Shown piece by piece: positions 1 through 64,000 of a DNA stretch of 64,000 bases (the first letter of the stretch is position 1; every line of letters starts with the position of its first letter). The translations under genes and the position numbers were made by a program. This DNA is from Marvania coccoides. Taxonomy: Eukaryota; Chlorophyta; Trebouxiophyceae; Chlorellales; Chlorellaceae. The DNA is taken from contig OY978107.1 of NCBI GenBank assembly GCA_963854735.1, positions 255,501 to 319,500 on the forward strand, given 5' to 3'. Under the pieces are notes generated by a model. That model was not told the DNA's origin. It did no database searches and worked only from the letters and a program-made list of their open reading frames with translations.

Positions 1-3000
1 GACCCACCCGCCACTGCCGCTGCCGCCGCCATGCTTGCTTTCTCTGCCTGCTGGGCTCCGTTCACGGTGGTGGCCATGGCGATGTCCAGCAGGGCAGGGA
101 CCAGCGCCTCGTGCCCGGTGGTTGAGAGGTTATTGAGCGCAAACTGCAGCACCGCTGACCATGTGGGAGTCACGTCCAATGGAGCTGCACTCATCGCCTT
201 CGCCAGCGTAGGAGCGATCCACTCCGCCCAGTCCACGTGGGAGTGGGCCGCAGGGGAGGCTGCTAGGCCCGCGAGGGCCTCGGCTGCGGCTGCTAGGGCG
301 GGGCGATCTGCGTCTTGAGGGCGGGAGAGAGCTGCCTCGATGGGAGCACGCAAAGCAGGAATAACGTAGTCAGGAGCCACCTGGGAATGGGCATAATAAG
401 AAAATAAGTAACGTAAGGTGGGGGTTTGTCGACATTCACACAGAAAATGAAGGGGGAACAGGAAGAAATAAAGGAATGGGCGCAAACAATGGAGTAATCC
501 AAAATATAAATTTGAGCACGGGTGGGTTGGCTTTACCTGCGCGAGGATTTGCACAAGGCGGGCGTGGTAGGCCATGAAGTGCGCTGCGTCCACAGCTTCG
601 ACACTGGTGCGCTGGGAGGGCCACTCAGAGGCTCTGGCCAAGGTAGAAATGAGCGCCTTGGCAGGGGCTGCGAAAAAAGACGTTAAGGATGAGCGAAAAT
701 GTAATAAAGACACACGAAAATGTTAATAATAGCGTTGGGCTGTGAATTCTGGTACATATATATTGAAGTTGCCAGGTTATGGAGCAGTAACAGTTTTTTC
801 CACTCGAAAACCGCCAACCAAAATTATATTTATTTACAAAGAAAAAAGAATGTTGCTATTCCATAACCTTATAAGATAGCTGGTTGCTGCTGGCTTACCT
901 TCGTCTCGAGACATCAGCCGCAGGGTCTGCGCCTCGGGGCCGCCCACCAGCGCCGCGTGAGCGTGCCCAAGATTATCCAGCAGCTTGGGCATTGACATAG
1001 TGCCAGCGGCAGCAGTCAGCGCAGCTTTGGCGGCAGCCACAGCCTCAGGCCCCATTCCGCCCTCAAGAGAGGCCCTAGGATTCCACAGAGGCAGCACCTG
1101 CACTCCCAAACGCCAAAAAATTGGTTGAATCAAGCTTTCTTGAGGGAAATCCTGCATAGGTCATATTGCTTCATATTGATTCACACGTACCATGGTGTTG
1201 ATGGCGAGGGCGGACACCGTGCGCGTGATCACCACTTCCGAGCTCAGCAGCGTGTTCACGTAGTGCGTCATCAGCTTCCCCGCAGATTCAGGCGCCACCG
1301 CCGGCAGCAGCAGGAGCGGATAACAATTGGCCGCCGCCACGTACCTCCAGGGCAGCTGCGGTGCAGCTCCCGCCGCCGCGTCTTCTCCCCCGTCCCCAGC
1401 GCCTGACTGGGAAGCAAGAGCAACTCCCGTTGCAGCGGCCATGGCGTCTTCACAGATGGCTTCTGCGATCTGAGACTCGCCAGGGGGCTTGATGTACCGG
1501 AACGAAAGCATGAGCGACGCCATGAGCACCGTCATTTGCGATTCTACCCCGGTATGAGCGGCACTGGCCATTAGGGCCAGCGTCAAAGCACGGAGGCCCT
1601 GCCAGTCGCGCGTGACGTGGCGCCAGATGGAGACGAAGCGCACGAGGCTGGAGGAGGCTGCCATCATGCCCTGCTCCTGCTCCGACTCTGCATAAAACCG
1701 CGATTTCTAGGAATTAGAAGAGAAAAGCTTTCCAGAGCAAAGAAACGAGTTATTAAGCGATAAAATGTGCGGATAGATTTGTGATGGTGGGATATGGCAA
1801 GAATATGTGTGTAGGATAAGCGTATAATATGGGCGTAAATGTCAGCTGCTCACCAGCTTCTCCTGCGGCGGCAGCAGCTTTGGCGGCAGCCGCCTGCGCA
1901 GCCGCCCGCAGCCACGGCACGGCGTCCGCGGTGGTGACTGAAGGGTCAAAGACAAGCTTGGTGTCAACCTTGGCCATGCCGCTGAAGATGGGGGCCAGTA
2001 CAGCGGGGGCGAGGTCAGGGTAGCGCTTCATGGCACGCTCTAGCACCATCGCTGCAATAATATTAAGATGGGGTTTAGGGTTTAGGGTTTAGGGTTTAGG
2101 GTTTAGGGTAACACAGCTGAGGGTTAGGGAGCAGATGACGAATAATAATCTAACCGATTATTTAATACTATAAACTACAACTGAAACTACTAATAATACG
2201 CTCTAGAGGGGGGGAATGGATTGGAAGGGCAGATTGCCTAAATCGTAAACTAGTTTTCTTTTTGATCGTACCTGCTGAGTCTCGCACGCGCCTGGGCCCC
2301 TGCATGGAGAAGTGCACGCTGCGGGCCACCAGGCTGAGGAAGGCGGGCGGCAGGGCGGAGCGGGGGAGGAGGGGTGCAGCCGCGGAGGCGAACCAGCGGT
2401 AGGCTGCCTGAGAGGCTCTCCACTCTAGGCTCAAAAACACCTGGAAAGAAAGAGGGGAAAGATAAAGAGGAGGCGAATTAAGGGGGGGCATTCGAGAGCT
2501 CGTTGACAGCAAAGCAATTTTCCTTCCATGCACCCAAGCGCGACAAACAAGAAAGTTCAATCATTCCATAATTCCATAATTCCATAATTCCATAATTCCA
2601 TAATTCCATAATTCCATAATTCCATAATTCCATAATTCCATAATTCAATCATTCAATCAATAAGCATCCTCGTAACCAATCTCTCACCCGCTCCTTGGCC
2701 AGCCACATGGGCCGCCGCCGCCGCCACTTGGGTCCCAGCCCGCCTTTCTTTTCTCCCTTTCCACCTTCCTGTCCACCCACCACCACCACCTCGACGTCTC
2801 CCAACGCCTCCAGCAACGCCCCCGCCACCGGAGGCTCGTGCATCCATTTGTCGTCGCTGAACCACGCCCCGCCCGACGCCGCAGCGTCCGCGTACTCTGA
2901 GGACCCCGCAGAGATCAACAGATCCATAACGCGGAGGCACAGCCCTAAATTTTCGGCATCGGTTGCACCCGCAGCCCGGCTCGCCGCCTCTACAGCCTCC

Positions 3001-6000
3001 GCAGCGAGCTGGCGCAGCTGCGGGGAGCCCACAGGGGGTCCCGCGGCGCCCACCACGGCTGCAGAGGGCCCTGGCACGGCGAAAGGCACGCATTCAGGGA
3101 AATCAGGGAGGCAGCTGCGAACGCCGCCGATGGCGCCTTCTATCTGCAGCAGCAGCGAGCGTAGGGCGTCCTTACCGAGGTCTCCACCTGCCAGCAGCTT
3201 CAGCGCGGGCGCCTCCAGGAATTCGGCTAAAAATTCGTTGGCCAGCGCAATTTCGTCGGCATTAGGTATGTGCCACGACATGGAGCTCTCTCCCGGCTTC
3301 AGGGCAGCTCCCATCCCCCCTCCGCTGCTGTCGACAAACGCGTCCACCTGGACCCCACTCGCACAGCCGTTCTCGCCGTTGGTATGCATAGCGACCTCTT
3401 CCACGGCGCCACTGCCACCGCCGATTTGAGGCTCCAGCCGCGCCGAGCAGACCTCGTACTGCCCCACGGGGAAGTAGCTGGTGAGACCTGCCAATGTGGA
3501 CACCAGCGCCCGCGCGGCGCCCTCTTGCACCGCCTGAGAGGGCGCGGCAAACATCGACCGAATGACCGCGAGGAGACGCTTGCCATGGCCCTGAAATGAA
3601 GCAAAATAGGGGTAAATAAAGATTTAAAAGTGTGGTAACGTGAAATGTGCTGCTTTACGGTCAAGTTTATCCCTAAACCCTAAAGCTTTTGAGTGGGCTT
3701 CAGCATGTTTTTTGTCTCTCAAAGAGCACGGGAAAATTAAATAAATGAAGCGGCTAACAAGAATAGACTCTGTGCAAAGCATTTGGAGAGGGGGTAAACG
3801 AGGAAAAAGCTGTCTGTTAAATATGTATCAAAACTCACCACCAGAGGGGCGCCCAGGTGGTACACCGTGGAGGAGAGCAGCGACAGTCGCCACTTCAGCG
3901 CTGTTTCTGCCACTTTTGAGAGGCGGGTGGCCCCTGGGTCGAAAGCCGCAGCGTCCCGCTCCAGCGCAGCCAGCAGCGGAACCAGCAGCACCTACAACAG
4001 AGAAAAAACAAATAGTTTATTTTTGTTTAGAAATAGGACGAGCGTAATTATCCTCGGAGTATATTGGGCATATGAGAAAATAGTTCAACCAGTTTTGGGG
4101 CTCCTTTCCGACACAAACTTGATAACAAAAAAGTGCAGCCCAAAATGAGATTATTTGAGCGGTAAAACGCATTTAACTAGCAGAACATAAAAACGTACCT
4201 CTGTGGAAGTTTTGGGGTCCGCCCAGGCCACCGCATTGCACAAAATCGCCGCCTCCGCTGTGACAGAGGTGAACGTGTTCTCCAGCAAGAAAGCAGCGGT
4301 GCGCCTGATGGCTGGGGCCCGCAGCGGCGCGGGGAGGCGCGCGTACAGCAGCTCCGTGAGCGGGCGGAACATGGAGGAGCCTTCCAGCAGGAAGGAGGGG
4401 GTTTCGCCGGCAGCAGCCTCTCCGCCGGCAGCTCCATGCTCTCCAGACGCGTCTGGCGCGTCCAGGTTGGCGATGATGGTAAAGATGCGGGACAGAAGTT
4501 CAAAGGCCCAGTCCTCGGTGAAGAGAGGGAGGGCCCCCGCGTCAGCGTGCTCCTAGAGAGAGAGAGTGGTAAAAAGCGGGTGAATTTAAATATAAGTTTC
4601 AGAGGTAAATGCGGCAAGGTGGGGGGTGTTGAAGCGCGAAAAATATATTATATGGTCATTAAATCAGCGCTAGCAGATGAAAAAACTAGCGTTTCACATA
4701 AAAAACTCACCGGCAGCTCGCTGACGCAGCTCAGCACGCAGCAGTAGAGCCTGAACACCGCAAGGCTCTTGGGAGGGTCGTTGGCGTCGATCCCCGGCAG
4801 CGTGGCTGCCATGGCAGAGGCGATAGAGGCAGCCGCCGCAGCCCGCGCCGCAGCGATGCAGCCTTCTCCTGCTGCTGCTGCCTCACCCATGGAGGCCTCG
4901 TCTTCTGGAGGCTGCAGCCCGGCCAACAGCAGCGGACGCACGCAGAGCGACAGCGTCTGGATGGCGTTGACGTACCTGCGAAGAGGGAGAGAACATTACA
5001 TGGAACAAATGATTAATCGGAGTATACTGAGCATATGAAATAACATCAGGTTTTTCACGTAAAAACGACCCAAACCCCCCTCAGAAGTGACATTATGGAA
5101 ATCTTGCAACGAAAAATTTTTTAACATAGAAATTGCAGAAAAATAAAGGTTATGTACAGCGTTGTATACTCACTGCCTGGCGGCGGTGACGGTGTTGAGT
5201 GCTGTGATGAAGTGACGGTGCACCACAGGGAGCACCAGATTGGGCGCCACGTGGGCCATCTGCGCCAGCGCGAACGACGACGCGCGCTTCAGGTGGCGAT
5301 CCTTGGAGGACTGGCCTTTGGCAGCCAACGGCAGTAAAGCCGATACAACGCGATTGACCGTTTCCTGGGTCAAAGGGCGGCGGGAGGAGGGGGAAGCAGC
5401 GGATGCAGCTTCCCCGGTGCTTCCTGGACCCTGTGGGGGAGCTGCAGCGGCGTATTCGTCGTCCCCATCTGTGCCGCTTTCATCTCCGCCCATCTCTTCG
5501 CCGTCCTCCGAGCCGGTCGCATCCTCGTCGTCACTGGAACCGGCATCATCGTCTGCATGAAACACAACAGAAAAAAATCGAAAAAAAAAAACTTTGGACT
5601 TTTGGAGGGAAAATCAGTCGATTCGGTACAATTTCATTCGGTACAATTTCAAATATTCAAGTGAGATTGTTGTTTAGATGCTCACCGTCTGCCCCGGACT
5701 CGCCATCCATATCTTCATCCAGCACCCCCGCGGCATGCCCACCCCCGGGGGCGGCGGCAGCAGCGGCAGCAGCTGCCAGTCGGGCAGTGGCATGGTGCTC
5801 TGCAACAAGGCGGTGACACAGCTGCCCAGCAGCTTCCTTCAAGAACGACGTCAGCGCCCCCGTCCACTTTCCACCGTTGGAGGGGTGATAGTACTGCTCC
5901 AGCAGCGCTGTCATGGACTCCAACGCACACAAAGCAGGGTCAGCGTTGCCCAGCGGGCCCAGCGGGCAGCGCCCCAGCAGGTACAGCATGATGTGCGCTA

Positions 6001-7715
6001 CCGCTGCGGGGCGGGAGGTCATGTCGCCTGCGCACTTAGGGTGAATGCGTGGAGCGGCCATGAGATTTGATGAACATGATGGGGGAAAAAGAGAAAAACA
6101 TCTTGGCGTTGGATGAGTGGATAAGCCATTTGAACACGCTCAGAATGCAGCAAAGGTATACATCTCAACACATTTGCGTGGCATTTGACAAAGGCAGGCG
6201 ACCTCGAGTTGTGCACAACATCCAAGAATGAAGGAAATTGAAGGGGGCGGGAAATTAAAAAAAATAAAAAACTTCGGGCACCTGAAAACATGACCTGCAC
6301 GAGGCCTGGGGCGGTGCCCTGGAAGGGAGGCGACGCGGTGGCGGTGCCCACCGGTAGGTTGAAAGCCCACATCAGCCTGGTAGTGAGCTGCGGCAGTAGT
6401 GTCGGCCAATCCACGACGCCATTTGTATCGTGCTTGACCAGCCTGCAGAACAGCCCCGCCCACTGAGCCTCCCAGAAGTGGTTGTGAGGGACCATGGCCC
6501 AGAGGTGCAGCCACTCGGGAGCCCACTGCGCAAAGCTGCCGTCGCCTGCGGGGGCGGGCAAAAATATCGCGAAAAAAGCGTTAGACTTCACCGTCCTCAT
6601 AATACGATGAAACAGGAAAGATTAGACTTGCTCAGACTAATTAAAGAAGAAGAAAAAAACGGTTTTCAAGGGTTGAAATGAAATATATAGTGGATGAAAG
6701 TTTTCCGACTGCCCATTAAAACAATAAATATAAACAGAACCCTTCCTCAACCATTCAACCGCACCTTTGAGCGCGGCTTGCGTGGGCATGAACAGCGCCA
6801 GCCACCCCAGGGCCTCGAAGCTCTCCGAGCGGTGCACATCCCGCAGTGTCGGTGAAAACTCCGCCCACACCTCCTCGGCGGTGCCAGGAGGAAAGAAACG
6901 GCGGGCGCGGTGCACCACGCCCACCAGCGCCGACCGCCGCAGCTCGCTAATGCCCGCTCCTTCCACAGAAGCCGCAGGCAGCATGTACTGCCGCCGCAGC
7001 ATGGTAAAGAAAGGCCGCCATGGAATGGAAAGTTTGAGCTTTCTTCTGTGGGAGCGCAGCAGGCGGTGCAGGAGGATACACCACCGCGCCTGCGCCACGA
7101 GGTCGCTGTGGCAGGTGAGCACCAGGTCCAGCAGGGTTTCTACCAGGAGCTGAATGTCGGAATGAGGCGGCTCCGCTTTGGTGTTCAGCATGCTGCATGG
7201 AGAGAAAGAAAGGGAGAAAAGAAGGTGGAAGAATGAGGGGCTGTAATGTACTAGTGGCCGACTTGAGAATTCAAGCAAAACATTACTAATAAACTAATAT
7301 GAACGAGACCGAGAACAATAGAATGCAGGCGGAGCGCATCAGCTCCAGTACTAGAGTATACATTAAGGGACCAAGCTCTGGTGCTGCTAAAGGCTGAATC
7401 AAATGAGGGGAGCAATGCGAGGAAGGAAGAAAGCAACTCACGCTTTGACCAGGGGCACGTAAGGCAGAGTTGCACTGGCAGCGGTGTCGGCAGGCTTGGC
7501 AGCCTTCTCGCGCTGCCACACCTCTGCCAGGGCGTGAATGAGGGCCGAAAAGCGGCGGGGCTCCTCTGCGGGCAGGCGACAATGGAAGTGGAGGGGGTTA
7601 GGAGAGCGGTGACGAGAGACTGGAAATTTAGAGTGAAAAGTTGGTACGAGGGCTCACCTATGCGGACCTCTTCAGCCAGATGCTCCGGTAGCCATTCATT
7701 CCAGATGCTCGGCAT
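1..7715 (-). CDS. PSME4: Proteasome activator PA200/BLM10, 5' part of gene (runs off left edge)
   Basis: A HEAT-repeat protein that caps the 20S proteasome, acting mainly in the nucleus in acetyl-histone turnover and DNA repair (family knowledge). The start at 7715 opens with MPSIWNEWLPEHLAEE. Clear family signatures are WRPFFTMLRRQY with RRFFPPGTAEEVWAEF and LFMPT (about 6770-7190) and YYHPSNGGKW (about 5880), both at places conserved in plant and animal PA200. About 16 GC-rich exons are separated by AT-rich introns with ordinary donors, for example near 530, 1190, 1850, 2270, 2690, 3839, 4198, 4710, 5172, 5685, 6763, 7441 and 7658. An acidic stretch lies near 5460-5550. The C-terminal part is outside the window. 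It is divergent from TAF9 across 460 bp. An 8-bp minisatellite and telomere-like repeats occupy two of its introns. Exon ends are approximate; the family call is firm. Confidence 0.88.
2071..2108 (+). repeat. Interstitial plant-type telomeric repeat (TTTAGGG)5 in a PA200 intron
   Basis: Five uninterrupted TTTAGGG units sit between exons of PA200, followed by a degenerate GGTTAGGG about 20 bp on. The unit is the telomere repeat of land plants and many green algae. A short opposite-strand echo (CCCTAAACCCTAAAG) occurs at about 3672-3686 in another intron of the same gene. Confidence 0.9.
2561..2646. repeat. Minisatellite, (ATTCCATA)n, 8-bp unit
   Basis: About ten nearly perfect copies of ATTCCATA lie in an intron of PA200, decaying at the right into ATTCAATC units. 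A simple slippage repeat with no coding role. Confidence 0.92.
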
Positions 7716-8175
7716 CCTGACACGGGGATCCCTGTTCGCTGTGGAAGTTCAGAAGATTCGAAAAGGATGCAGTGTGGAATGGAGGTGGTGCTGGGAGGCT
7801 GGGGAAGGGTAGCTTAACGACAGTGATGCGTGTGTTATGTCTTGATCAATGTCCAATGCTGCTTTCAAAGTGAAAATGGTTTGATCACAGGAAATAAAAT
7901 TTGTGAAGATCAGAGAGGCAAAGGTTTGTTCTATCTTTATATGATAGAATGGGTATTGAGAAATACACTTATTTTTTTTAGAAATGGCAATGGTAGCACA
8001 AAAGTGAACACTTCGCTAATTTTGGGTTGGCTGGCCCAAACTTTTTTCGTGCACATTTAGATCTAACTTTTCATTCAATTTTATAAAGTTCGTCGTTTCG
8101 AAAATATGATTTTCATTCGATAACATCCTTCATTCCTCTTCCTATATAAAAGCATTATACAAAAAATAATTTAAG
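7716..8175. promoter_or_regulatory. Divergent promoter region PA200 / TAF9
   Basis: A 460-bp AT-rich gap between two start codons that point away from each other. CTATATAAAAG at about 8142-8152 is a TATA-like box 25-35 bp upstream of the TAF9 ATG. No other defined site was recognised. Confidence 0.5.
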
Positions 8176-8953
8176 ATGGAAGACGAGCCTCAAGATGCCG
8201 AGACGATCAAGCAACTGCTCGAATCGATGGTATGGCGTATCATGCATGTTTCATTTCTAGCGATGCCTTTGCCTCAAACACACAGACACAAATTGTCCAA
8301 TTTTTTTCAATTGTTCACCCCCATTTTGGCCTGCAGGACGTCGTGGAATACGACCCCAGAGTGGTTGAACAGCTCATGGAATTCATGTACCGATACACAG
8401 CGGAGGTGCTGCAGGACGCAGAGGTGCGCCAGTCTAACCTTAATCGTTTTAAATCAAATTTTCGCCTCAACCAACCTTCTCTTCGCGCTGCTCGCAGGCA
8501 ATATCATCGAGGTGTGGAGTCCCTCCAGGAGAGGTCGCCGCCCAGGACGTCACGCTGGCCATCCAGGCCAGGGGCCCGCACTCTTTCGTGCCTCCTCCTC
8601 CACAGCGCCTCCTCTTGCAGCTGGCGCAGCTCAGAAACACGGCGCCGCTGCCCGAGCTGCGGCAGCGGCACGGACTGCGGATCCCCCCCGAAGCAGAGTG
8701 CCTGCTCAACCCCAACATTCAGCTGCAGCCTACAAAAGAGGGGCCAGCGGTGGCTGTTCAGCCCATAGATTCTGGTGCCAAGCAGGCCCGAGAAACCAGC
8801 GCAGCGCCACATGGGGTGCAGCAAAAGCACGCAATGAAGATAGCCGCGCCGGCAGAGGGAGACGGGTGGCAGAAACCGCCGGCGGAGGCGCAGCCATGGC
8901 CAGGGAGCAGCGGGCAGCCACGCCAAGACGATTTTGACATGGAAGAACTGTGA
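8176..8953 (+). CDS. TAF9: TFIID/SAGA subunit TAF9 (histone-fold protein)
   Basis: TAF9 pairs with TAF6 through an H3-like histone fold in TFIID and SAGA. Exons are 8176-8229, 8337-8423 and 8498-8953 (198 residues). Exons 1 and 2 give AETIKQLLESM then DVVEYDPRVVEQLMEFMYRY, the signature of the family's first helices; exon 3 completes the fold with VAAQDVTLAIQ. The loop before it (AISSRCGVPPGEV) is divergent. Downstream, FVPPPPQRLLLQLAQLRN and a following N-P-N-I-Q-L stretch match the conserved TAF9 extension. The tail is low complexity and ends DDFDMEEL. All three exons join in frame. The gene is divergent from PA200. Confidence 0.9.
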
Positions 8954-10232
8954 GTGTAACGATTTTAGCTAGTGCAGCGTGCGACATGGTGCATATTTGC
9001 ACTCACCAGTCGCTTACATTGAAGAAAAGGGAAAATTGAAGGGGAAAAAAAGGGAATGCTAGAAATAAGCTTTCGAATTCTAACTATTCCCGAAAAGAAC
9101 CCGCGGAAAAATCCTGGGGAACCCTCCTCAGCTGTAATTAAAGTCTACCTTAATAGCGGGGTCCGAAAATTTGTGGCTCCTTTGAAATTTAACCATTTGA
9201 AATTGGGTGGCACTGGACCGGCATGCATTTTACATAGCTTTGAATCGTTCTAAACGTACGACGATACACACGTAGCGGGGGGACGTCAGCGGCAGCTCGT
9301 TCGTGTGACACAATTGACGAAATCGGCGAAAACTACCGTAGGGAATGGCTATTTTCATAGCGCCTCCAAGCTGTATGGCAGAATACCAGCACCATTTTTC
9401 GTTTCCTCTCCCAGCGTGCAGACCGCTCCAATTCAGCATCTAAACAAAACGTCCAGCGCCAACCGCGTGGCGTAATTAGCGCCAGAGGTGTCACGTTTGG
9501 CTCTTAGCAATTGTCGCCGTCGGTGAGCCAGCATGTAGCTCTGGAGCGACACTTCATGAGGAACCAGACTTACAATGCTGCTGCAGTATTTTCTTCGGTT
9601 TGTGTGGGCTGCCCCCTCTCTCTGTGGCAAGGTAGCTGGGTTGAGCTGTACGATGTGCCAGTGCAAGTGCCATGTCACATGTGCCAGTGCAAAGTGCCAC
9701 CTATCTGTCTGTTCGGGACTGGCTCTATTGTAGCCGAGGGTTTATACCGGCATATCGACCGTGCAAATGCCGCTTGAAAATCGAACATACCCCTCCGCAA
9801 CCAACAATTTTTTTCTTTCCAAAGCACCCGGGGGGTAGCAACAAGGACAGACATTTATCGAGTCGGCCCTCCCTGACTGGAGGACCTACGAATTATTTAG
9901 GTGTTCAGTGTTAGATGCTACATACCATGTCTTTAAAACGACGCTCATAGACGCAGAATTGTGAAAGAGACGGACGTTATTCTATTAAATACACTTGCAG
10001 CTGCAACGCCTCAAGAGGGTCCATTTAGCAAGCCGATGTTCCTTAATGGCCCTGAAAACGTGTTGGGATGACCGCTGTGTAGATTATTAAGCCGCAGCGA
10101 CCAACCTCTACTTCCCTAATTATACATTTTTATATATACTTTTTTTGGCCCTTTCGGCCGTGCTGATCCATCATAACCTAGATCACACTCTGTGGCATAG
10201 AACATCGGCCGCCCTGGCGCAATTGCGGATTC
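8954..10232. other. Intergenic, no gene seen
   Basis: About 1.3 kb of moderately AT-rich DNA with only short unsupported open frames. It holds one copy (about 9084-9123) of a roughly 40-bp sequence that recurs inverted at about 51.09-51.13 kb. GTGCCA-rich microrepeats occur at 9655-9710. Confidence 0.6.
9084..9123 (+). repeat. Dispersed 40-bp repeat, copy A
   Basis: Begins AACTATTCCCGAAAAG and continues through CCCGCGGAAAAATCCTGGGG. The same sequence with one clear mismatch is found in reverse orientation at about 51.09-51.13 kb, inside an intron of the large gene there. This looks like a remnant of a transposable element; the element itself is not visible. Confidence 0.75.
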
Positions 10233-12773
10233 ATGTCGACCCACTCATGGAACAACACAACCCCGCATTCCGCGCACCACACTCCGCGGTCCTCGCCCAT
10301 GTCTCCCACCCTCCACTCCCCCTCGATGCACTCAGTGTCTTGGAAACGACCGCGGCCAGCGAGGAGGCTACGATTCTGGAGCCCAGGGCGAATATGCGCC
10401 GGGCTGGTGCTGGTCGCCGTCCTTCAATTCTCCATCATTGCGCCCTTCATCGGCCCATTTTTCGGGCACTGCTCCTCCAGATCAGCGGTAGGTCCCACTC
10501 CTGCGCCCTTCCCCCACCTCAAAACCGCCCAAAACTCACCCTTTCGCCCCTCATTTCCCTGCCCCGCTGCAGATGCCAGTTAGTTCTGGGGTGAGAACAA
10601 CACGCCCGGAGGGGCAGATAGCAGGCATTGTGGTGACGGTGCACGGCGCGTTGGACTACCTAGCGGCGTGTCTCGATTCATGGCAGCGGACGACAGTAGA
10701 GTCCTATATGTACATTGTCGACGATTGCGACGGCGACGAAGAAACAGCGCAGCTGTCAGCGCTGTGCAGGACGTACCCCAACTTGACGCTGATAGTCAAG
10801 GAAGGCCACACACACGTAGGGTAAGACTGCAAAAAAAATAGTTTTAAAAGTTGGTTTTTCAACAGTTTTTGCAGACTGAGAAGGGGGTCGCTTGCAAATA
10901 AAACGACAATTTTTGTGGTATTTTTTTGCTGTTAACTCATTTTTTTATTTTTTTGCGTGCCAGGTACACAAAAGCTATTAATGCAGGCTTCCGCGCGGCC
11001 TACGCCGACGGCTTTAGGTACATTCTCCAATTGAACAGCGACACAGTGCTGACGCCAAACTGGCTGCCGCCGCTCATAGCGGTGCTGGAGCGCAACGCCA
11101 GCGTGGGCGCAGTAGGTCCCCTTAGTAATGCCGCCACCTGGCAGAGCGTGCCGTACCTCACCAACGAGCTGGGCAAGTGGAGCCTCAACCCGATGCCGCC
11201 AAACTGGAATCAAGACATGATGGCGAAGCTCGCGTTTCTGCTGTCCGACAACCGGCCCGTGGAGCTCCCCATTCTGGGCGGCTTCTTGATCGCCTACCGC
11301 CGTGAAATTTTCCACACCGTGGGTTACATGGACGATGTTTTATCGCCAGTGGGCTTCGGGGAAGAAAACGACTTTGCCTTCCGCACGCGGCGGCACGGCT
11401 TCGCGCTGGTGCTGCTGCCCACGACGTACGTGCTGCACCACAAGGGCAAGTCGTTCAGTGCGGAGGAGCGGGCGATGCTGACGGCAGAGACAGACGAGCG
11501 CATGCGGCAGCGCTACGGGGTGGAGCTGGCGGACGCGGTGAAGTCGTTCAAGTCCAACGACAAGCTCAAGGAGATCCGCGCGCGGTTCCAGCGGCACTTC
11601 ACCGCTTCGCTGCCAGCTTTGCTGCACGACGTGTCGGCGCTCTTCATCCTCAACGTGATGTCTACCAAGACCAAGTTCATGCTGCACGGCGGGTGGATTT
11701 CGTTGGTGCAGGAGGCGCTGGGGCTGTGGCAGAACGGATTTTACGTGCGAGTGGCGGTGCCGATGCATCTCATGTCGGACTTCAATCGCGCCTTCCCCGC
11801 AGCCAACGCAGCCGGAATCTTCCTGGGGTTCGCGGGGATGACGCCTGAAGCGGTCGCGGGGGAGCTCATAGCGGGAGGCACCGTGTTTGACTTTGCCATC
11901 GCCACCCACTACTCAACGGCCCCCACAGTCATGGCGCTGTGCGACCAGTGGCCCAACGCGGTGCCCTCCTACTACGTGCAAGACATCGAGACCAAGTTTG
12001 GGGGCGCCAACGAGGTGGCGTTGCAGAGCTACACCGTGCTGAGCCGCGGTTTCATGTTTGTGAAGACCCGCTGGCTCCAGGAGCAGCTCCAGGAGCAGTT
12101 CAACGTGGAGTCCCACCTCATCCCCCCCACCGTTGACACCAACTTCTTCACCCCCGGGAAGCAGAACTTCAAGGGGCCGGTGCAGCTGTGTGCGATGGTG
12201 CGGCTGTCCACCCCGCGGCGGAACCCCTTTGAGACGCTGCAGATCCTGACGTGGGCCATGAAGACGTTCGGGCGGGAGAAGATGAACGCCACCGCGTTCG
12301 GGTCGCCCAACGCCGAGATCAACGCCTTCCTGAAGCAGCAGAACAACACGTACGTGAAGATGTCGTTGGTTAACGTGCTGGGCGCGCTGGACCGAAACGG
12401 CGCGCGGCGGCTTAACCAGCAGTGCGAGGTGTTCTTGGATTTCTCCGCGTGGCAGGCGTTCGGGCGCTCCGGCATTGAGGCCATGGCATGCGGCGCGGTG
12501 CCCATTTTGCCGCAGCTGGGCGGGGCGGCACAGTACGCAGAGCAGGGGGTGAATGCCTTCCTCATCGACACCTCCAACATGACCAACGCGCACAACCTGC
12601 TGACGGAGATCGCGGAGGGGAAGTACGACCTGGCGTCGATGCGCAAGGCGGCGTTGGCCACAGCTGCCAAGTACAGCATTGCAGCATCGTCCAAGGCGAC
12701 GTCCGCGATCTTCAGAGAGTTCTGGGGCAACTGGAGGACGCAGCGAGGGCAGCTGATTGCGCACCCGCGATGA
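10233..12773 (+). CDS. Membrane-anchored two-domain glycosyltransferase (GT2 plus GT4-like)
   Basis: Exons are 10233-10487, 10573-10820 and 10964-12773, in frame, 770 residues. A basic N-terminal tail precedes one hydrophobic anchor (about residues 53-75, CAGLVLVAVLQFSIIAPFIG), giving a Golgi type II topology. A GT2 domain follows: IVVTVHGALDYLAACLDSW, IVDDCDGDEE, then LQLNSDTVLTP carrying the metal-binding acidic motif, then GPLSNAATWQSVPYL and GGFLIAYRREIF. The C-terminal half has a GT4/GT1-type Rossmann layout: YYVQDIETKF, SHLIPPTVDTNFFTPG and FGRSGIEAMACGAVPILPQ, the last being the nucleotide-sugar site. Rhamnosyl- or galactofuranosyl-type enzymes have similar two-domain layouts, but donor and acceptor cannot be read from sequence. 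ATG 10233 was chosen because it keeps the anchor; an alternative N terminus is possible. Confidence 0.8.
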
Positions 12774-13561
12774 CTCCGTCCTTTCTTTTTTCTTTCTATC
12801 TTTTTTTTGTTTTATTTTGTCGGTATTGGAGCAGGTATTTGAGCTCATAGGTTTATACATACCTCCTCCCCCCCCCCTATTTCTTCTTGGAATTTTTCTA
12901 GTACTAGTCATAAACTAACGTATCTCTCGTACCCGCTCTGCTGAGGTTTTTCTGTACGGTGTGCAGCATCACGTGATCGAGCGCCGACTGATTTTACTTT
13001 ACTCTCTCACTCTCTCTCACTTTTCGCAAATATTGCAGCAGATGCTGCTGCCAGAACTGAGGAATGCCTTGCTGGGTGTTGACACTCACATCTACACTGT
13101 TTTTTTCTCCCTTTAAACGTTTCAATTGTTCCATCATTGGCAGGATAATTGGATGTGGGGATTTAGTTTGGTAGGAAATACTCTTTTTTTTTTAGGCATG
13201 CGATTATGCCCTTTTTCTGATTTATTGAAAGTCTTTTTAACGACCTATTACAGTTGCGTTCAATGTAAAATGACGCCCAAATTCTTTTATATGCAAAGAC
13301 GGGTTGCCGTAAACAGGCGTGCGCAGCTCACAATCTTCTCATTGTCACAGTGGTGCTGACATGTGCTGAACGGTATACACAAAAAACAAACAACCTGCGC
13401 AAGTTGTAAAACACACGAAAATGCAACGAAAATCAATAATCTTTCTTCTTCGCTCCCTGGGAGCGTTATTACTTCGTAGGGGAGCAAAAATAAACCCTTG
13501 GTCCTAATAACAGCCAAACACATATTTCATTCATATTTACATTCATTCAACGCAATGATTT
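12774..13561. other. Convergent 3' flanks, no gene seen
   Basis: Lies between the stop of the glycosyltransferase and the stop of the hydratase gene on the other strand. It is T-rich at the left, has a C-run at 12868-12878 and CT repeats near 13000, and shows no supportable gene. Confidence 0.6.
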
Positions 13562-14759
13562 TTATTCGCCAGTGAACCGTGGCGACCTCTTCTCGGCGAA
13601 CGCCCTGAGCCCTTCCAGCCTGTCTTTTGTGGGCAGCACCTGCGCGTAGCACGCCTCTTCCATCTTCAGCCCCGCCTCCAGCGAAGTTTCTGAGCCCCAC
13701 CCCACGGCTGCTTTGGCCATTCTCAGTGCGATAGGGCCTGCTGCAGCGACCTCGCGGGCCAAAGAAAGGGCGGCTTCCTTGCAGCTGGGCTCGTCCACCA
13801 TGCGGTCCACCAGCCCTGGAAGGAGAGCGAGATAGAACAGAAAAAAGAAACGAGCTGTGAATCCATGGCGAAGAAATGGACTAAGTATACATAGAAAAAT
13901 TGTGTATTTTGAAGCTGGTAAAGGGGGCGGGTTATTTTCTTAGGTTTTGTATTGCACCTATTTGTTTGGCTTCATGGGCATCCACGCTCCTGCCTGTGAA
14001 AATCAGCTCCTTGGCGCGCGCTCGCCCCACCAGCCGCGGCAGCCGCTGCGTGCCCCCTGCCCCCGGAATGATGCCCAGCCGCGTCTCGGGAAACGCAAAC
14101 TGCGCGTCCCGGCCTGAGAGAAACGAGAGAACACGGTTTTATTTCAAAAAGAACGAGCCAAACCTAACCCCCCAAAAAGTCAAAATTGAAGAAGAAAAAT
14201 TGTATGCCTTTAATTCACCAAATCATAATTTGAACTTACCACAAACGCGCAGATCGCAGGCTAACGCCAGTTCTGCTCCCCCACCCAGGGCGTATCCATC
14301 CACAGCTGCCACTGTAGGCATCGGCAGCCGCTCCAGCGCCACCAGCGCCCCCCTCAGGTCCTGCACGAACCTGGCAGTCTCCTGCTGCGTCATCGTGGCG
14401 CGCTCCTTCAGATCCGCCCCTGCACAAAAGGCTCCAGGCGCTGTAGAACAAATTACCACACAGCGCGTGGTCTGCTCCTGAGAGAGGTTGCGCAGCGCCT
14501 CCTGCAGCTCGTTGAGCAGCTGGCGGCCGATGGCGTTCCTGGCTGCGGGTCGGGTGAGGGAGAGCAAGAAAATGCCTTCGTTAGGGGTGTCAAGGGGCTC
14601 CAGCTGGACGTGGAGGTCTTGTTCTGTCTGCTGATGGGAGGCAGCGGTTTTGGGGTGGGTTGAGTGGGTGGTGGTCCAACGGAGGGTGGCCAAGGTGGGT
14701 GACGACAGGACGCCAGGGGCGAGTGCTAAACATTTGAGAATCGAGGATGTTGCCAGCAT
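13562..14759 (-). CDS. AUH: 3-Methylglutaconyl-CoA hydratase (crotonase family, AUH-like), mitochondrial
   Basis: Predicted to hydrate 3-methylglutaconyl-CoA to HMG-CoA, the penultimate step of mitochondrial leucine degradation. Exons on the minus strand are 14240-14759, 13958-14113 and 13562-13815, giving 309 residues in frame. The N terminus (MLATSSILKCLALAPGV) looks like a mitochondrial presequence. Crotonase signatures are LTRPAARNAIG, GAFCAGADLKER (oxyanion hole), AAVDGYALGGGAELALACD, and FPETRLGIIPGAGGTQRLPR, which carries the catalytic Glu region. The C terminus is KRSPRFTGE, close to AUH-type KR.P.F.GE. Other enoyl-CoA hydratases are the alternative, but this tail and the divergent partner gene favour AUH. 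Confidence 0.85.
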
Positions 14760-15121
14760 TTTCTGTAAAAAGGACGCACCGCCAGGCGCCAGTCAAACAA
14801 TTCAATCGTGTCTGAACAGTTCCCAAATAAAAAAATAAAAAATTGTGCAACCATTTGTTCGTTTTGGGGGCTTTCAATATTTCCGAAAGCATTTTGCAGT
14901 GTGGTGCTCACTCTCGGCTTTTAAAACTCGCATACCTTATTCATTCGTAAATTTCCAAAGAATTTGCAGCCCAGGGCGGAGCCCGAAAGCTAGGCGTATT
15001 TAGTGGATTGATCTGTGATCCGAGCTGCTCTCGACACCAGGGAACGCCCTAAAATACTCGTTCCACACCCCAGAAGAGAATTTTATCCACTTATAAATAG
15101 TTGATAACTCCAGGCAGCCTC
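14760..15121. promoter_or_regulatory. Shared divergent promoter of AUH and MCCA
   Basis: 362 bp between the two start codons. TTATAAATAG at 15091-15100 is a TATA-like box close to the MCCA start. Because both products act in consecutive leucine-degradation steps, shared control is a reasonable inference. No factor site was identified. Confidence 0.5.
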
Positions 15122-18100
15122 ATGGCTGCCCCCCGTGGCTTCAATCTGCTGTCAGCGGCGTTTGCTGTGGGGCATCGCCGCTTCCTAGCCACCTCCTCCA
15201 GCTCAGTCTCCGCTCAAGACTTTGGGAAGCTGATGGTGGCCAACCGCGGGGAGATAGCTTGCCGCATCTTCACCACCGCCAAGCGCCTAGGCAAGGCAGA
15301 CCCTTTGGTTGCACCGCTGTTCTACAAATTTTTGGCTGAAAACCCCGATTTTTTTCCTTTTTTTTTTACACTCCTGTTTTCTTTTTTCGTCTAGGCATTC
15401 CAACTGTGGCTGTGTTTAGCGAGGCGGACCGTGGGGCAGCGCATGTGTCGCTTGCTGGCGAGGCATTTTGCATTGGCCCCGCCCCCGCTCGCGACTCCTA
15501 CCTTCGCCAAGACCGCATCTTGCAGGTATAAATCAATTTTATCATGGGTATTCTAACAATTTTCTAGCTCTCCAATTCTTGTATACTGCAAGTTTTAACG
15601 CAAACAGAAGACATCACGCCTATTTGGGGGAGCTTGAAGGTGTTAAACTAAGGACTTGCATGTTTTATCACAGGTAGCAGCGGCCGCTGAGGTGGGTTCT
15701 ATCCACCCAGGCTACGGTTTCCTGTCCGAAAATTCAAATTTTGCCGAGGCCTGCGAGGCTGCTGGGATCGCTTTTGTGGGGCCTCCTGCCGCCGCAATTG
15801 ACGCCATGGGTGCGCGCATCTATGAACAACCTTAAAAAAAGAACCTTGTCTCCCTTATTAACCCCTCAATGCCGTTCATTCCACTCTCCATAGCATGGCG
15901 ACAGTCAAAGACTGAACCCTTAAGCTTTTTACTTTTTTACAAATAATTATTTGTCTTATTTTCAGGAGACAAAAGCAGGGCCAAGGCCACCATGGCCGCG
16001 GCAGGCGTGCCAGTGGTCCCAGGGTACCACGGTACGGAGCAGAGCGATGAATTCCTCGCCGAGGAGGCCCAGCGAGTGGGTTTTCCGCTGCTGGTGAAAG
16101 CAGTGATGGGGGGCGGCGGAAAAGGCATGAAGCTGGCGCAGACGCCCTCCGATTTTCTCGTAAGAAGACGTAATAACAACCTTATCACCTTAACTTCTCA
16201 CCTTACGCACATCGTTGTTGTCTAGTTCGCATTTCTCTGCCTCTGCCGCTCCTTTTCACCTCGATAATTCAATACTTACAAAGCTGAGTTTTGCACAAAA
16301 AACTGGTCTCGCGTGTTGTTTTTTATTGATGTTCTCGTGGATTGATTGAATTCCGCAGACTGCGCTGCACTCGGCGCGCAGGGAGTCTCAGGCCGCCTTT
16401 GGCGACGAGCGTGTGCTTCTGGAACGCTTCATCCCAGTGTCGCGGCACGTGGAGGTCCAGGTGATGGCGGACGCGCATGGGGACGCGGTGTACCTAGCAG
16501 AGCGCGACTGCTCGGTGCAGCGGCGACACCAGAAGGTCATCGAAGAAGCCCCTGCTCCAGGCAAGCAAAATTTAAATTTATTACTACGCTACCAAATTTT
16601 GCCATCACAGCTGGTATTAATTCTTTATTAAGCTCAACGAACATGTGACTATTGCAAGGAGCTAAAATGAAAGATATTACGTTACCGTTGTGTAGGCATT
16701 TCTCCTGAATTTCGTGCCAGCATCGGCGGTGCCGCTGTCGCCGCTGCCAAGGCAGTGGGCTACCGCAGCGCAGGCACGGTGGAGTTTATTCTGGACGCCT
16801 CCACGGGGGAGTACTTCTTCATGGAGATGAACACACGGCTGCAGGTTAGTTTGTGATGGGAGGGAGAAAAATGCTTCGGGAGGACGGTACTGTGTATGGG
16901 AAAATATTCAAACTGGAAGCATAAAACCGGGGTTTAGACCACGATATGAAGCAAGAAAAGCTCTGAACTGTTTCTATTTGCCTAGCATTTCAATCTTTTG
17001 TTCCATGGCTGCTGATTGTTTTACCTCACTCCGCCTTCACGCCCTCATTTTGTCCTTGAATTCTTCTTCAAGGTGGAACACCCTGTGACAGAGGCGGTGA
17101 TGGGCGTGGACCTAGTCGAACTCCAGCTGCAGGTTGCAGCGGGGCACAGCCTTTCTTCCTTAGGCCTCCACCAAGCGAATCTCTCCCCGGTGGGCCACTC
17201 GTTTGAGGCCCGCCTCTACGCAGAAAACCCCGCCAAAAACTTTCTTCCTGCAGGCGGCATCGTGGCGCGGTGGCGCCCGCCCCCCGGGGCGACTTTCTTT
17301 TCGTTTGGAAGAAAGAAAGACGGCGCCGACTGCGCGGCAGTGAGGGTCGACAGTGGGGTGAGGGAAGGCGACGTGGTGGGAGTGAACTACGACCCGATGA
17401 TCGCCAAGCTCGTTACCAAGGGGCCCGACCGAGCTTCCGCGCTGAAAACTTTGCGCGAGGCTCTCGCCAGTCTGCAGGTCCAAATAATTACTCGTCCATC
17501 ACTTGCCGCTTTTTCACAATCGTCGTCAAAAATCCTCAAAAAATCGTTGTTTGGCATTGTATTCTTCTGGAAGTAACTCACAAAATATGGGTTTGCAGGT
17601 GTCGGGACTCCCTACGAATGCCGAATTCGTGCGCAGGGTGACGCTCAACGCCGAATTTCAAGCCGGCGCTGTCGACACGTCATTCATCGCCCGCCATGAA
17701 GCTGAGCTGCTGGGTCCCACTGCGTTCGACGCCGGGGCAGCCGCGTTGGCGTCTTCTGTCTTCCTCGCACTCGACGCCGGCGTCATTCGCCCTCAGACCA
17801 CTCCTGGGGCCTCACAAGCCGCCGCCGCCGCTTCTCAGCCTTCTGCAGGCCCCTGGGCGGTGCTGGACTCGTTCCGCGTCAACCACGACCACACCGCGGA
17901 GCTTTCTGTCATCCACGCTGGTAGTGGGAGGAAAGTTTTGGCGCGGGTACGCCTCGACCGCGATGGCAGCCGGGAGGTGAAACTGCAAGCTCTTCCCGCC
18001 GACGAGTCGGCAGGAAAAATTACAACAGTGGTAGGAGGTTTCACCTCTTCAGCGTCTCCTGCAGAGTCAAATGACGGTGGAAAAGGTAGTTCGGTGCACG

Positions 18101-18931
18101 TTTCGGCGCTGCGGCTGGGGCGGGATTGGGCCGAAGCAGAGGTGGACGGGTGGCTGCACAGGGCCTCGTGGAGCGTGCACACGTAAGTTTATTGCCTTAT
18201 ACTATAGTGTAGTGCTTAACTAAATAGTTTTCTTACTATTTATATTCGCTGTGATAAAGAAACACTCGTTTAAATGCTTCCAAACCAAATTCAAATATTT
18301 GCGTTCATTTTTTTCTCTTTCCCTTTAATGTGTGCCCTCATTTTCTGTTCATTGCAGCCACGGCGACGAAGAGATACTGGATTTGTGGATAGGTGGCGTC
18401 CACCACCAGTTCCGCAGGCCGGTGCCGCGGCGTTGGGCCCGCGTTGGTGCTGCGGCAGAAGGCAGCGGCGGTGCTGCTGTCGTGTCCCCAATGCCTGGCC
18501 GCATCATCAAAGTGTTCGTAGAGCAAGGAAAGGTACGCTCCAGCGTTGTCTCTCGCTTTTACCCCGGTAAAATAGCCCGCAATCGTCAGATTGCATCGGC
18601 AGTGGTGTTCTACGGTCCCTTATTATTTCCTTCTACTGCGGAAAACCTCCGCAGTAGAATTAATACGTTCTGCTCGCCGTTTGTAGTTTGATCCAGTTCA
18701 CGCTCTCTGAATACCTTTCTTTCTTTCTTTCCCTTTTACTTCCCACAGCCGGTGGAGGAGGGCGACGAAATTTGCGCAGTGGAGGCAATGAAGATGGAGC
18801 ACGTGGTGAGGGCCGTCGCGGGAGGGATAGTGGAAGAGCTGCACGCCTTCGAAGGGGCGCAGGTGGAGGATGGTGAGCTGCTGGCCGTGGTGGCTGCAGC
18901 AAGCGAAAGGGAAAAGGCTGCAGAGGTGTAA
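15122..18931 (+). CDS. MCCA: Methylcrotonyl-CoA carboxylase alpha (biotin-carrying) subunit
   Basis: Carboxylates 3-methylcrotonyl-CoA to 3-methylglutaconyl-CoA in mitochondrial leucine breakdown, with a beta subunit not in this window. Ten exons join in frame to 775 residues: 15122-15290, 15395-15525, 15674-15809, 15966-16159, 16359-16560, 16696-16844, 17073-17477, 17599-18182, 18358-18532, 18749-18931. A presequence ([10 protein letters not shown]) is followed by the biotin carboxylase domain: [26 protein letters not shown], the ATP-grasp loop [50 protein letters not shown], and [10 protein letters not shown]. The C-terminal biotinyl domain has [10 protein letters not shown] and EAMKMEH, where the Lys is biotinylated. 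ATG 15122 is the first in-frame methionine. Introns 1 and 5 are GC-AG. It converges with H4 copy 1. Confidence 0.95.
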
Positions 18932-19159
18932 ATTGAAAATGTGTATTTTAGGAGGTTGTATAGTATGTTTATGCTGGGGAAGTCAAAGAACCCCTGAAGG
19001 GCTGACTCTACAGCGTCTGTGTGAAGGTCTGTAGAGTAAGAATGAGACTAGACAGAATTGTGATCAAATGGTGCCCCTGCCAAGGCAAGGCTGTGATCGG
19101 GCCGAAAATTTCGAGGGCCTCAGGTGGTGGTGCTCGAAGGGATCATTTTCCAGCGAGGT

Positions 19160-19175
19160 GGTGTTTAATAACACC
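19160..19175 (-). terminator. Histone 3' hairpin, H4 copy 1
   Basis: GGTGTT-4 nt-AACACC, a 6-bp stem 70 bp past the H4 stop. It is followed in transcript sense by ACC. The same hairpin recurs after every core histone gene here and replaces a poly(A) signal. Confidence 0.85.
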
Positions 19176-19244
19176 AGTTTTTGTGTTGATAATGCTCGCG
19201 AGTGGTCAGTTTGGAGTGAAGCTAGCTTGAAAAAGGCAAGCTGC

Positions 19245-20382
<1,138 letters not shown>

Positions 20383-20450
20383 GCTGTTTGCCGTATTGGT
20401 TGCTTTTGGATCGTCTTGACTACCAACAGAATTAGATTAAACAAACAACT

Positions 20451-20466
20451 GGTGTTAATAAACACC
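20451..20466 (+). terminator. Histone 3' hairpin, H3 copy 1
   Basis: GGTGTT-AATA-AACACC followed by ACC, 69 bp past the H3 stop. Preceded by AACT, as at the other copies. Confidence 0.85.
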
Positions 20467-20891
20467 ACCATTCGGGGGAAACCGTTGCATCTTTTCGTAC
20501 TCATCACGAAACAATGTGCGTTGTTTTAATGGCGGTGTCATGGAGCAAACCTGTAGAGTCTCCAGCTCCTCTATTAAAAAATAAAATACAGACGACTGAG
20601 CTTTATCATGGCATGGCCTATCAAAAGCTCTGAACTCGGCAAAGAGCTTTGAGCTATGTTCATCTTTCACCGCCCCGCTTCCTGCACAGCGCGTGCTGGC
20701 TAATAGGATTCGCCCGGCATTAAGATTGAATCGATATTTATTGCTACAACTATGATGCTCTTTTGCTCCTGTTAGGCTGCGCCGGCAGGAGACAAATGGG
20801 GGATTTTTTCCTCCTCTGCTCCGGCATGAAGATTGAGGAGGAGTATGCCCTGATTTCAGTCTCCTATTGCACAGGTTTTAACACTTTATTC

Positions 20892-20961
20892 TAAATTTTT
20901 GCTTTTAACTAAATTGCAACCATAACCCAATTTTTGCTTTTAACTAAATTGCAACCATAAC
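20892..20961. repeat. 35-bp tandem duplication
   Basis: Two adjacent copies of a unit beginning AATTTTTGCTTTTAACTAAA and ending in CATAACCC. It lies in the H3-H2A intergenic part of inverted arm 1 and is mirrored at about 37224-37293. Confidence 0.85.
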
Positions 20962-21797
20962 CCTGCGCCATGCAGCTGGACGAAATACTTGTGAATTCCC
21001 AGAGCCAACCTGGCGCGCACTTATCCCAGGGGCACTCCCCCGAGGGTAGATTGGGTACCAAAGTTCCTGGTCTGGCGTTAGATCATACTGGGTTATTATA
21101 ATAATAAAATAAACCAAAAAACTTCGAGTCACCCCGACGTCACTTTTTGCACAGCCTTTATGTAAACCGCAACGTGCCAGTGCAATAAAAACCCCACTGA
21201 AGCAGAAATATGGGTGTACGAGCTCCATTTTAGTCCAGCTGTTTGGCTGCCCTGCCCAAATCGTGGACTGCCAGCGACTCTGCTCCACCAATAAACACGC
21301 AGAAACAGTGAGATGAATTGAGATGCCAAAAGGAGAATATGCTAGCGCCCAAAAGTTACGCATGTGCAATCTGTGACTTTTGTTCATGCGTCCTGTGCAT
21401 CTAAACAGAGATCACTGTTCTCCCACAACTTAAACTTTACTTTATGAAGAATTTCATATGCCGGGGGCTGCTTACAAGCTTTTCCATTCAACCCATGCTA
21501 TCAGACGCCATTATATGTTGCCGTGAGTTGGTCAAAAGGAGCTCGAAGCGTGCTCCATGCTGCTGTATGCACGAGCGGAAACGGCCCTTTATGTTTGTCC
21601 CGACTGCTTGGTGATGTGAATGAAGAAGCGAAGCAACGGCATTGCTGGTTAAGAGCGCTCCATGATCGAAATTTTCATGCAGCTCCATGCTGCATGGCCC
21701 AGCTAATGGGTTCTAGCAAGCAATTAACAATTCATGTGCCCTGCAATGCAAGCAGTTTCAATCATTGCGAGCTGTCAATTTAGTTTTCCATAGAGGT

Positions 21798-21813
21798 GGT
21801 GTTTAATAACACC
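21798..21813 (-). terminator. Histone 3' hairpin, H2A copy 1
   Basis: GGTGTT-4 nt-AACACC, about 75 bp past the H2A stop. Confidence 0.85.
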
Positions 21814-21888
21814 ATTTATGTTTTTTAGGCGGTCACAGGGAGACCATTGTGTCGAAAAGAGGGTAGGCGAAACGAGGAATTAGGTAAT

Positions 21889-22393
21889 TTACTCGTCGGC
21901 CTTGCCGCTCTTCTTGGGGAGCAGGACGGCGTGGATGTTGGGCAGCACACCACCCTCGGCGATGGTGACGCCGGCCAGCAGCTTGCTCAGCTCCTCGTCG
22001 TTGCGCACGGCCAGCTGGATGTGGCGGGGCACAATGCGGGTCTTCTTGTTGTCGCGGGCGGCGTTGCCAGACAGCTCCAGCACCTCGGCGGCCAGGTACT
22101 CCAGCACGGCGGCCAGGTACACGGGGGCACCGGCACCGATGCGCTCTGTAGGAAAAGTGGAGTCAAGGAGAGGACAGTCAGTTGAGTGTTGTTGACAATG
22201 TGTGAATGTGAGACATGACAACCAAAAGTAAAAACGTCAGTATGTGAAGTTGCTGCTGCTCCTTCAACTCACCGGCGTAGCGGCCCTTCTTCAGGTAGCG
22301 GGCGATACGGCCCACGGGGAACTGGAGACCAGCCTTGGAGGACTTGGTGACCGACTTCTTGCCGGAGGACTTGCCCTTGCCGCGTCCAGACAT
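21889..22393 (-). CDS. H2A: Histone H2A, copy 1
   Basis: Exons 22273-22393 and 21889-22145, 125 residues. It starts [20 protein letters not shown] and contains [20 protein letters not shown] and [20 protein letters not shown]. The tail ends [11 protein letters not shown] with no SQEF motif, so it is canonical H2A rather than H2A.X, and it lacks the H2A.Z-type sequence. The intron splits the codon after YAG. It is divergent from H2B across 237 bp that carry a perfect palindrome. It has an identical mirror copy at 35792-36296. Confidence 0.97.
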
Positions 22394-22630
22394 GATGACT
22401 GAGTGTGTGTGGGGGTGGGGGGGGTTCTGAGAGAGAAAGATAAAAAGGATGCAGATGCGAGGAGCGGCCAGCTTTTGTAAGCGCACTTTGAGGTGCCCCG
22501 GATCGGTGACCGATCCGGGGTGCCACCTTGGCGCCCGAGCTGCTGGTTAAAGGCCTGCAGCCTCCCCCGCCCTCCTTCATCAATTATTTCTTCGACCACT
22601 CGTTGAACACTCACCCCTCCAACTCTCACA
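22394..22630. promoter_or_regulatory. Divergent H2A/H2B promoter with 25-bp palindrome (copy 1)
   Basis: At 22496-22520 there are two perfect 12-bp arms (CCCCGGATCGGT / ACCGATCCGGGG) around one G, almost midway between the two starts. Each arm contains CCGGATC, one base off the plant histone octamer CGCGGATC (family knowledge). Just beyond lies TTGGCGCC, an E2F-like core. A symmetric element between divergent genes suits coordinated control. Confidence 0.7.
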
Positions 22631-23151
22631 ATGGCTCCCACCTCCGGCAAGAAGCCCGCTGCCAAGAAGGCCGTGGCGCCCAAGAAGGATGCCAAGAAGC
22701 GCACCAAGAAGTCCACCGAGTCCTACAAGCTCTACATCTTCAAGGTGCTGAAGCAGGTGCACCCCGACACCGGCATCTCCTCCAAGGCGATGGCCATCCT
22801 CAACTCGTTCATCGCTGACCAGTTCGAGAAGATCGCCTCCCAGGCCGCTCAGGTGTGTTTCATATTTCTGAGAGATGGCAGGAGAATTGATGCGGTGGGG
22901 CGGGATTGTGCAAATAGCTGGTTTTTGAAGTTGTTGTTAACCAAACAAGCTCACCGCTGGTTGCACCAAACGCCTCGTTCTCACATTCTCTCTTCCCTCT
23001 TTAAACCGTGCAGCTGTGCCGCGTGAACAAGAAGCCCACCCTGACCTCTCGCGAGATCCAGACCGCCGTGCGCCTGGTGCTCCCCGGAGAGCTGGCCAAG
23101 CACGCTGTGTCGGAGGGCACCAAGGCCGTCACCAAGTTCACCTCCGCTTAA
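22631..23151 (+). CDS. H2B: Histone H2B, copy 1
   Basis: Exons 22631-22852 and 23014-23151, 119 residues. A Lys/Ala/Pro-rich tail ([19 protein letters not shown]) is followed by the fold [20 protein letters not shown], ending [11 protein letters not shown] with the Lys ubiquitinated in other species (family knowledge). The intron follows [10 protein letters not shown] in phase 0. It has an identical mirror copy at 35034-35554 and a hairpin at 23233. Confidence 0.97.
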
Positions 23152-23232
23152 GCAGCTTTCTACTAAAGCTTCTGAGCTCAGGGCTCCTTATGCACACTCC
23201 CACGCTATTAGCATAGCCAAATACAAAAAACT

Positions 23233-23248
23233 GGTGTTATTAAACACC
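23233..23248 (+). terminator. Histone 3' hairpin, H2B copy 1
   Basis: GGTGTT-ATTA-AACACC followed by ACC, about 82 bp past the H2B stop. It lies just inside the end of the inverted duplication (23271). Confidence 0.85.
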
Positions 23249-23271
23249 ACCTCAATGGAATGAATCAATAA

Positions 23272-24203
23272 AATTGACATCAAGAATATCGAGACCGCCT
23301 TCAGCAGCTCCCTTGCACAACTCTGCTTTCTAGGAGCAGCTTTCTGGTGCTAAATAAAGACCCCCCACTATCAACACTCTCTCCAGTTGCAGCCAGTGCT
23401 GCATCGGTGGAGGAGAATTGGAGGGAAAAAGAAAGGAAGCCATGTGGCCGTCATCTCCTCTTCCCTGCAACTAAAAAGCATCACGCTAAAGCTGCCTACG
23501 CCACGCTTCGTCCTGTAACGCATGTGTGCAATCCTCTGCAATCCTATATGCACCAGAGCACAGGCGGTTGTCGGAATTTGTTTCCCTGGCAGTTCTGGAA
23601 AATACCTTGATAAAATCTTTAATCTAAACGCAATATTATTATATTTCTTTCGTTACATTGTCGATTTCTGGCAAGCACGCAGTACTACACAAGAAAGCGA
23701 ACCGAATATTGAGTACCGTTGTCAAAAAAAAAAAATCTGCTGTCCCTTTACACATTCAGAGTCAGGTCAAAGTGGTGCGCGCTCTACTACATTACGGAGA
23801 AAGAAGGGGGTTTCAGCGGGCCGGCAAAGGAGGAAGTTAAAGTACTGATATGGTCTTGAAAGGAGGGGGATAAAGAGTCGATGGCAGCAATGTCAGGTCC
23901 TCGTCAGGTCCTCGTCACGTCCAAGTATTGGTCAATACTGATAGCCCACTAAATGGCAGAAAAAAATACAGTCTCGAGTCAGCGTCTTTTTTATTAATAA
24001 TATAATTCAAGGTTAAAAGTGTTGAAAGTCGGTCAAGTCACGCCCCGCCTGCCCCTCTCGCTCCGATCCTTGAGCCCTCAGCTCATTTCTGCAGCACGTC
24101 CGATGCACACCGATAGTTAGGGAGAGAATACAATAACTAATTTAAATTGATGGCATAATTGCTGTGTGAAAGAGGACAGGCAGCGTTCATGAATACAACT
24201 TCA
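23272..24203. other. Intergenic, no gene seen
   Basis: Between the end of inverted arm 1 and the H1-like gene. Short open frames only. No hairpin of the core-histone type is seen 3' of the H1-like gene. Confidence 0.55.
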
Positions 24204-25047
24204 TCATACCTTCTTGGCAGCGGTGGCCTTCTTGGTGGCTGTTGTCTTCTTCACTGAGGTTGCCTTCTTGGCAGCGGGCTCAGCCTTCTTGGCGGAGGCT
24301 GGCTTCTTGGCCGCGGGGGTTTTCTTCTTGGCCGGAGTTTCCTTCTTGGCGGCAGCAGGGGCAGAAGCCTTCTTGGCGGGGGTCTTCTTGGCAGCGGCCG
24401 CCTTCTTCACAGGCTCCTCAGCCTTCTTGGCGGGGGTCTTCTTCTTGGCGGCGGGCTTGGCAGCAGGCTTGGCAGCGGGCTTTTCTGCCGCCTTGGCCTT
24501 GGGTGTGGCCTTCTTAGCCGGGGCGGCCTTCTTCACCTTGGTTGTGGTGGTCTTGGCAGTCTTTATGAAGGGTTAAACGCGTTTAGTTGTCAAGAACTGG
24601 CAACTGGATTTCTCCTAATAGAAAAGTGGGGCGGGTCTCACCTTTGCCGGCGCAGCCTTCTTGGGGGTGGCTGTCTTCTTGGGGGCAGCCACCTTGGTTG
24701 CCGGCTTCTTCTGCATACAATCAGAGCGGGCAAGGCGAGCTGAGCACTTTCGAAAGGGTCGAAATTGAAATTCTCAGAATTAGATCTTCAAGTTGTGCGG
24801 CGACAGCGAGCACACCCGCCATCCCAAAAATTCTAGAAATATTTCTTAAGGTGAACACTGGCCACAAATGGTGGAATGGTGGAGCATTATCGAATTCTCG
24901 CCCACAACAGCGAGTCTGTCGATTCGTTGGTCCGCCGCGGAACGCAAGCAACACCGCGTATAGGCTGCTCAGAACATCCAAAAAAGTCTTGGCCGCAGCA
25001 AACCAATAAGCACACCCTACCTTGGGAGATACAGCTTTGGAAGCCAT
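24204..25047 (-). CDS. H1-like Lys/Ala/Pro-rich protein without globular domain
   Basis: Exons 25021-25047, 24642-24710 and 24204-24560, 150 residues. It begins MASKAVSPK and is then built almost wholly of KKxxPAKK and AAKK-type repeats, like the C-terminal tail of linker histone H1. The winged-helix (H15) domain is absent. Tail-only H1 proteins exist in kinetoplastids and bacteria (family knowledge). It is divergent from a true H1 gene 0.8 kb away, so a role in chromatin compaction is inferred. A longer annotated form with an undetected domain is unlikely because the upstream intron and promoter leave no room. Confidence 0.75.
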
Positions 25048-25850
25048 CTTTGTTGCTGGTATTAGGTCGTGTGAGAGTGCCACGGAGCTGGCGTCAGCGA
25101 TGCTGTAATTGTAAAAAAATCCAATTCAATGTATAAAGGTATCGGAATAGCGACGCGGGTACCGTCAATTTTGATTTCCCGCTCTTTCTTCTCCCAGGGG
25201 AGAGAAGCGCGAGCTTCCTTCGCGCATGGCGAGCTGCTCCCTGAGAGCCTGACACCCATGTTGAATAGGCTGGCTGACCAGGCATACGGAGCTTGAAGGG
25301 GACTGCAAAGCGGCGTCGCTCCGCCACCGTCACTGCCGCTCATATTTCAGGATGGTTCGCTTTCAACCCATGAGCCCTTTGCCGGTCGAAAAAAAGTCAC
25401 CTGGTTCAAAAGATGCAAATTTTAGAGCTGTTAATGTTACAAACAAGAGGTGTTATTTTTTCACCGCCACCGCCTGTCGCTGTCGACAGAAAAACTGCGC
25501 TGCTCTAGGCAGCGCGGCCGGCCATAGGTCTGATGTTGTTATAGTACTCCGACCTTGTCAACAACCTCTCCAGTGAGCGGCCTTCACACACACACACAGA
25601 CACACCCAAAAAAAACGAAAAGAAAAATATAGTATTCAAGTTTCGAAATTTTGATTTCGTGTCCTCCTCTGTCGGCGTTTTCCAAAAAATAAATCACTGG
25701 CAGATCAACCTAGTCAACCTTCAGGTAAACGCGGTTTGCGGTTTGGGGTTCCGGTGTTAGCCTCAGCAGATGCCTACGTTTCGTTCTCCAGCGCGAGTGT
25801 CGTCGCCCGCCGGGCCCGCATCTTCATCCCCTATTTTTTTCTCACGCAGG
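25048..25850. promoter_or_regulatory. Divergent region between H1-like and H1 genes
   Basis: About 0.8 kb. Just before the H1 ATG a pyrimidine tract ends CTCACGCAG|G, a good splice acceptor, suggesting a 5' UTR intron of H1 and supporting ATG 25851 over the upstream in-frame ATG at 25770. A short CA repeat lies near 25588. No hairpin or palindrome like those of the core histones was seen. Confidence 0.45.
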
Positions 25851-26825
25851 ATGCCTGCCGCCGAAGCCTCCGCGGCGCCCAAGCCGAAGAAGGAGCACCC
25901 TCCTCTGGGCGACATGATAAAAAAAGCAGTCAAGACCCTCGACGAGCGCAGCGGATCCTCCGCGCCTGCCATCAAGAAGTACATTGAGAACACCTTCAAG
26001 GGTCTGGAGAAAGGTCAGTGGCAGTTTGGCTCTCGGCGGCCTTATTTTTCATTTTTGTCCTCCAACGCCCCTGGTTGATTTTTTTCTCCGTCGTTTTTCC
26101 CTTGACAGGCTGGGAAAAGCGGATGGGTACCTCCATCAAGAAGATGAAGGAGACTGGCAAGCTGGTGCAGGTCAAGAACTCGTACAAGCTGGGCGCTGCG
26201 GAGAAGCCCACGGTTAGTTTATGGGAAGGGGAGGAAATACAAAATCGGCACCGCCAGCAAAAAAGCCTCCTCTGGAAATGAAGCAAAAGATTGCTCTGTT
26301 TGGCAAGTTAATTTGCCTGAACTGATGAGAAATGTCTGCCTGCAGAAGCGCGCCCCCAAGAAGGCTGCTGAGGGCGAGGAGAAGCCCGCCGCTGCAAAGA
26401 AAAAGGCGTCGCCGAAGAAAAGGGCAGCAGCAGCGGAGGAGAAGCCCAAGAAGAAGACCCCAGCCAAGAAGGCAGCGCCAGGCAAGAAGGAGAAGGCCAC
26501 CGAGGAGAAGACGCCCAAGAAGAAGGTAAGCTGAGCCAAGAAAACCCATCGTTGCTTTTGCAGCGAAGCCTTATTTCGCTGTCGCAATTCCTCTAAACTT
26601 TGAAATTGACCCTCCGCTGGGGCAATACATCCGCGCTTGTTTTGTGTGCAGGCCGCTGCGACCGCTGAGAAGCCGAAAAAGACACCCTCGGCCAAGAAGA
26701 AGACTCCCGCCAAAAAGGCCGCTGCCGCGCCCAAGGACGCCAAGAAGAAGGCCACTTCCGCCAAGAAGGCGCCCGCAGTGAAGAAAACCACTTCCACCAA
26801 GAAGGCTGCCCCCAAAGAGAAGTGA
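25851..26825 (+). CDS. H1: Linker histone H1
   Basis: Exons 25851-26013, 26109-26212, 26346-26525 and 26652-26825, 206 residues, in frame. The globular H15 winged helix spans about residues 15-90: HPPLGDMIKKAVKTLDERSG, SAPAIKKYIENTFKG, then KRMGTSIKKMKETGKLVQVK and NSYKLG. A long Lys/Ala/Pro-rich tail made of KKKTPAKKA-type units follows and ends KKAAPKEK. It binds linker DNA at the nucleosome dyad. The start at 25851 follows a likely UTR splice acceptor. Unlike the core histone genes, no GGTGTT/AACACC hairpin was found 3', so its mRNA is probably polyadenylated. Confidence 0.93.
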
Positions 26826-27636
26826 ACGCTGCGTTGTGATACTTGCGGTTGTTCTTTCCTTCTTTCTAGCAGTTATGTTATACCAGTAGCAATATAGTGT
26901 TCCCTGCAGCAGCTGTGTGTGTCTGGAGGGTTTGAACTAATTAACGATCAACTCTGAGCTCGAGCGGCGACTCTCTGTATCTTTCCTTAATTTCTTTCTT
27001 ACGGTTCTGTACCCCTTCTCTACCCCTCGCCAGCAGCATACTTCCTCATTCCAGCATTTCTATTTTGACTCGAATACTTCTCAAAACGCCCCCCTCCATT
27101 AAAGCGGGGGGAGAGAAACGGAAAACCACTGCTGCCTCTTCCTTCTCCCCTTCACTGTTCCGCTCTTCTTTCCGTTTTAAAAACTGCCAAACGTTTAAAC
27201 TTTTTGTTTAACTTCTGTTAAGCTTCTCATATAAAACCGAACGACTGGACTGACGAGTACCAACCTTGCTGCCAATGTAAGGCCCACGCACTATTATTAC
27301 CCATGGTCAGTTCTTACAGAGCTAATTTAGTGTTACGAACATGCAAAATGTTTCTTTTGACCTGTCTGCTGTGCGCAACATTTTGCGTTAAACAGAAGGC
27401 TCCTATAGCGGACAGAAGAGACATTCAAGCAGCATTGCATGCAGCGCTGATTTCAAAAGAGCTCTAAAACGCGTACTACTTGCGCTTGTTTACATTTCGC
27501 TGACTTGTGTATTAAAAATAACAGTTTTGAAGGGGGAAAAGTGGATTAAATTTGGGGAGACACCACGTGCACTGTGGTGTTGCACTGTGCCCATCATTAC
27601 ATGCAGGTTCTTTCAGGGAGTCGTTTTTTTAAACTT
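26826..27636. other. Convergent intergenic region, no gene seen
   Basis: Between the H1 stop and the UBX-protein stop. One small dyad (CCCCCC.../...GGGGGG) lies at about 27086-27112. No gene or RNA recognised. Confidence 0.55.
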
Positions 27637-30310
27637 TTAGTCCGCCCACTTCATCATCAGCATTGAGTCTGCCACCTTGGCGGCTTCCACGGTGGCATCC
27701 AAGTTGGACAGCGCTGGGGCGCCTGCAAATTAAAGACTAAATTTGAGAAAGAGAGTAATAGCAAACAACAGAAAGTAGGCATGAATGCAAGGGGAGAGCT
27801 GAAATCGGGATCTAAAACATTAGTAATATGTTGTTTATAATTGCGGCAGTGCAATCCGCTCGATAAGAAAATAACGAGCAAGATCTGTGAGCACATTGAT
27901 ATTTCCTCCGCCTTTCTTGCCTGGGGTGTTTTCTGAGAGGAAGAATGCGCGGCCCCCTGCGGCCTCCTCGCACTGCGTCAGGCACCAGTCGTGCACGCAG
28001 CGCAGCGGCGCCTCCCGGGGGAAGCGTCGCTGCTTCCGCACCCCATCGGGAAAACGAACAGCTGGAACATGGAAAAGAAAGAAATTTAATATTATTATTT
28101 ATTATTAACGCAATATGAATTAGTATCAATTAATTCGTATACGATCAGTATAAATAAATACCCCCGCCCCCAAATGAAAGAAAATGGCAGATTCAATGCC
28201 GTCCTCTCCTTCGTATTATCAAGGTAGAACAATCCACAGCTGAAAAATACTCTCCTTCCTATCCTTAATGTAGAAGACATCACCGGAAAAAAATGCTCGG
28301 CAACCAACTCACCAACTCTGCACCCTCCCGAGCCTTCCACCTCCTCCGGCAGCCGGGCAGTCGCGGCAGCAGCCACCTCCGCAGCGGACGGCGCCGCCGG
28401 GGCAGGAGGCTCTGTCGGCGCCGCCGGGGCAGCGGGAGGGGATGCCTCCGCTGCTGCTGCCGACGCCAGCATGCTCTCTTCCAGTATGCGCTGCATGACC
28501 GCCTCTTCCTCTTCTTCGTCGACAGCGCTGGCCTGCACCATCTAAAGTGCAGGAATTGTTGAGAAAAGAAGAAAATTTGAGTTTGAGTACTGCGTGGGCC
28601 GAATTTTCAGCCAAAGATACGACGCTCAATACCCCGTATGTGCATGCAAGTGGTAGATATTAAATTCCATAAATTACCAATGCAAGTAAAATTACGATTT
28701 TTTTTGTAACGATCAACAATAACAGCACGCCGCATAAAAAAACATGAAAAACTCACAGCTGCCGCCGTTGCCGATTTTTTACGCTTGAGCGAGGCAGCCA
28801 GCCGCGCTGCCCCAGGGTCCGTGAATGCGGTGTCCAGGAAAGGGGACAGCGCATCTCCCAGCCTGCACAAATACATCAAATCAAAAGCTGATAATCAACA
28901 CATCATTTATTAACATTTTATCAGCCAAATATTTTCAGCACAGCTTAAAATATTTTCCTTTATTAATCATTAAAAAAGTGTAGATGCAGAGCGAGGGAAA
29001 ATACGCACTTTTCAGGCTTGACGAAGCCCGTCCACTGGCGCATGGGGGCGCCAGTCACTGGGTCCACCACAATTATGGCTGGCAGCTCCAGCACCTGGTA
29101 GAACGTCATCATCTTGGGGCCCTCTGCGCTGACGTCGTACAACTGGAACAGCACGAAGGAGGAGGCCACCAGCTGGTGAATTCCAGGGTCGCGCCAGGTG
29201 TCTCGGTTGAGCTGGTGTGAGGCAAACTGGGAGGTGCTCTGCAGGTTGAGGATCTGAAGTGGGGGGGGAGGGGATGTTTGAAGATTGGAATAATTTATTA
29301 GGCGGAAATTGGGAAGTTTTGAGGGCATTTTGAGCCAAAAAAATGATGGAGCAACAAATAAAAATAAATGTATGGGGAGAAGGGTGGGGTTTGGGTGAGA
29401 TTGCTTACCAGCCACCTGCCTTGAGAGGCAGCCTCGGCCTTGGCCTCTTCGAAGGAGCCTGGGAAGATGATGTCCCTGGGGGGCTCAAACATCGAGGCCA
29501 GGCCGCTGGAGCCAGCCCCCCCCTGCTCCGCCCTGCAAAAAGTGTGGCAAAATAGGATGGAGGAAAATTCAGGGTATGGCATACACAGTATTAAAGTGAT
29601 TTTTGACCATCTATATGGTGCATATTGAGCATATGAAGAAAATATGCCCCATGAAGTCGCCCAAAAAATGCTGCTCATATATAAATTTGTCTGTTTTTAA
29701 AGCAAGAGGGATGGGTGGAATCCCCTAAAATTATTCTTTAATTATTGGGATTGCGCACCTGAAGTCGCGGAAGGCGTCCACCACGTTGGAGGGCACGGGG
29801 TTCGCCACCCTGCGAGGGGCCATAGGAGCCTGGTAATGGTCGCCATACAATCTCTCCACGCGGGCAGGCAGCGGGGCGCGCACCTCCTCTTCCGCAGGAG
29901 CGTTGCTCTCTCCTCTGCAACAGAATGTTAAAAAAGGAAGGGAGGCAGGTGAGAAAAAACATTTGAAAATTAGGTGGGCGTTGGAAGATTTGTAAGGGTG
30001 AACAGAGAATTGGGAGAGCCTCGAGATGCAATTGAGGGATAAATGGGGGGGCGAGAGGTAAGGTTTCTCACTGCAGGCGGCGCGCCAGGGCCTCGTCTGA
30101 TTCGTAGGCCTGAGCTGCAGGATTTTCAGGAGCCATGGGCATGGGAGGGGCCCCGCCTGTTCCCCCCGCATCAGCGTCCCCTCCAGCGGTAAAGTGCAGC
30201 TCGATTGCCTGCTCGAGGTTGAAGCCGGTTACCTCTAGCATCTGCAACGCCTGGGCCTCCGATGCCCCTGTGATCGCCACAAAGTTTGCAATTTTCTCAT
30301 CGTTATCCAT
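27637..30310 (-). CDS. UBA-UAS-UIM-UBX protein, p97/Cdc48 adaptor (UBXN7-like)
   Basis: Links ubiquitylated cargo to the Cdc48/p97 segregase. Eight exons join in frame to 441 residues: 30072-30310, 29759-29914, 29409-29532, 29009-29253, 28757-28862, 28313-28541, 27921-28061, 27637-27722. Residues 1-45 form a UBA domain (FVAITGASEAQALQMLEV, NLEQAIELHF). A thioredoxin-like UAS domain follows (RDIIFPGSFEEAKAEA, VLFQLYDVSAEGPKMMTFYQ). An acidic UIM-like helix (EEEEEAVMQRILEESM) lies near residue 300. The UBX domain is at the C terminus (VRFPDGVRKQRRFP). The p97-contacting FPR loop reads NTPG instead, so binding may be altered. The last intron is GC-AG. It is divergent from the MYB gene. Confidence 0.88.
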
Positions 30311-31712
30311 GATGCTTCTGGCACCGCGCTGCTAAATAGTTAATAATAATAAAAATTGCTGCTGACTCCTGAGCGAAACGATAAAATTGTTTGAAAAAAT
30401 AGCTGGAAATTGACTCGTTATGTTGGTGGTGTTTTTCCTGAGGAATTCTCTCTAAAATTGCTTGGAACGATTGATGGAGATGCGCCCTTGATTCAAGCAG
30501 AGCGCGATAGCGGCAACGCCTGAAATGGTTCAAATACAAAGTGATCAAACAACTAAATACTGCAAGGCGAGAAGCAGAGCGTTCTGGACGGGGATACGCC
30601 GCAAATGGGTGATGGTGTTTGTTAAACCCCTCCCCATGTAGCTCTTTGCGCCGCCAAAACAACTGGGTTCGGTCGTTGCCGGACACCGCCCGTGTGCAGT
30701 TGCAGAAATTGCTAGAATGGACAAATGCCCTTCCACTGAGCACACATGCCACTATAATACATGTCGTTGCCCGTCTTGAGATTGTACGAGCTCGAAAATA
30801 TCGAAGATTCAGCAAGTTATCAAGGGGGTGTTGCGTATTGCAATACTCCAGGCTTCTTTGTGAGCTGGAGATTTGAAATCCCCTCCTCAAAGGCGCGTGC
30901 AAATTGCTGGCGCCTGTTTGGAGGAAGACAAATTCGGCATGGGACGTTCCATTTCAAAAAGTTTTTGTTAGCGTGAAAATGTATTGTTGCTGAGCAAATA
31001 TGTGTTACATGGGTGTATTAATAGGTCAGTATTAAACGCTGAAAGCAACTTTGCAACGCCTGCAGACCATAAAGTGGCCCTGCTTTCATGCCAGACAGCA
31101 ATAACTAAATTATAAGAATTCTTATTAAAATTTTCTACTGCCCCGCCCATTCGGCCCTAATGCCGCATGCCTGCCAGGACTAGCTCGCCGTGGCCTCGCT
31201 GCGAGGCCCAGTGGAGGTGTTGGATGGCCAATCTGAGAAAAAATTGCATGCAAGACGCAGGAAAGAAGCCACACTGTTTGGAAAGTGAACCCTCCAAATA
31301 GCAAAGCGATGCTGCTCAGAAGGCATTACGCCATCTGATCGAAGCCGATATAATTTTGTAGTGCAGTATGCTGCGGAATTAGAGTTGCAGTTCATCAAAT
31401 GCAAGGCACTTACTTCGAGGGGGCATATATTTTAAATTGAATTCAAGGGTAAGAGGAGAAAAGCACGGTTGGCGATGGATATAGCTACCCCACTCTGCGT
31501 GTACACAATTCATGCTGCATTTTAGCGCCGAGAGGGCCCATGTACGGGCTCAAGGCCCGCGGCTTCAAACAAAAATGACACAGCTTTCTCACTTCTCGCA
31601 CTGTCACCGCTGCCCTCGCAGGCTGGTGTTCCCCATCACCCCCAAAATTGTACTACGCTAACCTACGGGCGTCCCATCAACCGAGAAGAAGGTCCAAGCT
31701 CGCCGTGGAAAG
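30311..31712. other. Divergent intergenic region UBX protein / MYB
   Basis: 1.4 kb. A GGGGGCATATATTTTAAA stretch at about 31421-31438 loosely resembles the short dispersed tail family. No gene, RNA or clear promoter box was recognised. Confidence 0.45.
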
Positions 31713-32447
31713 ATGCCACCATCTGCACTAACTTGGACTACAGAGGTGTGCACTCGATCCAAATCCCCTTATTCACCCTCTCTCCCACCTTTTTAGACCC
31801 CGCACCATTGTTTCCGCGCCTCTCACGCCTCCAACTCTCCAATTTTCAGCCCCAAACTTTCTCCCCCGCCCTCGTCTCACTCTTCCCCGCTTCCCTCTCA
31901 CACTTTCTAATTTCCCACAGGAGGACGCCAAACTGCGGGAGCTCATCGACGAGCACGGCATCAAAAAATGGGCCCTCATCGCCACCCAGATGAAGACAAA
32001 ATCTTCCAAGCAGTGCCGCCGGCGGTGGAAGAACACCCTGGAAATGGAGCCCAAGGCCACCACGTGGACCCCTGCTGAGGATGCTCTGCTGGTGCAGTAC
32101 CACCGGGATCTAGGGAACAAGTGGACGCAGATCAGCAAGCGGTTCGGCGACCGCACCGACAACGCGGTGAAAAACCGATGGCACGCGTTGTGTCGCAAGC
32201 AGCCGGAGCTGGCGGAGGAGGAAAGTCCGCTGACGATGGTGGGGGTGCGGCGGGGGACGCGCGCGCGGCAAATGATGGAGGAGCAGGCTGGCACATCGTC
32301 TGGGGATGGCTCTTCTAGGCCTTCAAAGAGGACTCGAAGAGGAGGAGGAGGAGGTAGCGGCAGCGCGGGGTTATCTTTCGAAGGGGCCCCTCTGCGCTCT
32401 GGAACTGCGGCCCCTCGCGACTCTTCGCGGCACCGCCACAACCACAG

Positions 32448-32506
<59 letters not shown>

Positions 32507-34104
32507 GGCAAACCGCCGCTGTTGCCGCTGCTCACACCAGCTCCAGCATCTGGCAGCAGCTGCTGGGGCCAGCCGAGGCTGGGGGCAGGCCTGGGGGGGC
32601 GGCAGGGCTGGCGCCGCTGCCCACGCCCTTTGACTGCCCCCCCAGCGGCCGGCTGGTAGTCCCACAGGAGCTGCTGACAGCAGAGGAGCTCCGCCTGGTA
32701 GAACAGATCAACTCTATAGGGAAGCTGCCGGTGCACATTCAGGTGACCGAGAGCGGCGCCGCTGGTGGCGGCGGGGCAGCGCGCGGCAGCGGCAGCGGCC
32801 ACCGCGCAGGGCCGTTTGGGTTTGGGGGCTCCGCTCCTTCACTGGACTGGGCGGCTGCAGCGGGGGGCCTGACGCTAGCCGCCTGCGGCAGCGGGGGTCT
32901 GGACGTGCCTGGCGGGGAGCTGGGGGATCTGGGGCCCTCCCTTTCGTTGGGGCAGCTGCAGTACTGGCTGAATCCTGGGGGGTCTTCAATCGCGATTTTC
33001 AATTCAGAGGCCCTGCTCGACGGCAGCGGCCCTGTGGGCAGTTCCGGCCGGCGCAGCACCCGCAACACCACCACCACGAACGCTGCGCCAGCTGGCAGAG
33101 GCTCTGGCACTGTTGCAGCGGCCGCAGCGGCGGGGGGTGGCCCTGCCCGCGCCGGCGGCGGAAATGGCGACAGCAACACCAACCATAATGGCGGCGGCGG
33201 TGCGGATGGGATGGCGTTGGGCAACAGTGGCAGCATGCCGCTGGGGAGCAGCAGCAGCAGCGGGCTGAGCAGTGGGCAGCGAGAGCTCCTTGCTCGGCTG
33301 TTCAGTCAGTTCAAAGAGTCTTCAGATCTCGCACAGCAGGCGCAGCAGGCCGGCAACCCGAGCGCCTTTGCCGCCGCCAACCACGCGGCCTCCGCCGACC
33401 TGCAGCGCGCTTTTTCCGCCACCCAGGCGGCGCTCAACGCCAAGCGCAGCGCTTCGGCCGATTTGCAGAGGGCGTTATCAAATTCTATGGCGCTGGCGCG
33501 GTCCCTGCCGGTGTCAGCCAGCGGCTCACTGCCCAACAGCGCCTCGCTCATGCCGCCGCCCCCTCCGCAGCCGCCTGCTGGGCGCTCGGAGCCAGCCAGG
33601 AGAACCCGCTATGCTTCGGTACCCAGCGGCAGCGCCAAAGCGCGGCCGCCGTCCCCCGAGGGCGAGTCTGGGGAGTCTCAGGGCGTGGAGGAGGTGGAGA
33701 GGTCCGAGGAAGAAAGCGCGGAGGGGGTGGAGGAGGAAGGACGGAGGAAAGCGGCTGTGAAGGGAGGCAGGGAGGGAGGCAACGGAAAAAGGGCAGGGGG
33801 GCGGAAGCGGAAGAAGAGGGAAGAGGAGGACCCTGAGGCGACAGAGGACGACGAATCACAGGGGCGGCTGCGGCCTTCCTCGCGGCGCAGTACTCGCAGC
33901 ACGTTTTCCGATGCCGCTGCCCAGGAGGCGGCGCCCATGCAGGAGGAAGAGGAAGCTGGCGGGAAGCTGGCGGCGCGACGGCCCATTAAGAGCGCCTTTG
34001 CAACCGTCGCGATGCAGTCCTTGTCGGAGGAGGAGGAGGAGGAGGAGGAGGAGGAGGAGGAGGAGGAGGAGGAGGCGCCGCTGCCGATGAGAAAGAAGAA
34101 ATAA
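31713..34104 (+). CDS. R2R3-type MYB transcription factor with polyQ and polyE tracts
   Basis: A nuclear DNA-binding regulator, target unknown. Exon 1 (31713-31745) codes 11 residues to ALTWTTE; exon 2 runs 31921-34104; 738 residues. Two MYB repeats occupy residues 7-100: WTTEEDAKLRELIDEHGIKK ... SSKQCRRRWKNTL and TWTPAEDALLVQYHRDLGNK ... DNAVKNRWHAL, each with the spaced tryptophans. The rest is low complexity: about 21 glutamines coded almost wholly by CAG (32450-32503), Gly/Ser/Ala-rich regions, two similar SADLQRA helices (33394-33480), basic GKRAGGRKRKK (a likely nuclear signal) and a GAG-coded polyglutamate run (34027-34073). Family position among plant-type 2-repeat MYBs is not clear. 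Confidence 0.88.
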
Positions 34105-34936
34105 ATAAACGGAGACCGACGAAGGTGATGGCCGGGGGCGCGCTGGAGCGCCAGGAGCGCGTTCTCCAACAATGCCGCTCTACCGCCCCTCCACAGCGAA
34201 TGAAATTGCGCTGTTTAAGGGGGGAGTTATACTTTTTTCTTTTGCGTTCACTGAGTTTTTTTACAAGTTTTTTTTTAAACATTCTGCCAATTATCTAAAT
34301 AGTTTTTTCAACCATTCCCCCCTGTTCCGATGTAGTATACTACTATAATAAATAATGACCCACCCAACTGTATTTTTTTCTCCTATTCAAAAGCTAACCT
34401 GCCTTCTATTACCACCGACTGTTGCTCTGCAGTTACGTCACATCAATTACTTGCTTCATCTTTATTCTTTCTATTGGTCGCGTACCGCGCGTGGACTTTT
34501 GCTAAATATCCTTAACTACCATCGTTCAATAACAGCCTGACCAGCATTTTGTAACCAAACCTTAACTACCATCGTTCAATAAACGCCTGACCAGTATTTC
34601 GTGACCAAACATATCAGCTACGCTGCTTTTCAAGTGCAGTGCTGGAGAATAGAATACTTCAAGCAGTGGAGCTGAAACGGTGTACCTATGCACCCTGCGC
34701 CTCATTGGTGCTTCTTGATAAGACGACAGCTATTACAGCTTTTTTTTTTTTTTATTAGTGGCCGCTGGTTCAAACTCTGAGCTGGGTGGGGTGTTGACGT
34801 TTCCATCGCGCATGGCTGGCCGCAAATATATATATTGATGCTCCATTGCCTGTTTGAGGTGCAACTGCTTCCCCTGTTGTCTCACAAATCCAAAAATGCT
34901 GCTGACGCCGGTATTATTGATTCATTCCATTGAGGT
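34105..34936. other. Intergenic, with a 51-bp tandem duplication at 34509-34609
   Basis: Two adjacent copies of a unit starting CCTTAACTACCATCGTTCAA and ending GACCAAAC, about 90 percent alike by eye. A T-run of 14 lies near 34740. No gene seen. The right end meets inverted arm 2. Confidence 0.6.
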
Positions 34937-34952
34937 GGTGTTTAATAACACC
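34937..34952 (-). terminator. Histone 3' hairpin, H2B copy 2
   Basis: Mirror of the hairpin at 23233-23248; GGTGTT/AACACC stem. Confidence 0.85.
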
Positions 34953-35033
34953 AGTTTTTTGTATTTGGCTATGCTAATAGCGTGGGAGTGTGCATAAGGA
35001 GCCCTGAGCTCAGAAGCTTTAGTAGAAAGCTGC

Positions 35034-35554
35034 TTAAGCGGAGGTGAACTTGGTGACGGCCTTGGTGCCCTCCGACACAGCGTGCTTGGCCAGCTCTCCG
35101 GGGAGCACCAGGCGCACGGCGGTCTGGATCTCGCGAGAGGTCAGGGTGGGCTTCTTGTTCACGCGGCACAGCTGCACGGTTTAAAGAGGGAAGAGAGAAT
35201 GTGAGAACGAGGCGTTTGGTGCAACCAGCGGTGAGCTTGTTTGGTTAACAACAACTTCAAAAACCAGCTATTTGCACAATCCCGCCCCACCGCATCAATT
35301 CTCCTGCCATCTCTCAGAAATATGAAACACACCTGAGCGGCCTGGGAGGCGATCTTCTCGAACTGGTCAGCGATGAACGAGTTGAGGATGGCCATCGCCT
35401 TGGAGGAGATGCCGGTGTCGGGGTGCACCTGCTTCAGCACCTTGAAGATGTAGAGCTTGTAGGACTCGGTGGACTTCTTGGTGCGCTTCTTGGCATCCTT
35501 CTTGGGCGCCACGGCCTTCTTGGCAGCGGGCTTCTTGCCGGAGGTGGGAGCCAT
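35034..35554 (-). CDS. H2B: Histone H2B, copy 2
   Basis: Exons 35333-35554 and 35034-35171. The protein, intron position and intron sequence are the same as copy 1. It lies wholly inside inverted arm 2, so it and H2A now face the opposite way relative to the H4/H3 pair compared with block 1. Confidence 0.97.
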
Positions 35555-35791
35555 TGTGAGAGTTGGAGGGGTGAGTGTTCAACGAGTGGTCGAAGAAATA
35601 ATTGATGAAGGAGGGCGGGGGAGGCTGCAGGCCTTTAACCAGCAGCTCGGGCGCCAAGGTGGCACCCCGGATCGGTCACCGATCCGGGGCACCTCAAAGT
35701 GCGCTTACAAAAGCTGGCCGCTCCTCGCATCTGCATCCTTTTTATCTTTCTCTCTCAGAACCCCCCCCACCCCCACACACACTCAGTCATC
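35555..35791. promoter_or_regulatory. Divergent H2B/H2A promoter with palindrome (copy 2)
   Basis: Mirror of 22394-22630; the 25-bp palindrome is at 35665-35689. Confidence 0.7.
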
Positions 35792-36296
35792 ATGTCTGGA
35801 CGCGGCAAGGGCAAGTCCTCCGGCAAGAAGTCGGTCACCAAGTCCTCCAAGGCTGGTCTCCAGTTCCCCGTGGGCCGTATCGCCCGCTACCTGAAGAAGG
35901 GCCGCTACGCCGGTGAGTTGAAGGAGCAGCAGCAACTTCACATACTGACGTTTTTACTTTTGGTTGTCATGTCTCACATTCACACATTGTCAACAACACT
36001 CAACTGACTGTCCTCTCCTTGACTCCACTTTTCCTACAGAGCGCATCGGTGCCGGTGCCCCCGTGTACCTGGCCGCCGTGCTGGAGTACCTGGCCGCCGA
36101 GGTGCTGGAGCTGTCTGGCAACGCCGCCCGCGACAACAAGAAGACCCGCATTGTGCCCCGCCACATCCAGCTGGCCGTGCGCAACGACGAGGAGCTGAGC
36201 AAGCTGCTGGCCGGCGTCACCATCGCCGAGGGTGGTGTGCTGCCCAACATCCACGCCGTCCTGCTCCCCAAGAAGAGCGGCAAGGCCGACGAGTAA
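35792..36296 (+). CDS. H2A: Histone H2A, copy 2
   Basis: Exons 35792-35912 and 36040-36296, 125 residues. Identical to copy 1, including the intron. Canonical H2A ending SGKADE. Confidence 0.97.
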
Positions 36297-36371
36297 ATTA
36301 CCTAATTCCTCGTTTCGCCTACCCTCTTTTCGACACAATGGTCTCCCTGTGACCGCCTAAAAAACATAAAT

Positions 36372-36387
36372 GGTGTTATTAAACACC
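36372..36387 (+). terminator. Histone 3' hairpin, H2A copy 2
   Basis: Mirror of the hairpin at 21798-21813. Confidence 0.85.
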
Positions 36388-37752
36388 ACCTCTATGGAAA
36401 ACTAAATTGACAGCTCGCAATGATTGAAACTGCTTGCATTGCAGGGCACATGAATTGTTAATTGCTTGCTAGAACCCATTAGCTGGGCCATGCAGCATGG
36501 AGCTGCATGAAAATTTCGATCATGGAGCGCTCTTAACCAGCAATGCCGTTGCTTCGCTTCTTCATTCACATCACCAAGCAGTCGGGACAAACATAAAGGG
36601 CCGTTTCCGCTCGTGCATACAGCAGCATGGAGCACGCTTCGAGCTCCTTTTGACCAACTCACGGCAACATATAATGGCGTCTGATAGCATGGGTTGAATG
36701 GAAAAGCTTGTAAGCAGCCCCCGGCATATGAAATTCTTCATAAAGTAAAGTTTAAGTTGTGGGAGAACAGTGATCTCTGTTTAGATGCACAGGACGCATG
36801 AACAAAAGTCACAGATTGCACATGCGTAACTTTTGGGCGCTAGCATATTCTCCTTTTGGCATCTCAATTCATCTCACTGTTTCTGCGTGTTTATTGGTGG
36901 AGCAGAGTCGCTGGCAGTCCACGATTTGGGCAGGGCAGCCAAACAGCTGGACTAAAATGGAGCTCGTACACCCATATTTCTGCTTCAGTGGGGTTTTTAT
37001 TGCACTGGCACGTTGCGGTTTACATAAAGGCTGTGCAAAAAGTGACGTCGGGGTGACTCGAAGTTTTTTGGTTTATTTTATTATTATAATAACCCAGTAT
37101 GATCTAACGCCAGACCAGGAACTTTGGTACCCAATCTACCCTCGGGGGAGTGCCCCTGGGATAAGTGCGCGCCAGGTTGGCTCTGGGAATTCACAAGTAT
37201 TTCGTCCAGCTGCATGGCGCAGGGTTATGGTTGCAATTTAGTTAAAAGCAAAAATTGGGTTATGGTTGCAATTTAGTTAAAAGCAAAAATTTAGAATAAA
37301 GTGTTAAAACCTGTGCAATAGGAGACTGAAATCAGGGCATACTCCTCCTCAATCTTCATGCCGGAGCAGAGGAGGAAAAAATCCCCCATTTGTCTCCTGC
37401 CGGCGCAGCCTAACAGGAGCAAAAGAGCATCATAGTTGTAGCAATAAATATCGATTCAATCTTAATGCCGGGCGAATCCTATTAGCCAGCACGCGCTGTG
37501 CAGGAAGCGGGGCGGTGAAAGATGAACATAGCTCAAAGCTCTTTGCCGAGTTCAGAGCTCGCGCTGTAAGGCATGCCAGACAACTGCGGGAGAAGGTGCG
37601 CTGCTCTGGCATGGGGCTGCACCGCTCATTACGTTCTGTTCCACACTGAAAAGAAACATTCTACCCTACGGCGACGATCTGCCATGAATTGTGTGTTCTG
37701 CAAAGCCGTGTTGGCTGAAATGTTTGAGACATTGAGGGGTTTCCAAAGAGGT
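36388..37752. other. H2A-H4 intergenic region, mostly inside inverted arm 2
   Basis: Up to 37559 this is the mirror of 20626-21797. It holds the 35-bp tandem duplication and several short identical open frames with no family resemblance, here taken as non-coding. 37560-37752 is unique. Confidence 0.6.
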
Positions 37753-37768
37753 GGTGTTTAATAACACC
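37753..37768 (-). terminator. Histone 3' hairpin, H4 copy 2
   Basis: GGTGTT-TAAT-AACACC, about 80 bp past the H4 stop. Confidence 0.85.
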
Positions 37769-37850
37769 AGTTTTTTTGGTTTTTTTTGTTAATTGTGGAG
37801 TCAGTCAGTCGGTGAAAGTCAGTCAAGGATTCGCGCTAGCAGCGAGCCGC

Positions 37851-38988
<1,138 letters not shown>

Positions 38989-39055
38989 GCTCCTTCAGCT
39001 TCACAGCTGCCGGCTTTTAGCGTCCTAAGGACTCCCTAAAACGAAAACAAAAACT

Positions 39056-39072
39056 GGTGTTAATTAAACACC
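39056..39072 (+). terminator. Histone 3' hairpin, H3 copy 2 (5-nt loop)
   Basis: GGTGTT-AATTA-AACACC, followed by ACC. The loop is one base longer than in the other copies. Confidence 0.8.
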
Positions 39073-40250
39073 ACCATCCTCGGAAATCAATTAAGTATTA
39101 AACAGTTACAGATTATGTCTCTTTGAAAAAAACTTGGTTCCTTCAAAAGAACGCGCAGGTAAACAAGCTAAGCTCGGAGGCCCTAGTAATTAAATTTCCA
39201 TTTGGGAGAGTGCATTGCTGGCCGGAGATATAGGAAGTTCTCTAGCAAAGCTGCATGGGTGGACACGTAATATTTTATTATTTTACTTTGCCTTTTTGTG
39301 CGCTTGGAAGCCTCTTCAGGAATTTCAACGCCCAAGAAAGGGAGCGGCAAGCGGAATTGCTGTCAATCTCCACGACCCGACTTGCCCTGTGGGTGCTTTT
39401 TTTTTGTGAAAATACAGCATGGCCCGCCAGAGCTGACCTGCCGCCGCTCGACCTCCCAGAGGCATTCCCCGAGGGTAGATCGGGTAACAGAGTTTGTTTT
39501 CGCCTGCTTTCCTTCTCACACACCGACACACCATCATCGAGCTTGTTTTTCCTCGGAGTATACTGGGCATATGGAAAAAAAAACGTGCATGGGAGAGCAA
39601 CTTGCTGCTTTTCCCCCTTCAGATGAGATTTCATTTGCTCCTGCAGATACTCGCCCTGCAGGCAAAATAAAAATCATTTACATCGATCGACCGTAAGTGC
39701 ATCCTTTTTGTTTTTATTTGCAATTTCTGAGACCAACATTGACCCGCAGAAGGAAGAAAGGGTAGGAGAAGTAAGAACGAAAACATACGAGAAAATGCGG
39801 TATATGAATGAATTGAACATACTGAAATGAAGACGAAGAAACAAAGAAAGAAAGGAAGAAGTTGTTTTCATGCACGCACACTAATAAAAAGAGAGTAGCG
39901 AAGAAAACACCAGAAAACTGGGAGGAAAAAGAAGAAAAATGCAGATATTATAGAATTAAGGGTAGCCCCACACCGGGCGCTGTCTGTACTCCTACGCTGT
40001 GTAATGTATTTGAAGCCGGGTATTTATTTAAACCAATGCCAACGTCGGCTTATAGATAAATCGTAAACTGCTCAATGCACTATACGCTCTCGACCGATAC
40101 CTGGGGGAGGGATTGCTGCTGTATGTTGTTATCAGTTGTCTTTTCGCGGCCAATTTCGGCTAAATTTCATTCCGCTGCTTCGTGTGTAATTCCGAAGTGC
40201 CAGCTCAAATTTCGGGGGCTAGGGAGAACGACACGAACGCCTCACATTTG
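39073..40250. other. Intergenic, with a short dispersed tail element at 39551-39580
   Basis: Holds CCTCGGAGTATACTGGGCAT followed by ATGG and an A-run, a member of the dispersed family described in the findings. CCCCGAGGGTAGATCGGGTA at 39469-39488 is nearly repeated at about 21041-21060 (and its mirror). No gene is supported. Confidence 0.55.
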
Positions 40251-43200
40251 TTATTCCGCCCCTCCAAATCCCTCAGGGGCTGCAGCGGCGGCGGCGCTTG
40301 CCGTTCCGTTTAATTTTGCCACACGGGTGGCAATGTGTTTGCCGTACCCCCCATGCCTCATGGCCTCCAGGTAGGGGGTGAGCTCTTCCATGAGGGCGGC
40401 ACGGTCGGCGGGGTCTGCCACGTCCAGCGCGCGCTGCAGCACGTAGTTTCCGAACTGATCCCGGGCCAGGGTGTGCAGGCGGGGTGCGGCTTGGTCTGAG
40501 GGCTTCAGCAGCTCTTGGATGAGGCTGGCGCGCTGTGGGGCGGTGCAGTGCTGCAGGCAGGACTCGATGACATTGGAGGCGAACTTGTGGCAGGACAGCG
40601 TAGCAGTGAGGGGCAAAATTTCGGCAAGAATGGCGTTCCTATGGAACAAATAAGGAAAAGGGAAAGAAAGAAAGAATGCGGTTGGGCTCCAGTAAGAAAG
40701 AATGGTGCTGGGTCAGAATTATGCCTTGTGCACTGCAACAATGTTTAATAACTGAGTATACTTGCCTGGCATCGTTGGGGCCCTTGGTCACGAGGTGCTG
40801 AATGACGTAATTACCGTACTGGTTCTGCGTCAGCTCAAGGATGATGGTGAGCGCGTCCGCAGCCACCGCCGCACGCGGGCCCGGCAGCGTGCAGTGCTGC
40901 AGCAGGCGCTGCACCAGCCGGCAGCCGAAGCTGTGCTTGGCCAGGGTCAGGGAGTGCTCCGCGATGGCCTCTAGCATGCCTGCGACGCCATCACTGGGCT
41001 GCACCGTTTCCAGGCACTTTTGAATCACGTGGTTGGCGTTCTGATCAGCCACGCAGTGCAGCGTGAAGGGCTCGAGTTCTTGGCACAGAGCTATGCGGTC
41101 TTCTAGGGGAAGCACCTCTAGCGCCTTTTGCACGACCCTGCAGCCGTAGAGGTGCAGCGAGAAGGGGAGCACGCGGCCGCGCAGGGCCACCCAGACGCCG
41201 CGGGCCACGGCGTCGGAACGGGCGTCCAACAGGCGCTGGATCACTGCGAGAATAGGGGGGGAATAGAAGACGTGAAAATTAGACTAACATGGAGTGGGTG
41301 GTACAAATTTGGGGCATGATGAGTGTGGGAAAATCTCCATGCAAGGAAGAAAAGTTGCTATTCAGTCTGCTACGGGGCCTTAGTTGCCCTTTTGTGCGGA
41401 CTTTAAACCTTGTAATGTATGTATGTATGTATTCAATCAAGCTCACCGTAGTTTCCGAACTGATCTGCAATGAGGATCTCCAGCCACGGCCGCAGCTCTT
41501 GCAGCACAAGCTCGGCACCCTCTGTGCCAGCCCCATCGAGAACCCCCTGCAGCAAGCACAAAGCAAATAAACAAATTATAGCGGTATAACGCAAGCACAC
41601 TGCATTAATTGTAAACTGGGACCATAATAATCCACAAACCAATGGCAATGCCCTTAGGCACACAAATCGATTATTAAACGGATTTTTATATTAAGGGGTG
41701 GGGGGGTGTGGGGGGGGGTACAACAACGTCACAAAATAAAATGTGGACGTTCTCACCTGCACCACGCGGGACCCAGTTTGGTCGCGGCTCAGCGCCACCA
41801 GGTACCCCTGTAGCTCCTCCAGCGCCGTTTCCGCGCCCTCGCTGTCCTTCATTGCCCGCAGCCGCTCCACCAACGCCGGCGGCGGCGCCGGCGGCTCTGC
41901 CCTATCTGACGACCCCAGCGCCGCCGCCTCCTTGATTGCGTTCTGAAACAGCGTCGCCTGGGGGCCTTCCCGCACCCCGGGCAGCGCGTCCAGGCTGGAA
42001 GACCGGCTGAATTGCCGTGACCCCCCGCCGCTGCTGCTGTTGTTGCTGTAGCGGCGGGCGTCCCCCGAGAGCCGCTCCAGGTGGTGCCGCCTGCGGGGGA
42101 GGTCCGGCTGTAGAGAGATGCCCACGTTTTGCATGTAGGCAGCGGCAGCCGCGCCAGCGCTGGGGTACTGTACGTGGTACACGTACTGCTGGCTACCGTC
42201 GACGCTGTACTGCCCTGCTGCACCTGCTTCGAGCAGAGAGGCGTCGTGGCTGCCCTGGCCGGGCAGTGCTACTGCCGCGTACTGCATGTTGGGGTAATGG
42301 TGAGGCACTTGATAGGCCATCAGAGTGTGTGTGGGAGGGTGCGCCATCTGGGCCATCTGGGCCATGTAGTAGGGAGCCTGCAAAGAAAATAATAATGGGT
42401 TTAGTTTAAGTGATAAAATATAATCAAATTGATATAATGAAAATTTGATTATCAATTCTATGGGGTCTTAAAAAGTATGAATGCGTGCAGGGAAAAAGAA
42501 ATATAAGAAAAACTAAACGACGGAAAGTCTGAGCACCTGCTGGCCCTGCTGCACCGGCGAGATGCCCGAGGGCGCGCCCGGGTAGGGTGCGGTGGGGTAC
42601 ACCGACACCATGGCCGGCACGTAGCTTTCTCTGGGGGAGTACTGCTGCTGGCGGCGGTGGTGCTGCGGCTGCTTTTCAGGCGGCGACAACGACCGCTGCT
42701 GCCCGAAAGCGAGGGCCGCGGGGCGACGGGACGGCCCGCTGCGGTGCTGCTGCGCCGCTGCAGGCGGCTGGGGGGGGTGAGTGGCGCTGTAGTTATGCAG
42801 GGGAGCCAGCCGAGCAGTGACTTGCACTGGGGCAGGCTCTGCGTGGCCGTTGCCACCGTGCACGCCCGTGGGGGGGGCCTGGTAGGTGAAAGAGCTGGTC
42901 TGGGGGGAGCTGCCCGCGGACACAAAGCCTGGAAGGGGAGCGAGGCAGGTGAGGGGAAGGCGGGGTGATCGAAAAGAATGCGAATATTTCGCTTGATGGA
43001 GCTGAATTTCCTCAAAAACACGAGTAAAAGCACAATTACCAATACAATTAGGGCGACATTTGGGTAACAAAAAAATGATTTTATTGCAAAAAATTGTCGC
43101 CCACGATTCTTGTTGCTTCTCACCTTGGTCTGTGGCGTCGATACGCAGGAGCACAGAAGGAGGGTGGGAGGTGGCGGCGCGCTGCCGCCTCTGGGCGCGC

Positions 43201-43403
43201 CCAGCCGCGCCATCGTTGCCATTAGGCACCACTAAATTGGCGGGGAAAGGGAGCTCCGCCTCGTCAGTAGGGGTCTGCAACTCGCCAGAGAGAGCGGCAG
43301 ACAGAGCAGACACGTGTGCGGTGTCGTTTCGCATGTTGGAGGTATTTTTTGTGGGCGCAAGGGCCTCTGGGAGGCCTGGTTCAGCGGCGGAAGTGTTGAC
43401 CAT
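40251..43403 (-). CDS. Pumilio/PUF RNA-binding protein
   Basis: Binds UGUA-type sites in mRNA 3' UTRs to repress or destabilise them (family knowledge). Six exons join in frame to 752 residues: 43124-43403, 42537-42928, 41757-42377, 41447-41546, 40766-41243, 40251-40638. The first half is low complexity, rich in Gln, Pro, Ser and Tyr. The C-terminal half holds eight PUF repeats whose binding helices are visible: DQTGSRVVQ, DQFGNYVIQ, HLYGCRVVQ, DQNANHVIQ, HSFGCRLVQ, NQYGNYVIQ, HKFASNVIE and DQFGNYVLQ. The pattern is close to animal Pumilio; repeats 1, 3 and 4 carry unusual residues (TGS, YGC, NAN). The last intron is GC-AG. Confidence 0.92.
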
Positions 43404-44568
43404 GATGAGATTTTCTCAATAAAAACGAGGCTCGGGGACGTGATCTGCACATATTTCGAGGTTAATCAAGTCAATGAGGGCACCGAATGGGTGTGAGGCG
43501 GCTCTGCCGGCCTTTGATCACGTTTAACATGATTTTTCACATGATTTTTGAGTCAACTGCTGGGTCACCTGAGTGGTTGGATCGAGCGAATTCGTCCGTT
43601 TGCGGCCTTGGGGAACCTTCGTTGGTAGTATGAGCGTCGAAAACAGCCTAAAGGTGCGTCTTGACCCAAGTCTTTGCCTTGCCGCGGTTCGGGGGAGCCA
43701 ATTGCTGATTATAAAAAAACAGCCAGCGGGAGCAGGCGGCGTTGCTAATGCCAGGCGATGGGTGGGGTTTTGAATGAAATGCGCGTGTTGGAAGCCAGTC
43801 CAATTGACCTCCGCCAGTCCCTCCTCTCCCGGACTCGATGTTGCAAATACAGCGTCTATTTGGCTCGTTCTGGCCGCTCTCGCGTTGATCGCTCGAGTAA
43901 GACTAAATTTCTCTCACATTGTAGGCTGTGCATACAGTTAAAATGAGAAAAAATGCCTCTCGCTGCTAGCTTCTCACCTCGAGCGACCTGGCGATAAAGT
44001 GTCAAACGCGCCAAAACAGCATTTTCAAACAACTTCATGCAGTAAGAAAGAAATAATTACTGTGGAAAATAACGGTATTTTTACTATTCCCAGGAATAGT
44101 CTGGCTTTCTAATTTTCTTGAGACGAGGGGACCGACCCTCTGTGGTGCTCATCCTCTCTGCGTGAGGACCAGTGGCAGTGGCGCAACCGCTGTGTACGAT
44201 CAACAGCTATGTGGGGACATGGCTGTATTGATTTTCTACTAATTGACTAATTGGTGCAGTGGCAGCACACAGGGGAAGAGCTCCCTCCTGCTGTGATCGA
44301 GAAAAAAGCTGGGCGTACAGTAGCAGTCTGCGCAAGCGCTGCCAACGATCAACAGCTATGTGGGGGCATGGCTGTATTGATTTTCTACTAATTGGTGCAG
44401 CGGCGGCACACAGGGGAGGAGCTCCCTCCCTCCTGCTGTGATAGAGGAAAATTTCAGGCGCCAGGCGTTGCAAAATTTTATAAATTTCTCGAACTGCAGG
44501 CTGTGGCAATGCGCAGCTCCTCCCCCATAATTTTCTAACGAATACTATCATCAGATTTCCAAAAAGGT
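43404..44568. other. Intergenic, with 149-bp tandem repeat at about 44198-44460
   Basis: Two partial units of period about 149 bp, each starting GATCAACAGCTATGTGGGG and containing ATGGCTGTATTGATTTTCTA and an AGCTCCCTCCTGCTGTGAT segment. No gene recognised. Confidence 0.65.
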
Positions 44569-44585
44569 GGTGTTTAATAAACACC
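44569..44585 (-). terminator. Variant histone 3' hairpin, third H3
   Basis: GGTGTT and AACACC arms with a 5-nt loop, or a 7-bp stem with a 3-nt loop. About 95 bp past the stop. Confidence 0.75.
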
Positions 44586-44678
44586 TGTAGTATAATTTGT
44601 AAGGAATTTTTGTGTGTTTTACGAGGCCGTGGGGTGCCTCAGCGCAGGGCAGGCATCAAAGCTGACGTTTCAGTCAGC

Positions 44679-45270
<592 letters not shown>

Positions 45271-45373
45271 TGTGAGTGATTTATTTATTTATTTTGGGAA
45301 GGTGGAAGAACGTAAAGGGCTTTTGTTTTGTTTTGGGCGCAGGCCCCTCCCCCGGGACGAACGGACTGTGCCC

Positions 45374-45405
<32 letters not shown>

Positions 45406-46804
45406 TTTACAGCCTATAGCGTTCAAAGAACACCCTACCGCCTTCACTTCCAAATCAAAGATAATAACTAACAGGCATAAATCAAACTACTCAATCAAAT
45501 CGAAGCTTCGTCGTGGGACACGTCCTCGTTCACCTCGCCGTAAAATACTTGTACCATTGGTCTCAGCCGAAGACCCAGCTCCGTGTAGGGCTGTCGCTGC
45601 TCCGTGTTGAGCAGCTGTCTCAGATCCATTCGCAGCAGCAGCAGCAGGGGTGACAGGCGGTCCAGCGCCAGTTGCCCACGCTCCGTCCATAAACATGCAC
45701 CATTGGCCTCTGTCAGCGCCCCCCCCCCCCCTTGTCAAGCCAGAGCAGCCTGCACAGCATGCTTTTTCGAAGAATTGTTTTTCGTCGGTGCCAGTGCCTC
45801 CCCAAAAAGTAAATATCTGCATGGTACACTCGGTGGAGTCATGACTCCTTGAAGCAGAATTGCCAGCATCTACTCTCGCTGGTGCTCCTGTCCCTGGGCC
45901 CTCAACTGGGTAAAATTAAAGATCCTCGGGGCTCACCGATGCCAGTTGCTACGGAACGTCCCTGCCCTTTGCACTTTTCTTCCTAAGCAATCCGTATAGG
46001 TGCCCTGTTCCCTGCTGATTCCCTGGTTGTTTGAAGCTGATATGTTAGATTTGTTAGCATGAACTCCTCAACTGCCGACAAAGGTATGGCACCCCTCGCG
46101 CCAGTTCTTCGTACGCCTGCCATTTAGTGGTGACAGGCTGCATGCAGAGCCATTCTCTCTCCGCAGCATTCTAAGCATAAACTAAAAACGTTAATAAACG
46201 CGTTGTGGCCCAGGGAGAGACTTCCAGGTGGGCTCTTGGGCTGATTGCGGCAGAGCTGAATGAGGAGTGTGGGCGCCAAAGTACTGATATTTAATGCATC
46301 GGCGGCGCCAGCTGCACGCGCTGGAGCATCGTGCAAAGTCCTTAGACAAAACAAACGTATATATATATATATATATATTTTTTTTTGGCGTTACACGGCA
46401 GACGTTGAGGGCAGCAGGCAGGGCCACATGCACAGGCACTGCACCACAAAGGAAGAAGGGAAGGAGGTAGAAATCACACTCCACCGCCGCTAAAATGGCC
46501 ACGCCGCCATGCAAACACAGAAGATACAAAGAGAGAATATGAAAAAAAAAACACGCACACACAAAACAAAAAGAACAAGGGGCACACGCACACACACAAG
46601 GCAGGGCAAATACACAAGTATAATTAACAAAATAGCATTATAGCATTTTGAGGCATAGCATTATCCTCTTTAATAAAAAAACTAGTTTTCTTCTTTCAAA
46701 ACCGATATCTTTATATTTATTTCATTGTTGGAAGTTTATGTAGCACTCGAAAATACGGCCACACGCACGCCCGGCAGCACACACCCCGCGCTCCTATAAT
46801 TCGC
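45271..46804. other. Intergenic, simple repeats only
   Basis: Upstream of the third H3: a poly-C run followed by (CT)n at 45373-45405, close to the likely promoter. A second C-run is at 45720-45731, and (TA)n at 46357-46378. No gene supported. Confidence 0.6.
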
Positions 46805-49800
46805 TCACAGCAGGTACCCCTCAGGCACATTGTGGTAAGTATCGCACAGCCGGACCTGATTCTCCGTCTCCCAGTCGATCAGGTCGGCGCGCTCCTGCAC
46901 CGAGGCTTTGTCCGCCTCGGTGAGCTCCGCAGGGGGCACCACGCGGTGGGTGTCTGTCAGGCAGACATTGGTCTGCGGGAATGGCAGCAGGTTGCGGAAT
47001 TCGTCAGACTCCAGTGCAGGGCCCCACATGCGCCAGATGTTGTCCAGGAAGGTCCAGCCAATCTCAGCCTCGGTGCCCATATTGGTGAACACGCAGCCCA
47101 GCTCCAGGGCGGCCTGGAAGACCTGGGTGCGGGTGAAGCCCATCTTGCCGTACACGTCGTCATCGTAGATGCTGTGAGAATTTTAGAAGGAAAGCAAGAA
47201 AAGAAAGAGATGTGAGAAGAAGAAGGGAAGAAATGGTGTGGGGAACTGCTTTGCAAATAGGGAATAGGGGGGAAACAAAAAAAAATGTGTTTTCACTTGA
47301 GAGCAGTAAAAAAAGCATTTTTCGACAAGAAATGTGCTATTGAGCAGCACGCAACGCACCCGCGCAGCAGCAGGGGGTCGTGCAGGTCGGGCGGCTGGCG
47401 GTGGTCGCCAAAGATCTTGCCGTCTGGGTGAGCTGCCAGCATGGCACGCCACTGCACGCCCAGCGTGTCCAGCAGCCTAAAGAAAGGAAGGAGGGGGGGA
47501 AGAAAGCCAAAACCAGTGGGAGAAAATTTCGGAAGAAAGCATGTGTTGATAATGTATAAAGAGAAGGTAAAAAATGTAGGAGGCGGCGGAATAAATAATA
47601 ATAGTCGTCATTAAAACTGTGAAGTGCAGCTGCTCACCAGTCCTCCATGTTTTGCTTCTTGGCCAAGGACACCATCAGGTTCCACTGGTTGCAGCGGGTG
47701 AGGTGGACCTCCCGCTTCATGGAGGCGGTGATGCTGGCCTGCAAATTTTCATGCATAAGTTTTGATAAGAAACACACAGCAGCGGGGCAAAAATGCTCGG
47801 ATTAAAATGCTGGGATTGAAGCTTTTTTTTATTCTTCTCGCTCACCTCCAGCCTCTCCAGGCGCTTGAGCACAGCGTCAGCAGCGGAGGCCGCTGTGGCG
47901 GCAGCCGCCGCCGACTTCGTTGGATCGCGCGCGTCGAGCGCAGCATCCACGGCGTCCCAGGTGCCCGCCCCCGCGTACGCAGCAGCGGCACACTCCGCCA
48001 TGCCTGGGCCCAGCGTGCTCCAGCGCTCCACAAAAGCAGCGTCGGCCATCTGCGCCCTGGCCGCAGCGGATGGCGTCGCTCCTGTAGAGAAAGGCGATGA
48101 ATATTTGTCCAGCGCGTCAGCGCCATGGGGCATGGCGAGGGGCGGCAGCTCGAAAGTCACGGCGCCGGTGGCAGCGAAAGCTGCGGCAGCGGCAGCGTTA
48201 ATGTCGCTGCCGATGGCCGCGGAAGGCGTGATGAGCCCAAACATGAGGGGGGATGACTCTATGTGGGCTCGAGCGTCCTCAGTGAGCCCGCTGGTGTCCA
48301 TCTCAGCCGCAGCAGCCGCAGCAGCGCCACCGCCGCCACCGAGGGCAAACTGCGAAGCGTCAAAGCTGGCGATGCCAGCAGCGGGAGGAGGCGCAGCAGC
48401 AGCGCTACCGAGCCCAAGCTGCTGCTGCAAGTTCGCCCTGCTGACAGCGTCGCTCGCTCCGGCAAAAGCCGCCGCCGCCATGCCCTTCATCGCCCCTTCA
48501 GAAAACCCATCCAGCATGGCGGGCCCTGCCGCCGCTGCGGCCCTCATCACCGCCTTTGCGTGAGCGTCATCAATTAACGACGCGTTGCCCGCCATGCGCC
48601 TGTGGAGCTGCGCCATGACGCCCCCCAGCTCGTCCCAGTCGGCTGCGGTGTCGCGCAGGTGGCGCCTCTCGGCAGGCTGCAGCGGGGAGGGGTGCACCTG
48701 CGGCGCGGCGGGCGGCGGCGCTGTCGGCTTTGACGACAGCGGGAGGCTGCGCTCGCCCCTGGACTTGCAGATGTCCCGCAGGGCGGCCATGTTGGACACG
48801 AACCAGCCCTGGAGCCCGGCTGTAAATTTATTGGAGATGAAAGGGAGGGAATGAGAAAAACAAAATCGTCGAATAGTGCAACAAAATATTTGAAAAGTGC
48901 TTAATTATCCTTAGTGTACACATCGGGCACATTAAAAATAAAATAAAAAGATATACTTGTTTTCGAAAAGTCAAAGTGGCTCGTGTTTTTTTTTAATTTT
49001 TAAGACTTACGCATCTTGGACAGCTGCTCCATGTGGTCGTTGAACTGGTGCCCCAGCGCGTCGTACGCCTGCTGGATGCGCGTCAGCGAGGGCAGCCCGT
49101 CGGGGCCCATCCAGGACTCCAGATCTGCGCAGTTGGAAAAGAAAGGAAGAAAAAAGAGGTAGAAGATGTAAGTGGCAAGGGTGGCACTATTTATCTTAAC
49201 TACACCAGGGGCAGACGGTTTTAGGAATAGTGGAAAAAGCGCCCAACAATGGAATGAATAAAAGAAATAAACGGCCGGCGAGTTGACAGGATAAAATACA
49301 AATGGCAACAAATGCCAAAATTACAGCAGCAGAGAGGCGAGCTTTGGTCTGACGACGAAGTCAGGAGCCTGCCGCCGCGCTGGCGTTGACAATAAAAAGC
49401 AAAAATCGCGAAGTCGCTGTGTAGACAGAGAGTGCAGACGATTGGCAACAGATTGCCACAATTGACAGAGAGACAAGTTTTGGGGTCTTGCCGCCACATT
49501 ATTGTCACAATGAGGGGCGTGGATAGAGGAACTCACCCTGCCAGTGCAGCTTCTGGAGGTTGCGCTCCCTCAGCGTGCGCCACGCGCACAGCATGAACTC
49601 GTTCATGACCGCCAGCTCCCCGCCAGGGAAGTACGTCTTGTCCAGCCCAGGGTCAGCAGCGGTGAACTTGAACGCAGCGGGAGGGAGCGTAGGCACAGCA
49701 GGCGCGCCAGCTGCCGTCTTCTCGAAGCCAGCGTCCGGAGCCGGGCGCTTGAGAGGCAGCTGCTTCTGCAGCGGGTGGGGAGCGCCACCGCTACCACTGC

Positions 49801-52800
49801 TGATGGGGCCAGCGCCGTTGCCGCTGTTGCCGCAGTCGCCCAGCGCGCTCCTTGGGCGCTTCTTCAGCAGCGCGGGCTTCTCGCCCTTGAGCCAGTCGTG
49901 GAAACTCTCGAAGTTGCGCAGCGTGCTGCCCTGCCCGTCGATGTAGCCGCGCTTGAGCAGCATGCGGCCTATGTTATCGGTGAACTGCACCCCACAAAAG
50001 AAAGGAAGAAAATAAGGGAAACGCTGGCAATAGGGGAAGAACGGGGTTAATAAGGTAAGACAAATAGGCGACGCCATGTGATGCAATTAGTAATTGGTTG
50101 AATGAGCTTGCAAAATAGGACGAAAAGAACCCACGATAAAAATATGAAAGAGTAAATTAAAGACGCCCAGTTCTGGACTGGAATACACCTATCAAAAACA
50201 AAGAATGCGCAGCGGTCATTTGGGATAAAATTTTCATCGCACTTGCAAATAGCATGCAATGTATGTATAGGCCTCTCGCCCAAAATTCGAATACTTCTTG
50301 CGCCCCCTCACCTTGCCGCTGGCGTTCCGCAGCGCCTGGGGGTCCAGGCGCGCCAGGTTCTCGAGCCTGCCCATCAGCAGGTCCATGTAGTGCGGCAGAG
50401 CGGCAAGCTCCCGCTGCGTCCACGCTGCCCACGCCGCCACCGCCTCCTCGCCGAGGTGGGTGGGGGGGTCCACCGACGCAGGGGTCTGCATGTACTCTTC
50501 CAGCCCCCAGATATCCTCGAAGCCGTCGTGCAGCGCCGCGATCTCTGCCTCCTCTTCCTCGGTGAAGCCGATGCCCTGCGAGGCAGGAGGGGAAAGGGGG
50601 AGGGGGGGAGTGAGGCCAAAGGGGAAAGGTGGATGGATTGTCAGAGGGGTAGAGTAAGTTTGTTGAGGTTTGAATGCCAAATTAGTTTGTTTTGATGGAA
50701 AAAAGTATGAGGAAAAAGACGAGAAGAAATGGACAATTGAGGCCGGCAAAAAGGACGGTCGTTGAGTGCCAAAGGCAGTTTTGTAGAGGTCGGAATCACT
50801 CATTAGCTAGTTCGATAAAGAAAGTTTGCGGAAAGGGAGGAAAGAAAGAAAGAAAGGTGGAAACTTTTTGCGTTGGCGCAGCATCCCCCGAGGATAATTA
50901 AACTCGTTGAAGACTCCCCAGGGGGAGGACGCCAGGACACGTGGTTGAATATCAGAAGGGGCAATTTTATAGGGTTTAAAATGACTTAGTTCATTATATG
51001 AAATGGTATAAAAGAAGTTTGAGAAATGGGAGGAATGAAGGAAAGAGGCGGGAACTGTGAATGAATAATACATATTCGGCTAAAACTCGTGGTTGGGTTC
51101 CCCAGGATTTTTCCGCGGGTGCTTTTCGGGAATAGTTAAATAAATATTCAGAAAGAACGAAAATGCCGAGAAAGAAATGGGGAAAATAAATTGCAATACA
51201 TGACATGGAAGGGTGAAGCTCAGATAGGTAGAACACGATCTAGGCGTTTACAAATGAGCCTTGCAAATATGTTTTTATAGTTTCGCCAATTTTATCAAAA
51301 CAATGTAGTCAACGAAGCATGGCACTCTGAGAGGCCAACAGCTATATCGTGTGGTGCAAAGGAAGAAAAGCGATGCATGTAAAAAGAAACCTTACCAGCT
51401 CGTCAAACAGGGCCCACATCTGCTGCATCTGCTCCGGCGACAGGCAGTTGTAGCCGTGGGTGTCAGACAGCCACAGCCCGCGCTCGTCCGGCCAGTAGGT
51501 GGGGTCCCAGTAGGAGTCGGAGTGGAAGGAGCCGTTGGAGGTCTGCAGCAGCAACAGGGTAAAAAGATAAAGAATGGAAATAGCACAAAAATGTTTTTAT
51601 TAAATGACGGGAAAGAAGAGTTGGGCGCTTGCCGGCATGTAGTATCCCCGGGGCTGGGCCCCCTCTCCCTCTCCCCCTTCCTTCAGCTCGGCAGTGAGAG
51701 CATCCAGGGCTGCGGCAGCGCTCGGCTGCGGCGCCAGCAGAGTCGGCAGCCGCTGGCGGGGCACGGCGACCGCAGGAGCTGCGCGGTACGCCTCGGAGGC
51801 TGCGACGACGGTGGTGAGCACGGCCGGCGGCACCTTGCCGCGAACAAACTTCTCCAGGGCAGGGACGACCACCGACAGGTCGCCGGCAGCCTCCTGCAGC
51901 CTGGAGCGCAGCAGCGAGCCTGCGGATCCCACCCTGAAGCCTGCATGAAGGTTGGAACAAGAGAGTGTGCGTGTGAGAGAGATAAGGATGATATTCTTCG
52001 TGTGACGAACTGAACAGTAAAATTTTTATTGTGTGCATAATATAGAAGTTTTTTTTTTTTTTTTTTTTTTAATGGTCGAATTCAAATTATCAGCCCCAAA
52101 ACACATATAAAAGCGAACAATGAAAAAGTGCAGCAAAATAAGGGCAAAAGAGGGCCTTACCGCGGCCATCCTTGCCGTCGGCCTCCCAGACGGCACCCAC
52201 GTTCCTGGCGATGGTTGCCACGGGCGCCAGGGTGGTACCCTCCAGGCCCTGGTAGAATGAGGTGGAGAAGTTGGTGTTGGCACGGAGCCTGAAATCAGAG
52301 AAGAGAAAATGCAAAACAGCAAGGTGAGTGTTGAAAACGCGGTTGATAGAGATGAAATATGTGCAATTTTGTATTGCATGCTCCCACACGGCTGAACGCC
52401 AAGATCAACCAGCCCGTACAACAAGCAAGGAACGATGAATCAGCATGTGCAATAAAAAAAACCACTTGCTTGCCACGGGGCACGGCGAAAAGTCGGGCCA
52501 CATCGGAGATGGCCGCTGCGATCTCGGCGGCGTGGGGCTCGCCCTTGCTGATGCGAATTATGGTTGTATTCTCTTGACCTGTTTTGACGCTGGGACCCTT
52601 TACCCCCAGCTTCTGCCCTGCAGCTACAATACATACGCCAAGGTAGGGGCACGCCGAGCTCCGCGGTGGGTTGAGGCGGAGCACCAGCTGCAGCGCAAGA
52701 AGCAAGGGAAAAGAAGTGAATGATAAAACGTTAATGGCTTTGATCTTTACAGAAATGCCATACTCACCTCCGCAAAGGAGGGGGTGCCTCTGATCTCGCT

Positions 52801-53164
52801 CTTGACATCGTCGTCCATCAGCTCAGGCAGCGCAATCTCGGCCGAATCCCCAAACAGGTAGAACAGCATCCTGTGAAGTGCAAGCGAGTTCAGGTGCGCA
52901 AAGCTGAAGAAGATGAGGAGGCTGCAATGGTGTGCCGGAAAAATTAAAGTGACCAAGATTTTTTTAAATCCCAGCTCACTTGTCGCGTCGATGCGCCCCA
53001 TCACGCGCCGTTGGGGCGAGGCCTAACTCAATGTTTACACCGAGGTTGACTCCCGGCACCAATTCCCTGATGGCTTTGGACACACTGATCTGAGCCATGT
53101 AATTGCCTGTAGGTGTAATGTGGTACACGCCGGTATACTCGGTGGGTCGGAATCGTGTCGCCAT
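46805..53164 (-). CDS. Large unrecognised protein, possible AP2/ERF-like domain at N terminus
   Basis: About 16 exons. The start at 53164 gives MATRFRPTEYTGVYHITPTG; the stop is at 46805. The first two exons read YTGVY, GNYMAQIS, then IELGLAPTARDGAHRRDK and FGDSAEIALPE. Spacing and key residues (YxGV, AxI, LG, TA..GA..RD, LP) resemble an AP2/ERF DNA-binding domain, though no ERF-type WLG is present. Later exons encode unrecognised but well-conserved-looking segments (SYWDPTYWPDERGLWLSDTH, GYIDGQGSTLRNFESFHDWL), an Ala-rich region (47850-48560) and a C terminus rich in Trp and acidic residues (GWTFLDNIWRMWGPALES). One intron is GC-AG (donor at 51632). Some exon edges remain uncertain, and two separate genes cannot be fully excluded. 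Confidence 0.6.
51090..51131 (-). repeat. Dispersed 40-bp repeat, copy B, beside a second related unit
   Basis: Reverse complement of the repeat at about 9084-9123 with one clear mismatch. It sits in a long intron of the large gene. A partly similar unit precedes it at about 50.83-50.95 kb (shared ACTCGT/CACGTGGTTG and AGGAATGAAGGAAAG-like parts), suggesting a duplicated or composite element remnant. Confidence 0.6.
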
Positions 53165-53581
53165 GGTGGCGGCAGCTAAATAAAAATTTAAATCAATGTA
53201 TTCGGAATGGAGGAGTCCAAAAATTAAGTTTGAAAATTTCAAAATTATTTTTGGCAATTGCAGTGATAAATAATGCCAGCCCGCATAAAACAGCTGGCTG
53301 CAATCACTTACTCTGGTTGCGTAACGAACACCTTAGCAACCATATTGCTTCGGTTGAAAAATATGAAATCCTGCAGACATTGAAAATATTTTCTCTCGCC
53401 TTTTTTTCTTCTTCTGGTTCTGAATATGGGTGAAACCCCACATGCACCTGCCATAGAAGCGGCAGGAATTGTCTCTGCTTCTCCATGCATGGCCATGACG
53501 TCGAAGAGGTTCAATGATGCTTCATCTTTGATTGTACGAGACCCACGGCGTGCTATAATCTACTGCGTCGCCGCTTCTGGT
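53165..53581. other. 5' flank of the large gene
   Basis: Probable 5' UTR and UTR intron of the minus-strand gene, then about 250 bp without features. CTATAATC at about 53553 is a TATA-like sequence roughly 30 bp before the permuted tRNA transcript. Confidence 0.45.
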
Positions 53582-53597
53582 GCAGAGCACGGGATAG

Positions 53598-53678
53598 AGC
53601 GGGAGGCCGCAGGTTCGATCCCTGCCTTCGGTACACGAAGCTGGAGTAGCTCAGTGGATCGAGAGCGCCCGCTTCCGA
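53598..53678 (+). tRNA. Circularly permuted tRNA-Arg (anticodon CCG)
   Basis: The 3' half lies upstream of the 5' half. 3' half, 53598-53633: anticodon-stem strand GCGGG, variable loop AGGCC, T stem GCAGG, loop TTCGATC, CCTGC, acceptor strand CTTCGGT, discriminator A. A 6-nt spacer CACGAA follows. 5' half, 53640-53678: acceptor GCTGGAG, TA, D arm GCTC/GAGC with loop AGTGGATCGA, G26, anticodon-stem CCCGC, loop TTCCGA. Rejoined, the anticodon stem has five Watson-Crick pairs, the T and D stems are perfect, and the acceptor stem pairs 7 of 7 with three G-U. Tertiary pairs fit: T8-A14, G15-C48, G18G19 with T55C56. A20 is the arginine identity base. TTTT at 53685 could end Pol III transcription. 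Processing would need circularisation and splicing in the anticodon loop. Confidence 0.85.
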
Positions 53679-53929
53679 TACCCATTTTGCTTGTTTTGGC
53701 TGTAAAGCTTCAGTCCGCTCCAATTTGATCTTCCAAAAAAAAAAAAAAAAACGTTTTGAACATTTCGTTTTGACATTTCTGACCACTCCAGCCTCAGCCA
53801 GACTTCTACACACTCTCTATAATATATAATAAGGCATTTGAACAGTGTGCAGGCGCCAGACGCGCCTACTAGCTGAAAAAACTTGCATTTTATTGGTATT
53901 TTGGGGGGTAGAAAATTCTTGGCGTCGCC

Positions 53930-55080
53930 AGCGTCATGCTGTCTGTCAACCCCATTTTTCAACGGGCCTCTTCCCGTCGGCTGGACCAGCCTGGACACCA
54001 CCGTGGGCAATCGAATGGCTGACAACTTTTCGCACCGCGCCATGGCCGTAAATCCCTACGAGCAGGTGGCCTTTCGCGGGCTGCTCCTCGAAACCGCCTC
54101 CCAGTCAATTAAGCCCAATGAAGCCGACAAGTACAAGCCAATCGACTTCATCCCTGCGGCACACATCGCATTCGTAGAGCTGGCGGCGAGTTCTCCAATT
54201 CCAAAGTTTAAACTGTGGACTAATTTATTCAAGAAGCACATGCCGTTCAAATAAACAACTTACTTTTCTTCCTCTCCTTTCTCCATCCAGCAATGCAGTT
54301 GTAGCTGCTGCTGAGGGGCTCCTCTACAATCGACGTGGACAAAGACGAATACGAGCTGCGCATCACGCAGGTGAGGAGCGCACTGATCCCGAGAACTCCA
54401 TCGTCCTGCCGCTGTCGGAGGTCGAGATGGGGTCGGAGCCCATTAAGTGAAGCGGAGGGGAAGAAGGTGAGGAGGAGGGCACCCTGCGGAGGGGACAGGG
54501 CGAGGCGCACCGCCAGATGCAATTAGCGGGCAGAGGCGAAATCTGCAGATGAGCATAAATACAACTTACTTTTGTAACGGCCCAAAATTGCACAACCGCT
54601 GAATAGCACATTCAAGCGTACCTGCATGCAAGCGCCCAGGCAGCGGCTGCAGCAACTTGCGCAAGTGTTGATCTGTGCTTTTGATTTGTGCGCTAGTGCC
54701 GGGAGGCCAGCGCTCATGCATGCGCAGCTGTTTAGATCCGTTGATATGGGCTTTACTCTGTGCGCTAGTGCCGGGAGGCCAGCAAGCGCAGCTGTTTAGA
54801 TCCGCCAATTAACGCTCCTGCATTTCGGCCGCCGCTTGCTGAAAAGAATGCCAAATGCACCGCCGCGCGGAGTTCACAGCGCCATGCTGTTTAATGCAAC
54901 GGCCGTTCTCTCTGTTTTTTTCGTATCAATCGAATAGCGGCAAGTGGCGGCCTTGCCCAGGAATAAGAAGGACACGTCCCCATCAAACTGGACAACCTGT
55001 CCTCCACCGAGCTGCTCAACGTGCCCACCGAGTACGAGTTGCTAACAGAGTTCCACGGTATGGTGAGCTGGTTACCTTGT
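53930..55080 (+). pseudogene. Coding-like fragments, possible small gene or remnant
   Basis: Three GC-rich stretches read as protein between AT-rich DNA. At 54016-54170: MADNFSHRAMAVNPYEQVAF and on to ADKYKPIDFIPAAHIAF, followed by a donor-like GTAGAG. At 54293-54450, after a good acceptor CCATCCAG: NAVVAAAEGLLYNRRG to VLPLSEVEMGSEPIK and a stop. At 54980-55060: VPIKLDNLSSTELLNVPTEY. No family recognised. The first two could be exons of one short gene; the third is isolated and shows no start or splice context, so decay is equally likely. Confidence 0.3.
54670..54805. repeat. 72-bp imperfect tandem repeat
   Basis: Two units share TGTGCGCTAGTGCCGGGAGG (about 54687 and 54759) and GCGCAGCTGTTTAGATCCG. 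Non-coding. Confidence 0.75.
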
Positions 55081-55180
55081 ATTACTTTTTGGCCCACCCT
55101 TTTGGGTATAAACAAACTGGTTCATTTCTTGAAATAATTACCAAGCTGTAGTAGCAAAAATAAAAAGCCACTGCAGCAGC

Positions 55181-56929
55181 TCACAAATTCCGCGCGAGAG
55201 ACACATTGTTTTGCTTTAAAACATCAAAATTTAACGCCTCGATAAATTTCATCACATTGGGCTTCGTTTGGTCCAGGGTCTCGTGAAACAGCTGCATGTT
55301 TTTGCAGGGCTTGTACCGCGGCCCGCCGTCCAGTCCAAAAACGTGGTTTTTGTTCTGAATTCGGTGGTTCGTGCGAATGGCGGCGCCTACTGTTTTTGAG
55401 TACACGTACGACAGCCAGGTGTCGCTGAGCCAGTTGTGAAACACAGCCGGGTAAAAGTACCCGAAAATATCGAAGTGCAACCTCGAGGTGAAGGCTTGAG
55501 TAGAAACTTTCATATTGTCGACATCCAACGGAGTTGCGATGCCAACGTTTGGAAAACTGGCGTGACGCAGTGCCCCCACCATCGTGGTGGACCAGTTTGA
55601 TGACAAAAACACAATATCGTCGTTCAGCTGGTAGAAAAAATCGGTGCCGGCGTCCACAGCAGCTTCAAACAAGCCGTTCCACAAGTAAACGACCCACCCC
55701 TTTGAATAGGAGAAACGTAGGATGTAAAACGTCACTGGGTACCCCTTCGTGGCCTCTGCCACCAAGCTACGTAGCCGTTCTTGGGTTTCAGGCTGGTCGA
55801 AAAGGCCGTCGCCAGCATCAATGCCCATCAACAGGCGGTATTCAAACACGTCGCCAGGGTTGATGCTATTGACAAAGGAAGGCAAGAAAAACAGCAGGAA
55901 GGCGGAGTCAAGGACCGTGGCGTTGCTGGGCATGCCAATGCTGGTGGCAGGGAACCCAAGCGTGATGATCGGATTGCTTCTTTTTTCGCCACCTACTGCT
56001 GGCGCAGTAGAGAAATTGGAGGGTTCGCGAAGGGAACGTGGCTTGAAAAAAACGACGCTGTTACGGTGCTTGAGTTGGCAGTGCGCCTTCTCGTAACGGT
56101 CCAGCGAAGCTTGAAAAATCGTAGAGAAATTTGCTTGGCAAGAAACGGCCGAAAAATCACGTGCTTTGTTCAGCAGCGCCAGTCTGTTTGCTTTTAATAA
56201 CAGCCGATATTCAGGCTCGGTGCACACGCGCTTGGCGCAGTCAAGCTGGGGACGAAGAATGTTGTTATAGGCAAAACTGCCCCGTACAAAGCCTTGAAGA
56301 CGGGAATCGCAGTTTACGTCATGGGGAGCTCCCTCCGAGTTTTTGGTTGCTATTCGAATGAACAACGACCCCTGGCTGCTCAGCAATTCGTTGAGGGGCG
56401 CGAAAGAAAAAAACGTGCTCAATATGACGCTGCTGTCCAAATAGAGCACCTTTCCGTGCAAATCAACAGCGTGCTTGATGCAAAAGGGGCGCCACAACGC
56501 AACGGGGTCGCCGTGCGACGAATTCGCGCGGTCAAAAAGCAAAGAACCGTTGACTAGCGTTGTTTTAATGAAATCTGAAACTTTGAGAACATTGACGTCG
56601 TCCCAAAGCCTGGCTTCGCTAATAAAAGCCGTCGGAAGACCGACGGAATAGATTAGCACTGGGGTGGCCACTGCAGGCTGCGTTCCCGGCCTAAACCGGT
56701 CCCTGATTGAGTGAACGCGGCTGACAAAGCGACGGACGAGGTCCTCTGACCCTTTCCCGGCGACTGTGACCAGTGGCAAGACTGGATCGATGGTGGAAAG
56801 ATTGGAGGGGGGGCTGAATGACAACGGGGAAGGAATGACGCCCTGAAAGAGCGCCGGATTGACGAAAACAATGCCAGACAGAAGAGATTGAACAAAAAGG
56901 ATGAAGAAAAGCAGGATGGTTGCATCCAT
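55181..56929 (-). CDS. Type II membrane glycosyltransferase-like protein, intronless
   Basis: 582 residues in one open frame, unusual here, where most non-H4 genes have introns. The N terminus MDATILLFFILFVQSLLSGI is a signal anchor. A central segment (KHAVDLHGKVLYLDSSVIL) and a C-terminal GT-A-like part (NGLFEAAVDAGTDFFYQLND, then DIVFLSSNWSTTMVGAL and VGIATPLDVDN, GLDGGPRYKPC) fit a Golgi glycosyltransferase, with NDD as the likely metal-binding acidic motif. Many N-x-S/T sites (NLS, NGS, NSS, NFS, NAT, NWS) fit a lumenal domain. It differs from the GT2 gene at 10 kb. Donor and acceptor are unknown. Lack of introns may reflect retroposition or intron loss. Confidence 0.65.
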   Translation of the reverse strand: MDATILLFFILFVQSLLSGIVFVNPALFQGVIPSPLSFSPPSNLSTIDPVLPLVTVAGKGSEDLVRRFVSRVHSIRDRFRPGTQPAVATPVLIYSVGLPTAFISEARLWDDVNVLKVSDFIKTTLVNGSLLFDRANSSHGDPVALWRPFCIKHAVDLHGKVLYLDSSVILSTFFSFAPLNELLSSQGSLFIRIATKNSEGAPHDVNCDSRLQGFVRGSFAYNNILRPQLDCAKRVCTEPEYRLLLKANRLALLNKARDFSAVSCQANFSTIFQASLDRYEKAHCQLKHRNSVVFFKPRSLREPSNFSTAPAVGGEKRSNPIITLGFPATSIGMPSNATVLDSAFLLFFLPSFVNSINPGDVFEYRLLMGIDAGDGLFDQPETQERLRSLVAEATKGYPVTFYILRFSYSKGWVVYLWNGLFEAAVDAGTDFFYQLNDDIVFLSSNWSTTMVGALRHASFPNVGIATPLDVDNMKVSTQAFTSRLHFDIFGYFYPAVFHNWLSDTWLSYVYSKTVGAAIRTNHRIQNKNHVFGLDGGPRYKPCKNMQLFHETLDQTKPNVMKFIEALNFDVLKQNNVSLARNL

Positions 56930-58525
56930 CCGTCAGGAAAACTGTGATTTTGGTATCGATATGCGGCTTAGCATGACTACTACCAAAGCTCGCGAGAATA
57001 AACAAGCATTGGGAGTGAAAGATTTAAAATTCCAACTTCGAAAGAAATGAAAACAAACGAGGCAGCACAGGCTGCAGTTGAGAAATAGAGTTTTGGCTAA
57101 TTATACATACTTCTGGGAACGGATTGAAAAGAATGACGAACAAATAAAAAATTTTTTTTTTTCAAAAAACATTAATTGTTACCATTAAATTAAAGTAGGG
57201 TCTCTCTCTATATATGTGGGTGCATTATTGAGAGAGGGCAAATACAACGTCGATACAATTTTCCAGGGGGCCAATAGATAAGAACTTGAATAATTTTGAC
57301 AGATGTAGACAATAATGCTGTGTGGGCGCCACAGATTTTTGCTTTCCATGGCCGTTTCCATGGTGTGCCCCAACTTGGCTAAGCTCGCTGAAACAACGCC
57401 CTGTTCTTGCGCACCAGACATTTCAGCCGCATATGCAACTCATTTTCATTATATATAAAAAGCACTGGTGTGCCTGCAATCCGAAACTCGCCATGCCACA
57501 AGACCGCCAGGAATTCTTCCCGACGCAGTAAGGCTAAAGATCACTTCCAGCAGCAGGATTAGTCCCGGTGACTGTAGAAGCACGGAAAGAGCAGCACCCC
57601 GCCGCTGCATCCAGTGTAAGATTGTAGCCCTGCCTTCTCTGTCTCCCTGCGACTTGACCAATGCCAAGAAAGGTGGATGCAAACACGCTGATAGACGACG
57701 ATCGCGAACCGCCCGGTCCAGGACACACGCTGGGAACCTTCAAAGTTAGTTATCCTCGGTGCTTGGTGGGCATATGAAAAAAGTTAGTTACTGGAGGACG
57801 TTGAAATTTTCAAAGTCATGCAGCGCCATACCGTCACTGTGAATGTTCAGCAACAACTCTGGCTGCATTATGAAACAATTAAAATGTCGTATTTTATAGA
57901 AATTGCGGCGGAAATCGCAATGCATGGCAGGCAGGAAATTTGCAAGGAAGAAAAATCGGGCCGACGAGGCCCTCTCCGCAGTATAAAATTCAAATAGCAT
58001 GACCAAACTTTGAGATTTAAAAGCAACAAACACTTCTGTCACCACAACACGCAATGTTCCAAGGGTTGTGTGTGAAACTATTGCAGAAATTTGCGTTTCA
58101 GCTCTCTTTCACCAGCCTCGTCCACTACTCTTCGAAGCGTCAATGGCGTTGCAACATTAATGAAGCCAATTTCTTGATATCTTTCTTATTCATTCTTTCT
58201 TTGTACCTCAGCTTGAGGTAAAGTCGTGTGAAATGAAAACAAAGCAACCACACAAACGGCCTCCCCCTGGTGTCTCTTTAATTTTTATTTTTGTTGAAAA
58301 ATAAGATTGAGACTTAATATCCTCGGTGCTTGGCGGGCATATGAAAAAACAGCCTGCTTTTATTTTGCTCCAACTTTGAGGTGAACATGATTGCAAATGC
58401 TGTTCAGTTGGGCTGCTCCTCTTGAATGCATCCAAAGCTGACCTGCCGACACACATACGTTTGACTCTGTGCATCCCAATACCTGGCATAAAGAAACTAT
58501 CCTTTCTTTATTTCTTCATCTCATT
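56930..58525. other. Intergenic, with two dispersed tail elements
   Basis: Elements at 57753-57779 and 58319-58346 share TCCTCGGTGCTTGG, one variable base, then GGGCATATGAAA. The first is flanked by direct repeats AAAGTTAGTTA. No gene is supported. Confidence 0.6.
57742..57790 (+). mobile_element. 27-bp insertion with 11-bp direct repeats
   Basis: AAAGTTAGTTA occurs at 57742-57752 and again at 57780-57790, enclosing a 27-bp sequence that starts TCCTCGGTG and ends GGGCATATGAAA. A near copy of the insert is at 58319-58346. The direct repeats look like a target-site duplication. Confidence 0.6.
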
Positions 58526-60112
58526 CTACCTCCTCCAGCCATACTCTGCCCAGTCTTTCTTCGGGCCGACCTCCAGGTAAGCGCTCTGGCACTTGTTCAC
58601 CCACACGCACCGCAGCTCGTCTATCAGCCGGTTCCAGTTGGACCCCCGCGTGCCGATGAAGGCGTCGCACTCCAGCGCCATCAGCAGCTGCAGCACCCAC
58701 AGGTACGTCAGCCGTGCTTTTCCGAATTGCTGCAGCTGGTTGATCCACATGTCATTGCTGCGCGGGATGTCTGAGAAGTAAATGACCCATGACAGGTCTG
58801 GCGTCGTTCCTGCACGAGACAAACAGTCATCGAATCGTCAAATCTGGTTGAAGTCGAGAGGGAGAAGAAGAAAAAAATCTGTATTGAGGGCAGTATTCAT
58901 TGCATTTTTTTACGCCAAGTAAAGGAATCAATATGAAATTAAATTATGGCTGGTTGTTAAAGAAATGGGAGAAAGAAGAAAGGTTCCTCGTCAGTTGGAC
59001 TCACCGGCATCGCTCATCACTGCAGACACATTCACAGCTTCAGAAAAGACAGCAGGATCTTCGCCAGACACAAACAGCGAGTGCTTGAAGCCCAGGGGGT
59101 TCAACACCACAAAGTCTTCAGCCGCAGCGAGGTAGGCTTTGAAGGGAATGAGGCTCATTTCTATGCCTTTATCGCCGTGCCGCACATGAGCGTTAATCGA
59201 CCCTGGAGGCAACGGAAACGGCATGGACAGCCTGCGGACGTCCCCGTTGGATAGCCGCGTGTACCCAGCGTGCATCGAGTCGTTTTTACGGAGCGCAGCT
59301 ATCAGGTTGGTTGCGTTTTCGTTCAGACGTGCGATGTAGCCAGCGCCTGCAACAACCGAGAGGGAAAAAGCCATATTGTTGAAATTTCTTCTGAAAAAAT
59401 TTAATTATGTAGTATGTGCTTACTAGCTTATGTAGTATGTACATAAACAGCTTGGTATCTCACCTTGGGCGCGCCACCAGTACTTTAGAAACGCCACAGT
59501 GAGGTTTCGATCCCGCAGCGTTTCTTTTAAAGCGACTTGCAGCACAGCCGGCACCAGCGACTGCTGCGCCGCCACCGCGCGCTTGCTGGGCTCGGCGAGA
59601 GTGTGGTCAGAGGCCTCCGCCTGCGCGGCGCTGCACGAGCTGAGCGGCTCGAATAAGCAATCGAAATCGCAACCGCTGTCAAAGTAAGCTGCCCCAGAGC
59701 CTCTCTCCCACACCAGTATGCGGCTCTGCTCCATCGCCACCGCAAGGAACTTCGTCAGCACGTGGATGTTGCTCCCCAGGCCGCGCGTCTCCGTCATTCG
59801 TTTGGGAATGATTAAGAAAGATTTATTGTCGCATGACGGGGGGTTCTGATGCCGGAAAATCAGCTCTTGGGCGCGCTGCGTTGCGGTAGTGAGCCCTGCG
59901 TCGTTCGAGCGAAAGTAGTACCACTCGTTTCTGGGGTTGTACGAGTAGAGAAGCTCTTGAATTGGCACTGCTGCTGTCTGGGCGGGGCTTGAAAATTGGC
60001 CTCGAGTGAAGAAAACAACGCCGCCCTTGAGCACGGCCGCGATGGTGATGACGTTTATGACCAGGACAATGAACAGAATCGAGGATACCGCTTTGAAATT
60101 TGTATTTTTCAT
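58526..60112 (-). CDS. GT23/alpha-1,6-fucosyltransferase-like type II membrane protein
   Basis: Exons 59464-60112, 59005-59346 and 58526-58809 join in frame to 424 residues. An N-terminal anchor (ILFIVLVINVITIAAVL, about residues 12-28) precedes a lumenal domain. Fucosyltransferase-type motifs are RMTETRGLGSNIHVLTKFLA (near the N-terminal side of the catalytic fold), SINAHVRHGDKG (matching the H-x-R-x-x-D-K donor motif of FUT8-type enzymes), HSLFVSGEDPAVF (the ST-D-D-P position) and DAFIGTRGSNWNRLIDELR (the third motif). The predicted role is fucose transfer to glycoproteins in the Golgi. The second Arg of the usual HVRR is His, which could change activity. O-fucosyl or Nod-type enzymes are alternatives within the same fold. 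Confidence 0.75.
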
Positions 60113-61423
60113 ATTTTAATTGACTATGAAGTTGCCTTTTAAATTGGCTGTGAATTATATTTGGCTATTAGAAGTTGCCGTCAGTGAGTGGGGAGAGAGA
60201 GGAAATACGAGAAATTGACATTCTAGCGCTACATAATAAAATCTGCGATTATTCTAATTGGAGTACAGCATGAAATTGAATGAAAATTGAGCCAAATTAT
60301 CGAACATTTCAAAAACATTTTCCGAATTAATTAAATAGATAATGCGCAAAGGAGCGTCTTTGATGTGGCACAATGAGGAAAATGCCGTTAATATGGAATG
60401 AATAAATCGAATTTTAATTTGAATAAGGAGCGAGGTGTCAAAGTTCCATATGCATGTCCCGCTCGCTGCCCAAACACGCATGCCCGCCAACTGCGCAAGC
60501 CACGCTGCTCTCACCTCGCACTGGAGAGACTCAAAGGCTGCGCTCTGGCCAGGTATATTTCCAGGTTCTCGTGCTTATACGGGACTTACATTCTAAAGCA
60601 CACAAGTGCCACGGCATATGAAAAAAGTGCCACCGCCTTTTCCACGAATCATTATTTGTTCATCACATCTAAAATCTCTAACTAGTATTTTATTCGCAGT
60701 ATTCATCAAAAACATGTGCCGTATTCTTATTGGCACTCTCCCAAATGGAGCGCCTTGCAGACTTTGAGACCCGCCCCAAAGGACTAAGCATTTTTTGTGC
60801 TTGCATTCTTGCAATGATCCAGCTGGTAGGGGAATTCTGGCTGAATTTGAAGGCCATAATTAAAAAATTACCTATCTTTAAAGCAAAAACATCGTGCCAT
60901 GTGCGGCGGCAGGCTCCTGGCTTAATTGTTAGGACCAAGCTTGCCTCTCTGCTGTGTGGCATTTGTTGCCGTCTCTGTGTGGAGTCTATAAACTCTCACA
61001 TGTGCATTGTAGTTTGTTGCGTGTGGCACATATATGAAAATATATGAAGAAGAAGAAGAAAAAAAATATATATATATAATATTTAGAAAAAATGCAAAGA
61101 GCCTCTTCAAATGGCTGTACATCGACGATAGGCGCAACTTATTAACTTCTGCTTGACTCCTCTTCTGGTGGCTGAGCTTGGGGGGATAAAGCAAGACAAA
61201 TTGGTGTCAATTTCAAAAAAATGTTTTCTGGGCGCTGGTAAGGGGTGCAGAGGTGCAGGCATGTTGTGGTCCCGACGGCAAAGTGTGCATGGCGACGCTG
61301 CCTATGCAAAACCAAGTCAAAGTCAAACGCGCCATTTCCTGGGCGCACAACATTCCGACTCGAGTTCCAATGCCAATTACACGCACATTTCGCCAGTTTA
61401 TTTAATATTTGATCTACGTTAGC
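60113..61423. other. Intergenic, with a 12-bp insertion at 60613-60624
   Basis: AAGTGCCAC is present at 60604-60612 and 60625-60633, enclosing GGCATATGAAAA. AT-rich microsatellites lie near 61040-61080. No gene supported. Confidence 0.6.
60604..60633 (+). mobile_element. 12-bp insertion with 9-bp direct repeats
   Basis: The enclosed 12 bp equal the last bases of the element at 57753, as expected for a severely 5'-truncated copy of the same sequence with a target-site duplication. Confidence 0.55.
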
Positions 61424-62113
61424 ATGCTCCGGCGCGGTCGCGCACTGGCGCGATGCGCTGCCTTATTGCAGGATAGCTTATTGCCTCGAGTGCAGCAGAG
61501 CGTCTCTGCTTGCGCAACCAAGGCGCCCACCATTCACGCTGCTCAGCTCACCCCAGGCACGTCCTGCGACCCACGATCGAAACCCCCTGGATCCATTCAC
61601 AGCGTAGCGTAGTAGAAGTTGCCTCGCATTTTGTTTTCAATCTCTTATGACGTCCTTCATTTCCCTCCTCATCGGCAGGCCCCACCTCCAGCTCAATGTC
61701 CATGCAACTCAGGCTATTTGCCTGAAAATCAGGGCTGGATCGTCCGCCCCCCAGCAAGGCAAGCTGTTCAAATTTTTTTTCCGCCGCCACCGCCTCAATT
61801 TTCCCTCATTTCCCCCCAAAATTACACCGCCCTCACCCCCAAGCCCCGCTGGTTTCTCTCCTGTCAGGTGCTGGTGGAGTACGATCCGGCAGAGGTCGAC
61901 CGTTTCATTGACGCGGCTGATGCTATCGAGGACGCTTTTGCCAGAGTTATCGTGGAAGGCGTGGAAGTGGAAGACCGCCCTGGCGCATTCGACGTGTTGT
62001 TAGAGGACGGCACAGAAGTGTACCGCCCCGGAGCTGGCAGCGACTACGAGCCTATCTCCAGCGATGATCTGGTGGCGCTCCTCAGAAGGGCGGGGTTGGT
62101 ATCGCCAAATTGA
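61424..62113 (+). CDS. Small unrecognised protein, possible organelle presequence
   Basis: Exon 1 from ATG 61424 codes MLRRGRALARCAALLQDSLL, a typical mitochondrial-type presequence. The last exon (61868-62113, after CCTGTCAG) codes VLVEYDPAEVDRFIDAADAI, then EDAFARVIVEGVEVEDRPGA, FDVLLEDGTEVYRPG and a stop after GLVSPN. Between them the splice path is not certain; a middle exon from 61679 with a Cys-Pro-Cys is possible. The second half weakly resembles the SelW/Rdx thioredoxin-like fold (long helix then G.F.V...G..VY), but the CxxC/U redox site is not in the expected place. Function unknown. Confidence 0.45.
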
Positions 62114-63106
62114 TGTGAAAAAACGTTAAGAACTGTTTTTGGGGCAGTGTATGAGTTGTGTGAGCTATATTACGTATTTAGGCGGGCGAGGAGTAAAGAG
62201 GGCGATGCAGCCCTATGACGCCAGCAACCGAAAGCGTTTAATCAGCTGCGCTGGGTGCTGGCTGATGCCCCGCTGCTTTTCCTCCTGTACTTCCCTTTGC
62301 GGCGCAATTTATTTTTATTTTCCAGCTGCATCATGCACGCTGAAGACTAGCAAGATATTATTATTACAGGCGTACTGTGTTTTTCTTGGCCCATGTCAAG
62401 CGGAACGGCGAGCGAAATTTGTTTGTGGGCGGCAGGCAGCCATTCGGCCGCTGGCGTTTCATTGTTTATTCCCAACCCATAATTCCGCATGAGTCCCTTG
62501 TTTACTATTCATTTTTTCTCCTTTTAGCTTTCCCATTCCTTGTTAAAATAGCCATATCTCGCCAATAATGATTCCGAGAGCTGCCTCCCTTTGCAATCCC
62601 ACATGTTCTCATCTTAAAGGCCAAAAGACTGCAGCCTGGCATCTTCTTTCACCACCTGCTCCGCCTCCTTGCATTCTCTCCGCTCCCCCCGGTGCTGCCA
62701 CTCTTTATACTCTCGGGGAGAGCCTCGCTACTCCTCACTGTTGAATAAATTTCAGGCCTCTTTCTCTTCGCCATTATATCTCGTTCGGATAAAAGACTGC
62801 TGCACTCAATTTTACACTCGAAAAGGGGCTGACAAACTTAATAACGCGATTTCCGTGAGCCAACGCCCTCCTCTGAATTTCTATTTTTCGAAGATTTTTT
62901 TTCCATCTTTTTTTTCTTTGGGGGATTTTTTTTTCACACCGAAAGGGAAACGCCAGAGAAGCAGAGGAGAGATAACACGCAAGAAACCACAGCCGAAATC
63001 AGAGCACCGTGCAGCGTGGGGAGGTGCACCAACCACAGCCGGATTGTATTAACGCCCGACACTCGCCTTCGCCTCAACGCCGCCCCATTTTGGGAGCCGC
63101 GGACGC
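62114..63106. other. Convergent intergenic region, no gene seen
   Basis: About 1 kb with T-rich runs near 62890-62935. Only short unsupported frames. Confidence 0.55.
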
Positions 63107-64000
63107 TCACTCGTCGTCCTCGGCCACGAGCTGCGCAAGCTTCGCTTTGAGGTTGTCCTTGCGCTGCTCGTAGGTGAGCTTGATGGCCTTCCACTTCTTG
63201 GCGCCAGCCTTGGTCTCCCGCTCCTTCTTGGGGGCGGGGGAGGGGTCAGCGCGGATGGCCTCGTGCACGGAGGTGTACCTGGTCGCAAATTCAGGGCAGA
63301 GAAACAAGCGTCAGGCAAGAAAACTCGAGAACTGGTGCGAAAAGGCCAGATGAGCTATTTTGCTCCCCAAACACTGAAATTGCCTTTGATTTTTTGCTAT
63401 TTCAATGCATTCAGCGATATACCCTCCATCGCTGCTTCATTTGCTTTAAAAAATCAACTCACAGGTCCTCCAGGTCCTCGGGCTCCACTCCAGACTTGAG
63501 GTACTCAGCAAAATGCACCTGGTACTTCTCAGGGTCCTCCTCCATCATCTCCTCCATGTACTCCGCAACGTGGCCGCCCATGATGTACTTCCGCATCGTC
63601 TCGGCGTCGAACTCCTTGGTGTCGCGGTCATAGCCGGCAAAGCGCTTTTCGTTGTGAGGGATGTCCAGACCGCCGTCCACGGCACCCTTCAGCGCCGCGA
63701 ACACCTACAGAAGGCAGCATTGCAGTAGAAACGAGTGAGAACGAGTGAATAACGACGTTTTCAAAGGGAAAATAAATACTCCCTTCGTAACCTATTAATT
63801 TAATTAAATTTATCCCCAGTTCCCATGACAAAATCGAGCCAAAAATACCAATTATTACACCCCAAACAAGCCCAAAAATTCAGCTCTGTCTCTAAGAGGC
63901 ATCAACCCCTCAAAACAGCCCCAGTATCTGTCACACCTTGGATCCGGTGGAGGTCCGCTTGAGTCCGGTGTCCAGCAGGCACATGAAGGGGCGGGGGCCG
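63107..64000 (-). CDS. RPL5: 60S ribosomal protein L5 (uL18), C-terminal part (runs off right edge)
   Basis: Binds 5S rRNA with L11 in the large ribosomal subunit. Three exons are visible: 63937-64000, 63463-63704 and 63107-63278, joined in frame. Hallmarks are RPFMCLLDTGLKRTSTGSKV, FAALKGAVDGGLDIPHNEKR, KYIMGGHVAEYMEEMMEEDP, EKYQVHFAEYLKSGVEPEDL and YTSVHEAIRADPSP, ending in a basic-then-acidic tail AQLVAEDDE. These match the last half of eukaryotic L5. The N-terminal half lies beyond the window. Confidence 0.97.

Follow-up and report, generated by a model that had tools for sequence, protein, structure and literature searches.

The question raised by this locus is whether it encodes a nuclear tRNA back to front, with the 3' half lying upstream of the 5' half in one short piece of DNA. 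In the window, by which we mean the whole 64,000 nucleotide stretch of Marvania coccoides DNA that was analysed, the forward strand between positions 53598 and 53678 carries tRNA positions 38–73, then the six nucleotides CACGAA, and then positions 1–37 of the same tRNA. Re-reading the bases bears out the first-pass annotation on this point, which had the T arm and the 3' acceptor strand coming before the D arm and the 5' acceptor strand with a 6-nt spacer between them, and which had noted that the B box lies upstream of the A box. The parts of the locus are as follows.

53554..53559, + strand: TATAAT, a TATA-like hexamer 39–44 nt 5' of the 3' half and a weak candidate for an upstream promoter
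53590..53594, + strand: leader segment CGGGA, complementary to positions 32–36 (TTCCG, 53673–53677); a 4-nt bulge at 53595–53598 would contain the 3' splice site, in a candidate hBH-like motif
53598..53633, + strand: 3' half, comprising A38; GCGGG at positions 39–43; variable loop AGGCC; T arm GCAGG-TTCGATC-CCTGC; acceptor 3' strand CTTCGGT; discriminator A
53612..53622, + strand: B box GGTTCGATCCC, upstream of the A box
53634..53639, + strand: intervening sequence (spacer) CACGAA, 6 nt
53640..53678, + strand: 5' half, comprising acceptor GCTGGAG; TA; D arm GCTC-AGTGGATCGA-GAGC; G26; anticodon 5' strand CCCGC; loop TTCCGA
53647..53657, + strand: A box TAGCTCAGTGG
53675..53677, + strand: anticodon CCG, followed by A37 at 53678
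53685..53688, + strand: T4 run, a probable Pol III terminator, beginning 6 nt past position 37

A tRNA-Arg(CCG) gene with its halves in reverse order

When the two halves are rejoined every helix closes, as had been claimed from the sequence. The acceptor stem pairs at 7/7 positions (three of them G-U), the T stem at 5/5, the D stem at 4/4 and the anticodon stem at 5/5 with Watson-Crick pairs. The expected bases listed at that stage, A20 among them, were also found on re-reading, with an A after G18G19 and U33 present. Position 38 and GCGGG, together with CCCGC and TTCCGA, complete a 7-nt anticodon loop, which places the junction at 37/38, the exact position of cleavage being predicted from this geometry. 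The observation is real, and 53598–53678 is confirmed as a circularly permuted tRNA-Arg(CCG) gene of type II, with its junction at 37/38. It is very probably a functional nuclear gene of this type.

On the window sequence as it stands, ARAGORN calls no tRNA and nothing in Rfam reaches its gathering score. Given the rejoined halves, with the join made exactly at 37/38, ARAGORN calls tRNA-Arg(ccg). If the trailer and leader are treated as an intron the same program returns Trp(cca) for the window gene, because a different splice register is picked.

Two covariance models were built. The first (R1) combined the window gene with four of the genome's linear nuclear tRNAs, artificially re-ordered, while the second (R2) was made from nine natural permuted tRNAs at other loci of the genome, with the window gene left out. 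Of the alignments prepared, MAFFT A1–A5 were discarded for gaps inside stems, A7 was discarded because A6 has more sequences and A8 was discarded because two of its matches were doubtful; the alignments kept were A6 and A9. A covariance model that allows permutation had been suggested as a check on the assignment, and R2 gives the window gene 67.3 bits (E 3.7e-19), although its independence is not total because its nine training sequences were aligned by R1, which held the window gene. There is no second R2 match in the window up to E 10. Across a control set of 91 other loci, from which the nine training loci were excluded, the top scores were 54.2 bits for a permuted-like locus (L096) and 47.8 bits for a locus that we count as permuted (L080), both of them nuclear. 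The best organelle match, at 40.1 bits, is a plastid locus (L013) where the model spans two adjacent ordinary tRNAs.

To gauge how readily chance would produce such an arrangement, a strict descriptor was composed after the gene had been seen, requiring a B box, a T stem, the acceptor, an A box, the anticodon stem and T33. It matches once in the window and nowhere on either strand of 616 Mb of sequence from a first-order Markov model, in which dropping the anticodon stem yields eight matches. Free-energy folding was uninformative (z −0.41 to −1.68), with minimum-energy structures that differ from the cloverleaf. The central claim of the first-pass annotation was a circularly permuted tRNA-Arg(CCG) in a lineage that has permuted tRNAs. 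Support for it comes from R2, from the Markov control, from the lack of any linear copy in two DNA searches and from 13 more well-formed permuted genes in the same genome.

Permuted and linear tRNA genes in the nuclear genome

The genome of Marvania coccoides CCAP 251/1B has been described as 22.3 Mb in 13 chromosomal pseudomolecules, with organelle genomes of 49.04 and 99.87 kb (PMC11833223). The assembly examined here contains 22,462,713 bases in 15 contigs, and CCCTAAA telomere repeats are found at the seven contig starts that were sampled. By eye, contig C14 (49,038 bp) encodes mitochondrial proteins and contig C15 (99,873 bp) plastid proteins. The plastid CysT protein shares 97% identity with its counterpart in Marvania geminata. 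Two observations on the organelles stand apart from the tRNA genes. A 256-aa ORF on the + strand of the plastid contig (L012, C15:30001–40000) has a deoxynucleoside kinase domain (PF01712, E 1.1e-39), a gene that to our knowledge is not expected in a green algal plastid, and a − strand ORF on the mitochondrial contig (L014, C14) repeats the unit MYLTSYKVR many times over, from a short tandem DNA repeat.

We find at least 14 well-formed permuted nuclear tRNA genes in this genome, against at least 12 linear ones. The census was made by searching for box motifs and scoring selected loci, with 63 of 454 tRNA candidates scored, and its counts are therefore minima. The pattern GGTTCGANYCC has 69 matches, 44 of them nuclear, and the reversed pattern matches more often (137), so the number of box matches is in itself no evidence. 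All 44 nuclear matches were inspected and comprise 11 permuted genes, 8 linear tRNAs, one permuted-like locus (L073), one lone 3' half of Lys(CTT) (L071) and 23 matches that have no tRNA by the tests used. For GGTTCAANYCC 21 of the 42 nuclear matches were inspected, including the linear Val gene, along with just a few of the matches to AGTTCRANYCT and to the A box. Three additional permuted genes, Ile(AAT), Val(AAC) and Tyr(GTA), were obtained through these other boxes. The lone Lys(CTT) 3' half (contig C8:773621) is accompanied by part of an intron and lies ~5 kb from a linear Lys gene, on the opposite strand. The genes counted are these.

Permuted: Arg(CCG), the window gene, on contig C11
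Permuted: Leu(CAG), L042; Thr(CGT), L043; Glu(CTC), L044
Permuted: Arg(TCG), L047; Ser(GCT), L052; Asn(GTT), L056
Permuted: Phe(GAA), L061; Ala(CGC), L064; Thr(TGT), L076
Permuted: Arg(TCT), L080; Ile(AAT), L105; Val(AAC), L106; Tyr(GTA), L109
Linear: Val(TAC), Gln(CTG), Met(CAT), Gly(TCC), Cys(GCA), Lys(CTT)
Linear: Glu(TTC), Asp(GTC), Thr(AGT), Arg(ACG)
Linear: Ser(TGA), L053, and Ser(CGA), L074, both with introns and named by eye

The 14 permuted genes are spread over seven of the 13 nuclear contigs. Their spacers range from 6 to 56 nt, every junction was placed at 37/38 and no additional intron was seen in any of them, while introns are present in several of the linear genes. The acceptor stem pairs at 7/7 in all 14 and the anticodon stem at 5/5 in 13, the exception being Asn(GTT) with 4/5; Tyr(GTA) has one T-stem mismatch.

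Names were not always agreed between ARAGORN and the by-eye assignments. For the two linear serine genes the program gives Thr (L053) and Gly (L074), and these names were set aside. Run on 15 tandem-doubled loci (L109 excluded), it reproduced the assigned identity for eight (Glu, Arg-TCG, Ser, Asn, Phe, Ala, Thr-TGT and Val) and offered another name for five, namely Trp for the window gene, Phe-AAA for L042 and L043, Pyl for L080 and Pro for L105; the permuted-like L096 was called Asp and nothing was called in L073. As the names differ, anticodons were assigned by stem pairing and U33.

Whether the two halves at each locus belong together can be read from their pairing. Counting acceptor and anticodon stems together, 13 of the 14 genes, Arg(CCG) included, form 12/12 pairs and Asn(GTT) forms 11/12, against a mean of 5.38 and a maximum of 10 in 182 swapped half-pairs, none of which reaches 11; the anticodon-stem part of this control is partly selected because the stems were placed to maximise pairing, and the acceptor was fixed by its distance from the boxes, but the descriptor that listed 13 of the 14 genes required at least 6/7 acceptor pairs.

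The possibility of a linear tRNA-Arg(CCG) elsewhere had been raised from the start. None was found in two DNA searches of the genome, one with the locus and one with the rejoined tRNA, both of which return the window locus alone, at a sensitivity that could miss a strongly diverged linear copy. A DNA search with the other 13 rejoined tRNAs gave 28 matches, with 15 candidates scored, and found no full-length linear copy of any of them, Phe(GAA), Tyr(GTA) and Asn(GTT) included, again at a sensitivity that could miss more diverged ones; no match runs from the 5' half of a tRNA through its 3' half. Apart from the permuted genes, the search picked up another 5' half each for Leu(CAG) and Ala(CGC), a second Leu 3' piece of 21 bases, and related Ser 3' halves on contig C9 (90%, in the linear Ser gene L074) and contig C3 (93%). 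Phe, Tyr and Asn normally have one cytosolic anticodon each, so that their permuted genes are probably indispensable. CGG can be read by Arg(CCG) and perhaps by Arg(TCG), both of which are permuted in this genome, and three long putative open frames of the window contain 13, 6 and 20 CGG codons.

Transcript ends, partial copies and other readings of the locus

In 14/14 permuted genes a run of at least four Ts begins 2–8 nt past position 37, against a background of 0.056 of positions, so the transcript probably ends just after the 5' half. For comparison, the T-run of the 12 linear genes lies 0–7 nt from the end in eight and at 8 in one, with the rest at 17, 26 and 42. Upstream of the genes no consistent motif was seen by eye in the ten other permuted genes that have 80 nt of upstream sequence (three had less).

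Some of the permuted genes have partial copies close by. Ala(CGC) (L064, contig C6:847109–847262) is followed 61 bp downstream by a second 5' half with its own T-run, and Leu(CAG) (L042, contig C2:846605–846800) by a partial second copy 107 bp on, where the second 5' half again has its own T-run. A solitary Thr 5' half, for which no 3' half is visible, lies ~0.95 kb from Thr(CGT) on the opposite strand. In O. lucimarinus, too, a further 5' half has been described downstream of the permuted Cys(GCA) gene (PMC3978253). The partial copies agree with a tandem-duplication model without proving it.

Three further places in the genome were left out of the 14. Two are permuted-like, L096 (contig C2:2868876–2869036, R2 54.2 bits) and L073 (contig C9:367000–368600, R2 31.9 bits); in both the anticodon arm does not resolve and there is no T4 run within the 25-nt trailer, and they are possibly pseudogenes or other junction types. 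The third (L084 and L110, contig C4:12745–13236) has a 5' half of Trp(CCA) with a T7 run after it. Just upstream of this half is a matching acceptor 3' strand, with 7 pairs including G-U by eye, and positions 38–56 are not recognisable; the locus may be a relic or else a disrupted tRNA of a more complex kind.

The Arg(CCG) locus could itself be read as a relic, that is, as a tandem tRNA duplication whose outer halves have decayed and whose adjacent 3' and 5' halves are no longer transcribed or spliced. The partial copies of Ala(CGC), Leu(CAG) and Thr lend this some weight, as do L073 and L096, where the anticodon arm does not resolve and the 25-nt trailer lacks a T4 run. Against this, all four stems of Arg(CCG) are fully paired, its halves fit their own partner far better than the halves of other genes, a T-run comes directly after the 5' half and neither DNA search turned up a linear copy able to replace it, and we consider a relic distinctly improbable. 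A split tRNA, with halves that are transcribed apart and joined in trans, is harder still to credit. The halves are indeed separate DNA units and split tRNAs exist in archaea (PMC3978253), but the 6 nt between them are too short for a terminator or a promoter, the T-run is found just after the 5' half in 14 genes, and one RNA whose anticodon stem closes is the simpler assumption. An equally far-fetched reading is a misassembly, or a rearrangement confined to this culture. The evidence does come from one assembly of one strain, but 14 loci on seven of the 13 nuclear contigs have their geometry and junction in common, which misjoins would not give, and Auxenochlorella has permuted tRNA genes too (PMC12636532).

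Junction pairing, predicted processing and relation to known permuted genes

The first-pass annotation had proposed that leader and trailer can pair and so could present the splice sites. The complementarity it pointed to (GGG with CCC, and GCAGAG with TTTTGC) exists, but its role at the splice sites is not supported, true leader-trailer pairs being no better than swapped ones over the 14 genes (p 0.48, 0.80 and 0.74, and 0.63 in the trailer-side setting of the junction-helix test), and we dropped it as a general junction motif. Since TTTT at 53685–53688 is a probable terminator, the GCAGAG/TTTTGC pairing would moreover use bases at or beyond the end of the transcript.

The leader tends instead to pair with the anticodon loop, an arrangement like that of intron-containing pre-tRNAs. 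In Arg(CCG) this helix has 5 bp with a 4-nt bulge, and over the 14 genes it averages 4.0 bp against 2.65 bp for swapped leaders (permutation p 0.00095, with bulges of 2–4 nt). Other bulge settings give p values of 0.00045 (3–4 nt), 0.049 (exactly 3 nt) and 0.0265 (a wider setting), and looser versions of the test give 0.04, 0.13, 0.08 and 0.30. In the favoured register the helix reaches at least 4 bp in 8/14 genes and falls under 4 bp in 6/14. Pairing of this kind would fit the hBH motif of permuted tRNAs in green algae (PMC3978253) and would give a better account of the junction than leader-trailer pairing. Two loci in the genome have the catalytic domain of a splicing endonuclease (PF01974), both above the cut-off.

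The anatomy of the locus is directly visible in the DNA, while transcription, cutting, circle formation and charging are proposed from what is known of Cyanidioschyzon and prasinophytes. Pol III would produce a single short transcript comprising the leader, the 3' half, the 6-nt spacer, the 5' half and a short trailer ending in U. In this precursor the anticodon stem would close a junction of three hairpins (T arm, acceptor and D arm), and the leader, paired to the anticodon loop, would take the role of the 3' part of a tRNA intron. The tRNA-splicing endonuclease would then cleave between position 37 and the trailer and between the leader and position 38, and a ligase would link A37 to A38 to give a circle. 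RNase P and tRNase Z would excise the spacer CACGAA, after which CCA would be added. There is precedent for the circular intermediate, for removal of the spacer and for CCA addition (PMC3978253).

Permuted tRNA genes are a known kind of gene, and what is unusual here is their frequency in one genome. The arrangement in Marvania coccoides resembles that of Cyanidioschyzon merolae in its reversed halves, intervening sequence and T-stretch after the 5' half, and the circular intermediate that is proposed for Marvania coccoides has been shown in C. merolae. That alga differs in having 11 permuted genes out of 43, with junctions at 20/21, 37/38, 50/51 and 59/60 and with an intron as well in 4/11, whereas all 14 junctions in Marvania coccoides were placed at 37/38 and no intron was seen in addition. 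Auxenochlorella is, like Marvania coccoides, a trebouxiophyte. For its strain UTEX 250-A the set from a conventional tRNA search was incomplete, and permuted genes came to light afterwards (PMC12636532; preprint PMC12633428).

The count given in PMC3978253 for 2014 is 34 permuted tRNA genes in seven species with at most 11 per genome, and prasinophytes are already among the reported cases; two more genes come from a second nucleomorph (PMC4494063). Prasinophytes (Ostreococcus and Micromonas) and the Bigelowiella nucleomorph share with Marvania coccoides the upstream 3' half, the 37/38 junction and a short spacer (5–64 bp in theirs), and their hBH-type junction may have a counterpart here, though they are described as having 2–6 permuted genes each, many of them Ser, compared with at least 14 here (PMC3978253). 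The permuted set of Marvania coccoides covers Arg, Leu, Thr, Glu, Ser, Asn, Phe, Ala, Ile, Val and Tyr. One O. tauri permuted gene is of type V (PMC3978253), unlike the Marvania coccoides genes placed at 37/38. Reversed halves also occur in Thermofilum pendens, where expression was argued from the lack of any other gene supplying the anticodon; there, in contrast to Marvania coccoides, the junction is at 59/60, CCA is encoded and extra introns are present (PMC3978253). Arg(CCG) is absent from the permuted genes tabulated in Table 1 of PMC3978253. A literature search, supplementary files aside, gave no paper on permuted tRNAs of Marvania among the matches listed, and the main text of the Marvania coccoides genome paper does not contain the word tRNA (PMC11833223).

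Permuted tRNA genes are rare, and here a single green alga has at least 14, some of them the sole detected genes for indispensable anticodons. In algal genomes of this kind, a large share of the tRNA set can escape standard annotation. Recognition by Pol III when the A and B boxes are reversed, the formation of circles by all of these genes and their origin by tandem duplication could each be tested in this one organism. On a wider reading, which to us is evenly poised between right and wrong, inside-out genes would be the normal and perhaps the majority form of nuclear tRNA gene in this alga (11/19 in one orientation-blind sample), including the sole detected Phe, Tyr and Asn genes and the tRNAs that read CGG (CCG, and perhaps TCG through wobble), so that cytosolic translation would depend on RNA circles. 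The adjacent partial duplicates would then suggest that rearrangement is recent or ongoing, and the usual order of A box and B box would hardly be needed for transcription.
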